This document shows, in pieces, positions 1 to 59,014 of a stretch of 59,014 bases of DNA. Made by a program: the position numbers and the translations under genes. Under the pieces are notes generated by a model. It saw nothing but the letters and a program-made list of their open reading frames with translations. It was not told where the DNA came from and searched no databases. Source of the stretch: Nevskiaceae bacterium. Its GTDB lineage: Bacteria; Pseudomonadota; Gammaproteobacteria; Steroidobacterales; Steroidobacteraceae. Position 1 is the stretch's first letter. Each line of letters opens with the position of its first letter. Where the stretch lies: assembly GCA_018883185.1 (NCBI GenBank), contig VEQP01000017.1, forward strand, positions 1 to 59,014, read 5' to 3'.

Positions 1-533
1 CTCAGTGCATAGATCGCAGAATATTTTTGACGTAACGGCCCGTAGCGCGAAGGGTCGGTGCGCTCGATCTCGAGGCCCGCCGTAAAGACTTGTGAGTTGC
101 GATCGTTGCGTCGATCGCGCGCCACGCCTGCTTCGATGAACGGGCTGATATGCCAGATGTCGCTGGCGGTGAAATTCCAGCGTAGCCCCGGTACCACCGC
201 GATCGTGGATACATCGGTCGGTAGACCTTCCTCCAGCAGCAACTGAGGTTTGAAATCAAAAAAACCCAGGGTGATCGGTACCGTTACCATGACGCCTGCA
301 TGCCGCTTGGACGGCTCGCGCCATTGCCATTCGAAGGGCAAGCGATACACCTGGACCGTACGCCCGGAGATTTCGTAGATGCCGCTGCCGAGGCGGTGGG
401 CGAAGGCGAAATTGCCTTGGGGCAAGGCTTCCTCGGGCGGTTCGGCGGCGATCGCTTGGCAAGCCACCCACAGGCCTGCGAGCGCGCAGAGGGCGCTGAA
501 GCGGCGGGCGGCGGACATTCGCAAGGCGGACAT
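1..533 (-). CDS. Exported, probable outer-membrane beta-barrel protein (3' end outside window)
   Basis: The minus-strand frame starts at the ATG at 533 and is still open at base 1, so the C-terminus is missing. It opens with a signal peptide: an Arg-rich start, then a hydrophobic stretch (SALCALAGLWVACQAIAA) ending near residue 30. The mature part alternates polar and hydrophobic residues and contains strand-like pieces such as VMVTVPITLGFF, VVPGLRWNFTA and ISPFIEAGVARD, which suggests an outer-membrane barrel. No specific family is recognised. It starts 11 nt after the stop of the exported protein at 545-1279 and is probably the third gene of the nhaR-led unit. Barrel assignment is inference; the reading frame is well supported by composition and context. 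Confidence 0.6.
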   Translation of the reverse strand, partial: MSALRMSAARRFSALCALAGLWVACQAIAAEPPEEALPQGNFAFAHRLGSGIYEISGRTVQVYRLPFEWQWREPSKRHAGVMVTVPITLGFFDFKPQLLLEEGLPTDVSTIAVVPGLRWNFTASDIWHISPFIEAGVARDRRNDRNSQVFTAGLEIERTDPSRYGPLRQKYSAIYAL

Positions 534-544
534 GCCTGTATGTT

Positions 545-1279
545 TTACTTCGAGGTGGTGGTCGGCTCGCGCGCTGCGCCGCGCATCAGTGCACGAATGT
601 ACTCCGGTGCGACGAGATGGCAGTAATGGTTGCCCCGCCAGCTCTCGGGCATGATTTTCCAGCGCCAGTCTTCCCATTCGGCAAAGAGCGCTGCCGCCCG
701 CAAATGCAGTCGTCCGTCCTCGCCGCGATACGCCTCGGCCGCAGACTTCACCCACTGGGAACCGGTGTAGCGCAGCACGTCGGCATCCAGCATCACACGC
801 TGCGGCGGCTCACGCAGCAGGGCGCGCTCAGCGGCAGACAGCTCCGCGACGATCTCGCGAATCATCTCGCGGTGTACGTCCCGACAGCTGTGCGGGTTGC
901 CGGGTACATTCGGGTCGGCCGCGGCACGCGCGCCATGCACGGCGCGCAAATGATCGGCCGATTTGGTCTTGCAGGACACACCGATCGGCATGCCACTCGA
1001 GTTGCGAACCACGAACTGATGGGTGCGTAAGGGTTCTATCCCCGGCTTTGAGAGTTTGAAGGACTCGAAGTCCGGCTCGATGACGTTGCGCAGCGGCAGG
1101 CTCGTGGCCACGAGTCGCCGCTGCACCTCGCCGCAGAAATCGTCGTGCGTGCTCGCGAGGCTCTTCGCAGGCGAGGTCGGACTGAGCGTGGCTGAGGTGG
1201 CGGAGAGCGCGGCGCCGCTTGAAGCGACGACCAGCGTGAGCGCAAGCGGCAACTGAGCGATGGCAGACAAGCGGATCAT
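545..1279 (-). CDS. Hypothetical exported protein
   Basis: This is a 244-residue protein that I do not recognise. The N-terminus (MIRLSAIAQLPLALTLVVA) is a clear signal peptide, cleaved around residue 25-30. The mature part is rich in Arg and Trp with a few Cys (C near 48, C near 101, C near 132), so it may form disulfides in the periplasm. The ATG at 1279 is preferred because GGAG lies 8 nt upstream. A TTG at 1297 that overlaps the nhaR stop is the alternative. It is the second gene of a minus-strand unit after nhaR and before the barrel-like protein. No function is proposed. Confidence 0.6.
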   Translation of the reverse strand: MIRLSAIAQLPLALTLVVASSGAALSATSATLSPTSPAKSLASTHDDFCGEVQRRLVATSLPLRNVIEPDFESFKLSKPGIEPLRTHQFVVRNSSGMPIGVSCKTKSADHLRAVHGARAAADPNVPGNPHSCRDVHREMIREIVAELSAAERALLREPPQRVMLDADVLRYTGSQWVKSAAEAYRGEDGRLHLRAAALFAEWEDWRWKIMPESWRGNHYCHLVAPEYIRALMRGAAREPTTTSK

Positions 1280-1293
1280 CGGGGCTGCTCCGA

Positions 1294-2274
1294 TCAAACG
1301 TTGCGCCGCAGTGTAGCACCGCCCTTGCCACGCTTTTGAGCGGTGGTTGGAGGCAGCTCGGTCTCGCCTTCGGCACGGGTCGAGTAGAACTCTCGCGCCG
1401 TTTGCGTGATCGTGGAGATGGCCGGGTGTTTGATCTTGCGCTCAGTGGAGATCGCGAAAAACCGCGCGCGCAGCCCCTCGATGCGGCCGATGGGCAAGAC
1501 CCCATATTGCCGGGTGATCTCCGTTTCGACGGCGAGCGGTGCGGCGAAAGCCCCCACGCCGTGCTGCGCGAAGGTCTTGACGAGCGCGCTGTCATCGAGC
1601 TCGCCGACGATGCGCGGGGTAATGCCGAGCTTTTCGAACCACGCATCGAGTATGCGGCGGTTGGCAGTGCGATCTGTGGGTAGCAGTAGCGGTGCTTCGT
1701 GCAAGCTCTGCGGGAAGTTGCCGCGCAGCTTGCGGGCGAGCGCTGGCGCTGCAAAAAAACCGATGGCCGATTCACCCAACAGGTGACTGAAAGCCTTGAA
1801 GCCAGCATCCGCGGGCACTGCACTCGTGGAGAGCACGAGATCGAGACGATGCGCCGCCAGTTCGCCGAGCAGAGTCTCGAGCGGGCCCTCGTGACACAGC
1901 ACTTGGAAGGGGCCATCTCCTGTTAGCAGGGGTTCGAGAATGCGCCAGGTGACCAGCTTCGGCACGGCATCCGCCACGCCGATGGCGACCGATCGACGGC
2001 CTCTGGCCCCGGCGCCGCGCAGCACGCTGGCGAGTTCGAGGCCGCGAGGGAAGATTTCCTCGGCATAGGCATAGGCGATACGCCCGAGTTCGGTGGGCAC
2101 AAGGCGCCGCCCCTGCTTTTCGAACAGGGCGCCCTGCCACTGGGCCTCGAGCAGCTTGATCTGGCCACTCACGGTTTGCGGCGTCAGATGCAGCGCCGCT
2201 GCGGCCTGCGCGACCCCGCCCTCGCGGATTACGGTCCAGAAGTACAACAGATGGGTGTAGTTCGGATGGCGCAT
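1294..2274 (-). CDS. nhaR: LysR-family transcriptional regulator, NhaR-like
   Basis: This 326-residue LysR-type regulator has an N-terminal winged helix-turn-helix at about residues 5-63, including the helix HLTPQTVSGQIKLLE, followed by a periplasmic-binding-protein-like effector domain. The start (NYTHLLYFWTVIREGG) and the segment LVPTELGRIAYAYAEEIF match the NhaR subgroup, which in E. coli activates the Na+/H+ antiporter gene nhaA. No nhaA is visible here, so the target is probably different. The gene is transcribed away from the methyltransferase at 2366, with a 21-bp dyad in the shared intergenic region. It leads the unit with the two exported proteins downstream. Family call is firm; the regulon is unknown. 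Confidence 0.85.
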   Translation of the reverse strand: MRHPNYTHLLYFWTVIREGGVAQAAAALHLTPQTVSGQIKLLEAQWQGALFEKQGRRLVPTELGRIAYAYAEEIFPRGLELASVLRGAGARGRRSVAIGVADAVPKLVTWRILEPLLTGDGPFQVLCHEGPLETLLGELAAHRLDLVLSTSAVPADAGFKAFSHLLGESAIGFFAAPALARKLRGNFPQSLHEAPLLLPTDRTANRRILDAWFEKLGITPRIVGELDDSALVKTFAQHGVGAFAAPLAVETEITRQYGVLPIGRIEGLRARFFAISTERKIKHPAISTITQTAREFYSTRAEGETELPPTTAQKRGKGGATLRRNV

Positions 2275-2305
2275 GGGCGGGCCTTGAGATAGTTCGGGAA
2301 ATTCG

Positions 2306-2326
2306 GATTATCAATCACGAATAATC
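2306..2326. promoter_or_regulatory. Inverted repeat in nhaR/methyltransferase divergent promoter region
   Basis: The two 6-bp arms GATTAT and ATAATC are perfect reverse complements separated by 9 bp. They sit 32 nt upstream of the nhaR start and 40 nt upstream of the methyltransferase start. The surrounding sequence is the most AT-rich of the area. Size, symmetry and placement fit a LysR-type operator, and T-N11-A pairs occur within it. Binding by the NhaR-like protein is inference. Confidence 0.45.
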
Positions 2327-2365
2327 GATTTTCCAGAACTGAGTCCTTTCGTTATGGTTGGGACC

Positions 2366-3559
2366 ATGAGCATTCCCAAGCCTTGGCACGAAATCGGTCA
2401 CCACGAGATGCTGCCGCAGCTCACGCACGATGAGCTCGTGCGCTTCGATATGGTCGGCCAGCTCAACAGCTTCGCCGCGCAGCGCCTCGCGCCGCGGGTG
2501 CGTACGGCCTACGAGACCCGCGTCGTCAATGCTTGGCGGATGCGTCACGGGCACGCCCCGAAGGATCGTCACGAGGTGGCAGAGGCCTTGGCACCCGATG
2601 CGGACTACCGCTCGTGGAGCCTCGTCCGACGCAACACCATGGAGATGCGTCAGCACGCAGGTCGCAGGGCGATGCTGCGTCAGGCGCGGCAACTGCGCGA
2701 TCGTGCCGCCGCCCTCAACGCCGGGGCGAACACGCTGCAACTCGATGAGTCGTTGCCTGTTCCGCGGTATGTATCGGCTGTCGATACCCACCTTATGCCG
2801 GGCGGCTATGCCGCCGAGCACTTGCAGGGCGATGTGGTGAATCCGGCCAACTACGACGCGGGGTTGTTTGCCACGGTCGGTGGCAGCGCCGGGCGCTGGA
2901 ACGATGCGGCAGGGCGAGCACTCGTCAACTGGCTGCGCGAGCAGCAGCCGCAGTTTCGACCCAAGCGCATCGTGGATCTCGGCTGTGGGGTCGGCCACAA
3001 CACCCTGCCGTTGCGCGCGGCATTTCCGGGTGCGGAGATCATCGCCATCGATGTGGCTGCGCCGATGCTGCGATACGGTCACGCGCGAGCACGCGCGCTC
3101 GGAGTCGAGGATGTGCTGTTCCGTCAAGAGGACGCCACGCACACCTCGATCGCGAGCGGCTCCTGCGATCTTGTCTATACGACGATGGTGCTGCACGAGA
3201 CGTCGCATGAAGCGCTGCCGAAGATCATGCTCGAGGCGCATCGCCTGCTGCGCGCGGGCGGGTTGACGATCCACCTCGAGCAGCCGCCTTATCGTGGGCT
3301 AGAGCCTTTCGAGCAGTTCATGCGCGATTGGGACGGTCGCTACAACAACGAGCCGTTCTGGAGCGCTTTGCACGAGACCCGCGTGCCGGAGCTGCTCGAG
3401 CGGGCAGGGTTCGCGCCAGAACACATCTTCGAGTCGCGCTGCTCGGCGGCGAGCGCGGGCTCGGCTCAGGAAGATTTCGGACGGGCGCCCTCGTGGTACG
3501 CCGTGGGTGCATGGCAAACGGCAAACGGACTTGCCGCGATTGGAGAGCATGGATCATGA
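2366..3559 (+). CDS. Class I SAM-dependent methyltransferase with helical N-terminal domain
   Basis: The protein has 397 residues. The first ~200 are mostly helical and not a known catalytic domain. The Rossmann methyltransferase fold follows, with motif I VDLGCGVGHN (D204 near the SAM site), the acidic turn IIAIDVA, the motif DLVYTTMVLHE and a late strand AGGLTIHLEQP. The ATG at 2366 is chosen over the one at 2354 because of the weak GGGA just before it and homology-like spacing. It overlaps the next gene by 4 nt (ATGA). Its architecture, including an LxLxxxLPxPxY segment near residue 124, matches the methyltransferase at 34457-35593, so the two are paralogues. The substrate is unknown. Confidence 0.8.
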   Translation: MSIPKPWHEIGHHEMLPQLTHDELVRFDMVGQLNSFAAQRLAPRVRTAYETRVVNAWRMRHGHAPKDRHEVAEALAPDADYRSWSLVRRNTMEMRQHAGRRAMLRQARQLRDRAAALNAGANTLQLDESLPVPRYVSAVDTHLMPGGYAAEHLQGDVVNPANYDAGLFATVGGSAGRWNDAAGRALVNWLREQQPQFRPKRIVDLGCGVGHNTLPLRAAFPGAEIIAIDVAAPMLRYGHARARALGVEDVLFRQEDATHTSIASGSCDLVYTTMVLHETSHEALPKIMLEAHRLLRAGGLTIHLEQPPYRGLEPFEQFMRDWDGRYNNEPFWSALHETRVPELLERAGFAPEHIFESRCSAASAGSAQEDFGRAPSWYAVGAWQTANGLAAIGEHGS

Positions 3560-3867
3560 ATTCCCTCCCACTGGAAGCTGACCCCATCCAGCCAGCACCT
3601 GCGGTCCCGCGAGGGCGTCGTCCGGAATTCACCGACGACCCGATGCTCGACCGGTTGTACTCGGTCACGCTCGCGTTGGTATCGGAACTCGCCGTCACGC
3701 GCACGCGACTCGACACGGTCGAGCGCCTGCTCGCCGAGCGTGCCGTGCTGCCCGCGGCCGAGGTCGAGGGCTTCAAGCCTGATGAGGTGCAGGCTGCTTC
3801 GCGTGCCGAGTGGCAGCAGGCTTATCTCGAGCGCGTGCTGCGCGGTTTGCTTAACGAACCCGCTTGA
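3556..3867 (+). CDS. Short helical partner protein of the methyltransferase
   Basis: A 103-residue protein starting inside the stop of the methyltransferase (ATGA overlap), so the two are probably translationally coupled. After a Pro-rich N-terminus there is one long predicted amphipathic helix (ALVSELAVTRTRLDTVERLL) followed by the signature ERAVLPAAEVEGF and a second short helix. The protein encoded at 34101-34460 has the same pattern (AELYVVRERLATLEAEL, then RQVLPAEAVERH) and also follows a related methyltransferase. It has no catalytic motif. It could be a subunit, stabiliser or oligomerisation factor for the enzyme. The last 17 nt overlap the convergent gene at 3851-4375. Confidence 0.7.
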   Translation: MNSLPLEADPIQPAPAVPRGRRPEFTDDPMLDRLYSVTLALVSELAVTRTRLDTVERLLAERAVLPAAEVEGFKPDEVQAASRAEWQQAYLERVLRGLLNEPA

Positions 3868-4375
3868 CCTTCGCGGCTCGCCCCGAGGCGGCCACCAGGG
3901 TGAATGAGCCGAGTGCGCCCGGCTTGATCACGATGCTCTCACCGGTTTTCAGACGCAGCGTCACGCCGCTGGCCAGTTGTTGCCAATGCTGTCCGTTGTC
4001 GAGGCTGACGCGAAATGTGCCGTTGGCGAGGTAATCGACCGCCTCGACACTAGCGCTCAACTCCGCAAGATTCGAGGCGAGCGCCTTGGCCTGCTCGTCA
4101 CGCGCTTCTTGTGCGATCTTGCCGCGGTAGCCGAACAGCGCTTCATCGGTTTTCGGGACATCGACTTTCGATGCAGTGCCGAGCTGCTCAGTGCGAAACA
4201 GTCGGTCGTAGCACGCGAGGCGCTGCCCGATGTCCGACAGAGCGCCACAGCGCCGCGCATCGGTGACGAGCCTCGAATCTTGCGGTGCATTAGCCGGCGG
4301 TTCCGCATTAGTGGGCGGGTCCGACTGAGCGGCTAGCGGCTGAGCGGCGATTGCCAGTATCCAGATCAGCCGCAC
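3851..4375 (-). CDS. Small exported protein with Cys-rich RLxCYD motif
   Basis: A 174-residue protein, unrecognised as a whole. The GTG at 4375 is chosen because it comes 2 nt after the stop of the upstream hydroxylase gene and begins a good signal peptide (RLIWILAIAAQPLAAQ). The mature protein contains CGALSDIGQRLACYDRLF at about residues 48-65, a two-Cys helical motif found in many small proteobacterial exported proteins. It also has a C-terminal beta-rich part with a pattern like FRVSLDNGQHWQQL. It is probably co-transcribed with the beta-hydroxylase. It could be a periplasmic substrate or helper of that enzyme, but nothing in the sequence proves this. Confidence 0.6.
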   Translation of the reverse strand: MRLIWILAIAAQPLAAQSDPPTNAEPPANAPQDSRLVTDARRCGALSDIGQRLACYDRLFRTEQLGTASKVDVPKTDEALFGYRGKIAQEARDEQAKALASNLAELSASVEAVDYLANGTFRVSLDNGQHWQQLASGVTLRLKTGESIVIKPGALGSFTLVAASGRAAKVKRVR

Positions 4376-4377
4376 AA

Positions 4378-5364
4378 TCAGATCTCCCACGCTGGCGGTG
4401 CGCCATTGTACCGATCGATGCCGACGAACAACTGTGTTACCCAGTCGCGCTCCTGCGCAGTGAGTTCCGGTCGCCAGATTTCGAACAGAAGGATCACCCG
4501 CGTTTCCTTGGAGTCGTTCCAGGCTTCGTGCTCGATGGTGTCGTCGAACGCCCAGGTGACACCCTTGCGCCATTCGCGAGTTTCGTTGCCGACGCGGAAG
4601 CGGCAGCCTTCAGGCACGATCAGCGGCAAATGGCAGATCAGCCGAGTGTTGACGAGCCCGCAGTGCGGCGGGATGTGTGCGCCGGGGCGCAACAGCGAAA
4701 ACAGCACCGACGGAGAACGTTGCGGGAGCGAGCCGAGCGGCACTTTCTGCAGCGCCGCCATGGTGCGCGGACAGCGGCGTGCATTTTCGGTGATCACATT
4801 GCCCTCTTTCCAAAGATAGAAGGCACTCCAGTCCGGGTTATTCAGCATGCCGGCTTCGGCCTTGCGCGGGCGGTTCGGATCGCCTTGCACATAGGGCTTG
4901 AAGTCATCAGGTGTACGCAGCAGCTCGAGCAACTCATCGCGAATGGCATCCGTGTGAGACTCGAGTTCGGCGAACCAGGGGAAGGGCGCGCGATCGTAAA
5001 ACTGGATCTGCGGCAGCCCCGGGAAAAAGTAGTAGCGCGGGTTCTGAAAGAAGATCTGCTTGCGGCCGAGTACGATATCGAGCGATTCGGCGAAGCGCGG
5101 ACTCGAGGCCTCGGGGCGAAAGCCCTGTGCGGCGAGGTGGTCGGTGAGATGCTGCTGAAATTGATTTGCGTAAGTTGAGAGCAGCGAACGGATCCGCACC
5201 AGTTCGTTTTCAAGCGCAGGGCTTCGAGGCGTTGCCGCCGCCGCGCGAATGGCGGCTTGATAAAAAGCGGCTGCCGAGCGTTTGTCCCCGCCCGCCGCGT
5301 ATTCGTCACCGCGGTGGATGAGTGCGATCGGATTGGCGGTCGTGTTTGGCGCGGAAGCGCTCAT
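4378..5364 (-). CDS. Aspartyl/asparaginyl beta-hydroxylase domain protein
   Basis: A 328-residue protein. Residues ~15-45 look like a single TPR-like helical hairpin. The C-terminal half is the AspH-type Fe(II)/2-oxoglutarate oxygenase fold. The iron ligands are visible as H234 in IPPHCGLVNTRL and H279 in FDDTIEHEAWND, and R289 in ETRVIL is placed to bind 2-oxoglutarate. The spacing fits known AspH enzymes, which hydroxylate Asp or Asn side chains. The ATG at 5364 excludes an implausible upstream extension. It is divergent from a close paralogue at 5468, with 103 bp between the starts. The substrate is unknown: a protein, peptide or amino acid are all possible. Confidence 0.85.
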   Translation of the reverse strand: MSASAPNTTANPIALIHRGDEYAAGGDKRSAAAFYQAAIRAAAATPRSPALENELVRIRSLLSTYANQFQQHLTDHLAAQGFRPEASSPRFAESLDIVLGRKQIFFQNPRYYFFPGLPQIQFYDRAPFPWFAELESHTDAIRDELLELLRTPDDFKPYVQGDPNRPRKAEAGMLNNPDWSAFYLWKEGNVITENARRCPRTMAALQKVPLGSLPQRSPSVLFSLLRPGAHIPPHCGLVNTRLICHLPLIVPEGCRFRVGNETREWRKGVTWAFDDTIEHEAWNDSKETRVILLFEIWRPELTAQERDWVTQLFVGIDRYNGAPPAWEI

Positions 5365-5467
5365 GTTAGAGTTTGGCTCGTGGGTCAACCTGCCGCAGTA
5401 TCCATCGCGTTGCGCAGCGGGTAAAGGCGGTAGACAGGTCGTTTGGCGGCAGGGGGCGATCATCCCG
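5365..5467. promoter_or_regulatory. Divergent promoter region of two beta-hydroxylase genes
   Basis: This 103-bp gap is the only untranslated space between the two divergent hydroxylase genes, so it must hold both promoters unless transcription reads in from elsewhere. An AGGGGG run about 12 nt before the ATG at 5468 may act as its ribosome binding site. I cannot assign -35/-10 boxes with confidence. Confidence 0.4.
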
Positions 5468-6661
5468 ATGGAGCGCACAGCATCCGGGCGCACGAGCGTC
5501 GAATACGAACAACTCGCCACGCGCGCAATGATGGCGGGAGATTTTGCGACCGCACGCGGACTGCTCGATGCCTGGGTGCAGCAGGAGCCTACGCACCTCG
5601 GTGCGTGGTTGCGCCGCGCGGCCGTGTGTCGGCAACAGGGTGATACGGCTGCCGCCTTCGACTCGCTGAGCGGCGCGCTGAAGCTCGACCCGCGCTGTTT
5701 CCCGGCTTTGCTGATGGTGGCCACCTTGCTCGAGCGCGAGGGCGATGTACCCGCAGCGGCGCGCCAATACGAAATCGCGATCGCTCAAGCGCCTCCTGAT
5801 GAGCGACTCGATGCCGCCTCGCGCAGCGCGCTTGAGCACGGTCGGCACATCGTCGCGAAACATTCGGCAGCGCTGCGCGATTACATCCACGCGGATCTCG
5901 ATACCGTTCGGCAGGATTGCACGCCAAGCGAGCAACGGCGCCTCGAGACCTTCATCGATACGACGCTGCGCCTGCGGCAGCGTTACATGCAGCAGCCGAT
6001 GGAGTACTGCTACCCGGGCATGCCGTCGATCGAGTTTTACGATCGATCGATGTTCCCGTGGCTCGTGGAGCTCGAGGCCGCGACGCCAGACATTCGTCGC
6101 GAATTGCTCGGGCTACTCGACGAGGGCGCGCCCGGCTTCTCGCCGTACGTGAATTACGCCGAACACATGCCGCTCGATCAGTGGCGCGAGCTCAATCGCT
6201 CGCCGCGTTGGACAGCTTGGCATTTCTACGAGCGCGCGACGCCCATTGCCGATCGCTGGGTGCGGGCGCCACTGACCGCGGCGGCGTTTTCGAGGCTTCC
6301 GCAGGCGCGGGTGCCGCTGCGTTCCCCCACCGCGCTGTTCTCGGCGCTACGGCCGAAGACCCGCATCCCGCCGCACACGGGCATCGCTAACTTCCGCCTG
6401 CTCGTGCACCTTGCACTCGTGATTCCGCAAGGTTGCGGCTTTCGTGTGGGTGGCGAGACGCGGCCGTGGCGAGAGGGCGAAGCCTGGATCTTCGATGACA
6501 CGATCGAGCACGAGGCCTGGAATGACAGCGATGAGCTGCGCGTGATCCTCATCTGCGACATCTGGAGTCCGCTGCTCTCGCTCGCCGAGCGTGAGGCCAT
6601 TGCTGCGGTGATCCGTGCTCGCGATGCCTACACGGGCATCATTCCGCGCAGCGACGGTTGA
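5468..6661 (+). CDS. TPR-containing aspartyl/asparaginyl beta-hydroxylase
   Basis: A 397-residue protein. Residues ~10-120 form TPR-like helix pairs (ATRAMMAGDFATARGLLDAW, then CRQQGDTAAAFDSLSGALKL and LEREGDVPAAARQYEIAI). The C-terminal oxygenase domain carries H303 in IPPHTGIANFRL, H348 in FDDTIEHEAWND and R358 for 2-oxoglutarate. It is clearly a paralogue of the divergent gene at 4378-5364, but with a longer TPR part, which suggests a different protein partner. The ATG at 5468 starts the TPR region directly. Transcription faces the TBDR gene and ends next to that gene's terminator. Confidence 0.87.
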   Translation: MERTASGRTSVEYEQLATRAMMAGDFATARGLLDAWVQQEPTHLGAWLRRAAVCRQQGDTAAAFDSLSGALKLDPRCFPALLMVATLLEREGDVPAAARQYEIAIAQAPPDERLDAASRSALEHGRHIVAKHSAALRDYIHADLDTVRQDCTPSEQRRLETFIDTTLRLRQRYMQQPMEYCYPGMPSIEFYDRSMFPWLVELEAATPDIRRELLGLLDEGAPGFSPYVNYAEHMPLDQWRELNRSPRWTAWHFYERATPIADRWVRAPLTAAAFSRLPQARVPLRSPTALFSALRPKTRIPPHTGIANFRLLVHLALVIPQGCGFRVGGETRPWREGEAWIFDDTIEHEAWNDSDELRVILICDIWSPLLSLAEREAIAAVIRARDAYTGIIPRSDG

Positions 6662-6663
6662 GC

Positions 6664-6700
6664 AAAAAAAAGCGGCGGTTCCCTTTCGGAAACCGCCGCT
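6664..6700 (-). terminator. Rho-independent terminator of the TonB-dependent receptor gene
   Basis: Read on the minus strand, a GC-rich stem (AGCGGCGGTT paired with AACCGCCGCT, one bulge, short loop) is followed by eight Ts. It begins 36 nt beyond the receptor stop codon. The stem could also stop plus-strand transcription from the hydroxylase, but the T tract is on the minus-strand side. It is the only classic intrinsic terminator I find in the window. Confidence 0.85.
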
Positions 6701-6735
6701 GGTGTCAGCCCCTTGCGGGGTCCGACAGGCTCGTC

Positions 6736-9681
6736 TTAGAACGACACCTTGACGCGGGCGAACAGATACCGACCCAGCGCGTCATAGACTTGCGGGTAGG
6801 TGTTGCCGTTGCCGGTGGTGCCGACGCTCGCGTTGATCGAGGGATCGTTGTCGAGGACGTTGTTCACGCCGATCGTGGCAGCAATCTTCTCGTTGAACAC
6901 GTACGTGCCGGCGAGGTCGAAGTAGCTCTCAGCAGCGAAAGAGCGGTCGATACGGGTCGCCGCCTGCTGGTAGCCCTCGACGCTGCCGTAGTAGCGCCAG
7001 GTCAAAGCGAGGTCGAGGTTCCACGGGGTCTCGTAACCCACGCGGAACTGGTGACGCCACTTCGGGTTCGGCGTACCGCACGAGCCGGCGAAGAAGCCCA
7101 CGCAGTCATAGGCCGAAAGGCCCGGACCCGGCTCCGTCGACAACTCGTTCAGGTAGGTGCCCTGGAGGTTGAAGTTCAGGCTGCCCGCGCCCACATCGAG
7201 GCCGGCATAGCTGAAGTTCACGTCCACACCTGAGGTGGCGAGCGAACCGATGTTGATGTTCAGGTCCTGCACGAGACCCGAACCCAGCCACAACTGACCG
7301 AGCGCGTTGCGCTTGATGCGACCGCAAGCGGCCGCGTCATTGTTGTTGTAGCAGGCCTTCAGGGTGTTGATCGGACCGAACGAACCCACGGTCTTGTCGA
7401 CCGTGATGTCGAAGTAGTCGATCGAAGCCACGAAGCCCGGCAGAGCCGACGGGGTGATGATGATGCCCGCTGTGAGGGTGTCCGACTCCTCGGGGTTGAG
7501 GTTCGGGTTACCGCCACCCAGCAGCTGGTACTGACCCGCCGGGCTGTCGAGCGCCGCCTTGCCTACGTTGGCTGCCGGCACGCCGGTGGCCAAGCACTGA
7601 GCCGCAGTCGCCTTCACGCCGCTGACGGTGGTGCCGAGTGCCTCACCGCAGGGGTCGCCGTCCAGATCGAACAGGCCGTTGCCCTGCGCGGTGAACAACT
7701 CGATGATGTTCGCCGCACGGACTGCGCGCTGGAAGCTGCCGCGGACGCGGAAGTCTTCCACCGGCGACCACTCGAGACCCAGCTTGTAGGTATCGGTGTT
7801 GACCTTGCCGTAGTCCGAGTAACGGTAGGCGACGTCGAGGCTGAGGCTCTCGGCGAAGGTCTTGCCCTGCACGAGCGGCAGACGGCCTTCGAGGAAGAGA
7901 TCCTTGACCTGGGTCGCGCCCTTGAGACCGATGGTCGGACCACCGGTACCCGAGAGGGCCGCACTCGTCAGCAGCGCATCGGTGGTGTTCTCCAGCGAGT
8001 CGCGGCGGTATTCGGCACCGAGTGCGATCTGCGCGCCTTCTTCAGCGGCCGGCATCTTCACGCCGTAGCTGTTGAGATCGCCCGTGAAGGTCAGGGTGTA
8101 GACCTCCTGGTCGATCGTGCCGGCCTGCAGACCCGGGGCCTGCAGGTAATTGAGGGCGTCTTGCGTGACGCCACCGGTCTTGAACGCGTTGTAGGGCTTG
8201 CAACCCGGATCCGAGCCGTTTACCACCGAGCGGCAGGTCGGCACGCCGTTGACCAACACCACATCGAGAGCGTTCTTGATGCGATCGATCACGAAGTAGT
8301 TCAGCGTCTGCTGGTCGGCCTTCAACGTCGAACGCTGGGCCGCAAAGTCGTAGCCCCACGCATCGTTGATGTCGCCCCGCACGCCGACGACGGCGCGGTA
8401 GGACTGGTTGGTGAACGACTGCTGACGACCGCCACCTTCGGTGTTACGACGACCGATGTACATCGGCACGCTTTCACCGGCAGCAATCTTCGCGGCCGTG
8501 CAACCGATCGCGGCGCGGTTGGCCGCCGGGATGAACGGGTTGTCGCAGTTGATGGTCGAGGTGTCACCGATGAAGATGCCGCCTGGCGCGATCTGCGCCA
8601 CCGAGCGGTAGTCGGTGAACATCAGCTGGGTGTAGACGTCGGCCTTGTCGTTGAGCTCATAGTGGCCGCTGGCGCCCAGGGTGTAGCGGTCTGACGGACG
8701 CAGGTAGTGGTTGGTGGGACCGAAGTTGTACTGGTCGGTCGCACTGCTGAAATTGCGCCAGGTCGAGCCGTCGGAGCCCACCGTGAAGTTGTAGGTGGCG
8801 AAGTCCGTGAAGCGGCCCGGCGATGCCGTGGAGGAACCACCGCAGGTGAAGGACGGCGGCGTGCCGGCCTGACCACCCAGCGAGCAGGCCGAGAAGTCAC
8901 GGTCACGCTGCAGGATTTCGTCGTTGGTCTGGGCGTTGAAGTAGGCGACGAAGTTGCCGCGGCCATCGCCCGTATTCATGCCGACGATGATGCCGCCCTC
9001 GCGGCCGAAGCCGTCGGTGACGTTACCCGGGGGCAGCTTGAACTGCGCCGGGTTGGTGGCTGCACGACCGGCGATCACCTGTCGCAGGCCCGTGGCACCC
9101 GGGCCACCGAAGCCGTTGTTGTGCTGATAGAAGCTGTACTGACCCGAGATCTCGACACCTTCGAAATCCCGCTTGGTGATGAAGTTCACCACGCCCGCGA
9201 TGGCGTCCGAACCGTACACGGCCGACGAACCGCCGGTGAGTACTTCGACGCGCTCGACGAGCTGGGTCGGGATCTGGTTGAGGTCAGCGGCCGAGCTGCC
9301 GACGCCGCCGTAAGGCATGCGACGACCGTCGACCAGCACCAAGGTGCGCGAGGAACCGAGACCGCGGAGGTTGACCGTGGCGGTGCCTGAGGCGCCGTTG
9401 GCGACCGTGGCGTTCTGCGCGGCGAAAGCCTGCGGCAGCTGGTTGATGAGATCTTCGATACGCGTCACGCCCTGCGTGGTGATATCCGCCGCAGTGACCT
9501 GCGTGATCGGGCTCGAAGACTCAAGGTTCGCCTGCTTCAGGCGCGAACCGGTCACGACGACCGTTTCGAGCGATTCAGCGGTGGCCGCTTCCTGAGCCAG
9601 TGCCGGCGTCATGCTCGCCGGAACCAGCCCCAGAATCAGCGCACGCCGAACGGCGAGTGCGACATTGGAGTTGGGTTGCAT
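6736..9681 (-). CDS. TonB-dependent outer membrane receptor
   Basis: The 981-residue protein imports a ligand across the outer membrane using TonB energy. It has a signal peptide (ends near residue 29, ALAQE), a short N-terminal segment LETVVVTGSRL, and a plug domain at about residues 45-165 with the hallmarks VNLRGLGSSRTLVLVDGRR and VLTGGSSAVYGSDAIAGVVN. A long 22-strand barrel follows and ends in VKVSF, the C-terminal Phe needed for membrane insertion. Length and lack of an N-terminal signalling extension fit the receptor class common in Steroidobacter and Caulobacter relatives. The ligand cannot be told from sequence. It is flanked by a beta-hydroxylase and a TPR-sulfotransferase and has its own terminator. 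Confidence 0.95.
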   Translation of the reverse strand: MQPNSNVALAVRRALILGLVPASMTPALAQEAATAESLETVVVTGSRLKQANLESSSPITQVTAADITTQGVTRIEDLINQLPQAFAAQNATVANGASGTATVNLRGLGSSRTLVLVDGRRMPYGGVGSSAADLNQIPTQLVERVEVLTGGSSAVYGSDAIAGVVNFITKRDFEGVEISGQYSFYQHNNGFGGPGATGLRQVIAGRAATNPAQFKLPPGNVTDGFGREGGIIVGMNTGDGRGNFVAYFNAQTNDEILQRDRDFSACSLGGQAGTPPSFTCGGSSTASPGRFTDFATYNFTVGSDGSTWRNFSSATDQYNFGPTNHYLRPSDRYTLGASGHYELNDKADVYTQLMFTDYRSVAQIAPGGIFIGDTSTINCDNPFIPAANRAAIGCTAAKIAAGESVPMYIGRRNTEGGGRQQSFTNQSYRAVVGVRGDINDAWGYDFAAQRSTLKADQQTLNYFVIDRIKNALDVVLVNGVPTCRSVVNGSDPGCKPYNAFKTGGVTQDALNYLQAPGLQAGTIDQEVYTLTFTGDLNSYGVKMPAAEEGAQIALGAEYRRDSLENTTDALLTSAALSGTGGPTIGLKGATQVKDLFLEGRLPLVQGKTFAESLSLDVAYRYSDYGKVNTDTYKLGLEWSPVEDFRVRGSFQRAVRAANIIELFTAQGNGLFDLDGDPCGEALGTTVSGVKATAAQCLATGVPAANVGKAALDSPAGQYQLLGGGNPNLNPEESDTLTAGIIITPSALPGFVASIDYFDITVDKTVGSFGPINTLKACYNNNDAAACGRIKRNALGQLWLGSGLVQDLNINIGSLATSGVDVNFSYAGLDVGAGSLNFNLQGTYLNELSTEPGPGLSAYDCVGFFAGSCGTPNPKWRHQFRVGYETPWNLDLALTWRYYGSVEGYQQAATRIDRSFAAESYFDLAGTYVFNEKIAATIGVNNVLDNDPSINASVGTTGNGNTYPQVYDALGRYLFARVKVSF

Positions 9682-9691
9682 TTGTTTCCCT

Positions 9692-9743
9692 CGTTAACGT
9701 TAGGACACTAGTGTTCCTGCGCAGAGCCGATAACCTCCGGAGG
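9692..9743. promoter_or_regulatory. Cluster of three short palindromes upstream of the receptor
   Basis: Within 52 bp just upstream of the receptor start lie CGTTAACG (9692-9699), ACACTAGTGT (9705-9714) and CCTCCGGAGG (9734-9743), all perfect palindromes. They would fall in the 5' leader or core promoter of the minus-strand receptor gene. Operator function is inference. The rest of 9682-9900 is an AT-richer region that must also serve the plus-strand TPR-sulfotransferase. Confidence 0.3.
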
Positions 9744-9915
9744 CAAAGCCGGCGCTGACAGGTGCGTGAATACTACCGAATTTGTCGCAGGATTGAAATT
9801 GTTGTTGTGAAGAAGCAACAGTGCGTTCATCGCCTGTCGTTTTGTACCGACGGCGCTGCTCGCGCCCTGCGGTAGTCCCCGCAACCTCGGCCCGCCCGTT
9901 ATGATGCGCGCCACC

Positions 9916-11898
9916 ATGACGCTCACCCTCGATCAGGCCCTGGACGCCGGGCTGCGCGCCCAGCATGCCCGGGACCTTGTTGCGGCCGAGCGGGCCTATC
10001 GTCAGGCGCTCGACATCGCCCCGAATGATCCGGAAACCAACAGTCTGCTGGGTCTCGCCCTGGCGCAGGCGGGTCGCCTTGAGGAGGGCCTTGGCGCGTT
10101 GCACCGAGCGGTTGAACTCGACCCGGACGAGAGCGCGCTACAGATGAACCTCGCCGAGGGGCTCGCCCTCGCACAGCGCTGGCGCGATGCGCAGCAGGTG
10201 CTGCTGGCCTTGATCGAGCGCTGGCCGGTGCAGGGCCCGGCGTGGACCCGACTGGGGGACGCCTGCCTGGCACTCGAGGAGCGTGAGGCCGCCTTGCTCG
10301 CATGGCGTCGGGCGCATGAACTCGATGTCGATGCCGTGGAACCTGCCCGCAAGCTCGCCACGCTCGCCCGCGAGACGGGTCAAGGCGACGAGGCCATCGC
10401 GGTGCTCGAGCAGACGCTCAGCCTGCGGCCGACGGAGCCCGCTCTGCTTGCGGTGCTGTGTGACTTGCTCGTCGATCAACGTGCGTGGGGACGGTTGCAG
10501 GCCACGGCTCAGGCCTGGGCGGGTGGCGAGCGTAACGAGCCCTTGCCGTGGTACTTCCTCGCCCAGTCGCTGTTCGAGCAGGGGCGGCACCGCGAAGCCG
10601 TGGAAGCGTTCGCGAACTATCTGTCGCTCGGCGCACACGGCGTGGCGGATTTGGCCGCGTTCGCCGGTCTTTGCTTGCATGCACACGACTACACCGGTGC
10701 GGAGGCGGCGCTCGCAGCGGCACGCGAGATCGACGCCCAGCATCCCGAAGTGCTCGCCAAGAGCGCGCTGCTGCACATGTATTTCGGTCGTTTCGAGGCA
10801 GCGAAGGCGGCCTGTCTCGCCTGCCTCGAGCGCGAACCGTTGCACGTGCCGGTGCATACGCTGCTGAGCCGCCTCTCGCAGGGCGCGCTGTCCGCCGAGT
10901 CGCTGCAGCGCATGGAGCAGGTGACAACCACTGAGCTCGCGCCCTTCGATCTGCGTATTCCGGCAGCCTTTGCGGTCGCTCACGCGTTCGATGCTCTGGA
11001 TGATATTGACAGTGCGTTTGCGGCCTACGCTCGGGCGCATGCGCTGTCGGCGGAGCGCGATCGGCTCGAGGGTCGGGTGTATGACCGATCACTTGTCGAG
11101 TCGCGCACACGTCGATTGATGGAACTCGACTGGGGCGCCCCGCTCGCGGGCGAGGCGGGTGAGGCGCGGCCGATTTTCATCGTCGGTATGCCGCGTTCGG
11201 GCACGACGCTCATCGAGGCGATGCTCGGCGCGCACCCGCAGGTGCAGGCCAACGGCGAGTTGCTTGGCATGCAGGCACTGCTCGCGCAATTCGAGACCGA
11301 GGATCGCGCCGGACGGCGCATCGATGCGGCTGGCTTGCGAGCGATGGCGGCTCACTACCGCGCCGAGTTGCCGCGAGCGGCGGGCAAGTCGCACGTCACC
11401 GACAAGCATCCGCTGAATTTTTTGGCAGTGGGTCTCATCCTCACCTTGTTTCCGAACGCGGTCGTCCTCCACGCGCGCCGTGATCCGCTCGAGACCGGCT
11501 GGTCGATTTTCCGGCAGGAATTCAGCAAGCGTTGGTCGTTCACGCATCAGCTCGAAGACATCGGGCATTTCTATGGCGAATACGTCCGCTTGATGAGTCA
11601 CTGGGAGCGACGCTTCCCAGGGCGCATTCTTACCGTGCAGTACGAGGATTTCGCCGGCGGCTTCGCCGACGCGGCGCCGTCTATCGTGCAGGCCTGTGGC
11701 CTGCCCTGGGATCCCCGATGTCTCGATTTCGCCGGTGCTCCGCAAGCGATCGCCACATTCAGTTCGGTGGATGTCCGTCGTCCGGTGAGCGTGCGTCGCG
11801 GTCGCGCCGCGCTGTATGCCGCGCATCTTGAGCCGCTGCGCAGCGCGTTGCAGGCCGCGGGCGTGGATCTTCAGACCGGTGGGTCGGCGAGCCGCTGA
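9916..11898 (+). CDS. TPR repeat-containing sulfotransferase
   Basis: A 660-residue protein. Residues 1-~380 are a run of TPR units (for example AERAYRQALDIAPNDPETNS, then LALAQAGRLEEGLGALHRAV). The C-terminal third is a PAPS-dependent sulfotransferase: the 5'-phosphosulfate loop FIVGMPRSGTTLIEA starts near residue 420 and the 3'-phosphate segment is VLHARRDPLETGWSIF. It would transfer sulfate from PAPS to a hydroxyl group, possibly on a protein docked to the TPRs. No signal peptide is seen. ATGs at 9901 and 9904 are alternative starts; none has a good ribosome site. Its last 28 nt overlap the convergent second sulfotransferase. Confidence 0.88.
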   Translation: MTLTLDQALDAGLRAQHARDLVAAERAYRQALDIAPNDPETNSLLGLALAQAGRLEEGLGALHRAVELDPDESALQMNLAEGLALAQRWRDAQQVLLALIERWPVQGPAWTRLGDACLALEEREAALLAWRRAHELDVDAVEPARKLATLARETGQGDEAIAVLEQTLSLRPTEPALLAVLCDLLVDQRAWGRLQATAQAWAGGERNEPLPWYFLAQSLFEQGRHREAVEAFANYLSLGAHGVADLAAFAGLCLHAHDYTGAEAALAAAREIDAQHPEVLAKSALLHMYFGRFEAAKAACLACLEREPLHVPVHTLLSRLSQGALSAESLQRMEQVTTTELAPFDLRIPAAFAVAHAFDALDDIDSAFAAYARAHALSAERDRLEGRVYDRSLVESRTRRLMELDWGAPLAGEAGEARPIFIVGMPRSGTTLIEAMLGAHPQVQANGELLGMQALLAQFETEDRAGRRIDAAGLRAMAAHYRAELPRAAGKSHVTDKHPLNFLAVGLILTLFPNAVVLHARRDPLETGWSIFRQEFSKRWSFTHQLEDIGHFYGEYVRLMSHWERRFPGRILTVQYEDFAGGFADAAPSIVQACGLPWDPRCLDFAGAPQAIATFSSVDVRRPVSVRRGRAALYAAHLEPLRSALQAAGVDLQTGGSASR

Positions 11899-13415
11899 CG
11901 CCAGGGTTCGAGTTCGCTCGCATAGTGCTGCCAGCGCCCTGCGGAGCGATGATGCAGCGGTTCGCGTACCTGCCAAACGCTGGCGGTTTTCACGAGCGTC
12001 TTTTGCCGGTGGAATTCGAGGCAGGCAGGCTCCCAAGGCAGACCGAGCGCATCAAGCAGTCGGCGCACGCTGTTTTCCGGCTCCTTTACCAATGATTCGT
12101 AATCCACTTCGATGAGCTCGTGCGCGTACAGCGAGCGCCAATGCTGCATCAATCTTTGGTACTCACGCAGATGATGGGCAATGTCGTCGAGGTCGGTCGC
12201 GTAGGCCATTGAGTGATCGAGGTGCAGAAACCAGATCGACAATAGATTGTCGAGCGCGTTGCGGCGCGTGTGCACGATGCGCGCTCGCGGAAACAGCGCC
12301 TTGATCAGCCCGATGTGCTGGAAGTTGTCCGGCCGCTTGTCGGTGACGTAGTCCGCACCCGAATGAATTCTTTGTATGCCGTGCAGATAGGCTTCTGCGG
12401 CCGCTTGGGCGCGTGTGGCGTCGAGGCCTTGGCAGGCGGCGGGGTAAGGCTGGAAGTGCTGCTGCACGATCGTGGGCAGTAGTGGCAGCTCGCCGGCGCG
12501 CCGCACCTGCGGATGGGCAGCAAGAATCTGCTCAAGCAGCGTCGAGCCCGAGCGGAACATGCCGCAGATAAACACCAACCGCGGCGCGTCCCCGGTCTTT
12601 GTCGGGGCTGCAGGTTTCATTGGAGCCTGTGCAGCGCTCGTTTGCGGGAATGCCGCGATGAGTGCGTCGATGTAGCGCGAATAGGCGTCTCGGTCGTAAC
12701 GCTCGCCCGCCGCCAATGCGCTCATCCGGCTCGCTGTATTGGCCGTGCGATACGCCCGCCAGGCTTCGGAATACTCCCCTGCGGCATCGAGCGCGCGACC
12801 GAGCGCGAAGCCGAGTTCGGCACGCGGGCCCCACTGCGTGCCAGTCGCTGCGAGCGCTCTGCGCAGGCGCGGGATCAGCGGCTCCTCGGCATGCGTGATC
12901 ACGGACGCGTTGGCCAGGCGCGCGAGTGCGTCGGGGTGATCGGCTTGCAGTGCGAGCACGCGTGCATAGGCCTCACGCGCCGCCTCGCGCTCGCCCCTAT
13001 CTTCGTGCAGGTTTGCGAGGTTCATCCAGGCGGGCAAATACTTCGGGTTGAGTTGCAGCGCGCGCCGCAACTCGATTTCCGCAAGCTCGGCACGTTGGAG
13101 GTCGTCGGCGTAAATCACGCCGCGATTCAAGTGCGCTTCCTCCGGGCCATCAAGGCCGAGTTCGAGTGCGCGGGCGTAACTCGTCAGCGCGGCCTCAGGC
13201 TCGCCGCAGCGCCGTTGCATGCGCGCGAGGTTGTACCAAGTGTCGGCGAGCGCAGGCCATTGCGAGAGCACCTGCTGCAGCGTGGCGGCGCTGGCCGCCC
13301 ACGCCCCGTTGCGTTCCTGCTCGGCCGCCTGCGTCAGCAGGCGCTCGGCCGCGGCCTGGCCTTCGCTGGCTGGGCCGTCGTTCAGCGGCCTGTTATTCAC
13401 CGGCCCGTCAGTCAC
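11871..13415 (-). CDS. TPR repeat-containing sulfotransferase (second type)
   Basis: A 514-residue protein with TPR units over about residues 20-165 (WYNLARMQRRCGEPEAALTS, then MNLANLHEDRGEREAAREAY) and a sulfotransferase domain. The PAPS loop is FICGMFRSGSTLLEQ at 283-297, and the 3'-phosphate segment is IVHTRRNALDNLLSIWF. It differs enough from the gene it faces (9916-11898) that recent duplication is unlikely. The GTG start at 13415 overlaps the stop of the DUF192 gene by 4 nt (GTGA), so the two form an operon. No signal peptide is present, so it should act in the cytoplasm. The acceptor is unknown. Confidence 0.87.
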   Translation of the reverse strand: MTDGPVNNRPLNDGPASEGQAAAERLLTQAAEQERNGAWAASAATLQQVLSQWPALADTWYNLARMQRRCGEPEAALTSYARALELGLDGPEEAHLNRGVIYADDLQRAELAEIELRRALQLNPKYLPAWMNLANLHEDRGEREAAREAYARVLALQADHPDALARLANASVITHAEEPLIPRLRRALAATGTQWGPRAELGFALGRALDAAGEYSEAWRAYRTANTASRMSALAAGERYDRDAYSRYIDALIAAFPQTSAAQAPMKPAAPTKTGDAPRLVFICGMFRSGSTLLEQILAAHPQVRRAGELPLLPTIVQQHFQPYPAACQGLDATRAQAAAEAYLHGIQRIHSGADYVTDKRPDNFQHIGLIKALFPRARIVHTRRNALDNLLSIWFLHLDHSMAYATDLDDIAHHLREYQRLMQHWRSLYAHELIEVDYESLVKEPENSVRRLLDALGLPWEPACLEFHRQKTLVKTASVWQVREPLHHRSAGRWQHYASELEPWRQRLADPPV

Positions 13416-13912
13416 CGAAAGACGGAGTGCAGCACTCGATCGCCCGGTCGGATTCCCCGGCGTGCCGCCTCGCCGCCACGCAATTCGAGGATGGCCTTGA
13501 CGGGGACATCGGGCCCGACGGGGTCGAGCGAGAGGGGGGTGGTGTTGGCAAAGATCGCCGCGATGCGTCCGCGCGCATCGATGAACAGCATGTCGAGCGG
13601 GATGTAGGTGTTCTTCATCCAGAAGTACGACACCCGCGGCGCTTCATTGACGAACAGCATGCCCTGATCGGCGGGCAGTTCGCGAACGAACATCAGACCT
13701 TGGCGTTGGCGCGAGGCGGAATCAGCGATCCAGATACGAAACCGGTGGCTGCCGGCCTGCGTGCGGATGTCGAGTTCCCCTTGCGGGTAGGTGGCGAGGT
13801 CCTGCAGCGGCGGCTCGCCGACCCCGCCTTGGGCGGGTGCGTAGGGGGTACTGCAGAGGGCGAGCAGCAGCGCCACACCCATGGCCGGCAAACAGCGAGA
13901 GCGTCGGTTCAT
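13412..13912 (-). CDS. DUF192 family exported protein
   Basis: A 166-residue protein with a signal peptide (MNRRSRCLPAMGVALLLALC) and a DUF192 domain. Typical pieces are the segment RQRQGLMFVRELPADQGMLF, then YFWMKNTYIPLDMLFID and the ending AILELRGGEAARRGIRPGD. Members are small beta-rich periplasmic proteins of unknown function. The ATG at 13912 gives the signal peptide; a longer upstream extension adds only a poor non-signal sequence. It is the first gene of a pair with the sulfotransferase downstream (GTGA overlap). Confidence 0.85.
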   Translation of the reverse strand: MNRRSRCLPAMGVALLLALCSTPYAPAQGGVGEPPLQDLATYPQGELDIRTQAGSHRFRIWIADSASRQRQGLMFVRELPADQGMLFVNEAPRVSYFWMKNTYIPLDMLFIDARGRIAAIFANTTPLSLDPVGPDVPVKAILELRGGEAARRGIRPGDRVLHSVFR

Positions 13913-14005
13913 AAGCCCCGCAGCATACCGCGAGCGGATCGAGGAAGCCGCATTGGGCTGTGAGGTGCTAAAAAACCATCGAGACCTTGCTAGACTCGGG
14001 CATAG

Positions 14006-14491
14006 ATGTATCGGCAACTGTTTAGATCATGGTTACGCATCGCCGCGGTGGTCTTGTTGCCCTGCGTGTTGGCGGCGTGTGCAGCGTTCGGCCCGCGGCT
14101 TGAAACCCCACAGTTGTCGATCGCCGGCGTGGAACTCGTCAAGGGCGATTTGTTCGAGCAGCGGTTCAAAGCCCGGTTGCGCGTGCAGAACCCGAACAAC
14201 GTCGAACTCGCCGTGCGTGGCATCACGTACACGCTGGAGTTGGGCGGCGAAGAGTTGGGGCGCGGCCTCTCCGGCAGCAGTTTCGTTGTGCCAGCGCGCG
14301 GCGAGGCGCAGTTCGACATGTTGGTGACCGCCAATCTGGCCGGCACCTTGTTGAAGATCATCGAGCGCGCGCGGCGCGACGGTGGCATGCCGGACGAGCT
14401 TGCCTACCACTTGCGTGGTCAGGTCAAACTCGACCGTGGCGTCGTCCGAACCGTGCCCTTCGACGAGAAGGGTTCGCTGCGAATTCGTTGA
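14006..14491 (+). CDS. LEA type 2 (WHy domain) lipoprotein
   Basis: A 161-residue lipoprotein. The signal peptide ends in a lipobox (VLAAC, Cys near residue 25), so it should be lipid-anchored. The mature part is a WHy/LEA14-like beta sandwich, with the hallmark RLRVQNPNNVELAVRGITYT near residues 58-77 and a second strand set ending DRGVVRTVPFDEKGSL. Such proteins are linked to stress or envelope roles, without a firm biochemical function. The gene is divergent from the DUF192 gene, with 93 bp between them for promoters. Confidence 0.85.
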   Translation: MYRQLFRSWLRIAAVVLLPCVLAACAAFGPRLETPQLSIAGVELVKGDLFEQRFKARLRVQNPNNVELAVRGITYTLELGGEELGRGLSGSSFVVPARGEAQFDMLVTANLAGTLLKIIERARRDGGMPDELAYHLRGQVKLDRGVVRTVPFDEKGSLRIR

Positions 14492-14502
14492 GACTGCGGG
14501 AC

Positions 14503-14604
14503 ATGACCGCTCGGCGTATCGCGCTCGTCATTGTGCTCATCTTGCTGGTGGCGGGTTCGATCGCCATCGGTTGGATCACCGCCAACTGGCCGCACCTCGA
14601 TTAA
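14503..14604 (+). CDS. Very small single-span membrane protein (33 aa)
   Basis: The short frame starts at the ATG at 14503, 11 nt after the LEA lipoprotein stop, and ends TAA at 14604. It encodes an Arg-containing start (MTARR), one strongly hydrophobic span (IALVIVLILLVAGSIAIGWI) and a short polar tail. Position and composition resemble small gammaproteobacterial membrane proteins. The ribosome site is weak, so translation is uncertain. Confidence 0.4.
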   Translation: MTARRIALVIVLILLVAGSIAIGWITANWPHLD

Positions 14605-14654
14605 GCGACTGCAACCTAGTCGGGTTCGTTGCAGTCGGAGTGCATACTCGCACC

Positions 14655-15875
14655 ATGACTGCAGCCCCCAATCGAACCACCTTGATCGCGATCGCCGTTG
14701 CCGTGCTGTGCGCCGGTTGGGCGATCTACGCCACGCGTCATCCGGCCGGAGGCTCCTCCGGCATGGGTCCACCAGCGATGGGTGGACCCGGGTCTGGGAT
14801 GGCCGGCCGCGGCGGTATGCCGCCCGGTGGGCGCAGCCCGGGCGGGGCGCCGGGTGGCGGCATGCCCGTGCCGGTGGTCAGCCAGAGCGTGAGCGAGCAG
14901 CCGATCTCCCGTGAATTGAAAGCGCTCGGCACCGCAGCAGCCAACGAAGCGGTGGTGGTGACGGCGAAAAGCTCGAACCTCGTCACTGCGATCCGTTTTA
15001 GCGATGGTGCGCGGGTGGCTCGAGGGGCTGTGCTCGTCGAGCTCGACAGCGCGCAGGCGAGGGCGGATCTGGCTGCGGCGAATGCGGCTCTGGTCGAGAG
15101 CACGGCCCAGTTCGAGCGCGGTCGGGACTTGTTGCCGACCCAGGCCTTGTCGAAATCACAGTTCGATCAAATCGTGGCCGCAAAGAACGCCAATGCGGCG
15201 CGGGTGGATGCGGCGCGCGCGCGCCTCGAGGACACCGTCATCCGCGCGCCCTTCAGCGGCCGCGTCGGTCTGCGCCGGGTGAGCGTGGGCAGCCTCATCA
15301 GCCCGGGCACGGTGATCACCACCCTCGATGACAGCAGTCTCATCAAGGTCGATTTCGCCGTGCCGGAGATCAACCTGACGGCGCTGCGGGCTGGGTTGCC
15401 GGTGACCGTGACCTCGGTCGCGTATCCCGGCAAACGGTTCAGCGGCAAAGTCGCCAGCGTCGATTCGCGGGTTGACCCTACCAGTCGCTCGGTGCTGGTG
15501 CGTGCGGAGTTGCCGAACGGCGACGGTCTGCTCAAGCCCGGCATGTTTCTCAACGTCGCGCTGCAGCGCGACCAGCGCACGGCGATCGTGGTTCCGGAAG
15601 AAGCGCTCGTGCCCGAGCAGAACCGCCAGTTCGTTTTCGTTGTCACCGGCGGCATGGCCGAGAAGCGCGAAGTTCGCATCGGCAGCCGCAGCCCGGGTAG
15701 TGTGGAGATCGTGCAGGGCTTGCGCGCCGGCGAGCGCATCGTGGTCGAAGGTACGGTGAAGCTGCGCGACAGCGGGCCCGTGCGTGACCTCGCCAAAGAT
15801 TTGGGCGGTGCTGCGCAAGGTGCGCCACGTGGCGGGCCGCCGACTCAGTCGCAAGCGGCGGGCCGGCGTCCATGA
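14655..15875 (+). CDS. RND efflux system periplasmic adaptor
   Basis: A 406-residue membrane fusion protein that links an inner-membrane RND pump to an outer-membrane channel. Residues ~7-22 are the N-terminal membrane or signal segment. They are followed by an unusual Gly/Pro/Met-rich tether at about residues 30-75. The adaptor fold then appears: the first lipoyl half near VVVTAKSSNLVTAIRFSDG, a helical hairpin with LSKSQFDQIVAAKN, the second lipoyl half TVIRAPFSGRVGLRRVSVGS, and the beta-barrel and proximal domains. It overlaps the pump gene by 4 nt (ATGA), so the two are co-translated. No outer-membrane factor gene is in the window. Confidence 0.92.
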   Translation: MTAAPNRTTLIAIAVAVLCAGWAIYATRHPAGGSSGMGPPAMGGPGSGMAGRGGMPPGGRSPGGAPGGGMPVPVVSQSVSEQPISRELKALGTAAANEAVVVTAKSSNLVTAIRFSDGARVARGAVLVELDSAQARADLAAANAALVESTAQFERGRDLLPTQALSKSQFDQIVAAKNANAARVDAARARLEDTVIRAPFSGRVGLRRVSVGSLISPGTVITTLDDSSLIKVDFAVPEINLTALRAGLPVTVTSVAYPGKRFSGKVASVDSRVDPTSRSVLVRAELPNGDGLLKPGMFLNVALQRDQRTAIVVPEEALVPEQNRQFVFVVTGGMAEKREVRIGSRSPGSVEIVQGLRAGERIVVEGTVKLRDSGPVRDLAKDLGGAAQGAPRGGPPTQSQAAGRRP

Positions 15876-18800
15876 CGCTGTCGGATCTGTCGATTCGACG
15901 ACCGGTATTCGCCACCGTGTTGTCGTTGCTGCTGCTGATCCTCGGGATCATGGCGGCATTGCGGCTCTCCATCCGCGAGTATCCGGATGTCAGTCGTCCG
16001 GTGGTCGGCGTGTCGGTCTTCTATCGCGGCGCCAATGCAGCGGTGATCGAAGCGCGGGTGACACAGATCCTCGAGGACGAAATCGCCGGCATCGAGGGTG
16101 TCGAGAAGTTGAGCTCCGCCAGTCGCGACGAATTCGCGCGCATCAACGTGGAGTTCGCCATCGATCGTGATCTCGACGCGGCAGCCAACGACGTACGTGA
16201 GCGCATTTCGCGTGTCGCCTCGCGTTTGCCGCAGGAAGCGGAGGCGCCGCAAATCACCAAAGTGGACGATTCGGCGGAGCCGATCATCTACGTCAATTTC
16301 TCCAGTAGCCAACGCAGCGCGCTCGAGCTCAGCGAGTACATTGATCGCTACGTCGTCGATCGATTCAGCGCTTTGCCGGGCGTGGCCGCGGCGCGTCTTG
16401 CGGGCGGCAGTCGGTATGCGATGCGCATTTGGCTCGATCGCGAGGCCCTCGCGGCGCGGCAATTGACCGTCAACGATATCGAAACCGCGCTGCGGCGCGA
16501 GAACGTGGAGTTGCCGGCGGGACGCATCGAGTCACGCGAGCGCGAGTTCACCCTGCGCACGCGGACCTCGATGGAAACACCGGAGGATTTTCGCTCGCTC
16601 GTCATCGGGCGGGCGCCGGATGGCTACCTCGTGCGTCTCGGCGATGTGGCCGAGGTCGGGCTCGCGGCCGAAGACCAACGCAATCTCGCGCGCTCAAATG
16701 GTTTGCCCGGGGTCAGCATCGGCATCGTGCCGACCTCGAAAGCCAACGTGCTGGATGTTTCCAAGGCCGTCACGCGCGAGGTCGAGCTCGTACAGGGCGC
16801 GCTGCCCAAGGACATCACCGGCGAGATCAACCTCGATTTCACCGTGTTCGTCACCGAATCGATGCGCAAGGTGGTCACCGTACTGCTCGAGACTCTGTTG
16901 ATCGTGCTGGTGGTGATCTTCGTCTTCCTCGGTACTTGGCGCGCGACGCTCATTCCAGCCGTCACCATTCCCGTATCGATCCTCGCGGCCGCCATCGTCA
17001 TGGCCATGCTCGGCTACTCGATCAATACTTTGACCCTGCTCGGTGCGGTGCTCGCAATCGGGCTCGTTGTCGATGATGCCATCGTAGTGCTGGAGAATAT
17101 TGCGCGGCGCATCGAGGGCGGTGAGCCGGCCTTGCTCGGCGCCATGCACGGCAGTCGCGAGATCAGCTTTGCGGTGATCGCGACCACGCTGGTGCTGATG
17201 GCCGTGTTCGTACCTGTGTCCTACATGGAGGGCTCGCTCGGGCGTTTGTTCGGCGAGTTCGGCGTGACGGTGGCGGCAGCGGTTGGCTTCTCGGCGCTCG
17301 TCGCGCTGACGCTTACGCCGATGATGGCCTCGAAGCTCTTCGCCAACGGCATCCAACGGGGGCCGCTCGCGGTGAAGCTCGAGGCGAAGTTTCACGAGTT
17401 GGCCAGCGTTTATGAGCAGCAGTTGCGGCGCGTCATGCAGGGCAGGGGTCCTTTGCTCATCGCTTCGGCGGCAGCCCTCTCCACGGTACTACTGGTGTCG
17501 CTGATGGTGTTCGGCAAGCCGGTGCCATGGTTCAAGCTGCAGCAGGAATTCGCACCCACCGAGGATCGGGCGATGATGCCCGTGCTGGTTGGTGCGCCTG
17601 AGGGCGCAAGTCTCGCCAATCTCGATCGCTACATCACGCAGGTCGAGCAGATCATGCTCGATGAAGTGAACGCGGGTAATGGCCGGCGCATCATCACGCG
17701 CTCGGGTTCGTTCGGCTCACAGTCCGAGGTGAACAACGGCACGGTGTACATGCCGATGACCCTATGGGACGAGCGCGATGAGACTGCGCAGCAGGTCGCC
17801 CAGCGTGTGCGTGCACGCACGGCGGCGATCACCGGAGTACGCATCGTCGTCATCTCGCCGCCCTCGTTCGGTATGCGCGGTATCGGCAAGCCGCTGCAGG
17901 TGGTGCTGGGCGGCGGTGATTACGAGGAACTCGCTGCTTGGCGCGACAAGGTCATCACACGGGTACAGCGCGAGAATCCGCGCATCATCGGCTTGGAGTC
18001 CGACTACCAGGAGCGCAAGCCGCAGCTGCAGGTGCGTATCGATCGCAATCGCGCTGCCGACCTCGGTGTCTCGCTGCAGAATGTCGGCCGTACGCTCGAA
18101 ACCATGCTGGGCTCGCGTATCGTCACCACGTTCATGCGCGTCGGCGAGGAATACAACGTCATCCTGCAGGCGCGCGAAGAGGATCGCGCCACGGTCGATG
18201 ATCTCGGCAACCTATACGTGCGTTCGGATCGTAGCGGTGAGATGGTGCCCCTGTCGGCGCTCGTCAGCGTGCAGGAGACGGCCGGCTCGAATGCGCTGCG
18301 TCGATTCGACAGGTTACGTTCGATCACCTTGACTGCCAATCTCGTGCCCGGTTATTCGCTCGGCGAGGCGCTCGATTACGTCGAGGGTGTGATCCGCGAG
18401 GAGATCCCTGAGGGCGTGCAGATCGGTTACGACGGCGAATCGCGCGAACTGAAACAATCGGGCGGCAGGCTCTGGGTGACTTTCGCGTTTGCGTTGCTCA
18501 TCGTCTACCTGGTGCTGGCCGCGCAGTTCGAAAGTTTCATCCATCCGCTCGTCATCCTCGCTACCGTGCCGCTTGCCATTTCCGGTGCGCTCGTGGGTCT
18601 GTGGCTCTTCAACGGCTCGATCAACGTCTTCAGCCAAATCGGCGGCATCATGCTGATCGGCATCGCCTGCAAGAACGGCATCTTGATTGTCGAGTTCGCC
18701 AACCAGCTGCGCGATCGTGGTATCGAGTACGTCGAGGCGGTGATCGAGGCCGCGGCGATCCGTCTGCGACCCGTGCTCATGACGAGCTTATGCACGGCCT

Positions 18801-19033
18801 TCGGTGCCGTGCCGCTGATGATTGCGACCGGCGCTGGAGCCGAGAGTCGGCACGCAATTGGTGCCGCCGTGTTTTTCGGTACGGTGTTTTCACTTGCGCT
18901 GACGCTGTTCGTGCTGCCTGCCCTCTACGCACTGATTGCACGTAACACCACTTCGCCTCACCATGTGAGCGATCTGATCGACCGCTTGTCCCGGGCCAAC
19001 CCACCGTCCGACCCCGCAGGAGTATCCAAATGA
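15872..19033 (+). CDS. RND efflux pump inner-membrane transporter (AcrB/MexF type)
   Basis: A 1053-residue proton-driven transporter of the hydrophobe/amphiphile efflux family, the usual length. It begins LSIRRPVFATVLSLLLLILG (TM1). Porter-domain repeats lie at about 40-330, and the TM2-TM6 block includes VLAIGLVVDDAIVVLENIAR, where the paired Asp in TM4 carry protons. A second porter repeat follows, then TM8-TM12 with GIACKNGILIVEFANQLRDR. Substrates cannot be predicted. It is flanked by overlapping genes for its adaptor and a MAPEG protein, which makes a three-gene operon. Confidence 0.95.
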   Translation: MTLSDLSIRRPVFATVLSLLLLILGIMAALRLSIREYPDVSRPVVGVSVFYRGANAAVIEARVTQILEDEIAGIEGVEKLSSASRDEFARINVEFAIDRDLDAAANDVRERISRVASRLPQEAEAPQITKVDDSAEPIIYVNFSSSQRSALELSEYIDRYVVDRFSALPGVAAARLAGGSRYAMRIWLDREALAARQLTVNDIETALRRENVELPAGRIESREREFTLRTRTSMETPEDFRSLVIGRAPDGYLVRLGDVAEVGLAAEDQRNLARSNGLPGVSIGIVPTSKANVLDVSKAVTREVELVQGALPKDITGEINLDFTVFVTESMRKVVTVLLETLLIVLVVIFVFLGTWRATLIPAVTIPVSILAAAIVMAMLGYSINTLTLLGAVLAIGLVVDDAIVVLENIARRIEGGEPALLGAMHGSREISFAVIATTLVLMAVFVPVSYMEGSLGRLFGEFGVTVAAAVGFSALVALTLTPMMASKLFANGIQRGPLAVKLEAKFHELASVYEQQLRRVMQGRGPLLIASAAALSTVLLVSLMVFGKPVPWFKLQQEFAPTEDRAMMPVLVGAPEGASLANLDRYITQVEQIMLDEVNAGNGRRIITRSGSFGSQSEVNNGTVYMPMTLWDERDETAQQVAQRVRARTAAITGVRIVVISPPSFGMRGIGKPLQVVLGGGDYEELAAWRDKVITRVQRENPRIIGLESDYQERKPQLQVRIDRNRAADLGVSLQNVGRTLETMLGSRIVTTFMRVGEEYNVILQAREEDRATVDDLGNLYVRSDRSGEMVPLSALVSVQETAGSNALRRFDRLRSITLTANLVPGYSLGEALDYVEGVIREEIPEGVQIGYDGESRELKQSGGRLWVTFAFALLIVYLVLAAQFESFIHPLVILATVPLAISGALVGLWLFNGSINVFSQIGGIMLIGIACKNGILIVEFANQLRDRGIEYVEAVIEAAAIRLRPVLMTSLCTAFGAVPLMIATGAGAESRHAIGAAVFFGTVFSLALTLFVLPALYALIARNTTSPHHVSDLIDRLSRANPPSDPAGVSK

Positions 19034-19419
19034 CCACAGCTCTTTGGGCTTTATTTGTCGCTGCGCTGATGCCCGTCGTCTGCGCGGGAATTTCCAAGGC
19101 CGGCGCGACCGATCGGTATGACAACCGCAATCCGCGTGATTGGCTGTCCCGACGCGAGGGCTATCGAGCTCGCGCCTACGCGGCTCAGCAGAACTCTTGG
19201 GAAGCCCTGATCGTCTTTACGGCAGGACTCGCCGCGGCGTTTTTAGGCGGTGCGGACCCCTCTGCCGTTTCGACGGTGGCCATCATTTTCACGGTCGCCC
19301 GCATTGCCTACCTCGCGTGCTACCTCGCTGACTTGGCCACCTTGCGTTCGCTCGTGTGGCTTGTTGGCTTCGGCAGCTGCCTCTGTCTGATCGTGATGGG
19401 TGCACAACACGCCGCATGA
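19030..19419 (+). CDS. MAPEG family membrane protein
   Basis: A 129-residue integral membrane protein with four predicted spans. It carries the typical MAPEG pattern of an early N..P segment (YDNRNPRDWLSRREGYRARA), the following AAQQNSWEAL and the third span region VARIAYLACYLAD. The family includes glutathione-dependent enzymes, but bacterial members like this one are mostly uncharacterised. It starts inside the pump stop (ATGA). A link to detoxification together with the pump is plausible but inferred. Confidence 0.85.
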   Translation: MTTALWALFVAALMPVVCAGISKAGATDRYDNRNPRDWLSRREGYRARAYAAQQNSWEALIVFTAGLAAAFLGGADPSAVSTVAIIFTVARIAYLACYLADLATLRSLVWLVGFGSCLCLIVMGAQHAA

Positions 19420-19432
19420 GTGAGTCCTTTGC

Positions 19433-20275
19433 ATGAGTGAGCCCGCCGTGATGGAGGCGGTGGTGCAGCCGCCCACCTCGGTGTCGACCTCGAGCACCTT
19501 CCGCAAGTTGCAGGCGCGGCTGCGGGGTTTGGTCGGCAAAGCCATCGAGGATTACGCCATGATCGCCGAGGGCGACAAGGTGATGGTGTGCCTGTCGGGT
19601 GGCAAGGATTCCTACACCCTGCTCGATATGCTGCTGTCCTTGCAGCGCAGCGCGCCGGTGCACTTCGAGCTCGTCGCCGTGAATCTCGACCAGAAGCAGC
19701 CGGGATTTCCGCCCGAGGTGCTGCCTGACTATCTGCGCGGCCTCGGTGTGCCGTTCCACGTGATCGAGCAAGACACCTATAGCGTCGTCAAGCGGGTGAT
19801 TCCTGAAGGCAAGACGATGTGTGGCCTCTGCTCGCGCCTGCGTCGCGGCGCGCTGTATCGCTGGGCTGCAGAGAACGGCGTGACCAAGGTAGCGCTTGGA
19901 CATCATCGCGACGACATCGTCGAGACGCTGTTCCTCAACATGTTCTTTGGCGGCAAGCTCAAGGCCATGGCGCCGAAGCTGCGCTCGGAGGACGGCAGGC
20001 ACATCGTGATTCGGCCGCTCGCCTATGTTGCCGAGCGCGACATCGAGCGCTACGCGCGGGCACGCCATTTCCCGATTATTCCGTGCAAGTTGTGCGGCTC
20101 GCAGGACAACGCGCAGCGGCGCGCCATCAAGGCGATGTTGCAGCAGTGGGAGGCCGCGTATCCCGGGCGCACGGAGTCGATCTTCAGTGCGCTGTGCAGC
20201 GTCGAGCCTGCGCATCTGGCGGACCCTCAGTTGTTCGACTTTCGTGCGCTGCGTGCCAGCACGCATGAGCTCTGA
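19433..20275 (+). CDS. ttcA: tRNA 2-thiocytidine biosynthesis protein TtcA
   Basis: A 280-residue enzyme that makes 2-thiocytidine at position 32 of some tRNAs. It contains the PP-loop SGGKDS at 55-60 for ATP, the central MCGLC pair of cysteines and the PCKLCGSQ cysteine, which together hold the iron-sulfur cluster. The helix [17 protein letters not shown] is also diagnostic. Length is close to that of E. coli TtcA, apart from a slightly long N-terminus. Its 3' end overlaps the start of the ADP-ribosylglycohydrolase-like gene by 11 nt. Confidence 0.96.
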
Positions 20276-21155
20276 GCAGGATCCATCGGCCGATTCCCTT
20301 GCGCTCGTGGCGCGCTTGCGCAGTCGTTTTCGCGGTGCCTTGCTCGGGCTCGCCGTCGGCGATGCGTTGGCGGCGGCGGTGCAGTTCGCGCGGCCCGGAA
20401 GCTTCGCGCCCGTGCGCGATCTGCTGGGCGGTGGCCCCTTCGATCTGCCGCGCGGCGCGTGGAGCGACGACACGGCGCTGACTCTCGCACTCGCCCGAAG
20501 CCTGCTTGAGCAAGGTCGCTGCGATGTCGACGATCAGCGCGAGCGGTTTCGTCGCTGGCAGCGTGACGGTGAGGGCTCTGCCACCGGCGAGTGTCTGGGC
20601 ATCACCGGGAGCGTCGCCCGAGCGCTCGCAGCCGGCGCACCCGATTCGACGGTGGCTGATGGGGCCGACGCGTTGGCACGTACCGCACCGCTTGCCATGT
20701 TCCGCTTCGGCGACGAGCCGCGTCTGCTCGAGGATCTGCGCAGCATGGCGGGCGTAACCAGCCATGAGACGACGACTGTCGAGGTAGTCGAGAATTTCGG
20801 CCTGACTCTCGGTGCAGCGCTGGCCGGACGGCATGCGCCACTCGAAGTACATGCCCTGCGCCGGGTGGACCAAGGCAATGAGGCCGCGCGCGTGCTGGCG
20901 CTCGCTACGCAGGCGGTCGCCGAGACGACGAGCTGGAAACAAGCCGTGCTGCAGGTGGTCAATCAGGGCGGTGATGCCGATGTGGTGGCCGCGGTGTGCG
21001 GGCAATTGGCGGGTGCCGTGTATGGCGTCGAAGCGATACCGCTCGCGTGGCGCGCTGCGCTCATGCAGCGCGAGGCGATGGAGGAGATCGCTGACGCTCT
21101 GCTTGCTGAGGCCCTGATCGCGCTCGCTGAGGCGAGCGGAGAGCCCTCGTCATGA
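20265..21155 (+). CDS. ADP-ribosylglycohydrolase (DraG/ARH)-like protein
   Basis: A 296-residue all-helical protein of the DraG family, which removes ADP-ribose from proteins or small molecules using two metal ions. The N-terminal metal site is present as SDDT at 67-70, preceded by [15 protein letters not shown]. The C-terminal site is QGGDADVV: D237 and D239 are there, but the Thr or Ser that normally follows is V240. That could weaken metal binding. The ATG at 20265 lies within the ttcA end (11-nt overlap) and the gene overlaps the peptidase gene by 4 nt. A DraT-type transferase is not seen nearby. Confidence 0.85.
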
Positions 21156-22195
21156 GTCGCGCGGCGCGACTAGGTCGACGTACGCCTGTCTGGGCGCGCG
21201 ACACCGATGCGCGCTTGCTGCGTCGGCGCTTTCGTGATTTGCATCTCGGAGCTCCACAGCGCGCCGTACTGCGGCGCGCCATCGCGCGGCTGCACCGTGA
21301 GCTCGAGGCGGCGGGCATACGCCTGCAACCGCACGTGTGGTTTTCAGAGGAATGGTTTTCGCCAGATGGCGTACCCGGAATCGCCATCCCGTTTTATCTT
21401 GCCCATCCGCGCTTGGAGCGTCTGGAGCGCCGCCTGACGCGCACCGTCGAGGGCGGCAACTCAACGAGTCTGCTGCGCATCCTGCGGCACGAGGTCGGAC
21501 ATGCCGTGGACACCGCGTATCGATTGCGACGCCGCAAGCTATGGCGCGACACTTTCGGTCCGCCGCGCGCACCGTACCCCGATCGCTACGTCATCGACAC
21601 CCACAGCCGCGCTTACGTGCAGCACCTCGATGGCTGGTATGCGCAGGCACACCCGGCCGAAGATTTCGCCGAAACCTTCGCCGTTTGGTTATCGCCGCGG
21701 TCGGGGTGGCGCAAGCGCTATTCGGGCTGGCCTGCGATGGTCAAATTACAGGTCATGCAGACGCTGATGGAGAGCATTCGCGAGCGCAACCCCATCGTGC
21801 GTTCGGCCACGCGCATCGAGAGCGTTGCCGCCAACGAGCTCACTCTGGGCGAGTACTACCGGCAGATCCTTGCGCGGCGTTCGCAGTGCGATTTTTCGGC
21901 TATCGATCGGCGGCTCGGCAGAGCCTTCGGTGGCAAACCTCGCGAGGGCCGCGCGCGTCGTGCCGATAGTTTGCTGCGGGCCAATCGTGCGGAGCTCGCG
22001 CGCTATGCGGTCCAGCATAGTGGCATTGACGCGTACAGCGCGGGCCAGCTCATCGATCTGGCAATAGAGCGTTGTCGCGAGCGGCAACTGTGGCTCAAGG
22101 GCCCGGCCTCCGAGTGCGTGCACCACGCGCGGGCGATGGTGTTGCGACTCACGCGTGCTGGTCGGCGTGGAATCAAGGTGGGGTTTGCATTGTGA
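21152..22195 (+). CDS. Putative zinc-binding metallopeptidase
   Basis: A 347-residue protein with the zincin signature HEVGH (in LRILRHEVGHAVDTAYRL, near residues 115-119) and a downstream acidic ligand region AEDFAETFAVWL. This pattern matches the putative zinc-binding metallopeptidase family often found beside ATP-grasp ligases. There is no signal peptide, so it should act in the cytoplasm. It starts inside the stop of the DraG-like gene (ATGA) and is followed after 27 nt by the ATP-grasp gene. The C-terminal part is Arg-rich. The substrate is unknown; trimming of a ligase product is a reasonable guess. Confidence 0.8.
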   Translation: MSRAARLGRRTPVWARDTDARLLRRRFRDLHLGAPQRAVLRRAIARLHRELEAAGIRLQPHVWFSEEWFSPDGVPGIAIPFYLAHPRLERLERRLTRTVEGGNSTSLLRILRHEVGHAVDTAYRLRRRKLWRDTFGPPRAPYPDRYVIDTHSRAYVQHLDGWYAQAHPAEDFAETFAVWLSPRSGWRKRYSGWPAMVKLQVMQTLMESIRERNPIVRSATRIESVAANELTLGEYYRQILARRSQCDFSAIDRRLGRAFGGKPREGRARRADSLLRANRAELARYAVQHSGIDAYSAGQLIDLAIERCRERQLWLKGPASECVHHARAMVLRLTRAGRRGIKVGFAL

Positions 22196-22225
22196 AGGGG
22201 TTTTCATGGTGATGGGGTTTTCATG
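22192..22225 (+). repeat. 17-bp tandem duplication covering the ribosome site and start of the ATP-grasp gene
   Basis: Two adjacent 17-bp units, GTGAAGGGGTTTTCATG and GTGATGGGGTTTTCATG, differ at one base. Each holds a GGGG ribosome-site-like run 4 nt before an ATG. The ATG of the second copy (22223) starts the ATP-grasp protein. The ATG of the first copy opens only a six- to seven-codon frame that stops at the TGA just after the second ATG. The first unit also contains the peptidase stop codon. Confidence 0.75.
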
Positions 22226-23260
22226 TTGAAGAGTCTGCGTATTCTTGTGGTCGTGCATCAGAGTCTCGTGCCGCCCCAGAGTCTCGAGGGGTACACCGAT
22301 CAGCAGATCGACGAATGGCGTACGGAATACGATGTCATCCACAACCTGCGCAGCCTCGGTCATGAAGTGCAGTGCCTCGGTGTCATGGATAGCCTCACCG
22401 AGTTGCGTGCGGCGATCACCGACTGGCATCCCGATGTCGTGTTCAATCTACTCGAAGAATTCAACGGTATCGTCACTTACGATCAGCACGTCGTGGCTTT
22501 TCTCGAGTTGATGCAGCAGCCCTATACGGGCTGCAACCCGCGTGGCCTGCTGCTCTCGCGCGACAAGCCGCTGTCAAAGCGACTGCTTACCTCGCACCGC
22601 ATCCCGACGCCGCAGTTCGCCGTGTTCCGCAAGGGCGTGAAGATTCGTGTGCCCGCCGGTCTGCGTTACCCACTGTTCGTGAAGTCGGCTACTGAAGACG
22701 CTTCGCTAGGCATCGCTCAGGCGTCGGTGGTGGAGACGGCGCAGCAGCTGCAGGATCGAATCGCTTTCATCCAGGGTCAGGTGGGCACCGATGCGTTGGT
22801 CGAGGAGTACATCGCCGGTCGCGAGATCTACGTCGGGGTGCTCGGCAACGAGCGCATCACCTGCCTGCCGCCCTGGGAGCTTTCATTTGGCTCGATGGGC
22901 GAGGGTCAGTCGGCGATTGCCACGCGCAAGGTGAAGTGGGACCGCAAGTACCAGCAGCGCCATGGCATCACGCGCGCCGCGGCGCTCGATCTGCCGGTGG
23001 CGGTGAGGGCAACGCTGGAGCGACTGTCACGACGTATTTATCGATCGCTTGGGCTGTCGGGTTACGCGCGCATGGATTTTCGCGTGCGCGACGACGGGCA
23101 GGTGTTCGTGCTCGAGGCCAACGCAAACCCCTGTCTCGCCGAGGCGGAGGACTTCGCCCAGTCGGCCTTGTCGGCCGGCATCCGCTATCCGCAATTGCTG
23201 CAACGCATCCTGCAGCTCGGCATCCAGTACAAAGCCGAGTGGCGCGCCGGTTACGGCTGA
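22223..23260 (+). CDS. ATP-grasp ligase, D-Ala-D-Ala ligase-like
   Basis: A 345-residue ATP-grasp enzyme. The N-terminal domain carries a start like ILVVVHQSLVPP and the segment VVFNLLEEFNG. The central ATP-binding part includes YPLFVKSATEDASLGIAQ, and EEYIAGREIYVGVLGN follows. The metal-binding end is DGQVFVLEANANPCLA, with the Glu and Asn ligands present. It resembles D-Ala-D-Ala ligases but is not beside cell-wall genes. Its place after a zinc peptidase suggests a peptide or amide ligase of unknown substrate. Its last 10 nt overlap manC on the other strand. Confidence 0.85.
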   Translation: MLKSLRILVVVHQSLVPPQSLEGYTDQQIDEWRTEYDVIHNLRSLGHEVQCLGVMDSLTELRAAITDWHPDVVFNLLEEFNGIVTYDQHVVAFLELMQQPYTGCNPRGLLLSRDKPLSKRLLTSHRIPTPQFAVFRKGVKIRVPAGLRYPLFVKSATEDASLGIAQASVVETAQQLQDRIAFIQGQVGTDALVEEYIAGREIYVGVLGNERITCLPPWELSFGSMGEGQSAIATRKVKWDRKYQQRHGITRAAALDLPVAVRATLERLSRRIYRSLGLSGYARMDFRVRDDGQVFVLEANANPCLAEAEDFAQSALSAGIRYPQLLQRILQLGIQYKAEWRAGYG

Positions 23261-24708
23261 CTGCGTCCGTAGGTGTCCTCGAAGCGCACGATGTCATCTT
23301 CGCCGAGATAACTACCGGACTGCACCTCGATGATCTCGAGTGGCACCTTGCCCGGGTTGGCGAGCCGATGGGTCTCGCCGAGTGGGATGTAGGTGCTTTG
23401 GTTCTCGGTGAGCATCAGCGTCTTCTCGCCGCAGCGTACTTCGGCCGTGCCCCGCACGACGATCCAGTGTTCCGCGCGGTGATGGTGCATCTGCAGGCTC
23501 AGCGACGCGCCCGGTTTGACCATGATGCGCTTCACCTGGAAGCGATCGCCCATGTCGATGCTGTCGTACCAACCCCAAGGCCGGTGGACCTTGCGATGCT
23601 GGCTGTGCTCGCCGCGGCCGCTGCTGCTGAGTTCGCCGACGATTTTTTTGACCGCCTGGCTGTGATTGCGATGGCTGACGAGCACGGCGTCCGGGGTCTC
23701 GACGACGACGATGTCTTCGAGGCCGATAGCGCCGACCAGCCGGTGCGTGGCATGTACCAAGGTGTTGCGAGTGCCGTTCAGCAATACATCGCCTGAGGTG
23801 ACGTTACCGGCGTCGTCCTTGTCGCCGACCTGCCAGACGGCTTCCCAGGCGCCGAGATCACTCCAGCCCGCCGCGCAGGGGACCATGCGCACGGCAATCT
23901 TTGAGCCCGGGCAACGCTCCATCACGGCGTAGTCGATGGATTCCGATGGCACTTGGGCGAAAGCCTCGCGGTTCGGACGGATGAACTTGCCGTCGACCTT
24001 GCGCGCATCGAACGCGGCGCGTGTCGCCTCGAGGATGTCCGGTCGGAAGTTGCCGAGCGCCTTCAGCCAGGTGCTGGCCCGCAAGACGAAAATGCCGGCG
24101 TTCCAGTAATAACCGCCCTCGTCGAGATAGCGCACGGCCGTGGCAAGATCGGGCTTCTCGACAAACTGCTCGACCGCGGCAGCAGTGCCGTGGGTTGAAG
24201 AGGTCGCGCCGCTGCAGCGGATGTAGCCGAAGCCCGTCTCCGGTCGCTCTGGCGCGATGCCGAGTACCACGATGTCTCCGCTGGCCGCAGCTTCAGCGGC
24301 CGTAGCGAGCGCCGCTGTAAAGGATGCTGGATCACGCACGGTCTGATCGGCGGGGGTCACGACCAATACCGGATCGTCGCCCGCGACGCTGGCGTGCAGC
24401 GCGGCGAGTGTAATGGCGGGTGCCGTATTGCGACCGAGCGGTTCGAGGATCACGTGTGCGGGTTCGCAGCGGATTTCGCGCAGCTGATCGACGATGAGGA
24501 AGCGGTGCTCCTCCCCGCCTACCACGAGGGGCGGCTGCACCGCGGCGCCGGTGCTGGCGAGTGCTGCCACGCGCTGTGCCGTCTGCTGCAGCAGGCTCGT
24601 GTTGCCATCGAGGATCAGGAATTGCTTCGGGTAGCCCTCGCGTGACAACGGCCAGAGGCGAGTGCCGGAGCCACCGGCCAGGATGACGGGCTGCAGGGAG
24701 TTTTTCAT
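23251..24708 (-). CDS. manC: Mannose-1-phosphate guanylyltransferase / mannose-6-phosphate isomerase
   Basis: A 485-residue bifunctional enzyme that makes GDP-mannose for surface polysaccharides. The N-terminal nucleotidyltransferase has the signature ILAGGSGTRLWPLSRE at 9-24 followed by YPKQFL. The C-terminal cupin isomerase carries RPWGWYDSIDMGDRFQVKRI, then LSLQMHHHRAEHWIVVRG. The full length fits the ManC/AlgA/CpsB family. It starts 4 nt after the stop of the S9 peptidase gene, so they share a transcript. No other polysaccharide genes are in the window. Confidence 0.94.
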   Translation of the reverse strand: MKNSLQPVILAGGSGTRLWPLSREGYPKQFLILDGNTSLLQQTAQRVAALASTGAAVQPPLVVGGEEHRFLIVDQLREIRCEPAHVILEPLGRNTAPAITLAALHASVAGDDPVLVVTPADQTVRDPASFTAALATAAEAAASGDIVVLGIAPERPETGFGYIRCSGATSSTHGTAAAVEQFVEKPDLATAVRYLDEGGYYWNAGIFVLRASTWLKALGNFRPDILEATRAAFDARKVDGKFIRPNREAFAQVPSESIDYAVMERCPGSKIAVRMVPCAAGWSDLGAWEAVWQVGDKDDAGNVTSGDVLLNGTRNTLVHATHRLVGAIGLEDIVVVETPDAVLVSHRNHSQAVKKIVGELSSSGRGEHSQHRKVHRPWGWYDSIDMGDRFQVKRIMVKPGASLSLQMHHHRAEHWIVVRGTAEVRCGEKTLMLTENQSTYIPLGETHRLANPGKVPLEIIEVQSGSYLGEDDIVRFEDTYGRSQP

Positions 24709-24712
24709 GCGG

Positions 24713-26845
24713 CTATTTTACGCGATCTGTTGTCTGCAGGTGCTCCTGCAGCCAGTCGAGCACCGCGGCGTGCCATTGCACGCTGTTGGCGGGCTTCAGG
24801 ATCCAGTGGTTCTCGTCCGGGAAAAACAGCAGCCGGCTCTTCACGCCTTGCCGCTGCAGGGCGGTGAAGGTGGCAAGGCCCTGAATGTAGGGCACGCGGT
24901 AGTCGAGCGCCCCGTGAGTCACGAGCATCGGCGTGCGCCAGCGGGTGACGTAATCGGCGGGGTTGAACTTTTCGTGGATGCGCGGGGCGGCGTAGTACGG
25001 GCCGCCGTTCTCCCACTCGGTGAACCACAGTTCCTCGGTGCCGTAGTACATGCTGCGCTGGTCGAAGATACCGGCGTGGTTGACGATGCAGCGGAAGCGC
25101 TCGGGCCAGTTGCCAGCGATCCAGTTCTGCATGAAACCGCCATACGATGCCCCGAGCGAACAGGCGCGCTCGCCATCGAGCCAGTCGTATTTGTTGACGG
25201 CGGCCTCGAGGCCTTTTTGCAGGTCGACGAGCGGCTTGCCGCCCCAGTCCTGACTGATCGAGTCGGTGAAGGATTGGCCGTAGCCCGGTGATCCATGGAA
25301 ATCGATGAATACGACGCCGTAGCCCGCGCCGGCGTAGACCTGTGCGTTCCAACGCCAAGACCATTGGTTGGCAAAACTGACCTGCGGTCCGCCGTGCACG
25401 ATGAAGGCGATAGGATATTTTTGGCCCGGTTTATAGCCGTGCGGTTTCATCACGTGGCCGTACACGGTCTCGTCATTCCAACCCTTGAACGAGAATTGCT
25501 CGAACTCGCTGAGGCGACGCGCCTGGAGGCGAGCGGCGTTGACGGCGGTGAGTCGACGTAGCGGTTGGCCCGCATCACGTGGCCGCGCCTCGAGTAGGTA
25601 GAGATCGGGCGGTGAGTCGAGCGCCGCCCATTCGATGACGACACCATCGCGCGTGGCGCTGAATGCAGCGACTTGACCGCGACTCAAGCGCGTCGTGCGT
25701 CGGCCTGTGGTCGGGTCGATTTCGAATAGCGCGACTTGGCCGATGTCATCGCTGGTGGCGAGCAGGCGCTTGCCATCGAAGGTGGTGCCCAACGTCGCCA
25801 CGGATCGATCCCAGTCGGCACTCAGCGCCCGCACGCGACCATCGGTGGCGCTGCGCAGCATGATCTGGAATCGATCGGCCTCGAACCCCGGCCGCGTCAT
25901 TGCGAGCCACGCGAGATCGCCATTGGCGAGGAACACAGGCTGCGCATCCCAGGCCGGATTGTCGGCTGTCAGGTTGCGTGCTGCGCTGGAGCCGTCGGCG
26001 GGCACTTCGTAAAGGTCGAAATTTGTCGACCAGGCCTCGCCTCGATCGGCGAGACGCGCGCTGAACACGAGCCGCGTGCCGTCGGGGCTGAACGCATAGT
26101 CCTCGTCGCCGCCGAAGGGCTTCGAGGGCACGTGGCCTCGAACGGCAGCCGAGACGTTGACCGGCGCTCCGGCTCGCCGGTCGGCGCCGAGCGGCGCAGT
26201 GAACAGCATCGACAGCGTGCCGTCCCTCCAAGTGTCCCAATGACGCACGAACAGTTGATCGTAACTTTGGCCTGAGGCTTTTTTGCTGCGCTCTGCGGCA
26301 AGCCGATCGCTGGTGCATTTCAGATCGGCGCAGTCAGGAAACACTTCGAGCGAGACGGCAATGCGATCGCCGCGAGGGGAGATTTCGAATGAGCCCACAT
26401 CGAGCGGCAGCTCCGTGACGGGCTGCGCCTCACCGCCCGCAAGGCTGAGGAACCACACCTGCGAGGAGCCGCTGCGGCTCGAAAGAAAATAAACGCCGGA
26501 GCCATCCGGTGACCAGCGGGCCGAGGAATCGCTGCCCGGGTGCTGCGTCAGGCGCCGGGCCACTGGCGCGGCGGCTCCCGTTTCGACCAGCCAGAGATCG
26601 GTGCGTCCGCGGTTGGCGGCCATGTCGGTCTCGCGCAGGCTGAACACGACGAGGCGACCGTCCGGCGACACACGGGGGTCGGCGACGCGAGCCAGTTGCA
26701 CCAGATCCTCAGGGGTGAAGGCGCTCGAGCCGGGCGTGGCCTGCGTGGCGGCTTGGGCTGCGCGCGCGGTCAGAAGGCTCGCCGCGGCGACGAGCGTCAG
26801 GGCGGCAGCCAGCAACGGGCGGGTGCGATGAGAAATGACGGCCAT
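24713..26845 (-). CDS. S9 family (prolyl oligopeptidase) exported peptidase
   Basis: A 710-residue protein with a signal peptide (to about residue 32, ending RAAQA), an N-terminal beta-propeller with repeated DPRVSPDGRLVVF-like blades, and a C-terminal alpha/beta hydrolase. The catalytic triad can be placed: S567 in LGASYGGFMQNW, D648 in HGALDYRVPY and H680 in PDENHWILKP. Such dipeptidyl/acylaminoacyl peptidases clip peptides in the periplasm. The ATG at 26845 has GGAG 9 nt upstream. It lies directly upstream of manC. Confidence 0.92.
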   Translation of the reverse strand: MAVISHRTRPLLAAALTLVAAASLLTARAAQAATQATPGSSAFTPEDLVQLARVADPRVSPDGRLVVFSLRETDMAANRGRTDLWLVETGAAAPVARRLTQHPGSDSSARWSPDGSGVYFLSSRSGSSQVWFLSLAGGEAQPVTELPLDVGSFEISPRGDRIAVSLEVFPDCADLKCTSDRLAAERSKKASGQSYDQLFVRHWDTWRDGTLSMLFTAPLGADRRAGAPVNVSAAVRGHVPSKPFGGDEDYAFSPDGTRLVFSARLADRGEAWSTNFDLYEVPADGSSAARNLTADNPAWDAQPVFLANGDLAWLAMTRPGFEADRFQIMLRSATDGRVRALSADWDRSVATLGTTFDGKRLLATSDDIGQVALFEIDPTTGRRTTRLSRGQVAAFSATRDGVVIEWAALDSPPDLYLLEARPRDAGQPLRRLTAVNAARLQARRLSEFEQFSFKGWNDETVYGHVMKPHGYKPGQKYPIAFIVHGGPQVSFANQWSWRWNAQVYAGAGYGVVFIDFHGSPGYGQSFTDSISQDWGGKPLVDLQKGLEAAVNKYDWLDGERACSLGASYGGFMQNWIAGNWPERFRCIVNHAGIFDQRSMYYGTEELWFTEWENGGPYYAAPRIHEKFNPADYVTRWRTPMLVTHGALDYRVPYIQGLATFTALQRQGVKSRLLFFPDENHWILKPANSVQWHAAVLDWLQEHLQTTDRVK

Positions 26846-26910
26846 GGTTGTGCTCCAAGGGCGGGGTCGGTAAAACGTTCCCCCCATTGTAGTCGAGGAC
26901 CCCGGCAGCG

Positions 26911-27603
26911 ATGTCCCTCCGCGTAAAAGCCGTCTGTTTTGATCTGGATGACACGCTGTGGCCGGTGCAGCCCGTCCTGCAGCGTGCGGAGCGCTTGATG
27001 CACGAGTTTCTCGAGCGCGAGCACCCGCGCCTCGCAGCCTGTTTCGGGTCGCAGGAGCTGTGGGAGGAACGCATGAGTCTCGCCCGTGAGCATCCGCAGT
27101 TCGCGCACCACATGACGTGGTTGCGCACTGAGGCGCTGCGCCGTCTCGCAGTCCGCCACGCGCATGATCCGGCGGTAGGGGAGGCTGCCTTCAGCGTGTT
27201 CAAGGCGGCGCGCAACGAGGTGGACGTGTACGCTGATGTCACGCCGTCGCTGCAACGACTGGCTCAAAGATTTAGGCTCGCCACGTTTTCGAACGGCAAC
27301 GCCGATGTGGACGCCATGTCGATCGGCAACCATTTCGAGGTCACCTTGAACGCCGAATCAGTCGGCTATGCCAAGCCCCACGTGGAAGCGTTTCTGGCGA
27401 TCTCGCGGGCACTCGGCTTGCCGCCTAGGGAAATTCTCTACGTAGGCGATAGCCCACAGGCCGACGTGCAGGGCGCGCTCGGGGCCGGATGCCGCGCCGT
27501 ATGGGTCAATCGGCAGGGAAGCGAATGGCCGGCTCAACTCGAAGCGCGAGCCGATCTCGAAGTGGCGTCGCTCACCGAGCTTGTCGATCACCTGCACGGG
27601 TAA
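26911..27603 (+). CDS. HAD family phosphatase, YigB-like
   Basis: A 230-residue HAD hydrolase. Motif I is FDLDDTLW with the nucleophile D11 and acid/base D13. Motif II is ATFSNGNADV. The motif III Lys falls in GYAKPHVEAF, and motif IV is ILYVGDSPQADVQGA. Overall it resembles YigB, the flavin-pathway phosphatase that acts on 5-amino-6-(5-phospho-D-ribitylamino)uracil, but HAD substrates cannot be read safely from sequence. It is divergent from the S9 peptidase. Its 3' end overlaps the convergent membrane protein gene by 32 nt. Confidence 0.85.
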   Translation: MSLRVKAVCFDLDDTLWPVQPVLQRAERLMHEFLEREHPRLAACFGSQELWEERMSLAREHPQFAHHMTWLRTEALRRLAVRHAHDPAVGEAAFSVFKAARNEVDVYADVTPSLQRLAQRFRLATFSNGNADVDAMSIGNHFEVTLNAESVGYAKPHVEAFLAISRALGLPPREILYVGDSPQADVQGALGAGCRAVWVNRQGSEWPAQLEARADLEVASLTELVDHLHG

Positions 27604-28279
27604 GTTGCCACAGCGTCAAAATCGCCCCGCCGTGGATGAAGACCTCGCCGAGATTGTCTAGCTTGTGGCGGTTCAGCGCCGGGATGGCGACCGTGAGAAG
27701 CATGGCGATTCCCCCAAGCGAGAGCCAGGGTAGGCCGCGCCGCAGCCACAGCAGCGCGCCGACCAAGATGGTGACGAAGCAGGTGACGATCGGTGCGATC
27801 GGCGGGCCATCACTCGGCACCAAGGCTTGGGTCGCACTGCAGCGATTGGCCTCGGTGACCGTGCCGCTGTAGCGGATGAGGTCGAATTCGCAGACCGGGT
27901 AGATATCTTTGGTCCAGAACAGCGGCAGGTCATGCAGTACAAGCGCCGTGGTCAGTAGACAAAAACCGCCCATGACCCACTTGCGCGAGACGAACTCGAA
28001 GTTCGCAAGGCGGAGGATCGAACCGCAAGTGATGATCAGCCAACAGCCCGAGAGCCAGTGAGCCCAGAAGGCCGGCCAGCTGAGTGCATAGAGCAGATCG
28101 CCGAAGCCGATGACGATACCGGCAGCGACTCGCAGGTTGTCCCAGATCAGGAAAAACTGCGGGAACAGCAGCACCAGCGCGCCGGGGTTACGGCTGCGGC
28201 GATAGATGCTGAGCAGCCAGACGAACAGCGCGAGCTGGGCGAGCCCAAACGCCAGAAACATCACACTGTACATCGGCAT
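27572..28279 (-). CDS. Hypothetical multi-span membrane protein
   Basis: A 235-residue integral membrane protein with about six or seven predicted spans (for example VMFLAFGLAQLALFVWLL, WVMGGFCLLTTALVL and IVTCFVTILVGALLW). Two Cys (CEFDLIRYSG and EANRC) lie in a loop and might form a disulfide. I do not recognise the family. The ATG at 28279 is favoured by a GGGAGG ribosome site 5 nt upstream, over a GTG at 28297 that overlaps the oxidoreductase stop. It is the last gene of a six-gene unit. Confidence 0.7.
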   Translation of the reverse strand: MPMYSVMFLAFGLAQLALFVWLLSIYRRSRNPGALVLLFPQFFLIWDNLRVAAGIVIGFGDLLYALSWPAFWAHWLSGCWLIITCGSILRLANFEFVSRKWVMGGFCLLTTALVLHDLPLFWTKDIYPVCEFDLIRYSGTVTEANRCSATQALVPSDGPPIAPIVTCFVTILVGALLWLRRGLPWLSLGGIAMLLTVAIPALNRHKLDNLGEVFIHGGAILTLWQLTRAGDRQAR

Positions 28280-28293
28280 CGGTGCCTCCCAAA

Positions 28294-29283
28294 TCACTCC
28301 AGGCTGACGATGATCTTGCCGAGCGCCTCTCGGCGCAGCAGCGTGGCGAGCGCGGCGCCGCCCTCGGCGAGCGGGAAGCGTGCCGAGATGCGCGGCCGGA
28401 TCCCGCCGCTCGCATACAGTTCGAGTAGACGTTGCATGTTGGCGTGATGACGCTTGGGCTCACGGGCCACCCAGGCACCCCAAAATACGCCGCGCACGTC
28501 GCAGCCCTTGAGCAGCAGCAGATTCAACGGGAACTTCGGAATCCCTGCGGGGAAGCCGATGACGAGGTAGCGCCCCTCCCAGGCGATAGCGCGCAGCGCG
28601 GGCTCTGCGTATTCGCCTCCCACGGGATCGTAGATCACATCGGCACCCTTCGCGCCGCAGGCTTCTTTGAACAGTGCAGCGAGTGCTCGGGTGTCGGTGA
28701 CCTCGGTCGGATACACGAGCGTCTCGTCCGCGCCATGTTCGCGCGCTACAGCCGCCTTGGCCGCTGAGGAGACCGCAGCGACGACTCGCGCGCCGCAGGC
28801 TTTGCCCAACTCCACCGCGGCGAGGCCGACGCCACCCGCCGCCCCGAGCACCAGCAAGGTTTCTCCGCGCTTCAATTGGGCCCGATCCTGCAAGGCATGC
28901 AGCGAGGTGCCATAGGTCAAGAGCAGTGCTGCGGCTGTTTCGAAGGGCATCGCCGCGGGGATCGCCATGCACTGGCTCGGTGTGGCGATGAGCCGCTCGG
29001 CGAGCCCGCCGTGGCTCGTGTGCACGAAGACTCGATCGCCGATGTTGAACGCCGTCACGTCCTCGCCCACGGCTTCGACGACACCGGCGACCTCGAGGCC
29101 CGGAGCGAACGGGCGCGGCGGACGGAACTGGTATTTGTCCTCGATCATCAGCGCATCGGGATAATTGAGACTGCAAGCCTTCACGGCAATGCGCAGTTCG
29201 CCCGCTTTGGGCATGGGCTCGGGCAGCTCCCGCAACACCAGTGTGTCCGGACCACCCGGTTGCTCGCTCAACAATGCTTTCAT
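28294..29283 (-). CDS. NADPH:quinone oxidoreductase family protein
   Basis: A 329-residue medium-chain dehydrogenase/reductase of the zinc-free quinone oxidoreductase group. It has a GroES-like N-terminal domain (PGLEVAGVVEAVGEDV), the cofactor-binding turn LVLGAAGGVGLAAVELGKAC near residues 147-166, and the second fingerprint DVIYDPVGGEYAEPAL. Catalytic zinc Cys ligands are absent, as expected. It overlaps the double-VOC gene upstream by 4 nt (ATGA). The likely role is NADPH-dependent reduction of an enone, quinone or acyl intermediate. The exact substrate is unknown. Confidence 0.9.
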   Translation of the reverse strand: MKALLSEQPGGPDTLVLRELPEPMPKAGELRIAVKACSLNYPDALMIEDKYQFRPPRPFAPGLEVAGVVEAVGEDVTAFNIGDRVFVHTSHGGLAERLIATPSQCMAIPAAMPFETAAALLLTYGTSLHALQDRAQLKRGETLLVLGAAGGVGLAAVELGKACGARVVAAVSSAAKAAVAREHGADETLVYPTEVTDTRALAALFKEACGAKGADVIYDPVGGEYAEPALRAIAWEGRYLVIGFPAGIPKFPLNLLLLKGCDVRGVFWGAWVAREPKRHHANMQRLLELYASGGIRPRISARFPLAEGGAALATLLRREALGKIIVSLE

Positions 29284-30257
29284 CGACGCTCCGTGAATTC
29301 GAATAATTCTTCGTTCGGGCCGCGCACCAGCATGACACGCTCCGCGTCGACATGCTGCGGTTCGGCCAGCACCGTGCCACCGATGCTGCGCAGCCGTGCG
29401 TGCAGGGCGTCGAGATCGGCCGTCTCATGGTGAAAGAGGGCAACTCCCAAGTGCCGTGGATGCATGCGCCCCTCTAGCCGACGCTGCGACAGGGTCCCAA
29501 AGTTCACGAGCAGGATCTTGCCGCTCGGCTCGTCGGCTTGCTGATACAACAAAAAATGCACGCGCGAGCCTGCCGGGATGCCGACGAGTTCGTTGACCTT
29601 GTCGCGAAACTCGGCCGGTGTCTCGGCGTCGGTGCCGATCGCCAGACCAAGCCCTTCGCCGTAGAAGCGCCGTGTCGCGGCAAGATCGCCGGCTACCACG
29701 CTGACCGTGGGCACTTCGCTGTACTTGCCGTGCGGTGATCCCGGGCGCATCTGCGAGGGCGGATGTCGATGGCCGACCATGATCAAGAGCGGCACGCCGT
29801 CCGGACCGAACAGCACGCACTCCTCGCTTTCCACCTCGCCGATCACGTGTCGTACCGGTGGCGAGCGCGCGATGCAGCCGGCGGCGACCATCTCGCGCCA
29901 GGCGTCGGTCGCCGGGCTGCGCACATAGAAGTCGACAGCCTTGGGACCGATGTCGAGCGGCGAGTCCGCACCGCCCAGCTGCGTGTCGAGACGGGCGACG
30001 CGCTGCGCGCGCGGCGTGAGTTGCAGCAGTCGCAGACGGCCGGTGGCGTAGCCGCCGCAAGAGAGTTCCACGATGCGTCCACTGCTGCCTGCCTCGAGGC
30101 CCCAGAAGCGACCCCGTTCGTGGCTCACTTCGCGATCGCTTTCGAGGCGCAGCCCCATCGTGTCGCGAAACAGGGTGAGTGCTTTGTCGAGATCCGAGAC
30201 GCCGACGGTGACGGCGCGCATGGCGGATACAGGGTGTCTGACGTGTCGGTTATCCAT
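29280..30257 (-). CDS. Double VOC-domain (glyoxalase/dioxygenase-like) protein
   Basis: A 325-residue protein with two vicinal-oxygen-chelate repeats. The first (about residues 12-160) starts MRAVTVGVSDLDKALTLFRD and ends in CVLFGPDGVPLLIMV. The second (about residues 185-320) starts VPTVSVVAGDLAATRRFYGE, contains HPRHLGVALFHHET and ends in MLVRGPNEELFEF. Such proteins can be metal-dependent lyases, isomerases or ring-cleaving dioxygenases. In the first repeat the usual first His is replaced, so metal binding may rest on the second repeat. The start at 30257 lies 10 nt after the MFS stop. Confidence 0.82.
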   Translation of the reverse strand: MDNRHVRHPVSAMRAVTVGVSDLDKALTLFRDTMGLRLESDREVSHERGRFWGLEAGSSGRIVELSCGGYATGRLRLLQLTPRAQRVARLDTQLGGADSPLDIGPKAVDFYVRSPATDAWREMVAAGCIARSPPVRHVIGEVESEECVLFGPDGVPLLIMVGHRHPPSQMRPGSPHGKYSEVPTVSVVAGDLAATRRFYGEGLGLAIGTDAETPAEFRDKVNELVGIPAGSRVHFLLYQQADEPSGKILLVNFGTLSQRRLEGRMHPRHLGVALFHHETADLDALHARLRSIGGTVLAEPQHVDAERVMLVRGPNEELFEFTERR

Positions 30258-30267
30258 TAGCGACAGG

Positions 30268-31581
30268 CTACTCCGGCAACGGCCGACCGCGAGTCTCGAC
30301 GACCCAACGTGTCGCGAGCAACGCCGCCACCAGCGGCACTGCAGCGACCCAGACCACGGTCTGCGTAATGACAGCCGAGGAGCCGCCTGCACCGGCGGCG
30401 ATCGCCCCGACAGCAAAAGGACCGAACGCAGCGATCACGCGACCGATGTTGTAGCAAAAGCCCGAGGCGAGACCGCGGACACGCGTGGGGAAGAGCTCCG
30501 GCAGGTAGAACACCAAGGCGCTGAATACCCCGTAAACACCGAGGCCGACCACGAACAACATGGCGAGGCGGGTCTCGGGCGGCAACGGCAGGCCGAAGGC
30601 CAGCAGGATGGCTGCGGTCGACCAAAGAAAATAGGCGATGAAGGTCGGGCGTCGTCCCCAGTGCTTTGCGAGCGGGATCGCAGCCAGCGCGCCGAGCAGG
30701 CCGCCCAAGTTGAAGGCGTTCGAGGCGTTCGATTTCCAGGCTTCGGCGAGCCGCTGTGCAGCCTCGGGCGCAAGAGCCTCGGCACGGGCTACATCGCCCG
30801 CCAGCAGACCACCGAGCAGCGGCACGAAAGCATTTACGGCCCACCAACTGAGCAGCGCAGTCAACGACACGAGCAATGCGGCACGGGTCGCCCCACGTAG
30901 CGCTGGGCCGAACAACACAGACAGCCGCGGCGCTGCTTCGCCGCGACTCGTCTGCCAGCGTTCGCTTTCTTTGATGAACACGCGCACGGCGAGCGCGAGG
31001 AACACGGGCGCAAGACCGCAGAGGAACACATAGCGCCAGGAGTTTTGCGGATCATCGGCCAGCCACACACCCGCGATCTGGTAGTTGACGGCGCTCGCCA
31101 GCATGATCCCGAGCGGTGAGGCGGTCTGCAGCAACGCGCCGGCTTCGACCCGATGTTCTTCGGGTACCGTTTCAGCCACGAGTGCAGCGCCCACGGCCCA
31201 TTCGCCACCGATGCCGAGGCTGGTCAAGGCGCGGAACAGCGTGAGCTGCTCGATGCTGGTCGCAAAGGCGCAGAGTGTTGTGCCGAGCGCGTAGGCGAGG
31301 ATGGTAAGCATCAGTGCGAGGCGCCGGCCGTGTCGATCCGCAAGCCAGCCGAATAGCACGCCGCCGGCTGCCCAACCGAGCAGCAGCACGGCGGAGAGGA
31401 TGCCGGTCCAGTAAACCGTCGCCGCGCGTGCTTCGTCGGTGCCATGGGCGAGTCCGAGCAGCGTCGGTATGCAGTTCGAGGCCACGAAGTTGAACAGCAT
31501 GGCGTCGAAGACGTCGAAACCCCAGCCTAGCCAGGCGGCAGCGATTACCAACCACTGATACCGCGTCAGGCCTTTCAGCAC
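30268..31581 (-). CDS. MFS transporter, metabolite:H+ symporter type
   Basis: A 437-residue transporter with 12 predicted spans. It carries the loop 2-3 signature as LFGWLADRHGRRLAL and a TM4-5 region LTSLGIGGEWAVGAALVAE, typical of the aromatic acid/metabolite:H+ symporter branch. The central loop between TM6 and TM7 (about residues 190-230) is cytoplasmic. The GTG at 31581 is preceded by GGAGG with 5-nt spacing, and the start overlaps the NUDIX stop by 7 nt. A longer upstream frame is therefore rejected. It probably takes up an organic acid that the neighbouring enzymes process. Confidence 0.9.
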   Translation of the reverse strand: MLKGLTRYQWLVIAAAWLGWGFDVFDAMLFNFVASNCIPTLLGLAHGTDEARAATVYWTGILSAVLLLGWAAGGVLFGWLADRHGRRLALMLTILAYALGTTLCAFATSIEQLTLFRALTSLGIGGEWAVGAALVAETVPEEHRVEAGALLQTASPLGIMLASAVNYQIAGVWLADDPQNSWRYVFLCGLAPVFLALAVRVFIKESERWQTSRGEAAPRLSVLFGPALRGATRAALLVSLTALLSWWAVNAFVPLLGGLLAGDVARAEALAPEAAQRLAEAWKSNASNAFNLGGLLGALAAIPLAKHWGRRPTFIAYFLWSTAAILLAFGLPLPPETRLAMLFVVGLGVYGVFSALVFYLPELFPTRVRGLASGFCYNIGRVIAAFGPFAVGAIAAGAGGSSAVITQTVVWVAAVPLVAALLATRWVVETRGRPLPE

Positions 31582-32120
31582 GGCGCCTCCGCAACGTCCA
31601 TCTGCGCCAGCACTGCTGCCGCACGCAGTATCCCGAGGCAGGTTTTCGAATCTTCGATGTCGCCCCGCAGGCAGCGTTGCACCGCCTCCGCTAGCGGCAC
31701 CCAAAGCACCTCGAATACTTCGGCCGCCTCCGGTGCATCGGGCACGGGGGTCAACTCCGTTGCCAGATACAGGTAGATACGTTCGGTGAAAACACCCGGC
31801 GAACTCAAAGATACGCCGAGATCACGCCAGCAGGCTGCATGTCTGCCGGCCTCTTCGGCCAGCTCGCGCTCGGCTGTGCGTGCGGGGGCTTCGTCGGGCT
31901 CGAGGCGGCCCGCGGGCAACTCGATGACATAGCCGCCCGCGGCGTGTCGGTATTGGCGCAGCAGGCACACCTGCCGCGCGCCATCGACCGCGACCACGGC
32001 CGCTCCACCCGGATGGTGCAGTACCTCGAGGTCGGCGCGATGGCCGTTGGGCAGATCGACGGTGTCGACGGTGAGGCGCGTAACGCGGCCCGTGAACACT
32101 TCGCGCGAGCGGATCAGCAT
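31575..32120 (-). CDS. NUDIX hydrolase, ADP-ribose pyrophosphatase-like
   Basis: A 181-residue protein with a complete Nudix box at 71-92 (G71, E77, R85-E86, E89-E90, G92), which binds metal and cleaves nucleoside diphosphates linked to another group X. The N-terminal strand pattern and the Pro after the box region (SSPGVFTERIYLYLA) match ADP-ribose or ADP-sugar pyrophosphatases. It follows the AhpD-like gene after 6 nt and overlaps the MFS gene by 7 nt. The substrate is inferred from family only. Confidence 0.88.
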   Translation of the reverse strand: MLIRSREVFTGRVTRLTVDTVDLPNGHRADLEVLHHPGGAAVVAVDGARQVCLLRQYRHAAGGYVIELPAGRLEPDEAPARTAERELAEEAGRHAACWRDLGVSLSSPGVFTERIYLYLATELTPVPDAPEAAEVFEVLWVPLAEAVQRCLRGDIEDSKTCLGILRAAAVLAQMDVAEAPC

Positions 32121-32126
32121 CAGCCT

Positions 32127-32735
32127 TCAGCGCGACGCGGCAAGATATTCCTCGTTCGGCATCATGTCAGTGGCGGCCGCGAGGCGATTGGTCATATTGA
32201 AGAAAGCCGCGACCGAGATAATGTCCCACAGGTCACGATCATTGAAGCCTGCTTTGCGCAGGCGCTCGCGTGCGGGGCCGGTGTCGGCGGTTGGATCGAC
32301 GGTGAGTTGGTGCGCGAAGTCGAGCATCGCGCGCTGTCGTCGCGGCAGCCGTGCGATGCGATAGTTCATCACCAGTGCCTCGCCGAGCGAGGGGTCGCCC
32401 GACATCTCGCGCACCGCCTGGCCGTGTGCCGTAAGACAGTAGTAGCAGCGGTTGGCCGAGGAGACGACCACAGCGATCATCTCTCGCTCGAGCGGACTCA
32501 GACGCGAGTCGCCGAGCATCAGCTCGTTGTACATGCCGATGAAGGCCCGCAGCTTCTTTTGTTCGAAGCTGTACACCTTCAGCACGTTGGGCAGGAATCC
32601 GAGTTTCTCCTCGCAGACAGCAAAATATTTGCGCAGATCCGCATCCAGCGCAGCCCGCGCCGGGATCGGTAACTTCAGCGCGACGGCCGCGCGCGGTTGC
32701 GCCTTGTATCGGCGAGGCCTACGGGATGATTCCAT
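32127..32735 (-). CDS. Peroxidase-related / carboxymuconolactone decarboxylase-like (AhpD fold) protein
   Basis: A protein of about 202 residues with an all-helical AhpD-like fold. The redox motif is CYYC followed by LTAHG, giving a thiol pair and a His as in AhpD proton relays. The flanking helices LSPLEREMIAVVVSSANR and DRDLWDIISVAAFFNMTNRL fit the uncharacterised peroxidase-related family. The ATG at 32735 has AGGG 6 nt upstream; an ATG at 32759 would add eight residues. It is probably the first gene of the six-gene unit running down to 27572, perhaps for peroxide or thiol protection. Confidence 0.85.
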   Translation of the reverse strand: MESSRRPRRYKAQPRAAVALKLPIPARAALDADLRKYFAVCEEKLGFLPNVLKVYSFEQKKLRAFIGMYNELMLGDSRLSPLEREMIAVVVSSANRCYYCLTAHGQAVREMSGDPSLGEALVMNYRIARLPRRQRAMLDFAHQLTVDPTADTGPARERLRKAGFNDRDLWDIISVAAFFNMTNRLAAATDMMPNEEYLAASR

Positions 32736-32791
32736 GGATGACCCTGCGTCAGGTGGCATGCGCGCACACTGCGCGCAGGGGCAACCGTTGA

Positions 32792-33115
32792 TCAGCGACG
32801 GCCGTAGCCGCCGCCACCGCCGCCGTATCCGCCGCCGCCATAGCCGCCACCACCAGAGCGTGGCGGACGCGGAGCGCGCTCCTGCGCTTCATTGATGCGC
32901 AGGGCACGACCGTTCATGTCGTAGCCGTTGAGGGCTGCGATGGCCGCCTGGGCTTCGGCGGCGGGCATGTCGACGAAGCCGAAGCCGCGTGGACGACCGG
33001 TCTCGCGGTCGTTAACGAGCTTGACCGAGTCGACTTTGCCGTAGCGCTCGAAGAGCACGCGGACATCGGCTTCGTTAGCAGAGAAGGGCAAGTTGCCTAC
33101 GTAAATGGTGGTCAT
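32792..33115 (-). CDS. Glycine-rich RRM RNA-binding protein
   Basis: A 107-residue protein with one RNA recognition motif. RNP2 is IYVGNL at 4-9 and RNP1 is RGFGFVDM at about 43-50. A tail from about residue 85 is almost only Gly and Tyr with a few Arg. Such proteins bind single-stranded RNA and are often cold-inducible in bacteria, but the target is unknown. The gene stands alone with 83 bp upstream that can hold its own promoter. Confidence 0.93.
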   Translation of the reverse strand: MTTIYVGNLPFSANEADVRVLFERYGKVDSVKLVNDRETGRPRGFGFVDMPAAEAQAAIAALNGYDMNGRALRINEAQERAPRPPRSGGGGYGGGGYGGGGGGYGRR

Positions 33116-33198
33116 TCAACCGTCTCACTTTGGGTGGGCTCATCACACTCGCCCGATGCTACTACCGAATTTGACGGCAAGTAAACCGGGGTCTCGCG

Positions 33199-34104
33199 CT
33201 ACTTTTTGCCGGGTGTGGTGGGCTGAACCTTTTTCTTGAAGTAGGTCCAGCTCGTCTCATTTTCGCGACTGTCATCGCCCGGGGGCGGGTTGCGGTACTC
33301 GGGGTATTCAGTCTCGATCGCCTTGCGCATCACGGTCGGCAACTGCTCGTAAGAGTCGAGTTTGCGGCCGGCGGCATGGATGTAGATGATGCCGGCGCGG
33401 CCGCTCATTTCCATCCAGGGCAACCACTCGGCGAGGCGCACCCAACCCACCTCGATGGCCGGGTTGGCGTTCTTCGGGTCGACCAGGTCGCTCACCTTGC
33501 CGAAGAAATTGAACATTTCGGTGGCGTGGTAGTAGCCGCCTACGTTTTTTTGATATTCGCCGCCGAGCGGGTTGATGTAGAACAACGGCACGGTGATGGT
33601 GTTCCACCAGGTGTCGCCTGAGATGGTGCCCGGCCACTTCGCCGGCGTGCCATCGGCGGCCTTGGCGAACACGGGGCGCTGGTTGACCGGGTCGTTGGCC
33701 GTCTGCAGAACTTTGACGGTCTGGCCGGTCCACGGGTTCTTCCACTCGCGCAGCAGCTCGCCCGTCGTCGGGTCGACGTACAGCAGCAGTTCGCGTGAGA
33801 CGAGGCGCCAGCCAGCACCGCGCGCCGGATCATTGACGGTCACGCACTGGCGGACGTTGTAGCCCTCCACATCGAACAGCTTGCGATCACGCTCGCCCGG
33901 AACGCGGCTGAACGCTTCGCCATGGAAGTAATAGATCGTCGGCACGTTGTCGTTGGCCGAGCACTGGATCTTGCGGGCCGCGAGGTTGGCGCCCTCCGGC
34001 GTGCCGAGGTCGATGGGCTTGGCCTTGCTCGCGGCCAGCGTGGCGGCGCTGCCGAGTAGCATCACGGCGGCGGCGAGCGAAAGAACGTTCCAGGATCGGC
34101 TCAT
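33199..34104 (-). CDS. DUF1838 family exported protein
   Basis: A 301-residue protein with a signal peptide (VLSLAAAVMLLGSAATLAAS) and the DUF1838 domain. Recognisable parts are FHGEAFSRVPGERDRKLFDV, then LLYVDPTTGELLREWKNPWT and WLPWMEMSGRAGIIYIHAAG. The family is widespread in environmental proteobacteria without assigned function. It is the last gene of the rhodanese-speA operon and starts within the stop of the short helical protein gene (ATGA). Being exported, it probably acts apart from the cytoplasmic enzymes before it. Confidence 0.85.
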   Translation of the reverse strand: MSRSWNVLSLAAAVMLLGSAATLAASKAKPIDLGTPEGANLAARKIQCSANDNVPTIYYFHGEAFSRVPGERDRKLFDVEGYNVRQCVTVNDPARGAGWRLVSRELLLYVDPTTGELLREWKNPWTGQTVKVLQTANDPVNQRPVFAKAADGTPAKWPGTISGDTWWNTITVPLFYINPLGGEYQKNVGGYYHATEMFNFFGKVSDLVDPKNANPAIEVGWVRLAEWLPWMEMSGRAGIIYIHAAGRKLDSYEQLPTVMRKAIETEYPEYRNPPPGDDSRENETSWTYFKKKVQPTTPGKK

Positions 34105-34460
34105 GGCGGTCTGTCTCCTGCGGATCGATTGAGATATTTGACGACTTCGGGATGGATGCGCGATACCGGCACCCGGTTGCGGGTGAGTTCAGCGAGCACT
34201 CGGGTGGTGAAGGCCGCGAGGTCGGCTGCCCGCGCCTCCGCCTCGGCCGGCGTATCACGGTGACGCTCGACCGCCTCGGCAGGCAACACCTGCCGGGCCG
34301 TGAGTTCGGCTTCGAGCGTGGCGAGGCGCTCGCGCACCACGTAAAGCTCTGCGGTCAAAGCCATGATGGCACCGACCGCGTTGTCCATCGGCAGCGCGGC
34401 GAGGAAGTCCGGCTCGAGGTCCGTAATCGGGCCCTGCAATGCGGCGTTGCGCTCGGTCAT
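34101..34460 (-). CDS. Short helical partner protein of the methyltransferase (second copy)
   Basis: A 119-residue protein related to the one at 3556-3867. The shared core is a predicted amphipathic helix (ALTAELYVVRERLATLEAEL) followed by the signature ARQVLPAEAVERH. The C-terminus is longer here and ends in a basic/Pro-containing tail. It starts inside the stop of the methyltransferase gene and ends inside the start of the DUF1838 gene, both 4-nt overlaps. There is no catalytic motif or signal peptide. A role as a regulatory or structural subunit of the methyltransferase is inferred from the repeated pairing. Confidence 0.7.
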   Translation of the reverse strand: MTERNAALQGPITDLEPDFLAALPMDNAVGAIMALTAELYVVRERLATLEAELTARQVLPAEAVERHRDTPAEAEARAADLAAFTTRVLAELTRNRVPVSRIHPEVVKYLNRSAGDRPP

Positions 34461-35593
34461 TTCTCGAACACGTAGAGGTTCCAGTAGTTCGCGTTGATCG
34501 GTGCTCGTCCGGGACGTTTCACTGATCGGTTCAGCCGCTCGAAAGGCGTGATGCTGACTTTGGAAAACCCTGCCGCGCGCGCCCATTCGGCGATCGGTGA
34601 GTCGTACCACGGCGTGGAGTAGGTTTCGTTGTTTGTCCAGGCGTGGGTTCGCTGCAGCACGTTCTGGAAGTCATCGCCCGGGCGAAGGTGGAACTCATGC
34701 CCGACGAACAGACCACCGGGTTTGAGCACCCGCGCCGCCTCGGCAAGCAGAGCCGGAGTGTGCGCGGGCGGCAATTCGTGCAGCATGAAGTTGAAGAAGA
34801 TCAGATCGAAACTCTCGTTCGGGTAGTCGAGGTGCTCCAGATCCTGCTGCGAGAGCTGGAACCTGAAGCCCTGCTCGCGAGCGCGTCGGTGGGCGACCTT
34901 CAGGCACGGCGCCGATAGATCCACGCCATGGCATTCCGACTCAGGATGCAACTGCTGCCAGGTGATGAGCGCTGCGCCATGCCCCGTGCCCCAATCGAGT
35001 ACCCGCGACCAATGCCGCTGCGGCAGTGCCTCGAAGAGGATGCGGTAGATACCGTTCGGATCTGCGTGGGCCGGAACGGTCGTGCGTCGGCCGATTTCAT
35101 AGGCGAGACCGTCGAGTGCGTCGTGGGCGACGCCGCCGGTGTGCTGATGAAAGGGGACGAAGCGGAAGTACTCGGGCAACGGCAGCGCGGGGTTCAGTCG
35201 CAGTTCGTCCGGCGCGGCCGTGGCTGCGGTGGACTCGAGCTCGGCGACCAGACGTTCGCGCTGGGCTTGCAGGGTGGCGAAGATGCCGAACGAGGGCCAG
35301 TGATACTTGAAACGCTGCAGATTGCGGTAGGCCCAGCAGTAAAACTGGAACTCGGTCGTGCCATCGAGCAGCGCCTCGACGCCGCGCCAATCTCCGGCGG
35401 CGGGACGAGCTTCCGCTGGCGTGCGCTCTAGCGCTGCCTCGTAAGCATCGTGCATCTGTGCGACTAAAGGACCTTCCATGTAATTGCGCGCCGCGCGCAG
35501 GAAGGTGTGGTAGCTGCGAAAGTCGCGGCTCTCCTCGACCTGCAGCGGCGGCGGTCGGGTGTCGTCACGCAATGGGTCGAGAACGGCGTTCAT
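34457..35593 (-). CDS. Class I SAM-dependent methyltransferase with helical N-terminal domain (second copy)
   Basis: A 378-residue paralogue of the protein at 2366-3559. The first ~195 residues are mostly helical and contain the shared segment LRLNPALPLPEYF near 131, followed by HTGGVAHD. The Rossmann domain begins with VLDWGTGHGA (D200), then CHGVDLSAPCLKVA, DLIFFNFMLHELP and the closing strands KPGGLFVGHEFHL. It begins inside the speA stop codon (ATGA), so it is co-translated with arginine decarboxylase. The substrate is unknown. The speA context makes an amine or amine-derived product one option, but this is only a guess. Confidence 0.82.
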   Translation of the reverse strand: MNAVLDPLRDDTRPPPLQVEESRDFRSYHTFLRAARNYMEGPLVAQMHDAYEAALERTPAEARPAAGDWRGVEALLDGTTEFQFYCWAYRNLQRFKYHWPSFGIFATLQAQRERLVAELESTAATAAPDELRLNPALPLPEYFRFVPFHQHTGGVAHDALDGLAYEIGRRTTVPAHADPNGIYRILFEALPQRHWSRVLDWGTGHGAALITWQQLHPESECHGVDLSAPCLKVAHRRAREQGFRFQLSQQDLEHLDYPNESFDLIFFNFMLHELPPAHTPALLAEAARVLKPGGLFVGHEFHLRPGDDFQNVLQRTHAWTNNETYSTPWYDSPIAEWARAAGFSKVSITPFERLNRSVKRPGRAPINANYWNLYVFEK

Positions 35594-37569
35594 TCCAGGT
35601 AAGCATACCCGTTGAGCTCGCCTTCATAGAAGCGCTTGAGCGCTTGGCTCTCGACGACCGTCATGCGGCCCTCGCGGATCGCGCGTTCGCAGTCCCGCGC
35701 CAGCGCCGGATAAAGCTCCGCGACGTCGTACTCCATGTATTCGAGCACCTTGTTGGCGGTATCACCCATCACGACTTCGTCGATCCACCACTTGCCGTCA
35801 TCCTCGAGGCGAATGTGCACGACGTGGGTATCGCCAAAGAGATTGTGCAGATCGCCCAAGGTTTCCTGATACGCACCGACCAGGAAGGCCGCGAGGTAGT
35901 ACTCGTCTCCTTCGGCGATATCGTGCAGTTCGAGGGTGCGTTTGACCTCACGATGACTGACGAAGTGGTCGATCTTGCCGTCCGAGTCGCAGGTGATGTC
36001 GGCGAGTACGGCGCGTCGGGTGGGGCATTCGTCGAGTCGGTGTATCGGCATGATCGGGAATAGCTGGTCGATCGCCCAACTGTCTGGCAGCGACTGGAAC
36101 ACCGACATGTTGCAGAAGTAAATGTCCGAAAGGATCGACTCGATGCCCTCGAGCTCCTCGGGCACTTCGTCGAGCTTGCGACAGTAGTCGCGAATCTTCG
36201 CGCAGGTCGCCCAGTACAGGCGCTCGGCGAGGCCGCGGAACTCAAGCGATAGCAGCCCGAGGTTGAACATCTGCAGGCACTGCTCGCGCGCGGTGAGCGC
36301 ATCGTGCCAGCACTCGACGAGCCGTCGTTCGCTGACCTCGCGGTATGCGCCGAGCAGATCCTGCACGGGCTGGGGCAGGGTGCGCCCCGCGTATTCTTCA
36401 TCCTCGCGACCACTGACGCGGAATTTGTCGAGCGCCGAGGAGCCGAGGGTATTGAAGATCAGCACGCTGTGATGCGCCGCGATCGCTCGGCCCGACTCGC
36501 TGACGATCAGAGGGTGCTCGATGCCGCGCGCGTTGCACACGCTCGCCACGCGATACACGACATCGTTGGCGTATTCCTCGATGCTGTAATTCATTGAGGA
36601 GGAGTAGTTGGTGCCCGAGCCATCGTAGTCGACGCCGAGGCCACCACCGACGTCGATGTATTCGAGGCCGGCCCCGAGCAGTTTCAACTCCGCGTAGACG
36701 TGGGCGAGCTCGTTGATTGCATCCTTGACGCGCCGAATGTCCTGCAACTGGCTGCCAGGGTGGCAGTGTACGAGCTTGAGGCAGTCGAGCATGTTCTCGC
36801 GCCGCAGCACCTCGACCGCTTCGAGGATCTCCGTGATGAAGAGACCAAACTTGGATTTCTCGCCCGCCGAATCGCGCCAACGACCCGAACCCTCGCTCGC
36901 GAGTTTGACGCGGATGCCGATGCGCGGCCGCACGTCGAGGGCGCGCGCGTGCTTGATGATGAGCCCGAGTTCGGCAAAGTTTTCCACCACCGGGACGATA
37001 GTGCGGCCAAGCTTGGTGGCGAGCATCGCCGTTTCGATGTAGCTGTCGTCCTTGAAGCCATTGCAGACGATCAGGCGGTCGGGTGAGTTCTCCGTCATCG
37101 CCATCACGGCGAGCAGTTCCGGCTTGCTGCCCGCTTCGAGACCGAAACCGAAGTCGGCGCCGTAGCGGTAAACCTCCTGCACCACGAGGCGTTGCTGGTT
37201 CACCTTGATCGGAAACACCGCCGAGTAGCGGTTGCGGTAGTCGTTCTCGCTGATCGCACGCGCGAAGGCGTCGTTCAGCTGCTTCAAGCGATGCGCGAGA
37301 ATGCCGGAAAAGCGCACCACGACAGGCGTGGTCAGTTCGCGCTGTTTCAGGCCTTGCACCACCTCATACAGGTCGATCTCCCGCCCCGCCACTTGCTCGG
37401 GGCGCACCACGACATGGCCCGCCTCGTTGATGCCGAAGTAGCCTTGGCCCCAAGCGGGAAGGTGATAGAGGTCGAGCGACTCGCTCACGCTCCACGGCGG
37501 CGCGCGACGTGTTCCGTTTGCAGCCACTCCGTTTGCAGCGCTGGCGGGCGTTGAACTGTCCGTGCTCAC
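35590..37569 (-). CDS. speA: Biosynthetic arginine decarboxylase
   Basis: A 659-residue PLP enzyme that turns arginine into agmatine, the first step of one route to putrescine. The length matches E. coli SpeA (658). The PLP lysine is K122 in FPIKVNQ, followed by GLEAGSKPEL. The phosphate-binding glycine stretch is YIDVGGGLGVDYDG. The late CDSDG segment (in LADITCDSDG) holds the conserved active-site Cys. The GTG start at 37569 overlaps the rhodanese stop by 4 nt, and the end overlaps the methyltransferase start. No agmatinase or agmatine deiminase gene is visible in the window. Confidence 0.96.
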   Translation of the reverse strand: MSTDSSTPASAANGVAANGTRRAPPWSVSESLDLYHLPAWGQGYFGINEAGHVVVRPEQVAGREIDLYEVVQGLKQRELTTPVVVRFSGILAHRLKQLNDAFARAISENDYRNRYSAVFPIKVNQQRLVVQEVYRYGADFGFGLEAGSKPELLAVMAMTENSPDRLIVCNGFKDDSYIETAMLATKLGRTIVPVVENFAELGLIIKHARALDVRPRIGIRVKLASEGSGRWRDSAGEKSKFGLFITEILEAVEVLRRENMLDCLKLVHCHPGSQLQDIRRVKDAINELAHVYAELKLLGAGLEYIDVGGGLGVDYDGSGTNYSSSMNYSIEEYANDVVYRVASVCNARGIEHPLIVSESGRAIAAHHSVLIFNTLGSSALDKFRVSGREDEEYAGRTLPQPVQDLLGAYREVSERRLVECWHDALTAREQCLQMFNLGLLSLEFRGLAERLYWATCAKIRDYCRKLDEVPEELEGIESILSDIYFCNMSVFQSLPDSWAIDQLFPIMPIHRLDECPTRRAVLADITCDSDGKIDHFVSHREVKRTLELHDIAEGDEYYLAAFLVGAYQETLGDLHNLFGDTHVVHIRLEDDGKWWIDEVVMGDTANKVLEYMEYDVAELYPALARDCERAIREGRMTVVESQALKRFYEGELNGYAYLE

Positions 37570-38420
37570 GGTGTGCTACCCCGCGCCACCGGTCGACCGG
37601 GGTCGCGAATCCACTCGCTCCAGGACCCGGGGTACAGCCTCGCGCCACGTATTCCCGCGTGCTCCATGGCGAGTAGATTGACGCAGGCGCTGACACCGGA
37701 GCCGCACATCGCGATCATCTGCTCGGCTTGCACACCGCCCAGCGTGCCCGTCCACTCGCTGCGCAGCGCATCGATGGGGCGCATGAGACCGGCGGTGTCG
37801 AGGTTACGGCCGTAGTGGTGGCTCACGGCACCGGGCACGTGGCCGCTGATGGGGTCGATCGATTCGCTGCCGCCCGCGTAGCGCTCCGCGCTACGTGCGT
37901 CGACGAGGCGCACGGCAGGGTCGCCGAGATGGCTGAGCACTTCGTCGACATTGGCGACCCGCCGCGGGTCGGGGCGGGCGATGAACCCGCGGGGTTCTAT
38001 GCGCGGTGTGGCAGTGGTCAGTGGGCGATTACCCTGCGTCCAGGCGGCGAGGCCGCCATCGAGCACGGCGACGCGCTCGTGCCCCAGCCAGCGAAAGAGC
38101 CACCATGCTCGGGCAGCGTAGAAACTGTTGCCCTGATCGTAGGCGACGATCTGAGTGGCCGCATCGATGCCCCAGGCCCCGGCGCGTCGCGCAAAGTCGG
38201 CCGGGTCGGGCAGGGGATGCCGGCCCGATGTGGCGGTCGGCGCGGCGGCCAGATCGCGGTCGAGGTGGGCATAGCGGGCGCCCTCGATGTGTGCGGTCGA
38301 ATAGGCCTTTTCGCCGGCAGCGGCATCGGTGAGGTCGAACCGGCAGTCGAGCAACACCCACCGCGAATCATGCAGATGGGTTGCCAGCGTGTCGGCGTCG
38401 ATCAAGGTCGAATAGATCAT
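37566..38420 (-). CDS. Sulfurtransferase (SseA-like, two rhodanese domains)
   Basis: A 284-residue protein with two rhodanese domains. The first (about 5-135) includes DCRFDL and HIEGARYAHLDRDL. The second carries VRLVDARSAERYAGG, then ISGHVPGAVSHHYG and the active loop MCGSGVSACVN. The catalytic Cys is C239; CGSGVSA is typical of 3-mercaptopyruvate sulfurtransferases. The ATG at 38420 is used; a TTG immediately before it is possible. It is the first gene of the speA operon and is divergent from the GST gene, leaving 65 bp for promoters. Confidence 0.88.
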   Translation of the reverse strand: MIYSTLIDADTLATHLHDSRWVLLDCRFDLTDAAAGEKAYSTAHIEGARYAHLDRDLAAAPTATSGRHPLPDPADFARRAGAWGIDAATQIVAYDQGNSFYAARAWWLFRWLGHERVAVLDGGLAAWTQGNRPLTTATPRIEPRGFIARPDPRRVANVDEVLSHLGDPAVRLVDARSAERYAGGSESIDPISGHVPGAVSHHYGRNLDTAGLMRPIDALRSEWTGTLGGVQAEQMIAMCGSGVSACVNLLAMEHAGIRGARLYPGSWSEWIRDPGRPVARGSTP

Positions 38421-38485
38421 CAAAGGGTCCCCGTCTTCTCAAGGCGCGAATTCTCCGGCCAGAGCGTTGCAGTTACAATCCTTCG

Positions 38486-39169
38486 ATGACGATCGACGTG
38501 TATTGGGGAAGTGGCAGTCCGTACTCCTGGAGGGTACTGCTGGCGCTTGAGCACAAGCGGCTCGAGTACCGCAGTCATCTGCTGCAGTTGGCGTTTCAGG
38601 AGCAGAAGTCCCCGCAGATGATCGCCATGAACCCCCGCGGGCGCCTGCCGGTGCTCAAGCACGACGAGTACGTCGTATTCGAGTCGGTAGCAGTGCTGCA
38701 CTACCTCGATCTGAAATACCCGCAGCCGCCTATCTTCGGTCGCTCGGCCGAGGAGTCCGCGGTGATCATGCGGGTGATCGGCGAGTTCCAGGCCTATACC
38801 GAGGCACACATCCTCGGCATTTGCCGCAGCTTGTTGCCGGGCGAGGGTGCGCCGTCAGCGGAGCCGCCGCTCGATGGCGACCAGTTGACCGATGCGATGC
38901 ACGTCGTGGCACGCGAAGCGCGCACCATCGAGCAGCGGGTGTCGCGCTTCGACTGGATCGTGGGCGAGGACTACAGCGCGGTGGACATGGCGATTTTCCC
39001 GTTCATCCAGTTGCTGCGCCGCGCATTGCTGCGGCCGAGTGCCTCGGATCTGGCGCGACGCTTTTTGCCGCTCGAGACAAATTACCCGGCACTCGGTCGG
39101 TGGTTGCAGCGCATCGAGGCGTTGCCGGGATACGATCGCACTGTTCCGCCGCATTGGCGCACAAACTGA
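38486..39169 (+). CDS. Glutathione S-transferase family protein
   Basis: A 227-residue protein with an N-terminal thioredoxin-like GST domain. It starts MTIDVYWGSGSPYSWRVLLA, with a Ser near residue 11-14 in the place of the catalytic residue, and includes NPRGRLPVLKHDEYVVFESV with the cis-Pro and the Glu-Ser pair that hold glutathione. The all-helical C-terminal half includes WIVGEDYSAVDMAIFPFI. It lies 9 nt upstream of homospermidine synthase and is probably co-transcribed with it. The substrate is unknown. Confidence 0.9.
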   Translation: MTIDVYWGSGSPYSWRVLLALEHKRLEYRSHLLQLAFQEQKSPQMIAMNPRGRLPVLKHDEYVVFESVAVLHYLDLKYPQPPIFGRSAEESAVIMRVIGEFQAYTEAHILGICRSLLPGEGAPSAEPPLDGDQLTDAMHVVAREARTIEQRVSRFDWIVGEDYSAVDMAIFPFIQLLRRALLRPSASDLARRFLPLETNYPALGRWLQRIEALPGYDRTVPPHWRTN

Positions 39170-39178
39170 AGGAGCATC

Positions 39179-40600
39179 ATGAGTCAACACAAAGTTCACG
39201 TCGAATTCCCGGGCCGCATCGTTTTCGTCGGCTTTGGCAGCATCGGTCAGGGCGTCTTGCCGCTCATCCTGCGGCACATCGGCACCCGGCCCGAGCGCAT
39301 CACTATCGTCTCGGCCGACGAACGCGGCTCGGAGGTGGCGGTGCATTTCGGCGTGCGCTTCATCAAGCAGGCAGTCACGGCGGATAACCTCCGCAGCTTG
39401 CTTGAGCCGCTGCTCTCGAGTGGCGACTTCTTGATCAACGTGTCAGTGGACGTGTCGTCCTGCGCCTTGATCGACTTCTGTCACGAGCGCGGCGCGCTTT
39501 ACCTCGACACCTGCATCGAGCCGTGGCCGGGCGGCTACACCGACAAGTCGCTGCCCGCGGCGCGGCGCACCAATTACGCGCTGCGCGAGACTGCGCTCGC
39601 CCTGCGTCAGGGTCGTGAGAATGGGCCGACCGCCGTGCTCACACACGGCGCCAATCCGGGCATGGTGTCGCACTTCGTCAAGCAGGCGATGCTCAACATC
39701 GCGGCCGATACAGGCGTCGCAGCGGGAAATCCGCAGAGTCGTGACGACTGGGCCACGCTGGCTCATACGCTCGGCATCAAGGTTATCCACGTGGCTGAGC
39801 GCGACACACAGCTCTCGCCCGTGCGCAAGCGGCCGGGCGAGTTCGTAAACACCTGGTCAGTCGATGGGTTCGTCAGCGAGGGCTCGCAACCCTGTGAGCT
39901 TGGCTGGGGTTCGCACGAGCGACATTTTCCCGCCGATGGTCATCGCTACGATTTCGGTCGCGGTTCCTCGATCTACCTCAGCCAGCCGGGCGCCGCGACC
40001 AAGGTGCGCACGTGGACACCTAAAGCCGGGCACTTCCATGCCTTCGCGATCACGCACGGTGAGTCCATCTCGATTTCCGACTATCTGAGTGTCAAGTCCG
40101 GCGATCAGGTGCTGTACCGGCCGACCGTGCACTACGCCTACCATCCCTGTGACGACGCCGTGCTCTCGGTGCACGAACTCGTCGGGCGTAATTTCGTGAT
40201 GCAACCTGAGCAGCGCATCCTGATGAATGAGATTTCTTCAGGCGGTATCGACGAACTGGGTGTGCTGCTCGCAGGTCACGCGCGCAACGCTTACTGGTAC
40301 GGTTCGCAACTCAGCATCGACGAGGCGCGCACCCTGTGCCCCTTCAACAACGCGACCAGTCTGCAGGTCACCGTGGCCGTGCTGTCGGGCGTGATCTGGG
40401 CGATGGAAAATCCGCGTCGAGGCATCGTGGAGCCCGATGAGATGGACTTCCGCCGCAACCTCGAGATCTGCATGCCGTACCTCGGGTCGGTCGTCGGTGA
40501 GTACACTGACTGGAATCCGCTCACCGATCGTGAGCGTCTCTTCCCCGAGGATCTCGATCGCTCGGATCCGTGGCAGTTCAAGAATATCCGCGTCCGCTGA
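39179..40600 (+). CDS. hss: Homospermidine synthase
   Basis: A 473-residue enzyme that joins two putrescine units, or spermidine and putrescine, into homospermidine using NAD+. The Rossmann fingerprint is VFVGFGSIGQGVLP (GFGSIG at 18-23). Further family-typical pieces are YLDTCIEPWPGGYTD, VLTHGANPGMVSHFVKQA and the late MDFRRNLEICMPYLG. An AGGAG-like sequence (GAAGGAGCATC) precedes the ATG. It stands opposite speA, which suggests a polyamine locus split over two divergent units. Confidence 0.95.
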   Translation: MSQHKVHVEFPGRIVFVGFGSIGQGVLPLILRHIGTRPERITIVSADERGSEVAVHFGVRFIKQAVTADNLRSLLEPLLSSGDFLINVSVDVSSCALIDFCHERGALYLDTCIEPWPGGYTDKSLPAARRTNYALRETALALRQGRENGPTAVLTHGANPGMVSHFVKQAMLNIAADTGVAAGNPQSRDDWATLAHTLGIKVIHVAERDTQLSPVRKRPGEFVNTWSVDGFVSEGSQPCELGWGSHERHFPADGHRYDFGRGSSIYLSQPGAATKVRTWTPKAGHFHAFAITHGESISISDYLSVKSGDQVLYRPTVHYAYHPCDDAVLSVHELVGRNFVMQPEQRILMNEISSGGIDELGVLLAGHARNAYWYGSQLSIDEARTLCPFNNATSLQVTVAVLSGVIWAMENPRRGIVEPDEMDFRRNLEICMPYLGSVVGEYTDWNPLTDRERLFPEDLDRSDPWQFKNIRVR

Positions 40601-40624
40601 ATTCGCGCCCGTGGCCAGGCATCG

Positions 40625-40648
40625 GTACCCGCGGCTCAGCGCGGGTAC
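40625..40648. terminator. Perfect hairpin between hss and greB
   Basis: A 9-bp perfect stem (GTACCCGCG with CGCGGGTAC) and a 6-nt loop lie between two convergent genes, and the loop and right arm run into the greB stop and last codons. There is no T tract on either side, so it would be at best a non-classic, bidirectional terminator or RNA-stabilising stem. Confidence 0.4.
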
Positions 40649-41136
40649 TCGATGTCCGTGATCAGGTAACAGCGCTCGCCCGCCGGCGTTTGCACGCGGA
40701 CCTCGTCGTCGAGGTGCTTACCGAGCAGCGCCCGGGCAAGCGGTGCATCCATGCTGATGTAGCCGGGCGCGAGGTCGAACTCGTCGGGACCCACGATGCG
40801 GTGACGGACCTGCTCGCCGGCGTCATCCTCGAGCGTGACCCAGGCACCAAAAAATACGCGCGAAAGATCGGCGGGCGGCTTCGCGACGATCACCATGCCT
40901 TCGAGGCGCTTGCGCAGAAAGCGAACTCGGCTGTCGATCTCCCGCAGTCGGCGTTTGCCATACGTGTATTCGGCATTCTCCGAGCGATCGCCCTGCGCGG
41001 CCGCTTCGCTCACGGCCTGCGTGACGCGCGGCCTCTCGACCCGCCACAACTCGTCAAGCTCCTGCGTCATGCGTGCATGGCCCTCGGGCGTGATGAAGCG
41101 AGAGCCGGGTGTCGTCGGCGGGCGGTAGCGGGACAT
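40636..41136 (-). CDS. greB: Transcription elongation factor GreB
   Basis: A 166-residue factor that rescues backtracked RNA polymerase by stimulating RNA cleavage. The N-terminal coiled coil holds the acidic tip in AAAQGDRSENAEYTYGKRRL (D and E placed at the hairpin end). The C-terminal FKBP-like domain has VTLEDDAGEQVRHRIVGPDE, ending in YLITDIEYPR. YTYGKRRLREID identifies GreB rather than GreA. It is a single gene; its 3' end meets hss convergently over the hairpin noted above. Confidence 0.95.
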   Translation of the reverse strand: MSRYRPPTTPGSRFITPEGHARMTQELDELWRVERPRVTQAVSEAAAQGDRSENAEYTYGKRRLREIDSRVRFLRKRLEGMVIVAKPPADLSRVFFGAWVTLEDDAGEQVRHRIVGPDEFDLAPGYISMDAPLARALLGKHLDDEVRVQTPAGERCYLITDIEYPR

Positions 41137-41228
41137 GGCGGTAGCGTGCCGGTGCGGTGAATGCCGGAGCGGATGTTGGCAGGGGCGGCAGAATACCCCT
41201 GCACTGCGAAAAGGTTAATCTTCGCGCC

Positions 41229-43265
41229 ATGAAACACCCTTACCGACCACTACTCGCCACCCTAGTCTGGTTTTTGTCGCTTGCGGCCGGCGCGGCCGAA
41301 CCGCCACTGCGTTCGGGCCTCGATCTCGCCGGATTTGATCGCGCGGTGCGACCGCAGGATGACTTGTACCGCTTTGCGGGCGGCACCTGGCTCGCAACCA
41401 CGGAGATTCCCGCGGACCGCTCGAACTACGGCACCTTCAGCAAGCTCGAAGACGACGCGCTTGAGAGTCTGCGTGTCTTGACCGAAGCGGCCGCGGCTGA
41501 TGCCAAGCGTGCGCCGGGCTCGGATGCGCAAAAGTTGGGCGATCTCTACACCGCCTACATGGACACCGCAGGGATCGAGGCGCGCGGTCTCAAACCGCTT
41601 GCCGCGGAACTCGCCCGCATCGACGCGCTGCGCAATACAAGGGACGTGTTCGCCTACTTCGGCCGTGCGCAGCGCTTCGGCATTGTCTCGCCGGTCAATG
41701 CCTATGTCGGGCAGGACCGTCGTCAGTCCACGCGTTATATCGCTGGTCTGTCGCAAGGCGGGCTGAGCATGCCTGATCGGGAGTACTACCTGACCGACGA
41801 GGCGCGCAACCTCGCGCTGCGATCCGAACTGCAGCGATACATTGCGCGTCTTTACGAACTCGCCGGGCGAACCGATGGAGCAGCGGCGGCAGAGCGCATC
41901 CTGCAACTCGAAACCCGCATCGCCAAGCTGCACTGGACTCGGGTTGAAAATCGCGACCCGGTGAAGACCTACAACAAGACGAGCGTGGCGGCGGCAGCGC
42001 AGCTGGCGCCGCAGTTTGAGTGGACGGCCTTCCTCGAGGGCATGGGGCCTGAGGCCAAGAGCATTGCCGAGTTCGATATCCGCCAGCCGACCTACCTGCG
42101 CGATCTCGCACCACTCGTGCAGTCGACGCCCGTCGAGCACTGGCGCGAGTACTTCCGGTATCGCCTGCTTGATGCCAACGCGGCCTTCCTTCCCGAGGCT
42201 TTCGATCGAGCGCGATTCGAGTTCCGCGAGCGCGCACTCAGCGGCGTTGAGGCCCAGCAGCCACGCTGGCGTCGCGGCCTGCGTCTGATCGATCGGACCA
42301 TCGGCGAAATTGCCGGCCGACTCTATGTCGAGAAGAACTTTCCTCCCGCTGCACGCGAGCGCATCGGTCAGCTCGTCGCCAACCTGCGCCGCGCGTTCGA
42401 GCTGTCGATCGATGCGCTCGAGTGGATGGGGCCGCAGACGAAGGCCGAGGCCAAGCAAAAGTTGGCGCGGTTCAGCGTCAAGGTGGGCTACCCGGACAAA
42501 TGGCGCGACTATTCCGCGCTCGAGATCCGCGCGGATGATCTCGTCGGCAACCTGCAGCGCGCCAACGAAGCGGAGTTTCTTCGTCAGATGCGCCGCTTGT
42601 CGCAACCGGTGGATCGTGACGAATGGTTCATGACGCCACAGACCGTGAACGCGTACTACAGCCCGCCGATGAACGAGATCGTCTTTCCGGCGGCCATCCT
42701 GCGTCCGCCGTTCTTTGATCCGCTGGCCGACGACGCGGTGAATTACGGCGGCATCGGCGGGGTCATCGGTCACGAGATCAGCCATGGGTTCGACGACTCC
42801 GGCCGACGCTACGACGGCGAGGGCAATCTGCGCGACTGGTGGACCTTCGACGACAACGTGCGCTTTCGTGAGCGCGCGGGTCGGTTGGCGGCGCAGTACG
42901 AGAAGTACCAGCCGATCGAGGGGCGAACCATAAACGGCAACCTGACGCTCGGCGAGAACATCGGCGACTTGTCGGGCTTGGCCGTCGCCTACAAGGCCTA
43001 CCAGTTGTCGCTCGGTGGCCGCATGGCTCCGGTGATCGACGGATTCACGGGGCCGCAGCGATTTTTCCTCGGCTGGGCGCAGGTCTGGCGTCGCAAATAC
43101 CGCGACGAGGAGTTGCGCTCACGGCTCATTACCGACTCTCACAGCCCCAGCGAGTACCGCTGCAATGGGGTTGTCACCAACATGACGGAATTTTACGAGG
43201 CGTTCGCGGTCCAACCGGGCGACCGGCTGTACCGTCCGCCGGCTGAGCGTGTGAAAATCTGGTGA
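41229..43265 (+). CDS. M13 family (neprilysin-like) zinc metallopeptidase
   Basis: A 678-residue exported peptidase. A signal peptide (LLATLVWFLSLAAGAAE) is followed by the long N-terminal M13 domain that begins with a DDLYRFAGGTWL-like segment. The catalytic region has VIGHEISHGFDDSGRRYDG (H515, E516, H519) and GENIGDLSGLAVAYKAY with the third ligand E576. Another typical part is NAYYSPPMNEIVFPAAILRP. The start at 41229 gives the signal peptide, while a longer frame from 41157 does not. It would degrade peptides in the periplasm. It precedes lemA by 49 nt. Confidence 0.94.
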   Translation: MKHPYRPLLATLVWFLSLAAGAAEPPLRSGLDLAGFDRAVRPQDDLYRFAGGTWLATTEIPADRSNYGTFSKLEDDALESLRVLTEAAAADAKRAPGSDAQKLGDLYTAYMDTAGIEARGLKPLAAELARIDALRNTRDVFAYFGRAQRFGIVSPVNAYVGQDRRQSTRYIAGLSQGGLSMPDREYYLTDEARNLALRSELQRYIARLYELAGRTDGAAAAERILQLETRIAKLHWTRVENRDPVKTYNKTSVAAAAQLAPQFEWTAFLEGMGPEAKSIAEFDIRQPTYLRDLAPLVQSTPVEHWREYFRYRLLDANAAFLPEAFDRARFEFRERALSGVEAQQPRWRRGLRLIDRTIGEIAGRLYVEKNFPPAARERIGQLVANLRRAFELSIDALEWMGPQTKAEAKQKLARFSVKVGYPDKWRDYSALEIRADDLVGNLQRANEAEFLRQMRRLSQPVDRDEWFMTPQTVNAYYSPPMNEIVFPAAILRPPFFDPLADDAVNYGGIGGVIGHEISHGFDDSGRRYDGEGNLRDWWTFDDNVRFRERAGRLAAQYEKYQPIEGRTINGNLTLGENIGDLSGLAVAYKAYQLSLGGRMAPVIDGFTGPQRFFLGWAQVWRRKYRDEELRSRLITDSHSPSEYRCNGVVTNMTEFYEAFAVQPGDRLYRPPAERVKIW

Positions 43266-43314
43266 GCCTCGCAGGGCGGTTGGCTGATTGAGTTGGCTGA
43301 TAACAGGAGTACCC

Positions 43315-43911
43315 ATGAAATCCATCGTTGCCGCATTAATGCTGGTCGCTTCGCTGCTGCTCGGCGGCTGCGGCTACAACACGATCCAGACCCAGGACGA
43401 GGCCGTGAAGGCCGCTTGGTCTGAGGTCGTCAACCAGTATCAGCGCCGCGCTGATTTGATCCCGAACCTCGTCAACACCGTGAAGGGCTTCGCCGCGCAA
43501 GAAGAGAAAGTGCTGGTGGGTGTGACGGAGGCTCGAGCCCGTGCGACGTCCATCCAGGTGACGCCGGAGTTGCTGAACAATCCCCAGGCTTTGCAGAAAT
43601 TCCAGGCGGCGCAGGGTGATCTGACCACGGCTTTGAAGAGCCTGCTCATGGTCACGGAGAATTATCCGCAACTGAAGTCTGATCAGAACTTCCGCGACCT
43701 GCAGGCGCAGCTCGAGGGCACTGAGAACCGCATCACCGTGGCGCGCAATCGCTACATCGCTGCGGTGCAGGAGTACAACGGCACCATCCGCAAGTTCCCC
43801 TCCAACTTGACCGCCATGGTCTTCAGCTACGAAGTGAAGCCGAATTTCACGGTCGAGAACGAGGCCGCCATCTCCGCGGCGCCGACCGTGGACTTCGCGC
43901 CGACCAAGTAA
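43315..43911 (+). CDS. LemA family lipoprotein
   Basis: A 198-residue protein with a lipoprotein signal (LVASLLLGGC, lipobox Cys near residue 19) and the all-helical LemA domain: EAVKAAWSEVVNQYQRRADL, then PNLVNTVKGFAAQEEKVL and RNRYIAAVQEYNGTIRKFPS. LemA proteins are membrane-linked and of unknown molecular role, and are often coupled to TPM-domain proteins, as here. A GGAG ribosome site lies 5 nt before the ATG. It is followed by two TPM genes in the same orientation. Confidence 0.93.
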   Translation: MKSIVAALMLVASLLLGGCGYNTIQTQDEAVKAAWSEVVNQYQRRADLIPNLVNTVKGFAAQEEKVLVGVTEARARATSIQVTPELLNNPQALQKFQAAQGDLTTALKSLLMVTENYPQLKSDQNFRDLQAQLEGTENRITVARNRYIAAVQEYNGTIRKFPSNLTAMVFSYEVKPNFTVENEAAISAAPTVDFAPTK

Positions 43912-43929
43912 GCGGCGGCGTACGCCCCT

Positions 43930-44811
43930 TTGCGCAACGTCCTGCTCGCTCTGTTGCTCGCCACTGCGGCCGTGCTCGCGCCGGCGCAGGAGGCTTTGCA
44001 GCCTGTTCCCGATCTTAAGACTCGGGTCACTGATCTTGCGGACGTCATTCCTGCGGAGCGGGAGGCTGCGCTGGAGACCACGCTGGCGGAGTTCGAACGT
44101 CGTAAGGGCGCGCAGATCGCCGTGCTGCTGGTGCCGACCACGCGGCCCGAGGAGATCGAGCAGTATTCGATCCGCGTGGTCGATGCCTGGAAGCTCGGTC
44201 GTAAAGGAGTGGATGATGGCGCGTTGCTGATCATTGCCACCGACGATCGACGTATGCGGATCGAGGTCGGTCGCGGGCTCGAAGGCGTGCTCACGGATCT
44301 TGCTTCGAACCGCATCATTACCGAGGTTATTCGGCCGCGGTTCCGCGACGGTGACTATGCCGGGGGTGTCGAGGCGGGCGTTGATCGGATTATTCGGCTT
44401 GTCGATGGCGAACCCCTACCGGAGCCTGAGGGCGGCGCGAACGGCGACTCGAGCGCGAGCCCCTGGGATTCGGTGCTCGGACCGCTGTTTCTGTTGCTCG
44501 TGTTCGGCGCGGGCGTGCTGCGCGCGGTGTTCGGTCGATTCTTTGGTGCAGCGGCCACAGGCGCGCTCGGTGGTGCGATCACCTGGTTCGTCATCGGCAG
44601 CATGCTGGCGGCCGGCTTCGTCGGTGTCGGCGCCTTCTTCGTGGCCTTGCTCCTCGGTGCCGTACCCTCGGCTCGCTCACTCGGTCGGTCGCGTCGCGGC
44701 GATTGGGGTGGCTTTGGTGGCGGCGGGTTTGGCGGGGGAGGTTTTGGCGGTGGCGGTGGCGGCGGCGGTGGCGGTGGCTTCGGTGGCGGCGGCGCCTCGG
44801 GCAGTTGGTGA
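43930..44811 (+). CDS. TPM domain membrane protein with Gly-rich tail (YgcG-like)
   Basis: A 293-residue protein. A signal peptide (VLLALLLATAAVLAPAQ) is followed by the TPM domain (about 28-160: RVTDLADVIPAEREAALETT, then GRKGVDDGALLIIATDDRRM and EVGRGLEGVLTD). Two or three membrane spans come next (LGPLFLLLVFGAGVLRAVF, then AITWFVIGSMLAAGF) and a tail made almost only of Gly and Phe with Ser-Trp at the end. The start is a TTG at 43930, 18 nt after lemA. Such proteins pair with LemA in many bacteria; the joint role is unknown. Confidence 0.88.
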   Translation: MRNVLLALLLATAAVLAPAQEALQPVPDLKTRVTDLADVIPAEREAALETTLAEFERRKGAQIAVLLVPTTRPEEIEQYSIRVVDAWKLGRKGVDDGALLIIATDDRRMRIEVGRGLEGVLTDLASNRIITEVIRPRFRDGDYAGGVEAGVDRIIRLVDGEPLPEPEGGANGDSSASPWDSVLGPLFLLLVFGAGVLRAVFGRFFGAAATGALGGAITWFVIGSMLAAGFVGVGAFFVALLLGAVPSARSLGRSRRGDWGGFGGGGFGGGGFGGGGGGGGGGGFGGGGASGSW

Positions 44812-44825
44812 GGCGAGGTAATCGG

Positions 44826-45323
44826 GTGAACATCCAACGTTGGCTGCGCAACCTCATCGCAACACCCTTCGTCACGCGTCGTCGTTTCCCGGCGCATGCG
44901 CTGCAGGCGATCGAGCACGCGATCACCACGGTGGAGGCTCGGCACGCCGGTGAGATCCGCTTCGTCATCGAAACTTCGCTGGATCTGCCTGATCTTTGGG
45001 CGGGTCGTTCCCCGCGGGAGCGGGCTATCGATGTGTTCAGCCACTTGCGGGTGTGGGATACCGAGCACAACAACGGCGTGCTGATCTATCTGCTCATGGC
45101 CGAACGCGATGTGGAGATCATCGCCGACCGAGGGATTTCGGTTCGTGTCAGCGCCGCGGAATGGGAGCAGGTGTGCCGCCAGATGGAGGCACGCTTTCGC
45201 GACGGGCAGTTCAAGGAAGGCGCGCTCGCGGGGATTGAGGCGGTGGCGGGGTTGCTTGCCCTGCACTTCCCGTCGGCCCCCGGCGATCGCAACGAGCAGC
45301 CGAACCGGCCCGTCCTGCTGTAA
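44826..45323 (+). CDS. TPM domain protein, soluble type
   Basis: A 165-residue protein with a TPM domain but no signal peptide and no membrane spans. Typical parts are IRFVIETSLDLPDLWAGRSP, then NGVLIYLLMAERDVEIIADR and FKEGALAGIEAVAGLLALHF. The GTG at 44826 has GAGG 7 nt upstream. It is the third gene of the lemA-TPM-TPM set and probably works on the cytoplasmic side of the membrane, partnered with the larger TPM protein. The function is unknown. Confidence 0.85.
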   Translation: MNIQRWLRNLIATPFVTRRRFPAHALQAIEHAITTVEARHAGEIRFVIETSLDLPDLWAGRSPRERAIDVFSHLRVWDTEHNNGVLIYLLMAERDVEIIADRGISVRVSAAEWEQVCRQMEARFRDGQFKEGALAGIEAVAGLLALHFPSAPGDRNEQPNRPVLL

Positions 45324-45334
45324 TCTCGGCACCC

Positions 45335-46507
45335 ATGTTGTCGCGTCGCCCGGGGCGAGCGGGCCTGTGGATGCTCGCCCTGATGACAGTCTTGTCTGCC
45401 TGCACGACCGCGCCACCGCGCCGGGTCGCGGACGTGGCGCCACCGCCTACCGTGCAGATTCCTGATGATCCTTATGCGCTCAGCAGCCATCGGTTCGATA
45501 TCGAATCTTTGACCACTGATCTGGTGGGTCAGTTACAGGTGACGCGAGCCACGCACGAGGATACGTTCACCGACCTCGCACGACGCTTTAACGTGGGTTA
45601 TGAGGAGTTGGTGCGGGCCAACCCGGGCGTCGATCCGTGGTTGCCGGGCGAGGGCCGCGAGATCGTGCTGCCGACGCTGCATCTGCTGCCGAACGCGCCC
45701 CGCGAGGGCATCGTTATCAACCTGGCTGCGATGCGTCTTTACTATTTTCCGCGCGCGGCGAAGGGTGAAAAGCCGGTCGTGTACACCTTCCCAATCGGCA
45801 TCGGACGAGTTGGTTGGGCGACGCCCGAGGGCACGACCTCGGTCGTCCGCATGGCGCGTAATCCGAGTTGGCGACCCGGCCCCGGCGTGCGTGCCGAGCA
45901 CAAGGAAAACGGCGAGATCCTGCCGGCTGTCGTGCCGCCCGGTCCCGATAATCCTCTAGGCTCGAGAGCCTTATACCTCGGCTGGCCGAGTTACCTCATC
46001 CACGGGACCAATAAGCCCGCGGGCGTAGGGCTGCGCTCGAGTCATGGCTGCATCCGACTGTTCCCTGAGGACGTCGAACTGTTGTTCGATCTCGTCAAAC
46101 CCGGCATCAAGGTCACAGTCGTCAACCAGCCCTTCGTATTCGGCTGGCACCGCGGGCAACTCTATCTGCAGGCTTGGGACGTACTCGAAGACGATCCGCG
46201 CAACTGGACGAGTGCCCGCAAAAAATTATTGAGCCGAACGCTGGCGAATCGCATCGAGAAGGAACTGAAGGCGCGCGGTGAGTCGATGGACTGGGAGGCC
46301 GTCTCGCGCGTCAGCCATCAGCCCCGCGGTGTCCCCGTGGCGATTTCGGGCGTCGCCCAGTCGATCGAGGCGCTGATCGCTGCGGCGCCGCGTGTGCGCA
46401 ACGCCTTGCCAATCGGTGCGAATTGGCAGGGCGAACCCGAGGAGCCCGTGCCAGCGCCCGCTGCGGGCACAGGCTCTACGCCGGCAACCGTGCAGGCTCG
46501 GCCGTGA
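45335..46507 (+). CDS. L,D-transpeptidase lipoprotein with LysM-like segment
   Basis: A 390-residue protein with a lipoprotein signal (ALMTVLSAC), a LysM-like region near 70-105 (DTFTDLARRFNVGYEELVRA), and a YkuD catalytic domain with the signature SSHGCIRLFPEDVELL and the nucleophile C239. It would attach proteins to, or crosslink, peptidoglycan in the periplasm. The C-terminal extension (about 300-390) is Pro/Ala-rich. The gene overlaps the rhomboid gene by 4 nt and follows the TPM genes, so it is part of an envelope-related cluster. Confidence 0.92.
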   Translation: MLSRRPGRAGLWMLALMTVLSACTTAPPRRVADVAPPPTVQIPDDPYALSSHRFDIESLTTDLVGQLQVTRATHEDTFTDLARRFNVGYEELVRANPGVDPWLPGEGREIVLPTLHLLPNAPREGIVINLAAMRLYYFPRAAKGEKPVVYTFPIGIGRVGWATPEGTTSVVRMARNPSWRPGPGVRAEHKENGEILPAVVPPGPDNPLGSRALYLGWPSYLIHGTNKPAGVGLRSSHGCIRLFPEDVELLFDLVKPGIKVTVVNQPFVFGWHRGQLYLQAWDVLEDDPRNWTSARKKLLSRTLANRIEKELKARGESMDWEAVSRVSHQPRGVPVAISGVAQSIEALIAAAPRVRNALPIGANWQGEPEEPVPAPAAGTGSTPATVQARP

Positions 46508-47161
46508 TTCCGGTCCGCGACGACAACCCCGCGCACATCACCCCTTTTGTCACCTACGGCCTGATCGCGGCGTGTGTGCTGGTGTACCTCTGGCAGTGGT
46601 CGGCTGGCGCGTTGCAACAGGATGTCTTGTATCAGGGCCTCGGTCTCATCCCCGCAGTGCTCACGGGTCGCGCTCCGGCGGAGTGGGAGGCTGTGCCTTG
46701 GGTGCCGGCGTGGCTCACGGTGTTCTCCTCGATGTTTCTGCACGGGTCGATGGGTCATCTCTTCGGCAACCTGCTTTTTCTTTGGGTGTTCGGTAACAAC
46801 ATTGAAGATGCCATGGGGCATGGCCGGTTCGTGCTGTTCTATCTGGTCTGTGGTTGCGCGGCGGTGGCGGCGCAGGTTTTGCCGGATCCCGGCAGTCTCG
46901 TGCCGATGGTCGGTGCGAGCGGTGCCATATCCGGCGTGCTGGGTGCTTACCTGCTGCTGTATCCGCGGGCGCGGATCCTGATCGCGCTGCCGCCGCCGCT
47001 GATCTTCGTCACGGTCGGCTGGTTTCGGGCCATCTGGGTGCTGACGGCCTGGTTTGCCCTGCAGTTGGTGATGAGCGTCGGTTTACCGAGCGCGGGTGGT
47101 GGCGTGGCCTTTGGCGCTCACATCGGCGGCTTCATCGCCGGGCTCGCGCTGATTCCACTAT

Positions 47162-50755
<3,594 letters not shown>

Positions 50756-50845
50756 GAGAGGGGTGATGCTAGGCGAACCGCGGACGTTCTGCAGAGGTAC
50801 ACTGCGTTGTGCGGCAAGCGGCCGCAGGCTTTTGGGGGTGCTGCC

Positions 50846-51337
50846 TTGGTCAATCGTTGCGTCGTGTTTTCCCACGGCAAAGATGCCGAGCCTTGGGGCA
50901 GCAAGATTGTCGCGCTCGCGGCGCGGGCGCGCGAGCTCGGCTACTCGGTTGAGTCGATCGACTACCGGGGCATCGACTCGGTCGAGGCGCGCCTGGACAA
51001 GTTGCTCGCGGCCTGTGCGGCGCTGCCCGCGCAGCCCGTGCTCGTAGGTTCGAGTCTCGGCGCTTTTCTCGCCGCCGCGGCCTCACGCCGGGTGGGGGCA
51101 TCACGGATGTTTCTGATGGCGCCCGCGGTCGATCTGCCGGGCTTGCCCGCGCTACCCGAAATGGCGGCGTGCCCGACCACGGTGGTGCATGGCTGGCGTG
51201 ACGAGATAGTGCCGGTGGAGAAGGGCATTGCCCTCGCGCGCGCGCAACGTGGCAGCTTGCATGTGGTCGATGATGATCACCGTCTGCACGCCTCGCTGCC
51301 GCGTATCGTCGTGTGGTTCGACGAGTTTCTGCGTTGA
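50846..51337 (+). CDS. Small alpha/beta hydrolase
   Basis: A protein of about 163 residues and the alpha/beta-hydrolase fold without a long lid. The nucleophile elbow is VGSSLGAFLAAAASR, the acid falls in HGWRDEIVP and the His in DDDHRLHAS. It begins VNRCVVFSHGKDAEPWGSKI. The start is taken as the TTG at 50846 with a GGGGGT run upstream; a GTG seven codons further in is an alternative. It precedes plsB by 5 nt, and the two may be co-transcribed. The substrate is unknown. Confidence 0.75.
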   Translation: MVNRCVVFSHGKDAEPWGSKIVALAARARELGYSVESIDYRGIDSVEARLDKLLAACAALPAQPVLVGSSLGAFLAAAASRRVGASRMFLMAPAVDLPGLPALPEMAACPTTVVHGWRDEIVPVEKGIALARAQRGSLHVVDDDHRLHASLPRIVVWFDEFLR

Positions 51338-51342
51338 GTCCC

Positions 51343-53784
51343 ATGTACGCGCTGTTGCGTCGCTTGCTGGCATTGTGGGTCAAGCCCGAGGTTCGTCCGG
51401 AGTCGGCGCCGGGCAGTATCGGTGCCGTGCCGGGTTCGCCGGTGTGTTATGTGCTCGAGCGGCGCAGCGTTACCGACTTGGCGGTGCTCGAAAATTTTTG
51501 TGCGCGACACGGTTTGCCGAGACCTTCCGGCCGATTGGTAGGCCGCGAGGCTAGCGCCGTGCGCGCCGCCTTCCCGTTGCTGCGTGCACGCGGCTGGTTC
51601 GATCCACGTATCGACCGCCGTCCGCCGGCCGAACTCGTTCGTCTGCTCGAAGCGGTCCAGGCGGACCCCACACTGGATGTGCGTCTCGTGCCGGTGGCCG
51701 TGTATTGGGGGCGTGCGCCGCAGAAGGAAGGCTCCTGGCTGCGCCTGCTGCTGGTCGAGAACTGGGTGCTCGGTGGGCCGGTACGCAAGTTTTTGCAGGT
51801 TGTGCTGAACGGCCGTTTCACAATGCTCGAGGTGGGCGCACCGGTGAGCCTGCGCAGCCTGCTCGAACCGACCGTTGATGCTGTCGGCGTCGCCGCGCGG
51901 CTCGCGCGCACGCAGCGCGCCGCGTTTCGCAGGCAGCGTGCGGCGCGCATCGGCCCGGACATGTCGCACCGGCGAACCATCGTCAACCGCGTGCTGCGCA
52001 CCCGCGCTGTGCGCGCAGCGGTACTCGCCGAAATGCGCTCGCGACAGTGGCCGCGGCGCAAGGCGTTGCTGACGGCACGCGGCTATGCCGAGGAGATTGC
52101 CGCGAACTACTCCCACGCCTTCATCACGTTCATGGAGGGCTTCCTCGGCCGCCTATGGAATCGCCTCTATGACGGGGTGACCTTCAGTCACGCGGAGACG
52201 CTGCGTAATATCGCGCAGGACCGCGAAATTGTTTTTGTGCCCTGTCATCGCAGTCACATGGACTATCTGCTGCTGTCCTACGTGATCTATAAACAGGGTT
52301 ATGCCGTGCCGCACATCGCAGCTGGCATCAATCTCAACATTCCGGTCGTCGGGCGGTTCCTGCGCAAGGGTGGCGCGTTCTTCATCCGCCGCAGCTTCGC
52401 GGGCAATGCGCTCTACACCGCCGTGTTCATGAGGTACCTCGCCATCATCATGGGTCGAGGCCACTCGATCGAGTACTTCGTCGAAGGCGGGCGCTCGCGC
52501 ACGGGCCGATTGCTACAACCGAAGACCGGCATGATCTCCATGACCGTGCGCAGTTATTTGCGTGATCCGCGCCGCGAGGTGGTCTTCCTGCCGGTGTATT
52601 TCGGCTACGAGCGCATTGTCGAGGCAAACACCTACGTAGGCGAACTATCCGGGCAGCCCAAGCGCAAGGAGAGCATCGGTGATCTGCTGCGTGCCTTGCG
52701 CGTGCTGCGCGAAAACTTTGGCCGCGTGCACGTCAATCTCGGCGAACCCATCGAGCTCGAGCCGGTGCTCGCGCGGCACTGCGCCGATTGGCGTGAACGC
52801 AAGCTCGACGACGAGGCGCGCGCACCGTGGGTGGCGCCCGTGGTTGATGAGCTCGCCGGTCGAATCATGCGCCACATCAACGCCGCGGCGGCGGTGACGC
52901 CCGTGAATCTGCTCGCCGTGACACTGCTCGCCACGCCACGCCAAGCGATGGATGCCGGGGAGCTCGCGCGGCAGATCGATCTGTATCTCGCCTTGTTGCG
53001 ACGCACCGCTTACGACGCGCGGGTGACGATTGCCGCAGGCGATGGCCAGAGCGTCATTGTCTACGGCGAAAGCATGAAATTGCTGCGGCGCCAGTCGCAC
53101 AAACTCGGTGACATCATACGTGTCGAGGCCGAGATGGCGGTGCTGATGACCTACTACCGCAACAATGTGCTGCATCTGTTCGCCTTGCCCTCGCTGATCG
53201 CCTGCGCATTCATCGGCAATGCGGTAGTCGGCACCGAAGACATCCAGCGCCTCGCTTGGCGCGTGTATCCCTATGTGGCCGAGGAGTTGTTCCTGAAGTG
53301 GACTGAGGAAGAGTTGGCCGACGTCGTGGCGCGCACGCTCGAGACCTTGGCCGATCTCGGTGTACTCGAACGTGTCGAGGGCGCGGCGGCATGGCGTCGC
53401 CCGCCACCGAATTCGCCGCGCGCCGTGCAATTGTCGCTGCTGGCGCAATCGACAGTGCAGACCATCGAGCGCTATTACCTCGCCATCGCCACGCTCACCC
53501 ACGCCGGTTCCGGGGTGCTGACGGCCAAGGCGCTCTCGGAGCGTTGTCAGTTGACGGCGCAGCGCATCACCATGCTTTACGGTTTCAATTCCCCGGAGTT
53601 TTCCGATCGTGCGCTGTTTGATCAGTTCATCGCGCTGCTGCTGGCAAGGCGCGTGATACGGACTGGCGCCACCGGTCTGCTCGAATTCGACGAGGTGCTC
53701 GCGCGGGTGGCTGCAGATGCCGAATTCGTGCTCTCAGAGCAGATCCGCCACAGCATCCTGCAGGTGACGCAGGCCGAGGCCTGA
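51343..53784 (+). CDS. plsB: Glycerol-3-phosphate 1-O-acyltransferase
   Basis: An 813-residue membrane enzyme that starts phospholipid synthesis by acylating glycerol-3-phosphate at position 1. The length fits E. coli PlsB (about 807). The acyltransferase motifs are HRSHMD (H302, D307), the second block KGGAFFIRRSFAGN, and YFVEGGRSRTGRL. It also has FLPVYFGYERIVEANTYVGE. The final third is helical without known motifs. It follows the small hydrolase gene after 5 nt and is convergent with arfB. Confidence 0.96.
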   Translation: MYALLRRLLALWVKPEVRPESAPGSIGAVPGSPVCYVLERRSVTDLAVLENFCARHGLPRPSGRLVGREASAVRAAFPLLRARGWFDPRIDRRPPAELVRLLEAVQADPTLDVRLVPVAVYWGRAPQKEGSWLRLLLVENWVLGGPVRKFLQVVLNGRFTMLEVGAPVSLRSLLEPTVDAVGVAARLARTQRAAFRRQRAARIGPDMSHRRTIVNRVLRTRAVRAAVLAEMRSRQWPRRKALLTARGYAEEIAANYSHAFITFMEGFLGRLWNRLYDGVTFSHAETLRNIAQDREIVFVPCHRSHMDYLLLSYVIYKQGYAVPHIAAGINLNIPVVGRFLRKGGAFFIRRSFAGNALYTAVFMRYLAIIMGRGHSIEYFVEGGRSRTGRLLQPKTGMISMTVRSYLRDPRREVVFLPVYFGYERIVEANTYVGELSGQPKRKESIGDLLRALRVLRENFGRVHVNLGEPIELEPVLARHCADWRERKLDDEARAPWVAPVVDELAGRIMRHINAAAAVTPVNLLAVTLLATPRQAMDAGELARQIDLYLALLRRTAYDARVTIAAGDGQSVIVYGESMKLLRRQSHKLGDIIRVEAEMAVLMTYYRNNVLHLFALPSLIACAFIGNAVVGTEDIQRLAWRVYPYVAEELFLKWTEEELADVVARTLETLADLGVLERVEGAAAWRRPPPNSPRAVQLSLLAQSTVQTIERYYLAIATLTHAGSGVLTAKALSERCQLTAQRITMLYGFNSPEFSDRALFDQFIALLLARRVIRTGATGLLEFDEVLARVAADAEFVLSEQIRHSILQVTQAEA

Positions 53785-53788
53785 GTCT

Positions 53789-53807
53789 GCGTCGCAGCCT
53801 GCGACGC
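53789..53807. terminator. Hairpin between convergent plsB and arfB
   Basis: An 8-bp perfect stem (GCGTCGCA with TGCGACGC) around a 3-nt loop starts 4 nt after the plsB stop. No T tract follows on either strand. It may act as a bidirectional end signal or RNA stabiliser; intrinsic termination is not assured. Confidence 0.4.
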
Positions 53808-53819
53808 GGTCGCTCCACG

Positions 53820-54242
53820 TCAGTCCTCGCCAGATGGTCGGCCACGTCCGCGCTTGATCGAACTGCGACGCGTCTTGTGTTCGAGCCGGCGCTGCTTCGA
53901 GGCGCGCGTCGGGCGTGTGGGTCGGCGTAACTTGGGTTCAACGAGGGCCGCTTCGATCAGTGCAGCGAGGCGCGCTTCCGCATCGCGACGATTCTGTTCC
54001 TGACTGCGTTCACCGCGCGCGATCAGCAGCACGGCCCCTTCGTCGGTCAGCCTTCGACCGGCGAGCCGGCGCAGGCGTGCTTTGACCCGTTCATCGAGCA
54101 GCGCACAGCCCGCCAGATCAAAGCGCAGTTGGACGGCGCTCGAGACCTTGTTGACGTTTTGACCACCGGGTCCGCCCGACTTGATGAAGGCGACCGACAG
54201 ATCGCTGTCGGGGATCAGCAGGCTACCCACGCGTATCGGCAT
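53820..54242 (-). CDS. arfB: Alternative ribosome-rescue peptidyl-tRNA hydrolase
   Basis: A 140-residue member of the class I release-factor family. It frees ribosomes stalled without a stop codon. The catalytic GGQ is at 26-28 in SGGPGGQNVNKV, the diagnostic placement for ArfB/YaeJ, and the C-terminus is a basic tail (KQRRLEHKTRRSSIKRG) that enters the mRNA channel. The start at 54242 overlaps the end of the MscS channel gene by 20 nt. It is the last gene of a four-gene minus-strand unit. Confidence 0.94.
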   Translation of the reverse strand: MPIRVGSLLIPDSDLSVAFIKSGGPGGQNVNKVSSAVQLRFDLAGCALLDERVKARLRRLAGRRLTDEGAVLLIARGERSQEQNRRDAEARLAALIEAALVEPKLRRPTRPTRASKQRRLEHKTRRSSIKRGRGRPSGED

Positions 54243-55545
54243 GATCGCCCACGGGTCCGAGCACGCGGACTTCTTGCTGCGCCACGGGAATCTTGATGCC
54301 CGCGTCTTTGAACAGCTTCCAGATGCGCCGATTGACGTCCGAGCGCACGTTGTTGACGCCATTCATGGGATCGCGGATCCAGAAGCGAGCCTCCAGCCGG
54401 ATGCCGTAATTCTCGAAGGCCAGCAGCCGCGATACCGGCTCGGGATCGCGCAGGATACGCGGATGATCGCTTGCCGCCTTCACCAGCAGCTGCAGGGCGA
54501 GCTCCGGATCGTCGTCGTAACTGATCATCACCGGTAGGCGCAGACGCACGCGCTGATCGGAGTAGCTCCAGTTGATCACGGAGGTGGTGATGAGATTTTG
54601 ATTCGGCACCAGTGACTCGACGCCGTCGCGATCGCGTACTACGACATAGCGACCGCGCAGCTCCTGCACCCAGCCGAAATTCTCCGAAGTCGTACCGGTG
54701 TGCTGCGTGAAGCTGATCACATCGCCCGGCTTGATGGACTTGTCCATCAGCAGCACGAAGCCGCTGACGAAATTCGCGGTGATGTCGCGGATACCAAAAC
54801 CAAGGCCGAAGACGATCGCACCGGTCAGCACGGTCAGCGCGGTCAGATCGACGCCTGCGGCGTTGATACCGAGCAGGATGCCGATGCCGATGAGCAGGAA
54901 GTTGGTGAACTTCGCGATGCCAACCCGGGCCGATGGCGCCAAGGACTCGAGTCGCATCACGCGCCGCTCAATGGCCTTGGAGAGCAGCGTCATCATCAAA
55001 ATGAAGGCGGTGATCACAACCAAGCTCTTCAGCAGCGTCCATAGGCTGAAGACCGACTTGCCGGGCAGCAGGTCGATGGTATCGAGTACCTGTTCGAGCC
55101 AGTCGAACCAGCCGAGCAACTCGAAGCCGAGCCCTAGCCACAGCAAGAATGTCAGTCCGCTTTCGGACTTGGCGACCCAACTGTCGCTTCCGACTAGCAG
55201 CCGCATGGCGTACACGCCAAGGCGTACGGCACCGAGCGCCACCACGAGTCGCAGGGCGAGTTCGAGCACGTTATCGCTCATACCGTAGCGACGCACGATG
55301 GCCAGCGCTATGGCGGTCGCACCCGCGGCCACAACGTAGGGTGCGGCGATCACCAAGGTTTCGATGAGACGCGCGGCAAGGCTCTCGGCCGGGTTCTGCA
55401 TCCGCCGCTTGAAGGCGGCGCGCATGATCCGTCCGGCGACCACCGCCACCGCGATGGCAATGAGCACGGCGAGGACCTCGTTGAGACCGTCGCTGCTCAG
55501 CAATTCCGCGAGCAAATCGGTGGAGGCGAGGTTGCGTGGATCCAT
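54223..55545 (-). CDS. MscS family mechanosensitive channel
   Basis: A 440-residue inner-membrane protein. Five or so N-terminal spans are followed by the pore helix region (LTALTVLTGAIVFGLGFG, then IRDITANFVSGFVLLMDKSI) and the cytoplasmic vestibule (about 260-430) with LVPNQNLITTSVINWSYSD. The pore motif and the extra N-terminal spans resemble larger MscS-like channels rather than the 286-residue E. coli MscS. It opens under membrane tension to release solutes. It lies 10 nt after the DUF465 gene. Confidence 0.92.
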   Translation of the reverse strand: MDPRNLASTDLLAELLSSDGLNEVLAVLIAIAVAVVAGRIMRAAFKRRMQNPAESLAARLIETLVIAAPYVVAAGATAIALAIVRRYGMSDNVLELALRLVVALGAVRLGVYAMRLLVGSDSWVAKSESGLTFLLWLGLGFELLGWFDWLEQVLDTIDLLPGKSVFSLWTLLKSLVVITAFILMMTLLSKAIERRVMRLESLAPSARVGIAKFTNFLLIGIGILLGINAAGVDLTALTVLTGAIVFGLGFGIRDITANFVSGFVLLMDKSIKPGDVISFTQHTGTTSENFGWVQELRGRYVVVRDRDGVESLVPNQNLITTSVINWSYSDQRVRLRLPVMISYDDDPELALQLLVKAASDHPRILRDPEPVSRLLAFENYGIRLEARFWIRDPMNGVNNVRSDVNRRIWKLFKDAGIKIPVAQQEVRVLGPVGDHADTRG

Positions 55546-55555
55546 GCGCGATTCC

Positions 55556-55783
55556 TCAGGCGTTCAGATCGGGGATCAGCGAACTGCCGTAGCGCTCGAT
55601 CTGGTCCTTGATCATCAGTTTGCGTTTTTTCAGGCGCTTGATCTGGATCTCGTCGACGTGGATGTCCATGGATAGACGGGTGATGATCTCGTCGAGATCG
55701 CGATGTTCGATGCGCAACTGTCGCAGCTTCTCGACATTGCGAAACAACTCGCGGTTCACCTTGTCGTCTTCGTCTCCGGTCAT
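55556..55783 (-). CDS. DUF465 (YdcH-like) small coiled protein
   Basis: A 75-residue protein made of two helices forming a hairpin, with the pattern KLRQLRIEHRDLDEIITRL and RLKKRKLMIKDQIERY. Length and charge pattern match the DUF465/YdcH family, which is widespread but of unknown function. It starts inside the stop of the PHP gene (ATGA) and is followed by the channel gene after 10 nt. Confidence 0.88.
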   Translation of the reverse strand: MTGDEDDKVNRELFRNVEKLRQLRIEHRDLDEIITRLSMDIHVDEIQIKRLKKRKLMIKDQIERYGSSLIPDLNA

Positions 55784-56637
55784 CGCAGTCGAGCCGCCAC
55801 CGTCTCAAGATCGGCCGGTAGCTTAGCGAAGCGTCCGGGCGGATTCCACGGGACGGCCGGATCATGGAAATCCGAGCCCGTCGAGGCTGCAAGCCCGTAG
55901 CGGCGCGCGAGCGTGGCCAGCCGATCGAGATCGTTCGGGCTGATGCCTGCGACGCCGATCTCGAGTGCGCCACCACCCTGCGCCCCGAATTCCTCGAGTA
56001 GGCGGCGCAGCGCGCCCGAGGAGAGCCGGTAGCGATGCGGATGTGCCAGCACAACTTCCGCGCCCGCGCTGCGCAGCACGGTGAGCGTCGCCTCGAGCGT
56101 CGGCCAGTGCTCGGCGACGTGCCCCGGTTTACCGTGGCCCAGCCACTCGTCAAAGGCGGCGCCGACATCCGCGCTGAAGCCTGCGTCGATCAGCGCTCGC
56201 GCCAGATGCAGGCGGGTTGGCACAGGCGAAGCCGCACAGGCGATGGCGGCGAGTGTCCGGCCCGGCAGCGGTTTACGGGCACCTCGTGTGCGGTGCTCGA
56301 GACGCTCGCCAATATCGAGCAGTCGCTGGCGGCGCTGTTCACGGATCGCGGCCAAGTGCGTGTGCAAGGGGCCATGATCGAGCCTGGGTTGCAGGCCTAT
56401 GACATGTACGGTCTGGCCGTTCCAACTCGCGGTGACTTCCACGCCGGCGGTGAACTGCAGGCCTGCCAAAATTGCCGCGGCAGCAGCCTCAGCACAACCC
56501 TCGAGCGTGTCGTGATCCGTGAGTGCCGCCCGCCCGACACCGCGCTGCGCCGCCAAGTGCATCAGGGCAGCCGGAGCGAGCACGCCGTCGGAGTGCAGGC
56601 TGTGCAAGTGCAGATCGGCAACCGGGGCGGGGCTCAT
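55780..56637 (-). CDS. PHP domain phosphoesterase, RNase AM (YciV)-like
   Basis: A 285-residue PHP protein. The metal-binding motifs are DLHLHSLHSDG at the N-terminus, LTDHDTLEG, the mid GVEVTASWNG, and HPHRY with a final GSDFHDP. This arrangement with a 280-290-residue length matches the 3',5'-nucleoside bisphosphate phosphatase/RNase AM family (E. coli YciV), which also matures the 5' ends of 5S and 23S rRNA. The start at 56637 is used; an ATG at 56649 adds four residues. It is divergent from yrfG, with only 18 bp between the two starts. Confidence 0.9.
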   Translation of the reverse strand: MSPAPVADLHLHSLHSDGVLAPAALMHLAAQRGVGRAALTDHDTLEGCAEAAAAAILAGLQFTAGVEVTASWNGQTVHVIGLQPRLDHGPLHTHLAAIREQRRQRLLDIGERLEHRTRGARKPLPGRTLAAIACAASPVPTRLHLARALIDAGFSADVGAAFDEWLGHGKPGHVAEHWPTLEATLTVLRSAGAEVVLAHPHRYRLSSGALRRLLEEFGAQGGGALEIGVAGISPNDLDRLATLARRYGLAASTGSDFHDPAVPWNPPGRFAKLPADLETVAARLR

Positions 56638-56655
56638 CCCCGCTATCATAGACGC

Positions 56656-57339
56656 ATGGATCTCCCTGCTGCGGCGCGTCCTGACTGGAGCGCCATCGAT
56701 ACCGTGCTGCTCGATCTCGACGGCACCCTGCTCGACCTCGCGTTCGACAACTTCATCTGGCTCGGCCGGGTGCCCGAGATCTTTGCCGAGCGCCATGGTC
56801 TGTCGCTCGCCGAGACGCATGCGCAGCTCGCGCCGCGGTTTCGCCGCGTCGCCGGGACGCTGGAGTGGTATTCGATCGACTACTGGAGTCGCGAACTCGG
56901 TATCGACATCGAGGCCGTGCACAACGAAGAAGCGGCCCGGGTCGCCTGGTTGCCCGGGGCGCGCAATTTTCTCGAGCGGGTACGCGAGTCCGGCAAAAAG
57001 TTGGTGCTGCTCACCAACTCCCATCCAGCGATCTTGCAGATCAAGCATCGGCAGACCGGTGTGTTGAACTTCCTCGATTCGGCTTACACGTCACACGGCT
57101 TCGGTGCACCCAAAGAGGACCCGCGGTTTTGGCAGACGGCGCAGGCTACGGTGGGTTTCGATCCGCAGCGCAGTTTGTTTGCCGATGACAGTGCCGCGGT
57201 GTTGCATGCGGCGATCCGCGCCGGAATTGGCTACGTGTACGGGGTTCGACGACCTGACTCGTCGCGCGATCCGCACGCTCACGAAGAGTTCGAGTCTATC
57301 GATGGGGTGAACGAGTTGCTCGCTGGCGACCCGGCCTAG
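56656..57339 (+). CDS. yrfG: HAD family GMP/IMP nucleotidase
   Basis: A 227-residue HAD hydrolase. Motif I is LLDLDGTLLD with D20 and D22. The cap segment FDNFIWLGRVPEIFAERHGL and the block GTLEWYSIDYWSRELGIDIE are strongly typical of YrfG. Motif II is VLLTNSH, the Lys is in GAPKEDPRFW, and motif IV is SLFADDSAAVL. It hydrolyses purine nucleotides to nucleosides. It starts just 18 nt from the PHP gene on the opposite strand and is convergent with rhlB. Confidence 0.94.
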   Translation: MDLPAAARPDWSAIDTVLLDLDGTLLDLAFDNFIWLGRVPEIFAERHGLSLAETHAQLAPRFRRVAGTLEWYSIDYWSRELGIDIEAVHNEEAARVAWLPGARNFLERVRESGKKLVLLTNSHPAILQIKHRQTGVLNFLDSAYTSHGFGAPKEDPRFWQTAQATVGFDPQRSLFADDSAAVLHAAIRAGIGYVYGVRRPDSSRDPHAHEEFESIDGVNELLAGDPA

Positions 57340-57387
57340 TACCACTAGGCCCCGTCTTTGCTGATACCGCCGCGTCAGGCGAGCGGT

Positions 57388-58734
57388 TCAGCGCGCTCCG
57401 CCACCACCGCGACGGCTGCCGCCCGAGCGGGACCCTCCGCGCGGAGCACCGCCGCGACGATCGCCACTGCGTCCTCCGCCCGGGCCACCACCACCGCCGC
57501 CACCGCGTCGGCCACCGGCACCACCGCGTGCCTCGAACGGGCGGCGCGGCGGCCAGGTGAGCTCGGCCAGCATGTCGACAGCGATCGGCTCGTAGGGAAT
57601 TTTGCGACCAATGAATTTTTCGATGTCGGGCAGGCCGACCGCGTATTCCTCGCAGGCGAAGCTGATGGCATCGCCCTCGGCCCCCGCGCGTGCCGTGCGA
57701 CCAATGCGATGCACGTAGTCGGCGCAGTCTTGCGGCAGGTCGTAATTGAAGACGTGGCTCACTTCGGGGATATGCAAGCCGCGCGATGCCACGTCGGTGG
57801 CGATCAGTACGGCGAGTTTTCCTTCATGGAAATCCTGCAAAAATCGCAGGCGTTTCTTCTGTGGCACATCGCCGGAGAGCGCCTGCGCGTCGATGCCGTT
57901 GGCTCGCAACACATCCTCGAGTCGCTCGGCGACACGCTTGGTGTTGACGAACACCATGGTGCGATGCGGATCCATCTTGCGCAGCAGCCCGACTAGCAGC
58001 GGCATCTTTTCTTCCATCGCCGGGTAGTAGATCACCTGCCGCACGCGATCAGCGGTGATCTTTTCCGGTTCGATACGCACCAGCTCCGGGTTGTTCATAT
58101 GCTCGTAGGCGAGCTCGAGCACGCGCTGCGAGAGCGTCGCCGAGAACAGCATCGACTGGCGCTGCTCGGGCGGTGGCAGCCGGCGCAGCATGTAGCGGAT
58201 ATCAGCGATGAAGCCGAGATCGAACATGCGGTCGGCCTCATCGAGAACCACCGCCTGTGCTTCGCGCAGTTCGAAGGCGTGCTGCTTGTAGTAATCGATG
58301 ATGCGACCCGGAGTGCCGATCAGCACATCGACGCCGCCCTCGAGTTCGCGGCGCTGCTTGTCGTAGTCGACGCCGCCGAACACCACGGCGATGCGTAGAC
58401 CCGTGTGCTGCCCGAGGATCACGGCGTCGTGGTGGATCTGCACCGCGAGTTCCCGCGTCGGCGCGATGACGAGTGCGCGGATGGCTGTTGCCGTACGCGT
58501 GGGCGGGGCCGGTTTGGCGAGCAGGTTCTGGAAGAGGGCGACCAAGAAGGCCGCGGTTTTGCCGGTGCCAGTTTGGGCTTGGCCGGCGATGTCTCGCCCG
58601 GCGAGCGCAAACGGCAAGGTTTGTGCTTGGATGGGTGTGCAGCGGGAGAATCCGGCTTCTTCGATGCCCTGCATCAGGGAGGGCGCGAGTTCGAGCGCGG
58701 AGAAGGTTAGATCGGAAAGGTGGTTGTCAGACAT
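57388..58734 (-). CDS. rhlB: ATP-dependent RNA helicase RhlB
   Basis: A 448-residue DEAD-box helicase. It has the Q-motif region ([18 protein letters not shown]), motif I AQTGTGKT, motif Ia PTRELAVQ, the DEAD motif as [16 protein letters not shown], and motifs IV-VI ending [11 protein letters not shown] tail from about residue 400 is very rich in Gly and Arg, RGG-like, and likely binds RNA. In E. coli RhlB joins the RNA degradosome. The gene is divergent from a thioredoxin-like start, as in many gammaproteobacteria, which supports the rhlB label over other DEAD-box helicases. Confidence 0.93.
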
Positions 58735-58988
58735 TGATATCCATCAAATTAAAAACAGGGGGATGCTTGCAAATGTCGAGGGAATTGGCTACAAAAGCGT
58801 CCCAGTAGGGCGTTCTGCCCGCATGGTTCGGCATCGCCCCCCCACAAAACCTTAAATCCCACGACGGTCTAGTGTAACCGTTTGACAGCCCCCTCGGACA
58901 CCGGCGTTCAGCCTCGGGGCGCGCAAACCCCCACTCCCAACGATTTTTTTGTCATGTCCTGTACCACTCCAACCGGAGGTTTACCCGC
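58735..58988. promoter_or_regulatory. rhlB-trxA divergent intergenic region
   Basis: This 254-bp gap holds the promoters of both genes and no coding frame I can support. Visible elements are a TTGACA hexamer at 58882-58887 on the plus strand, a run of seven Ts near 58944-58950, and GGAGG just before the GTG at 58989. I cannot fix a -10 box. Confidence 0.45.
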
Positions 58989-59014
58989 GTGAGCAGCCCT
59001 CACATCATCAACAC
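58989..59014 (+). CDS. trxA: Thioredoxin start (5' fragment only)
   Basis: Only eight codons are inside the window, beginning with the GTG at 58989 and reading MSSPHIIN. A GGAGG ribosome site lies 9 nt upstream. The ending HIIN is similar to the KIIH at the start of thioredoxins, and the place opposite rhlB is that of trxA in E. coli and relatives (rhlB-trxA-rho). The call rests mainly on that synteny. Confidence 0.55.

Follow-up and report, generated by a model that had tools for sequence, protein, structure and literature searches.

Class I SAM-dependent methyltransferases are common, and several of those described approach parts of the system analyzed here. Trm112, a zinc-binding hub that serves RNA as well as protein methyltransferases, and the activators of its type work on a principle, the dependence of a class I methyltransferase on a small partner, which the gene pairs reported below bring to mind. 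The small proteins of these pairs differ from Trm112 in that cysteine makes up 0.1% of their residues, with a highest Cys column frequency of 0.00 in 68 partners that leaves no place for zinc-binding cysteines, and in that they are nearly as many as the enzymes in each genome. RebM and AtmM, which are not known to have a dedicated small subunit, carry an LHH motif that aligns to an LHE in the methyltransferase family studied here, and RebM (3bus) is the best PDB match to the profile of that family (E 1.7e-22), over the SAM domain only and with the N-terminal domain outside the match. BioC, UbiE and CpaM have the SAM domain in common with the two enzymes of our locus, MT1 and MT2, but these score 55 and 47 bits against the NCBIfam model for BioC, 32-51 bits against those for UbiE (at best 51 bits, where the cut-off is 216) and 55 bits each against that for CpaM, with all the cut-offs (185, 158-216 and 180 bits, respectively) far above. 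Finally, the metal-dependent carboxyl O-methyltransferases CysG and BelI bind a divalent metal through a His pair and an Asp (PMC11408123). They resemble the present family in their class I SAM domain, in which H277-E278 of MT1 aligns with the metal-site HH of CysG, and in Foldseek target TM-scores of 0.63-0.65 were obtained for CysG entries against our structural models. However, CysG and BelI are proteins of about 229 residues with neither this N-terminal domain nor a partner, and, although H277 fits the first His, the second position of the pair is a Glu in all 118 distinct full-length members of our family. Because the His-His-Asp motif is not found, we do not assign the family to the CysG/BelI group. 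As no third metal ligand has been placed, metal use remains an idea, a metal site of other composition being conceivable.

The locus lies in a window of 59,014 nucleotides, the whole stretch of DNA that was analyzed, from a bacterium whose genome of 2.8 Mb is about 90% complete. An earlier note on this DNA had described two gene pairs, at 2366-3867 and 34101-35593, each consisting of a methyltransferase gene overlapped through ATGA by the gene for a short helical protein, and both pairs were found exactly so (Table 1). The motifs it had located were also confirmed: D204 in MT1 and D200 in MT2, an LxLxxxLPxPxY segment from residues 124 and 131, and a GGxA element at 146 and 153. The start of MT1 is here taken as the ATG at 2366, an alternative in-frame ATG at 2354 being possible. 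The two enzymes are 27% identical over 282 aa (E 2e-23), and the corresponding figure for the short proteins, P1 and P2, is 38% over 73 aa (E 1e-7); these resemblances go beyond chance and make the short proteins members of one family, as had been supposed. In contrast, the VLPAxxVE string is common to P1 and P2 but is not a signature of the family when 68 partners are considered. The pairs had also been called paralogous, with the short protein kept beside its enzyme through duplication, and this holds for the family as a whole but not as a local duplication, since the closest paralogue of MT1 (53% identity) is encoded on a different contig (L025), the best paralogue of MT2 reaches only about 29%, and both enzymes belong to a genome family of 18 members. 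Profile searches of the host genome returned these 18 methyltransferases with the N-terminal domain, a count that omits one match (L038) covering the SAM domain alone, together with 16 partner genes, so that the pairs in the window are two of many.

Table 1. Features of the window discussed in the text.
Feature	Positions	Strand	Remarks
LysR-type regulator, divergent from MT1	1294..2274	-	Pfam HTH_1, LysR_substrate
MT1, class I SAM-dependent methyltransferase with helical N-terminal domain of ~180 aa	2366..3559	+	397 aa; Pfam Methyltransf_25
P1, helical partner	3556..3867	+	103 aa; family profile match; ATGA overlap with MT1
DUF1838 protein, 3' of P2	33199..34104	-	Pfam PF08894, E 2e-70
P2, helical partner	34101..34460	-	119 aa; profile match; ATGA overlap with MT2
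MT2, divergent member of the MT1 methyltransferase family	34457..35593	-	378 aa; Pfam Methyltransf_25
Arginine decarboxylase (speA-like)	35590..37569	-	Pfam Orn_Arg_deC_N, Arg_decarb_HB, Arg_decarbox_C

The SAM domains of MT1 and MT2 exceed several Pfam methyltransferase cut-offs, with 69.2 and 82.3 bits against Methyltransf_25 (PF13649; cut-off 27). Among 118 members, the glycines of the SAM motif are kept at 97% (G206) and 98% (G210) and D229, at the SAM ribose position of the class I fold, at 100%, and the family can therefore be counted among the class I SAM methyltransferases. Nonetheless, the methyltransferase fold is used for other reactions by SpnF and RdmB, both of which are included in the 50 matches that Foldseek listed for one of our models, and it might be argued that the Rossmann protein is not a practising methyltransferase either. 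Two members of the family from the host genome (L030, 6544-7746; L036, 6086-7291) start with MIGRR.LFG, followed by a hydrophobic stretch and an Ala-rich region, which is presumably a Tat-like export signal; a periplasmic SAM enzyme would be odd, SAM being cytoplasmic. Given the conservation of the SAM motif and the fact that the listed fold matches are mostly ordinary methyltransferases, we regard a different reaction as distinctly unlikely. Besides D229, the residues unchanged in 118/118 distinct full-length members are, in MT1 numbering, P133, H142, G146, H277, E278 and G299, and E329 is kept in 99% of them. The nearest solved relatives include AtmM, deposited as a D-glucose O-methyltransferase, and the carboxyl O-methyltransferases CysG and BelI, and by analogy the reaction is probably an O-methylation; they also include the C-methyltransferases CouO and NovO as well as N-methyltransferases, and the acceptor atom is thus not fixed. 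The N-terminal domains of 20 members, scanned alone against Pfam, gave a single weak match (E 0.059), and their profile matched no PDB sequence up to E 1. A role in anti-phage defence was considered and rejected, because in PADLOC the window enzymes match mad2 and MTase_II over the common SAM domain only; P1 and P2 had no PADLOC match up to E 0.001.

The partners form a family of their own. Across 68 sequences, conservation is highest at the columns corresponding to L41 (Leu in 91%), R51 (Arg in 94%) and E56 (Glu in 94%) of P1. No Pfam or NCBIfam family matches P1 up to E 1, and the 68 partners show only scattered weak matches, with no more than five members per Pfam family (best E 0.001, for WH4_Lhr, matched by 3/68) and no more than seven per NCBIfam family (best E 4e-4, for PspB, matched by 7/68). 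Neither the N-terminal domain nor the partner falls convincingly into any Pfam family. The suggestion in the earlier note that the partner might be a substrate carrier, here taken to mean an acyl-carrier-like protein or peptide that is modified or holds the substrate covalently, would be in keeping with its adjacency and small size, which fit carrier or precursor genes. It might also draw on a weak resemblance (overall E 0.0012 and 0.0019) of the partner profile to the N-terminal helix of the nitrile hydratase alpha chain, a family that some leaders of peptide natural products resemble, but with a single-stretch i-E of 11 the likeness is too weak, and kinship with nitrile hydratase was rejected. 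Moreover, among the 68 partners no column exceeds 24% Ser, 28% Lys or 0% Cys, so that even the attachment Ser of carrier proteins has no counterpart, no Pfam or NCBIfam family of carriers or leader peptides stands out beyond chance among the listed matches, and the conserved part is a predicted helical hairpin instead of a leader with a variable core. A carrier or substrate role is accordingly very improbable. Natural fusions of enzyme and partner were also sought, but none of the 77 enzyme and 77 partner genes called matches both profiles; an apparent fusion (L052) was discarded as well, because its long frame is read out of frame and ends in the partner.

In 60 genomes of the bacterial family, our own included, an enzyme is found no more than 300 bp away, and always on the same strand, for 42/55 partners; at 2 kb the number rises to 45 and at 20 kb to 52, with enzyme ends approximated from matches to the N-terminal domain; one of the 13 beyond 300 bp (G020 C17, 48.7 kb) does adjoin an enzyme (L092), which scored below the cut-off used. 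The three partners with no enzyme match within 20 kb comprise one at the end of its contig (G000 C13), one whose contig has no enzyme match at all (G058) and one at a distance of 33 kb (G012). When 37 partner loci from the other family genomes were inspected, a same-strand enzyme was present within 2 kb in 31 and within 300 bp in 29, while in the other six (L067, L068, L069, L071, L073 and L082) there was none within the stretch or it was 4 kb off on the other strand. Outside the family, the strong partner matches of the phylum and class samples are all enzyme-linked (12/12), at no more than 300 bp in 11 cases and at 1.1 kb in the other, and four weak matches (E 2e-4 to 9e-4) have no enzyme inside their 3.1-3.2-kb loci. 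The expectation that homologues of the short proteins would adjoin methyltransferases sharing the N-terminal domain of MT1 and MT2 is thereby upheld. The partner is downstream of the enzyme in 65/71 adjacent pairs, a count in which the downstream partner was taken where an enzyme has two, and directly so in 16/16 loci of MT2 relatives; three enzymes (L026, L062 and L063) have a partner on either side. Pairs are also found on the four plasmids examined, from Sphingomonas, Sphingobium, Novosphingobium and Antarctobacter.

Seen from the enzyme, the association is looser: in the same 60 genomes, a partner is located within 300 bp for 39/59 enzymes and within 20 kb for 50/59, some of the latter through a partner that already adjoins another enzyme. 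Nine have no partner match within 20 kb, which become seven once the enzyme at a contig edge in G025 and the one cut by a contig end in G058 are set aside. Hence, even allowing for contig ends, some enzymes seem to act alone or in trans, and the term obligate subunit proposed in the earlier note is supported by adjacency as to subunit but is too strong as to obligate. In two cases of non-adjacent genes (G000 C59, 45/55 kb; G020 C2, 108/120 kb) enzyme and partner are on opposite strands across a similar gap of 9-11 kb, which suggests split clusters that still pair.

The distribution of the two genes follows the same pattern. The partner is present in 17 and the enzyme in 18 of the 60 family genomes, the sets being identical except for G025 (Fisher p 5e-14), where the enzyme gene extends to the very end of its contig and a downstream partner would therefore fall off it. 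When 397 phylum genomes were searched, the partner profile returned seven, four of them with strong matches, and the enzyme profile exactly those four, with equal numbers of enzymes and partners outside our own genome. At most 12, 17 or 8 first-look candidates per genome were scored in the phylum and class searches, the phylum runs recovering 12/16 of our own partners and 8/18 of our own enzymes, and absences in these searches are consequently uncertain. Within the genus, all 24 genomes carry both genes, amounting to 254 enzymes and 221 partners with correlated copy numbers (r 0.97) and reaching up to 31 enzymes, in a genome of 4.3 Mb, and 25 partners. The pair is many-copied within one bacterial group and rare elsewhere. 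Enzyme distances correlate with partner distances, with an r of 0.91 across the 71 adjacent pairs, of 0.69 in a thinned set of 34 pairs (not reached in any of 2000 shuffles) and of 0.47 in the 11 pairs of our own genome (reached in 4/2000), and the two genes have for the most part moved and diverged as units.

Structural models were obtained with AlphaFold for adjacent pairs treated as one chain, reading the intergenic stop codon as glycine and with four paired alignment rows; an alignment in which MAFFT had placed the 52 separate partner rows on the enzyme part was left out. A distant MT1-type pair with its genes in frame and a single stop between them (L140) gave a mean pLDDT of 86 and a pTM of 0.87, with partner helices at 454-487 and 502-531 (block pLDDT 79-87), while an MT2-type pair (L054) gave a mean pLDDT of 83 and a pTM of 0.83, with low values (48-76) in the blocks of the partner region. 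Compared with the pTM of about 0.7 that we estimate from chain lengths for an unplaced partner, both models suggest that the predicted hairpin is placed on the enzyme. Among the 50 matches listed by Foldseek for each model, query TM-scores range from 0.23 to 0.37, and none is a whole-chain match. The partner could instead be a specificity or chaperone factor that the enzyme needs in order to fold without its being part of the active enzyme, and this would account for the co-occurrence, for the unpaired enzymes and for the partners found on both sides of an enzyme. We consider it unlikely in view of the pairwise correlation of distances and of the predicted hairpin placement, of fair confidence in one pair, although both are compatible with a chaperone.

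The pairing of the two genes is real and strong, and the reading of the partner as a subunit is the best supported one. In our estimation it is probable that each pair encodes a two-subunit SAM-dependent methyltransferase acting on small molecules, with the partner as its dedicated second subunit. The large subunit would combine the class I (Rossmann) methyltransferase fold with a helical N-terminal domain of its own, and the partner of about 100 residues would pack on it as a helical hairpin that may complete, stabilize or gate the active site. A putative catalytic set would comprise His142, ahead of the Rossmann fold, His277-Glu278, after strand 4, and Glu329, and the fact that this set is common to the family makes it probable that its members carry out the same chemistry on different acceptors. 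The many copies could then be plug-in enzymes of different uptake and catabolic gene clusters. What would be new here is a methyltransferase family set apart by a helical domain of its own together with a small subunit dedicated to it. The statement of the earlier note that no system of this form was known agrees with a search of openly licensed PMC papers, with few word choices, in which no description of such an enzyme-partner pair was found. If the pairs are indeed two-subunit enzymes, genes annotated as a class I SAM-dependent methyltransferase and a hypothetical protein, as on the plasmid pJE1, become testable as one enzyme. A broader and rather doubtful proposition is that of an unnamed two-subunit family with a conserved, perhaps metal-binding His/Glu site, serving as a reusable module through which one genus of small genomes (at most 31 enzyme and 25 partner genes) has made methylation standard for many dissolved compounds.

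Among 66 operon neighbours of the units, hand-thinned from 96 by dropping same-cluster repeats and some others, and drawn from several genomes with some orthologous loci, there are 10 MFS transporters, five ABC ATPases, three FAD_binding_2 proteins and two FMN oxidoreductases. In 66 control genes, taken from 98 listed and from our own genome only, MFS is absent among the 25 of 114 families listed by member number and hence has at most one member, all gene calls on both sides coming from a simple in-house caller. Alpha/beta hydrolases adjoin some units, and Abhydrolase_1 is found in 5/66 neighbours and 5/66 controls, so that a methyl-ester cycle of the BioC/BioH kind is unsupported. A gene of a cluster that we read as TonB receptors stands at most three genes from a unit in 21 loci. 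On the Sphingomonas plasmid pJE1 the pair is surrounded by FAD oxidoreductases, dehydrogenases, hydantoinase genes and a TonB receptor; strain TomTYG65 is reportedly named in a paper on tomatine catabolism (PMC10653915). On the Antarctobacter plasmid the pair comes after two genes of the PLP-dependent decarboxylase fold. This context points to units that serve the uptake and metabolism of small molecules and not one pathway, and operons with transporters and FAD/FMN oxidoreductases suggest that methylation may be a routine step in the use of dissolved organic compounds.

The surroundings of the MT2 pair are themselves conserved. Sixteen relatives of MT2, at 70-94% identity, were found in named records, all of them MAG contigs (L042-L057), three of which are named Steroidobacteraceae and several of which would come from lakes if their isolate names are read so. 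A DUF1838 gene is present in 16/16 of these loci, 353-644 bases past the enzyme in 15 and 3.5 kb past it in one, such that enzyme, partner and DUF1838 occur together in all 16 and compactly in 15. In the window, the longest open reading frame of the DUF1838 gene overlaps P2 by four bases, a later start being possible. The speA-like gene likewise overlaps the start of MT2 by four bases, with a later start possible at 37488, and speA is upstream of the MT2 relative in 12/16 loci, within 80 bases in 10 of these. For the MT1 pair, relatives of the divergent LysR regulator are encoded near units in L070, L081 and L083, and part of the MT1-type units may thus respond to an inducer of their own.

Several minor observations concern these regions. 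One of the MAGs with an MT2 relative (L049, CAMCBU010000037.1; 79% identity, with partner and DUF1838) is titled Klebsiella pneumoniae, a title that looks wrong, as the record resembles those of Steroidobacteraceae. Two additional genomes, one from a different family, also encode a relative of the DUF1838 protein close to a unit (L080, 3983-4918; L135, 10556-11317), and two proteins of L031 (perhaps 3956-5763) share its BLAST cluster, without a direct match to the DUF1838 protein of the window. Downstream of the MT1 pair, the window carries two divergent aspartyl/asparaginyl beta-hydroxylase genes according to Pfam, at 4378-5364 (-) and 5318-6661 (+), the second with TPR repeats, whose starts overlap as called and which adjoin a putative TonB receptor gene at 6736-9681. 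Beside this putative TonB receptor there are also two TPR-sulfotransferase fusions, at 9901-11898 (+) and 11871-13400 (-), located on opposite strands with overlapping 3' ends.
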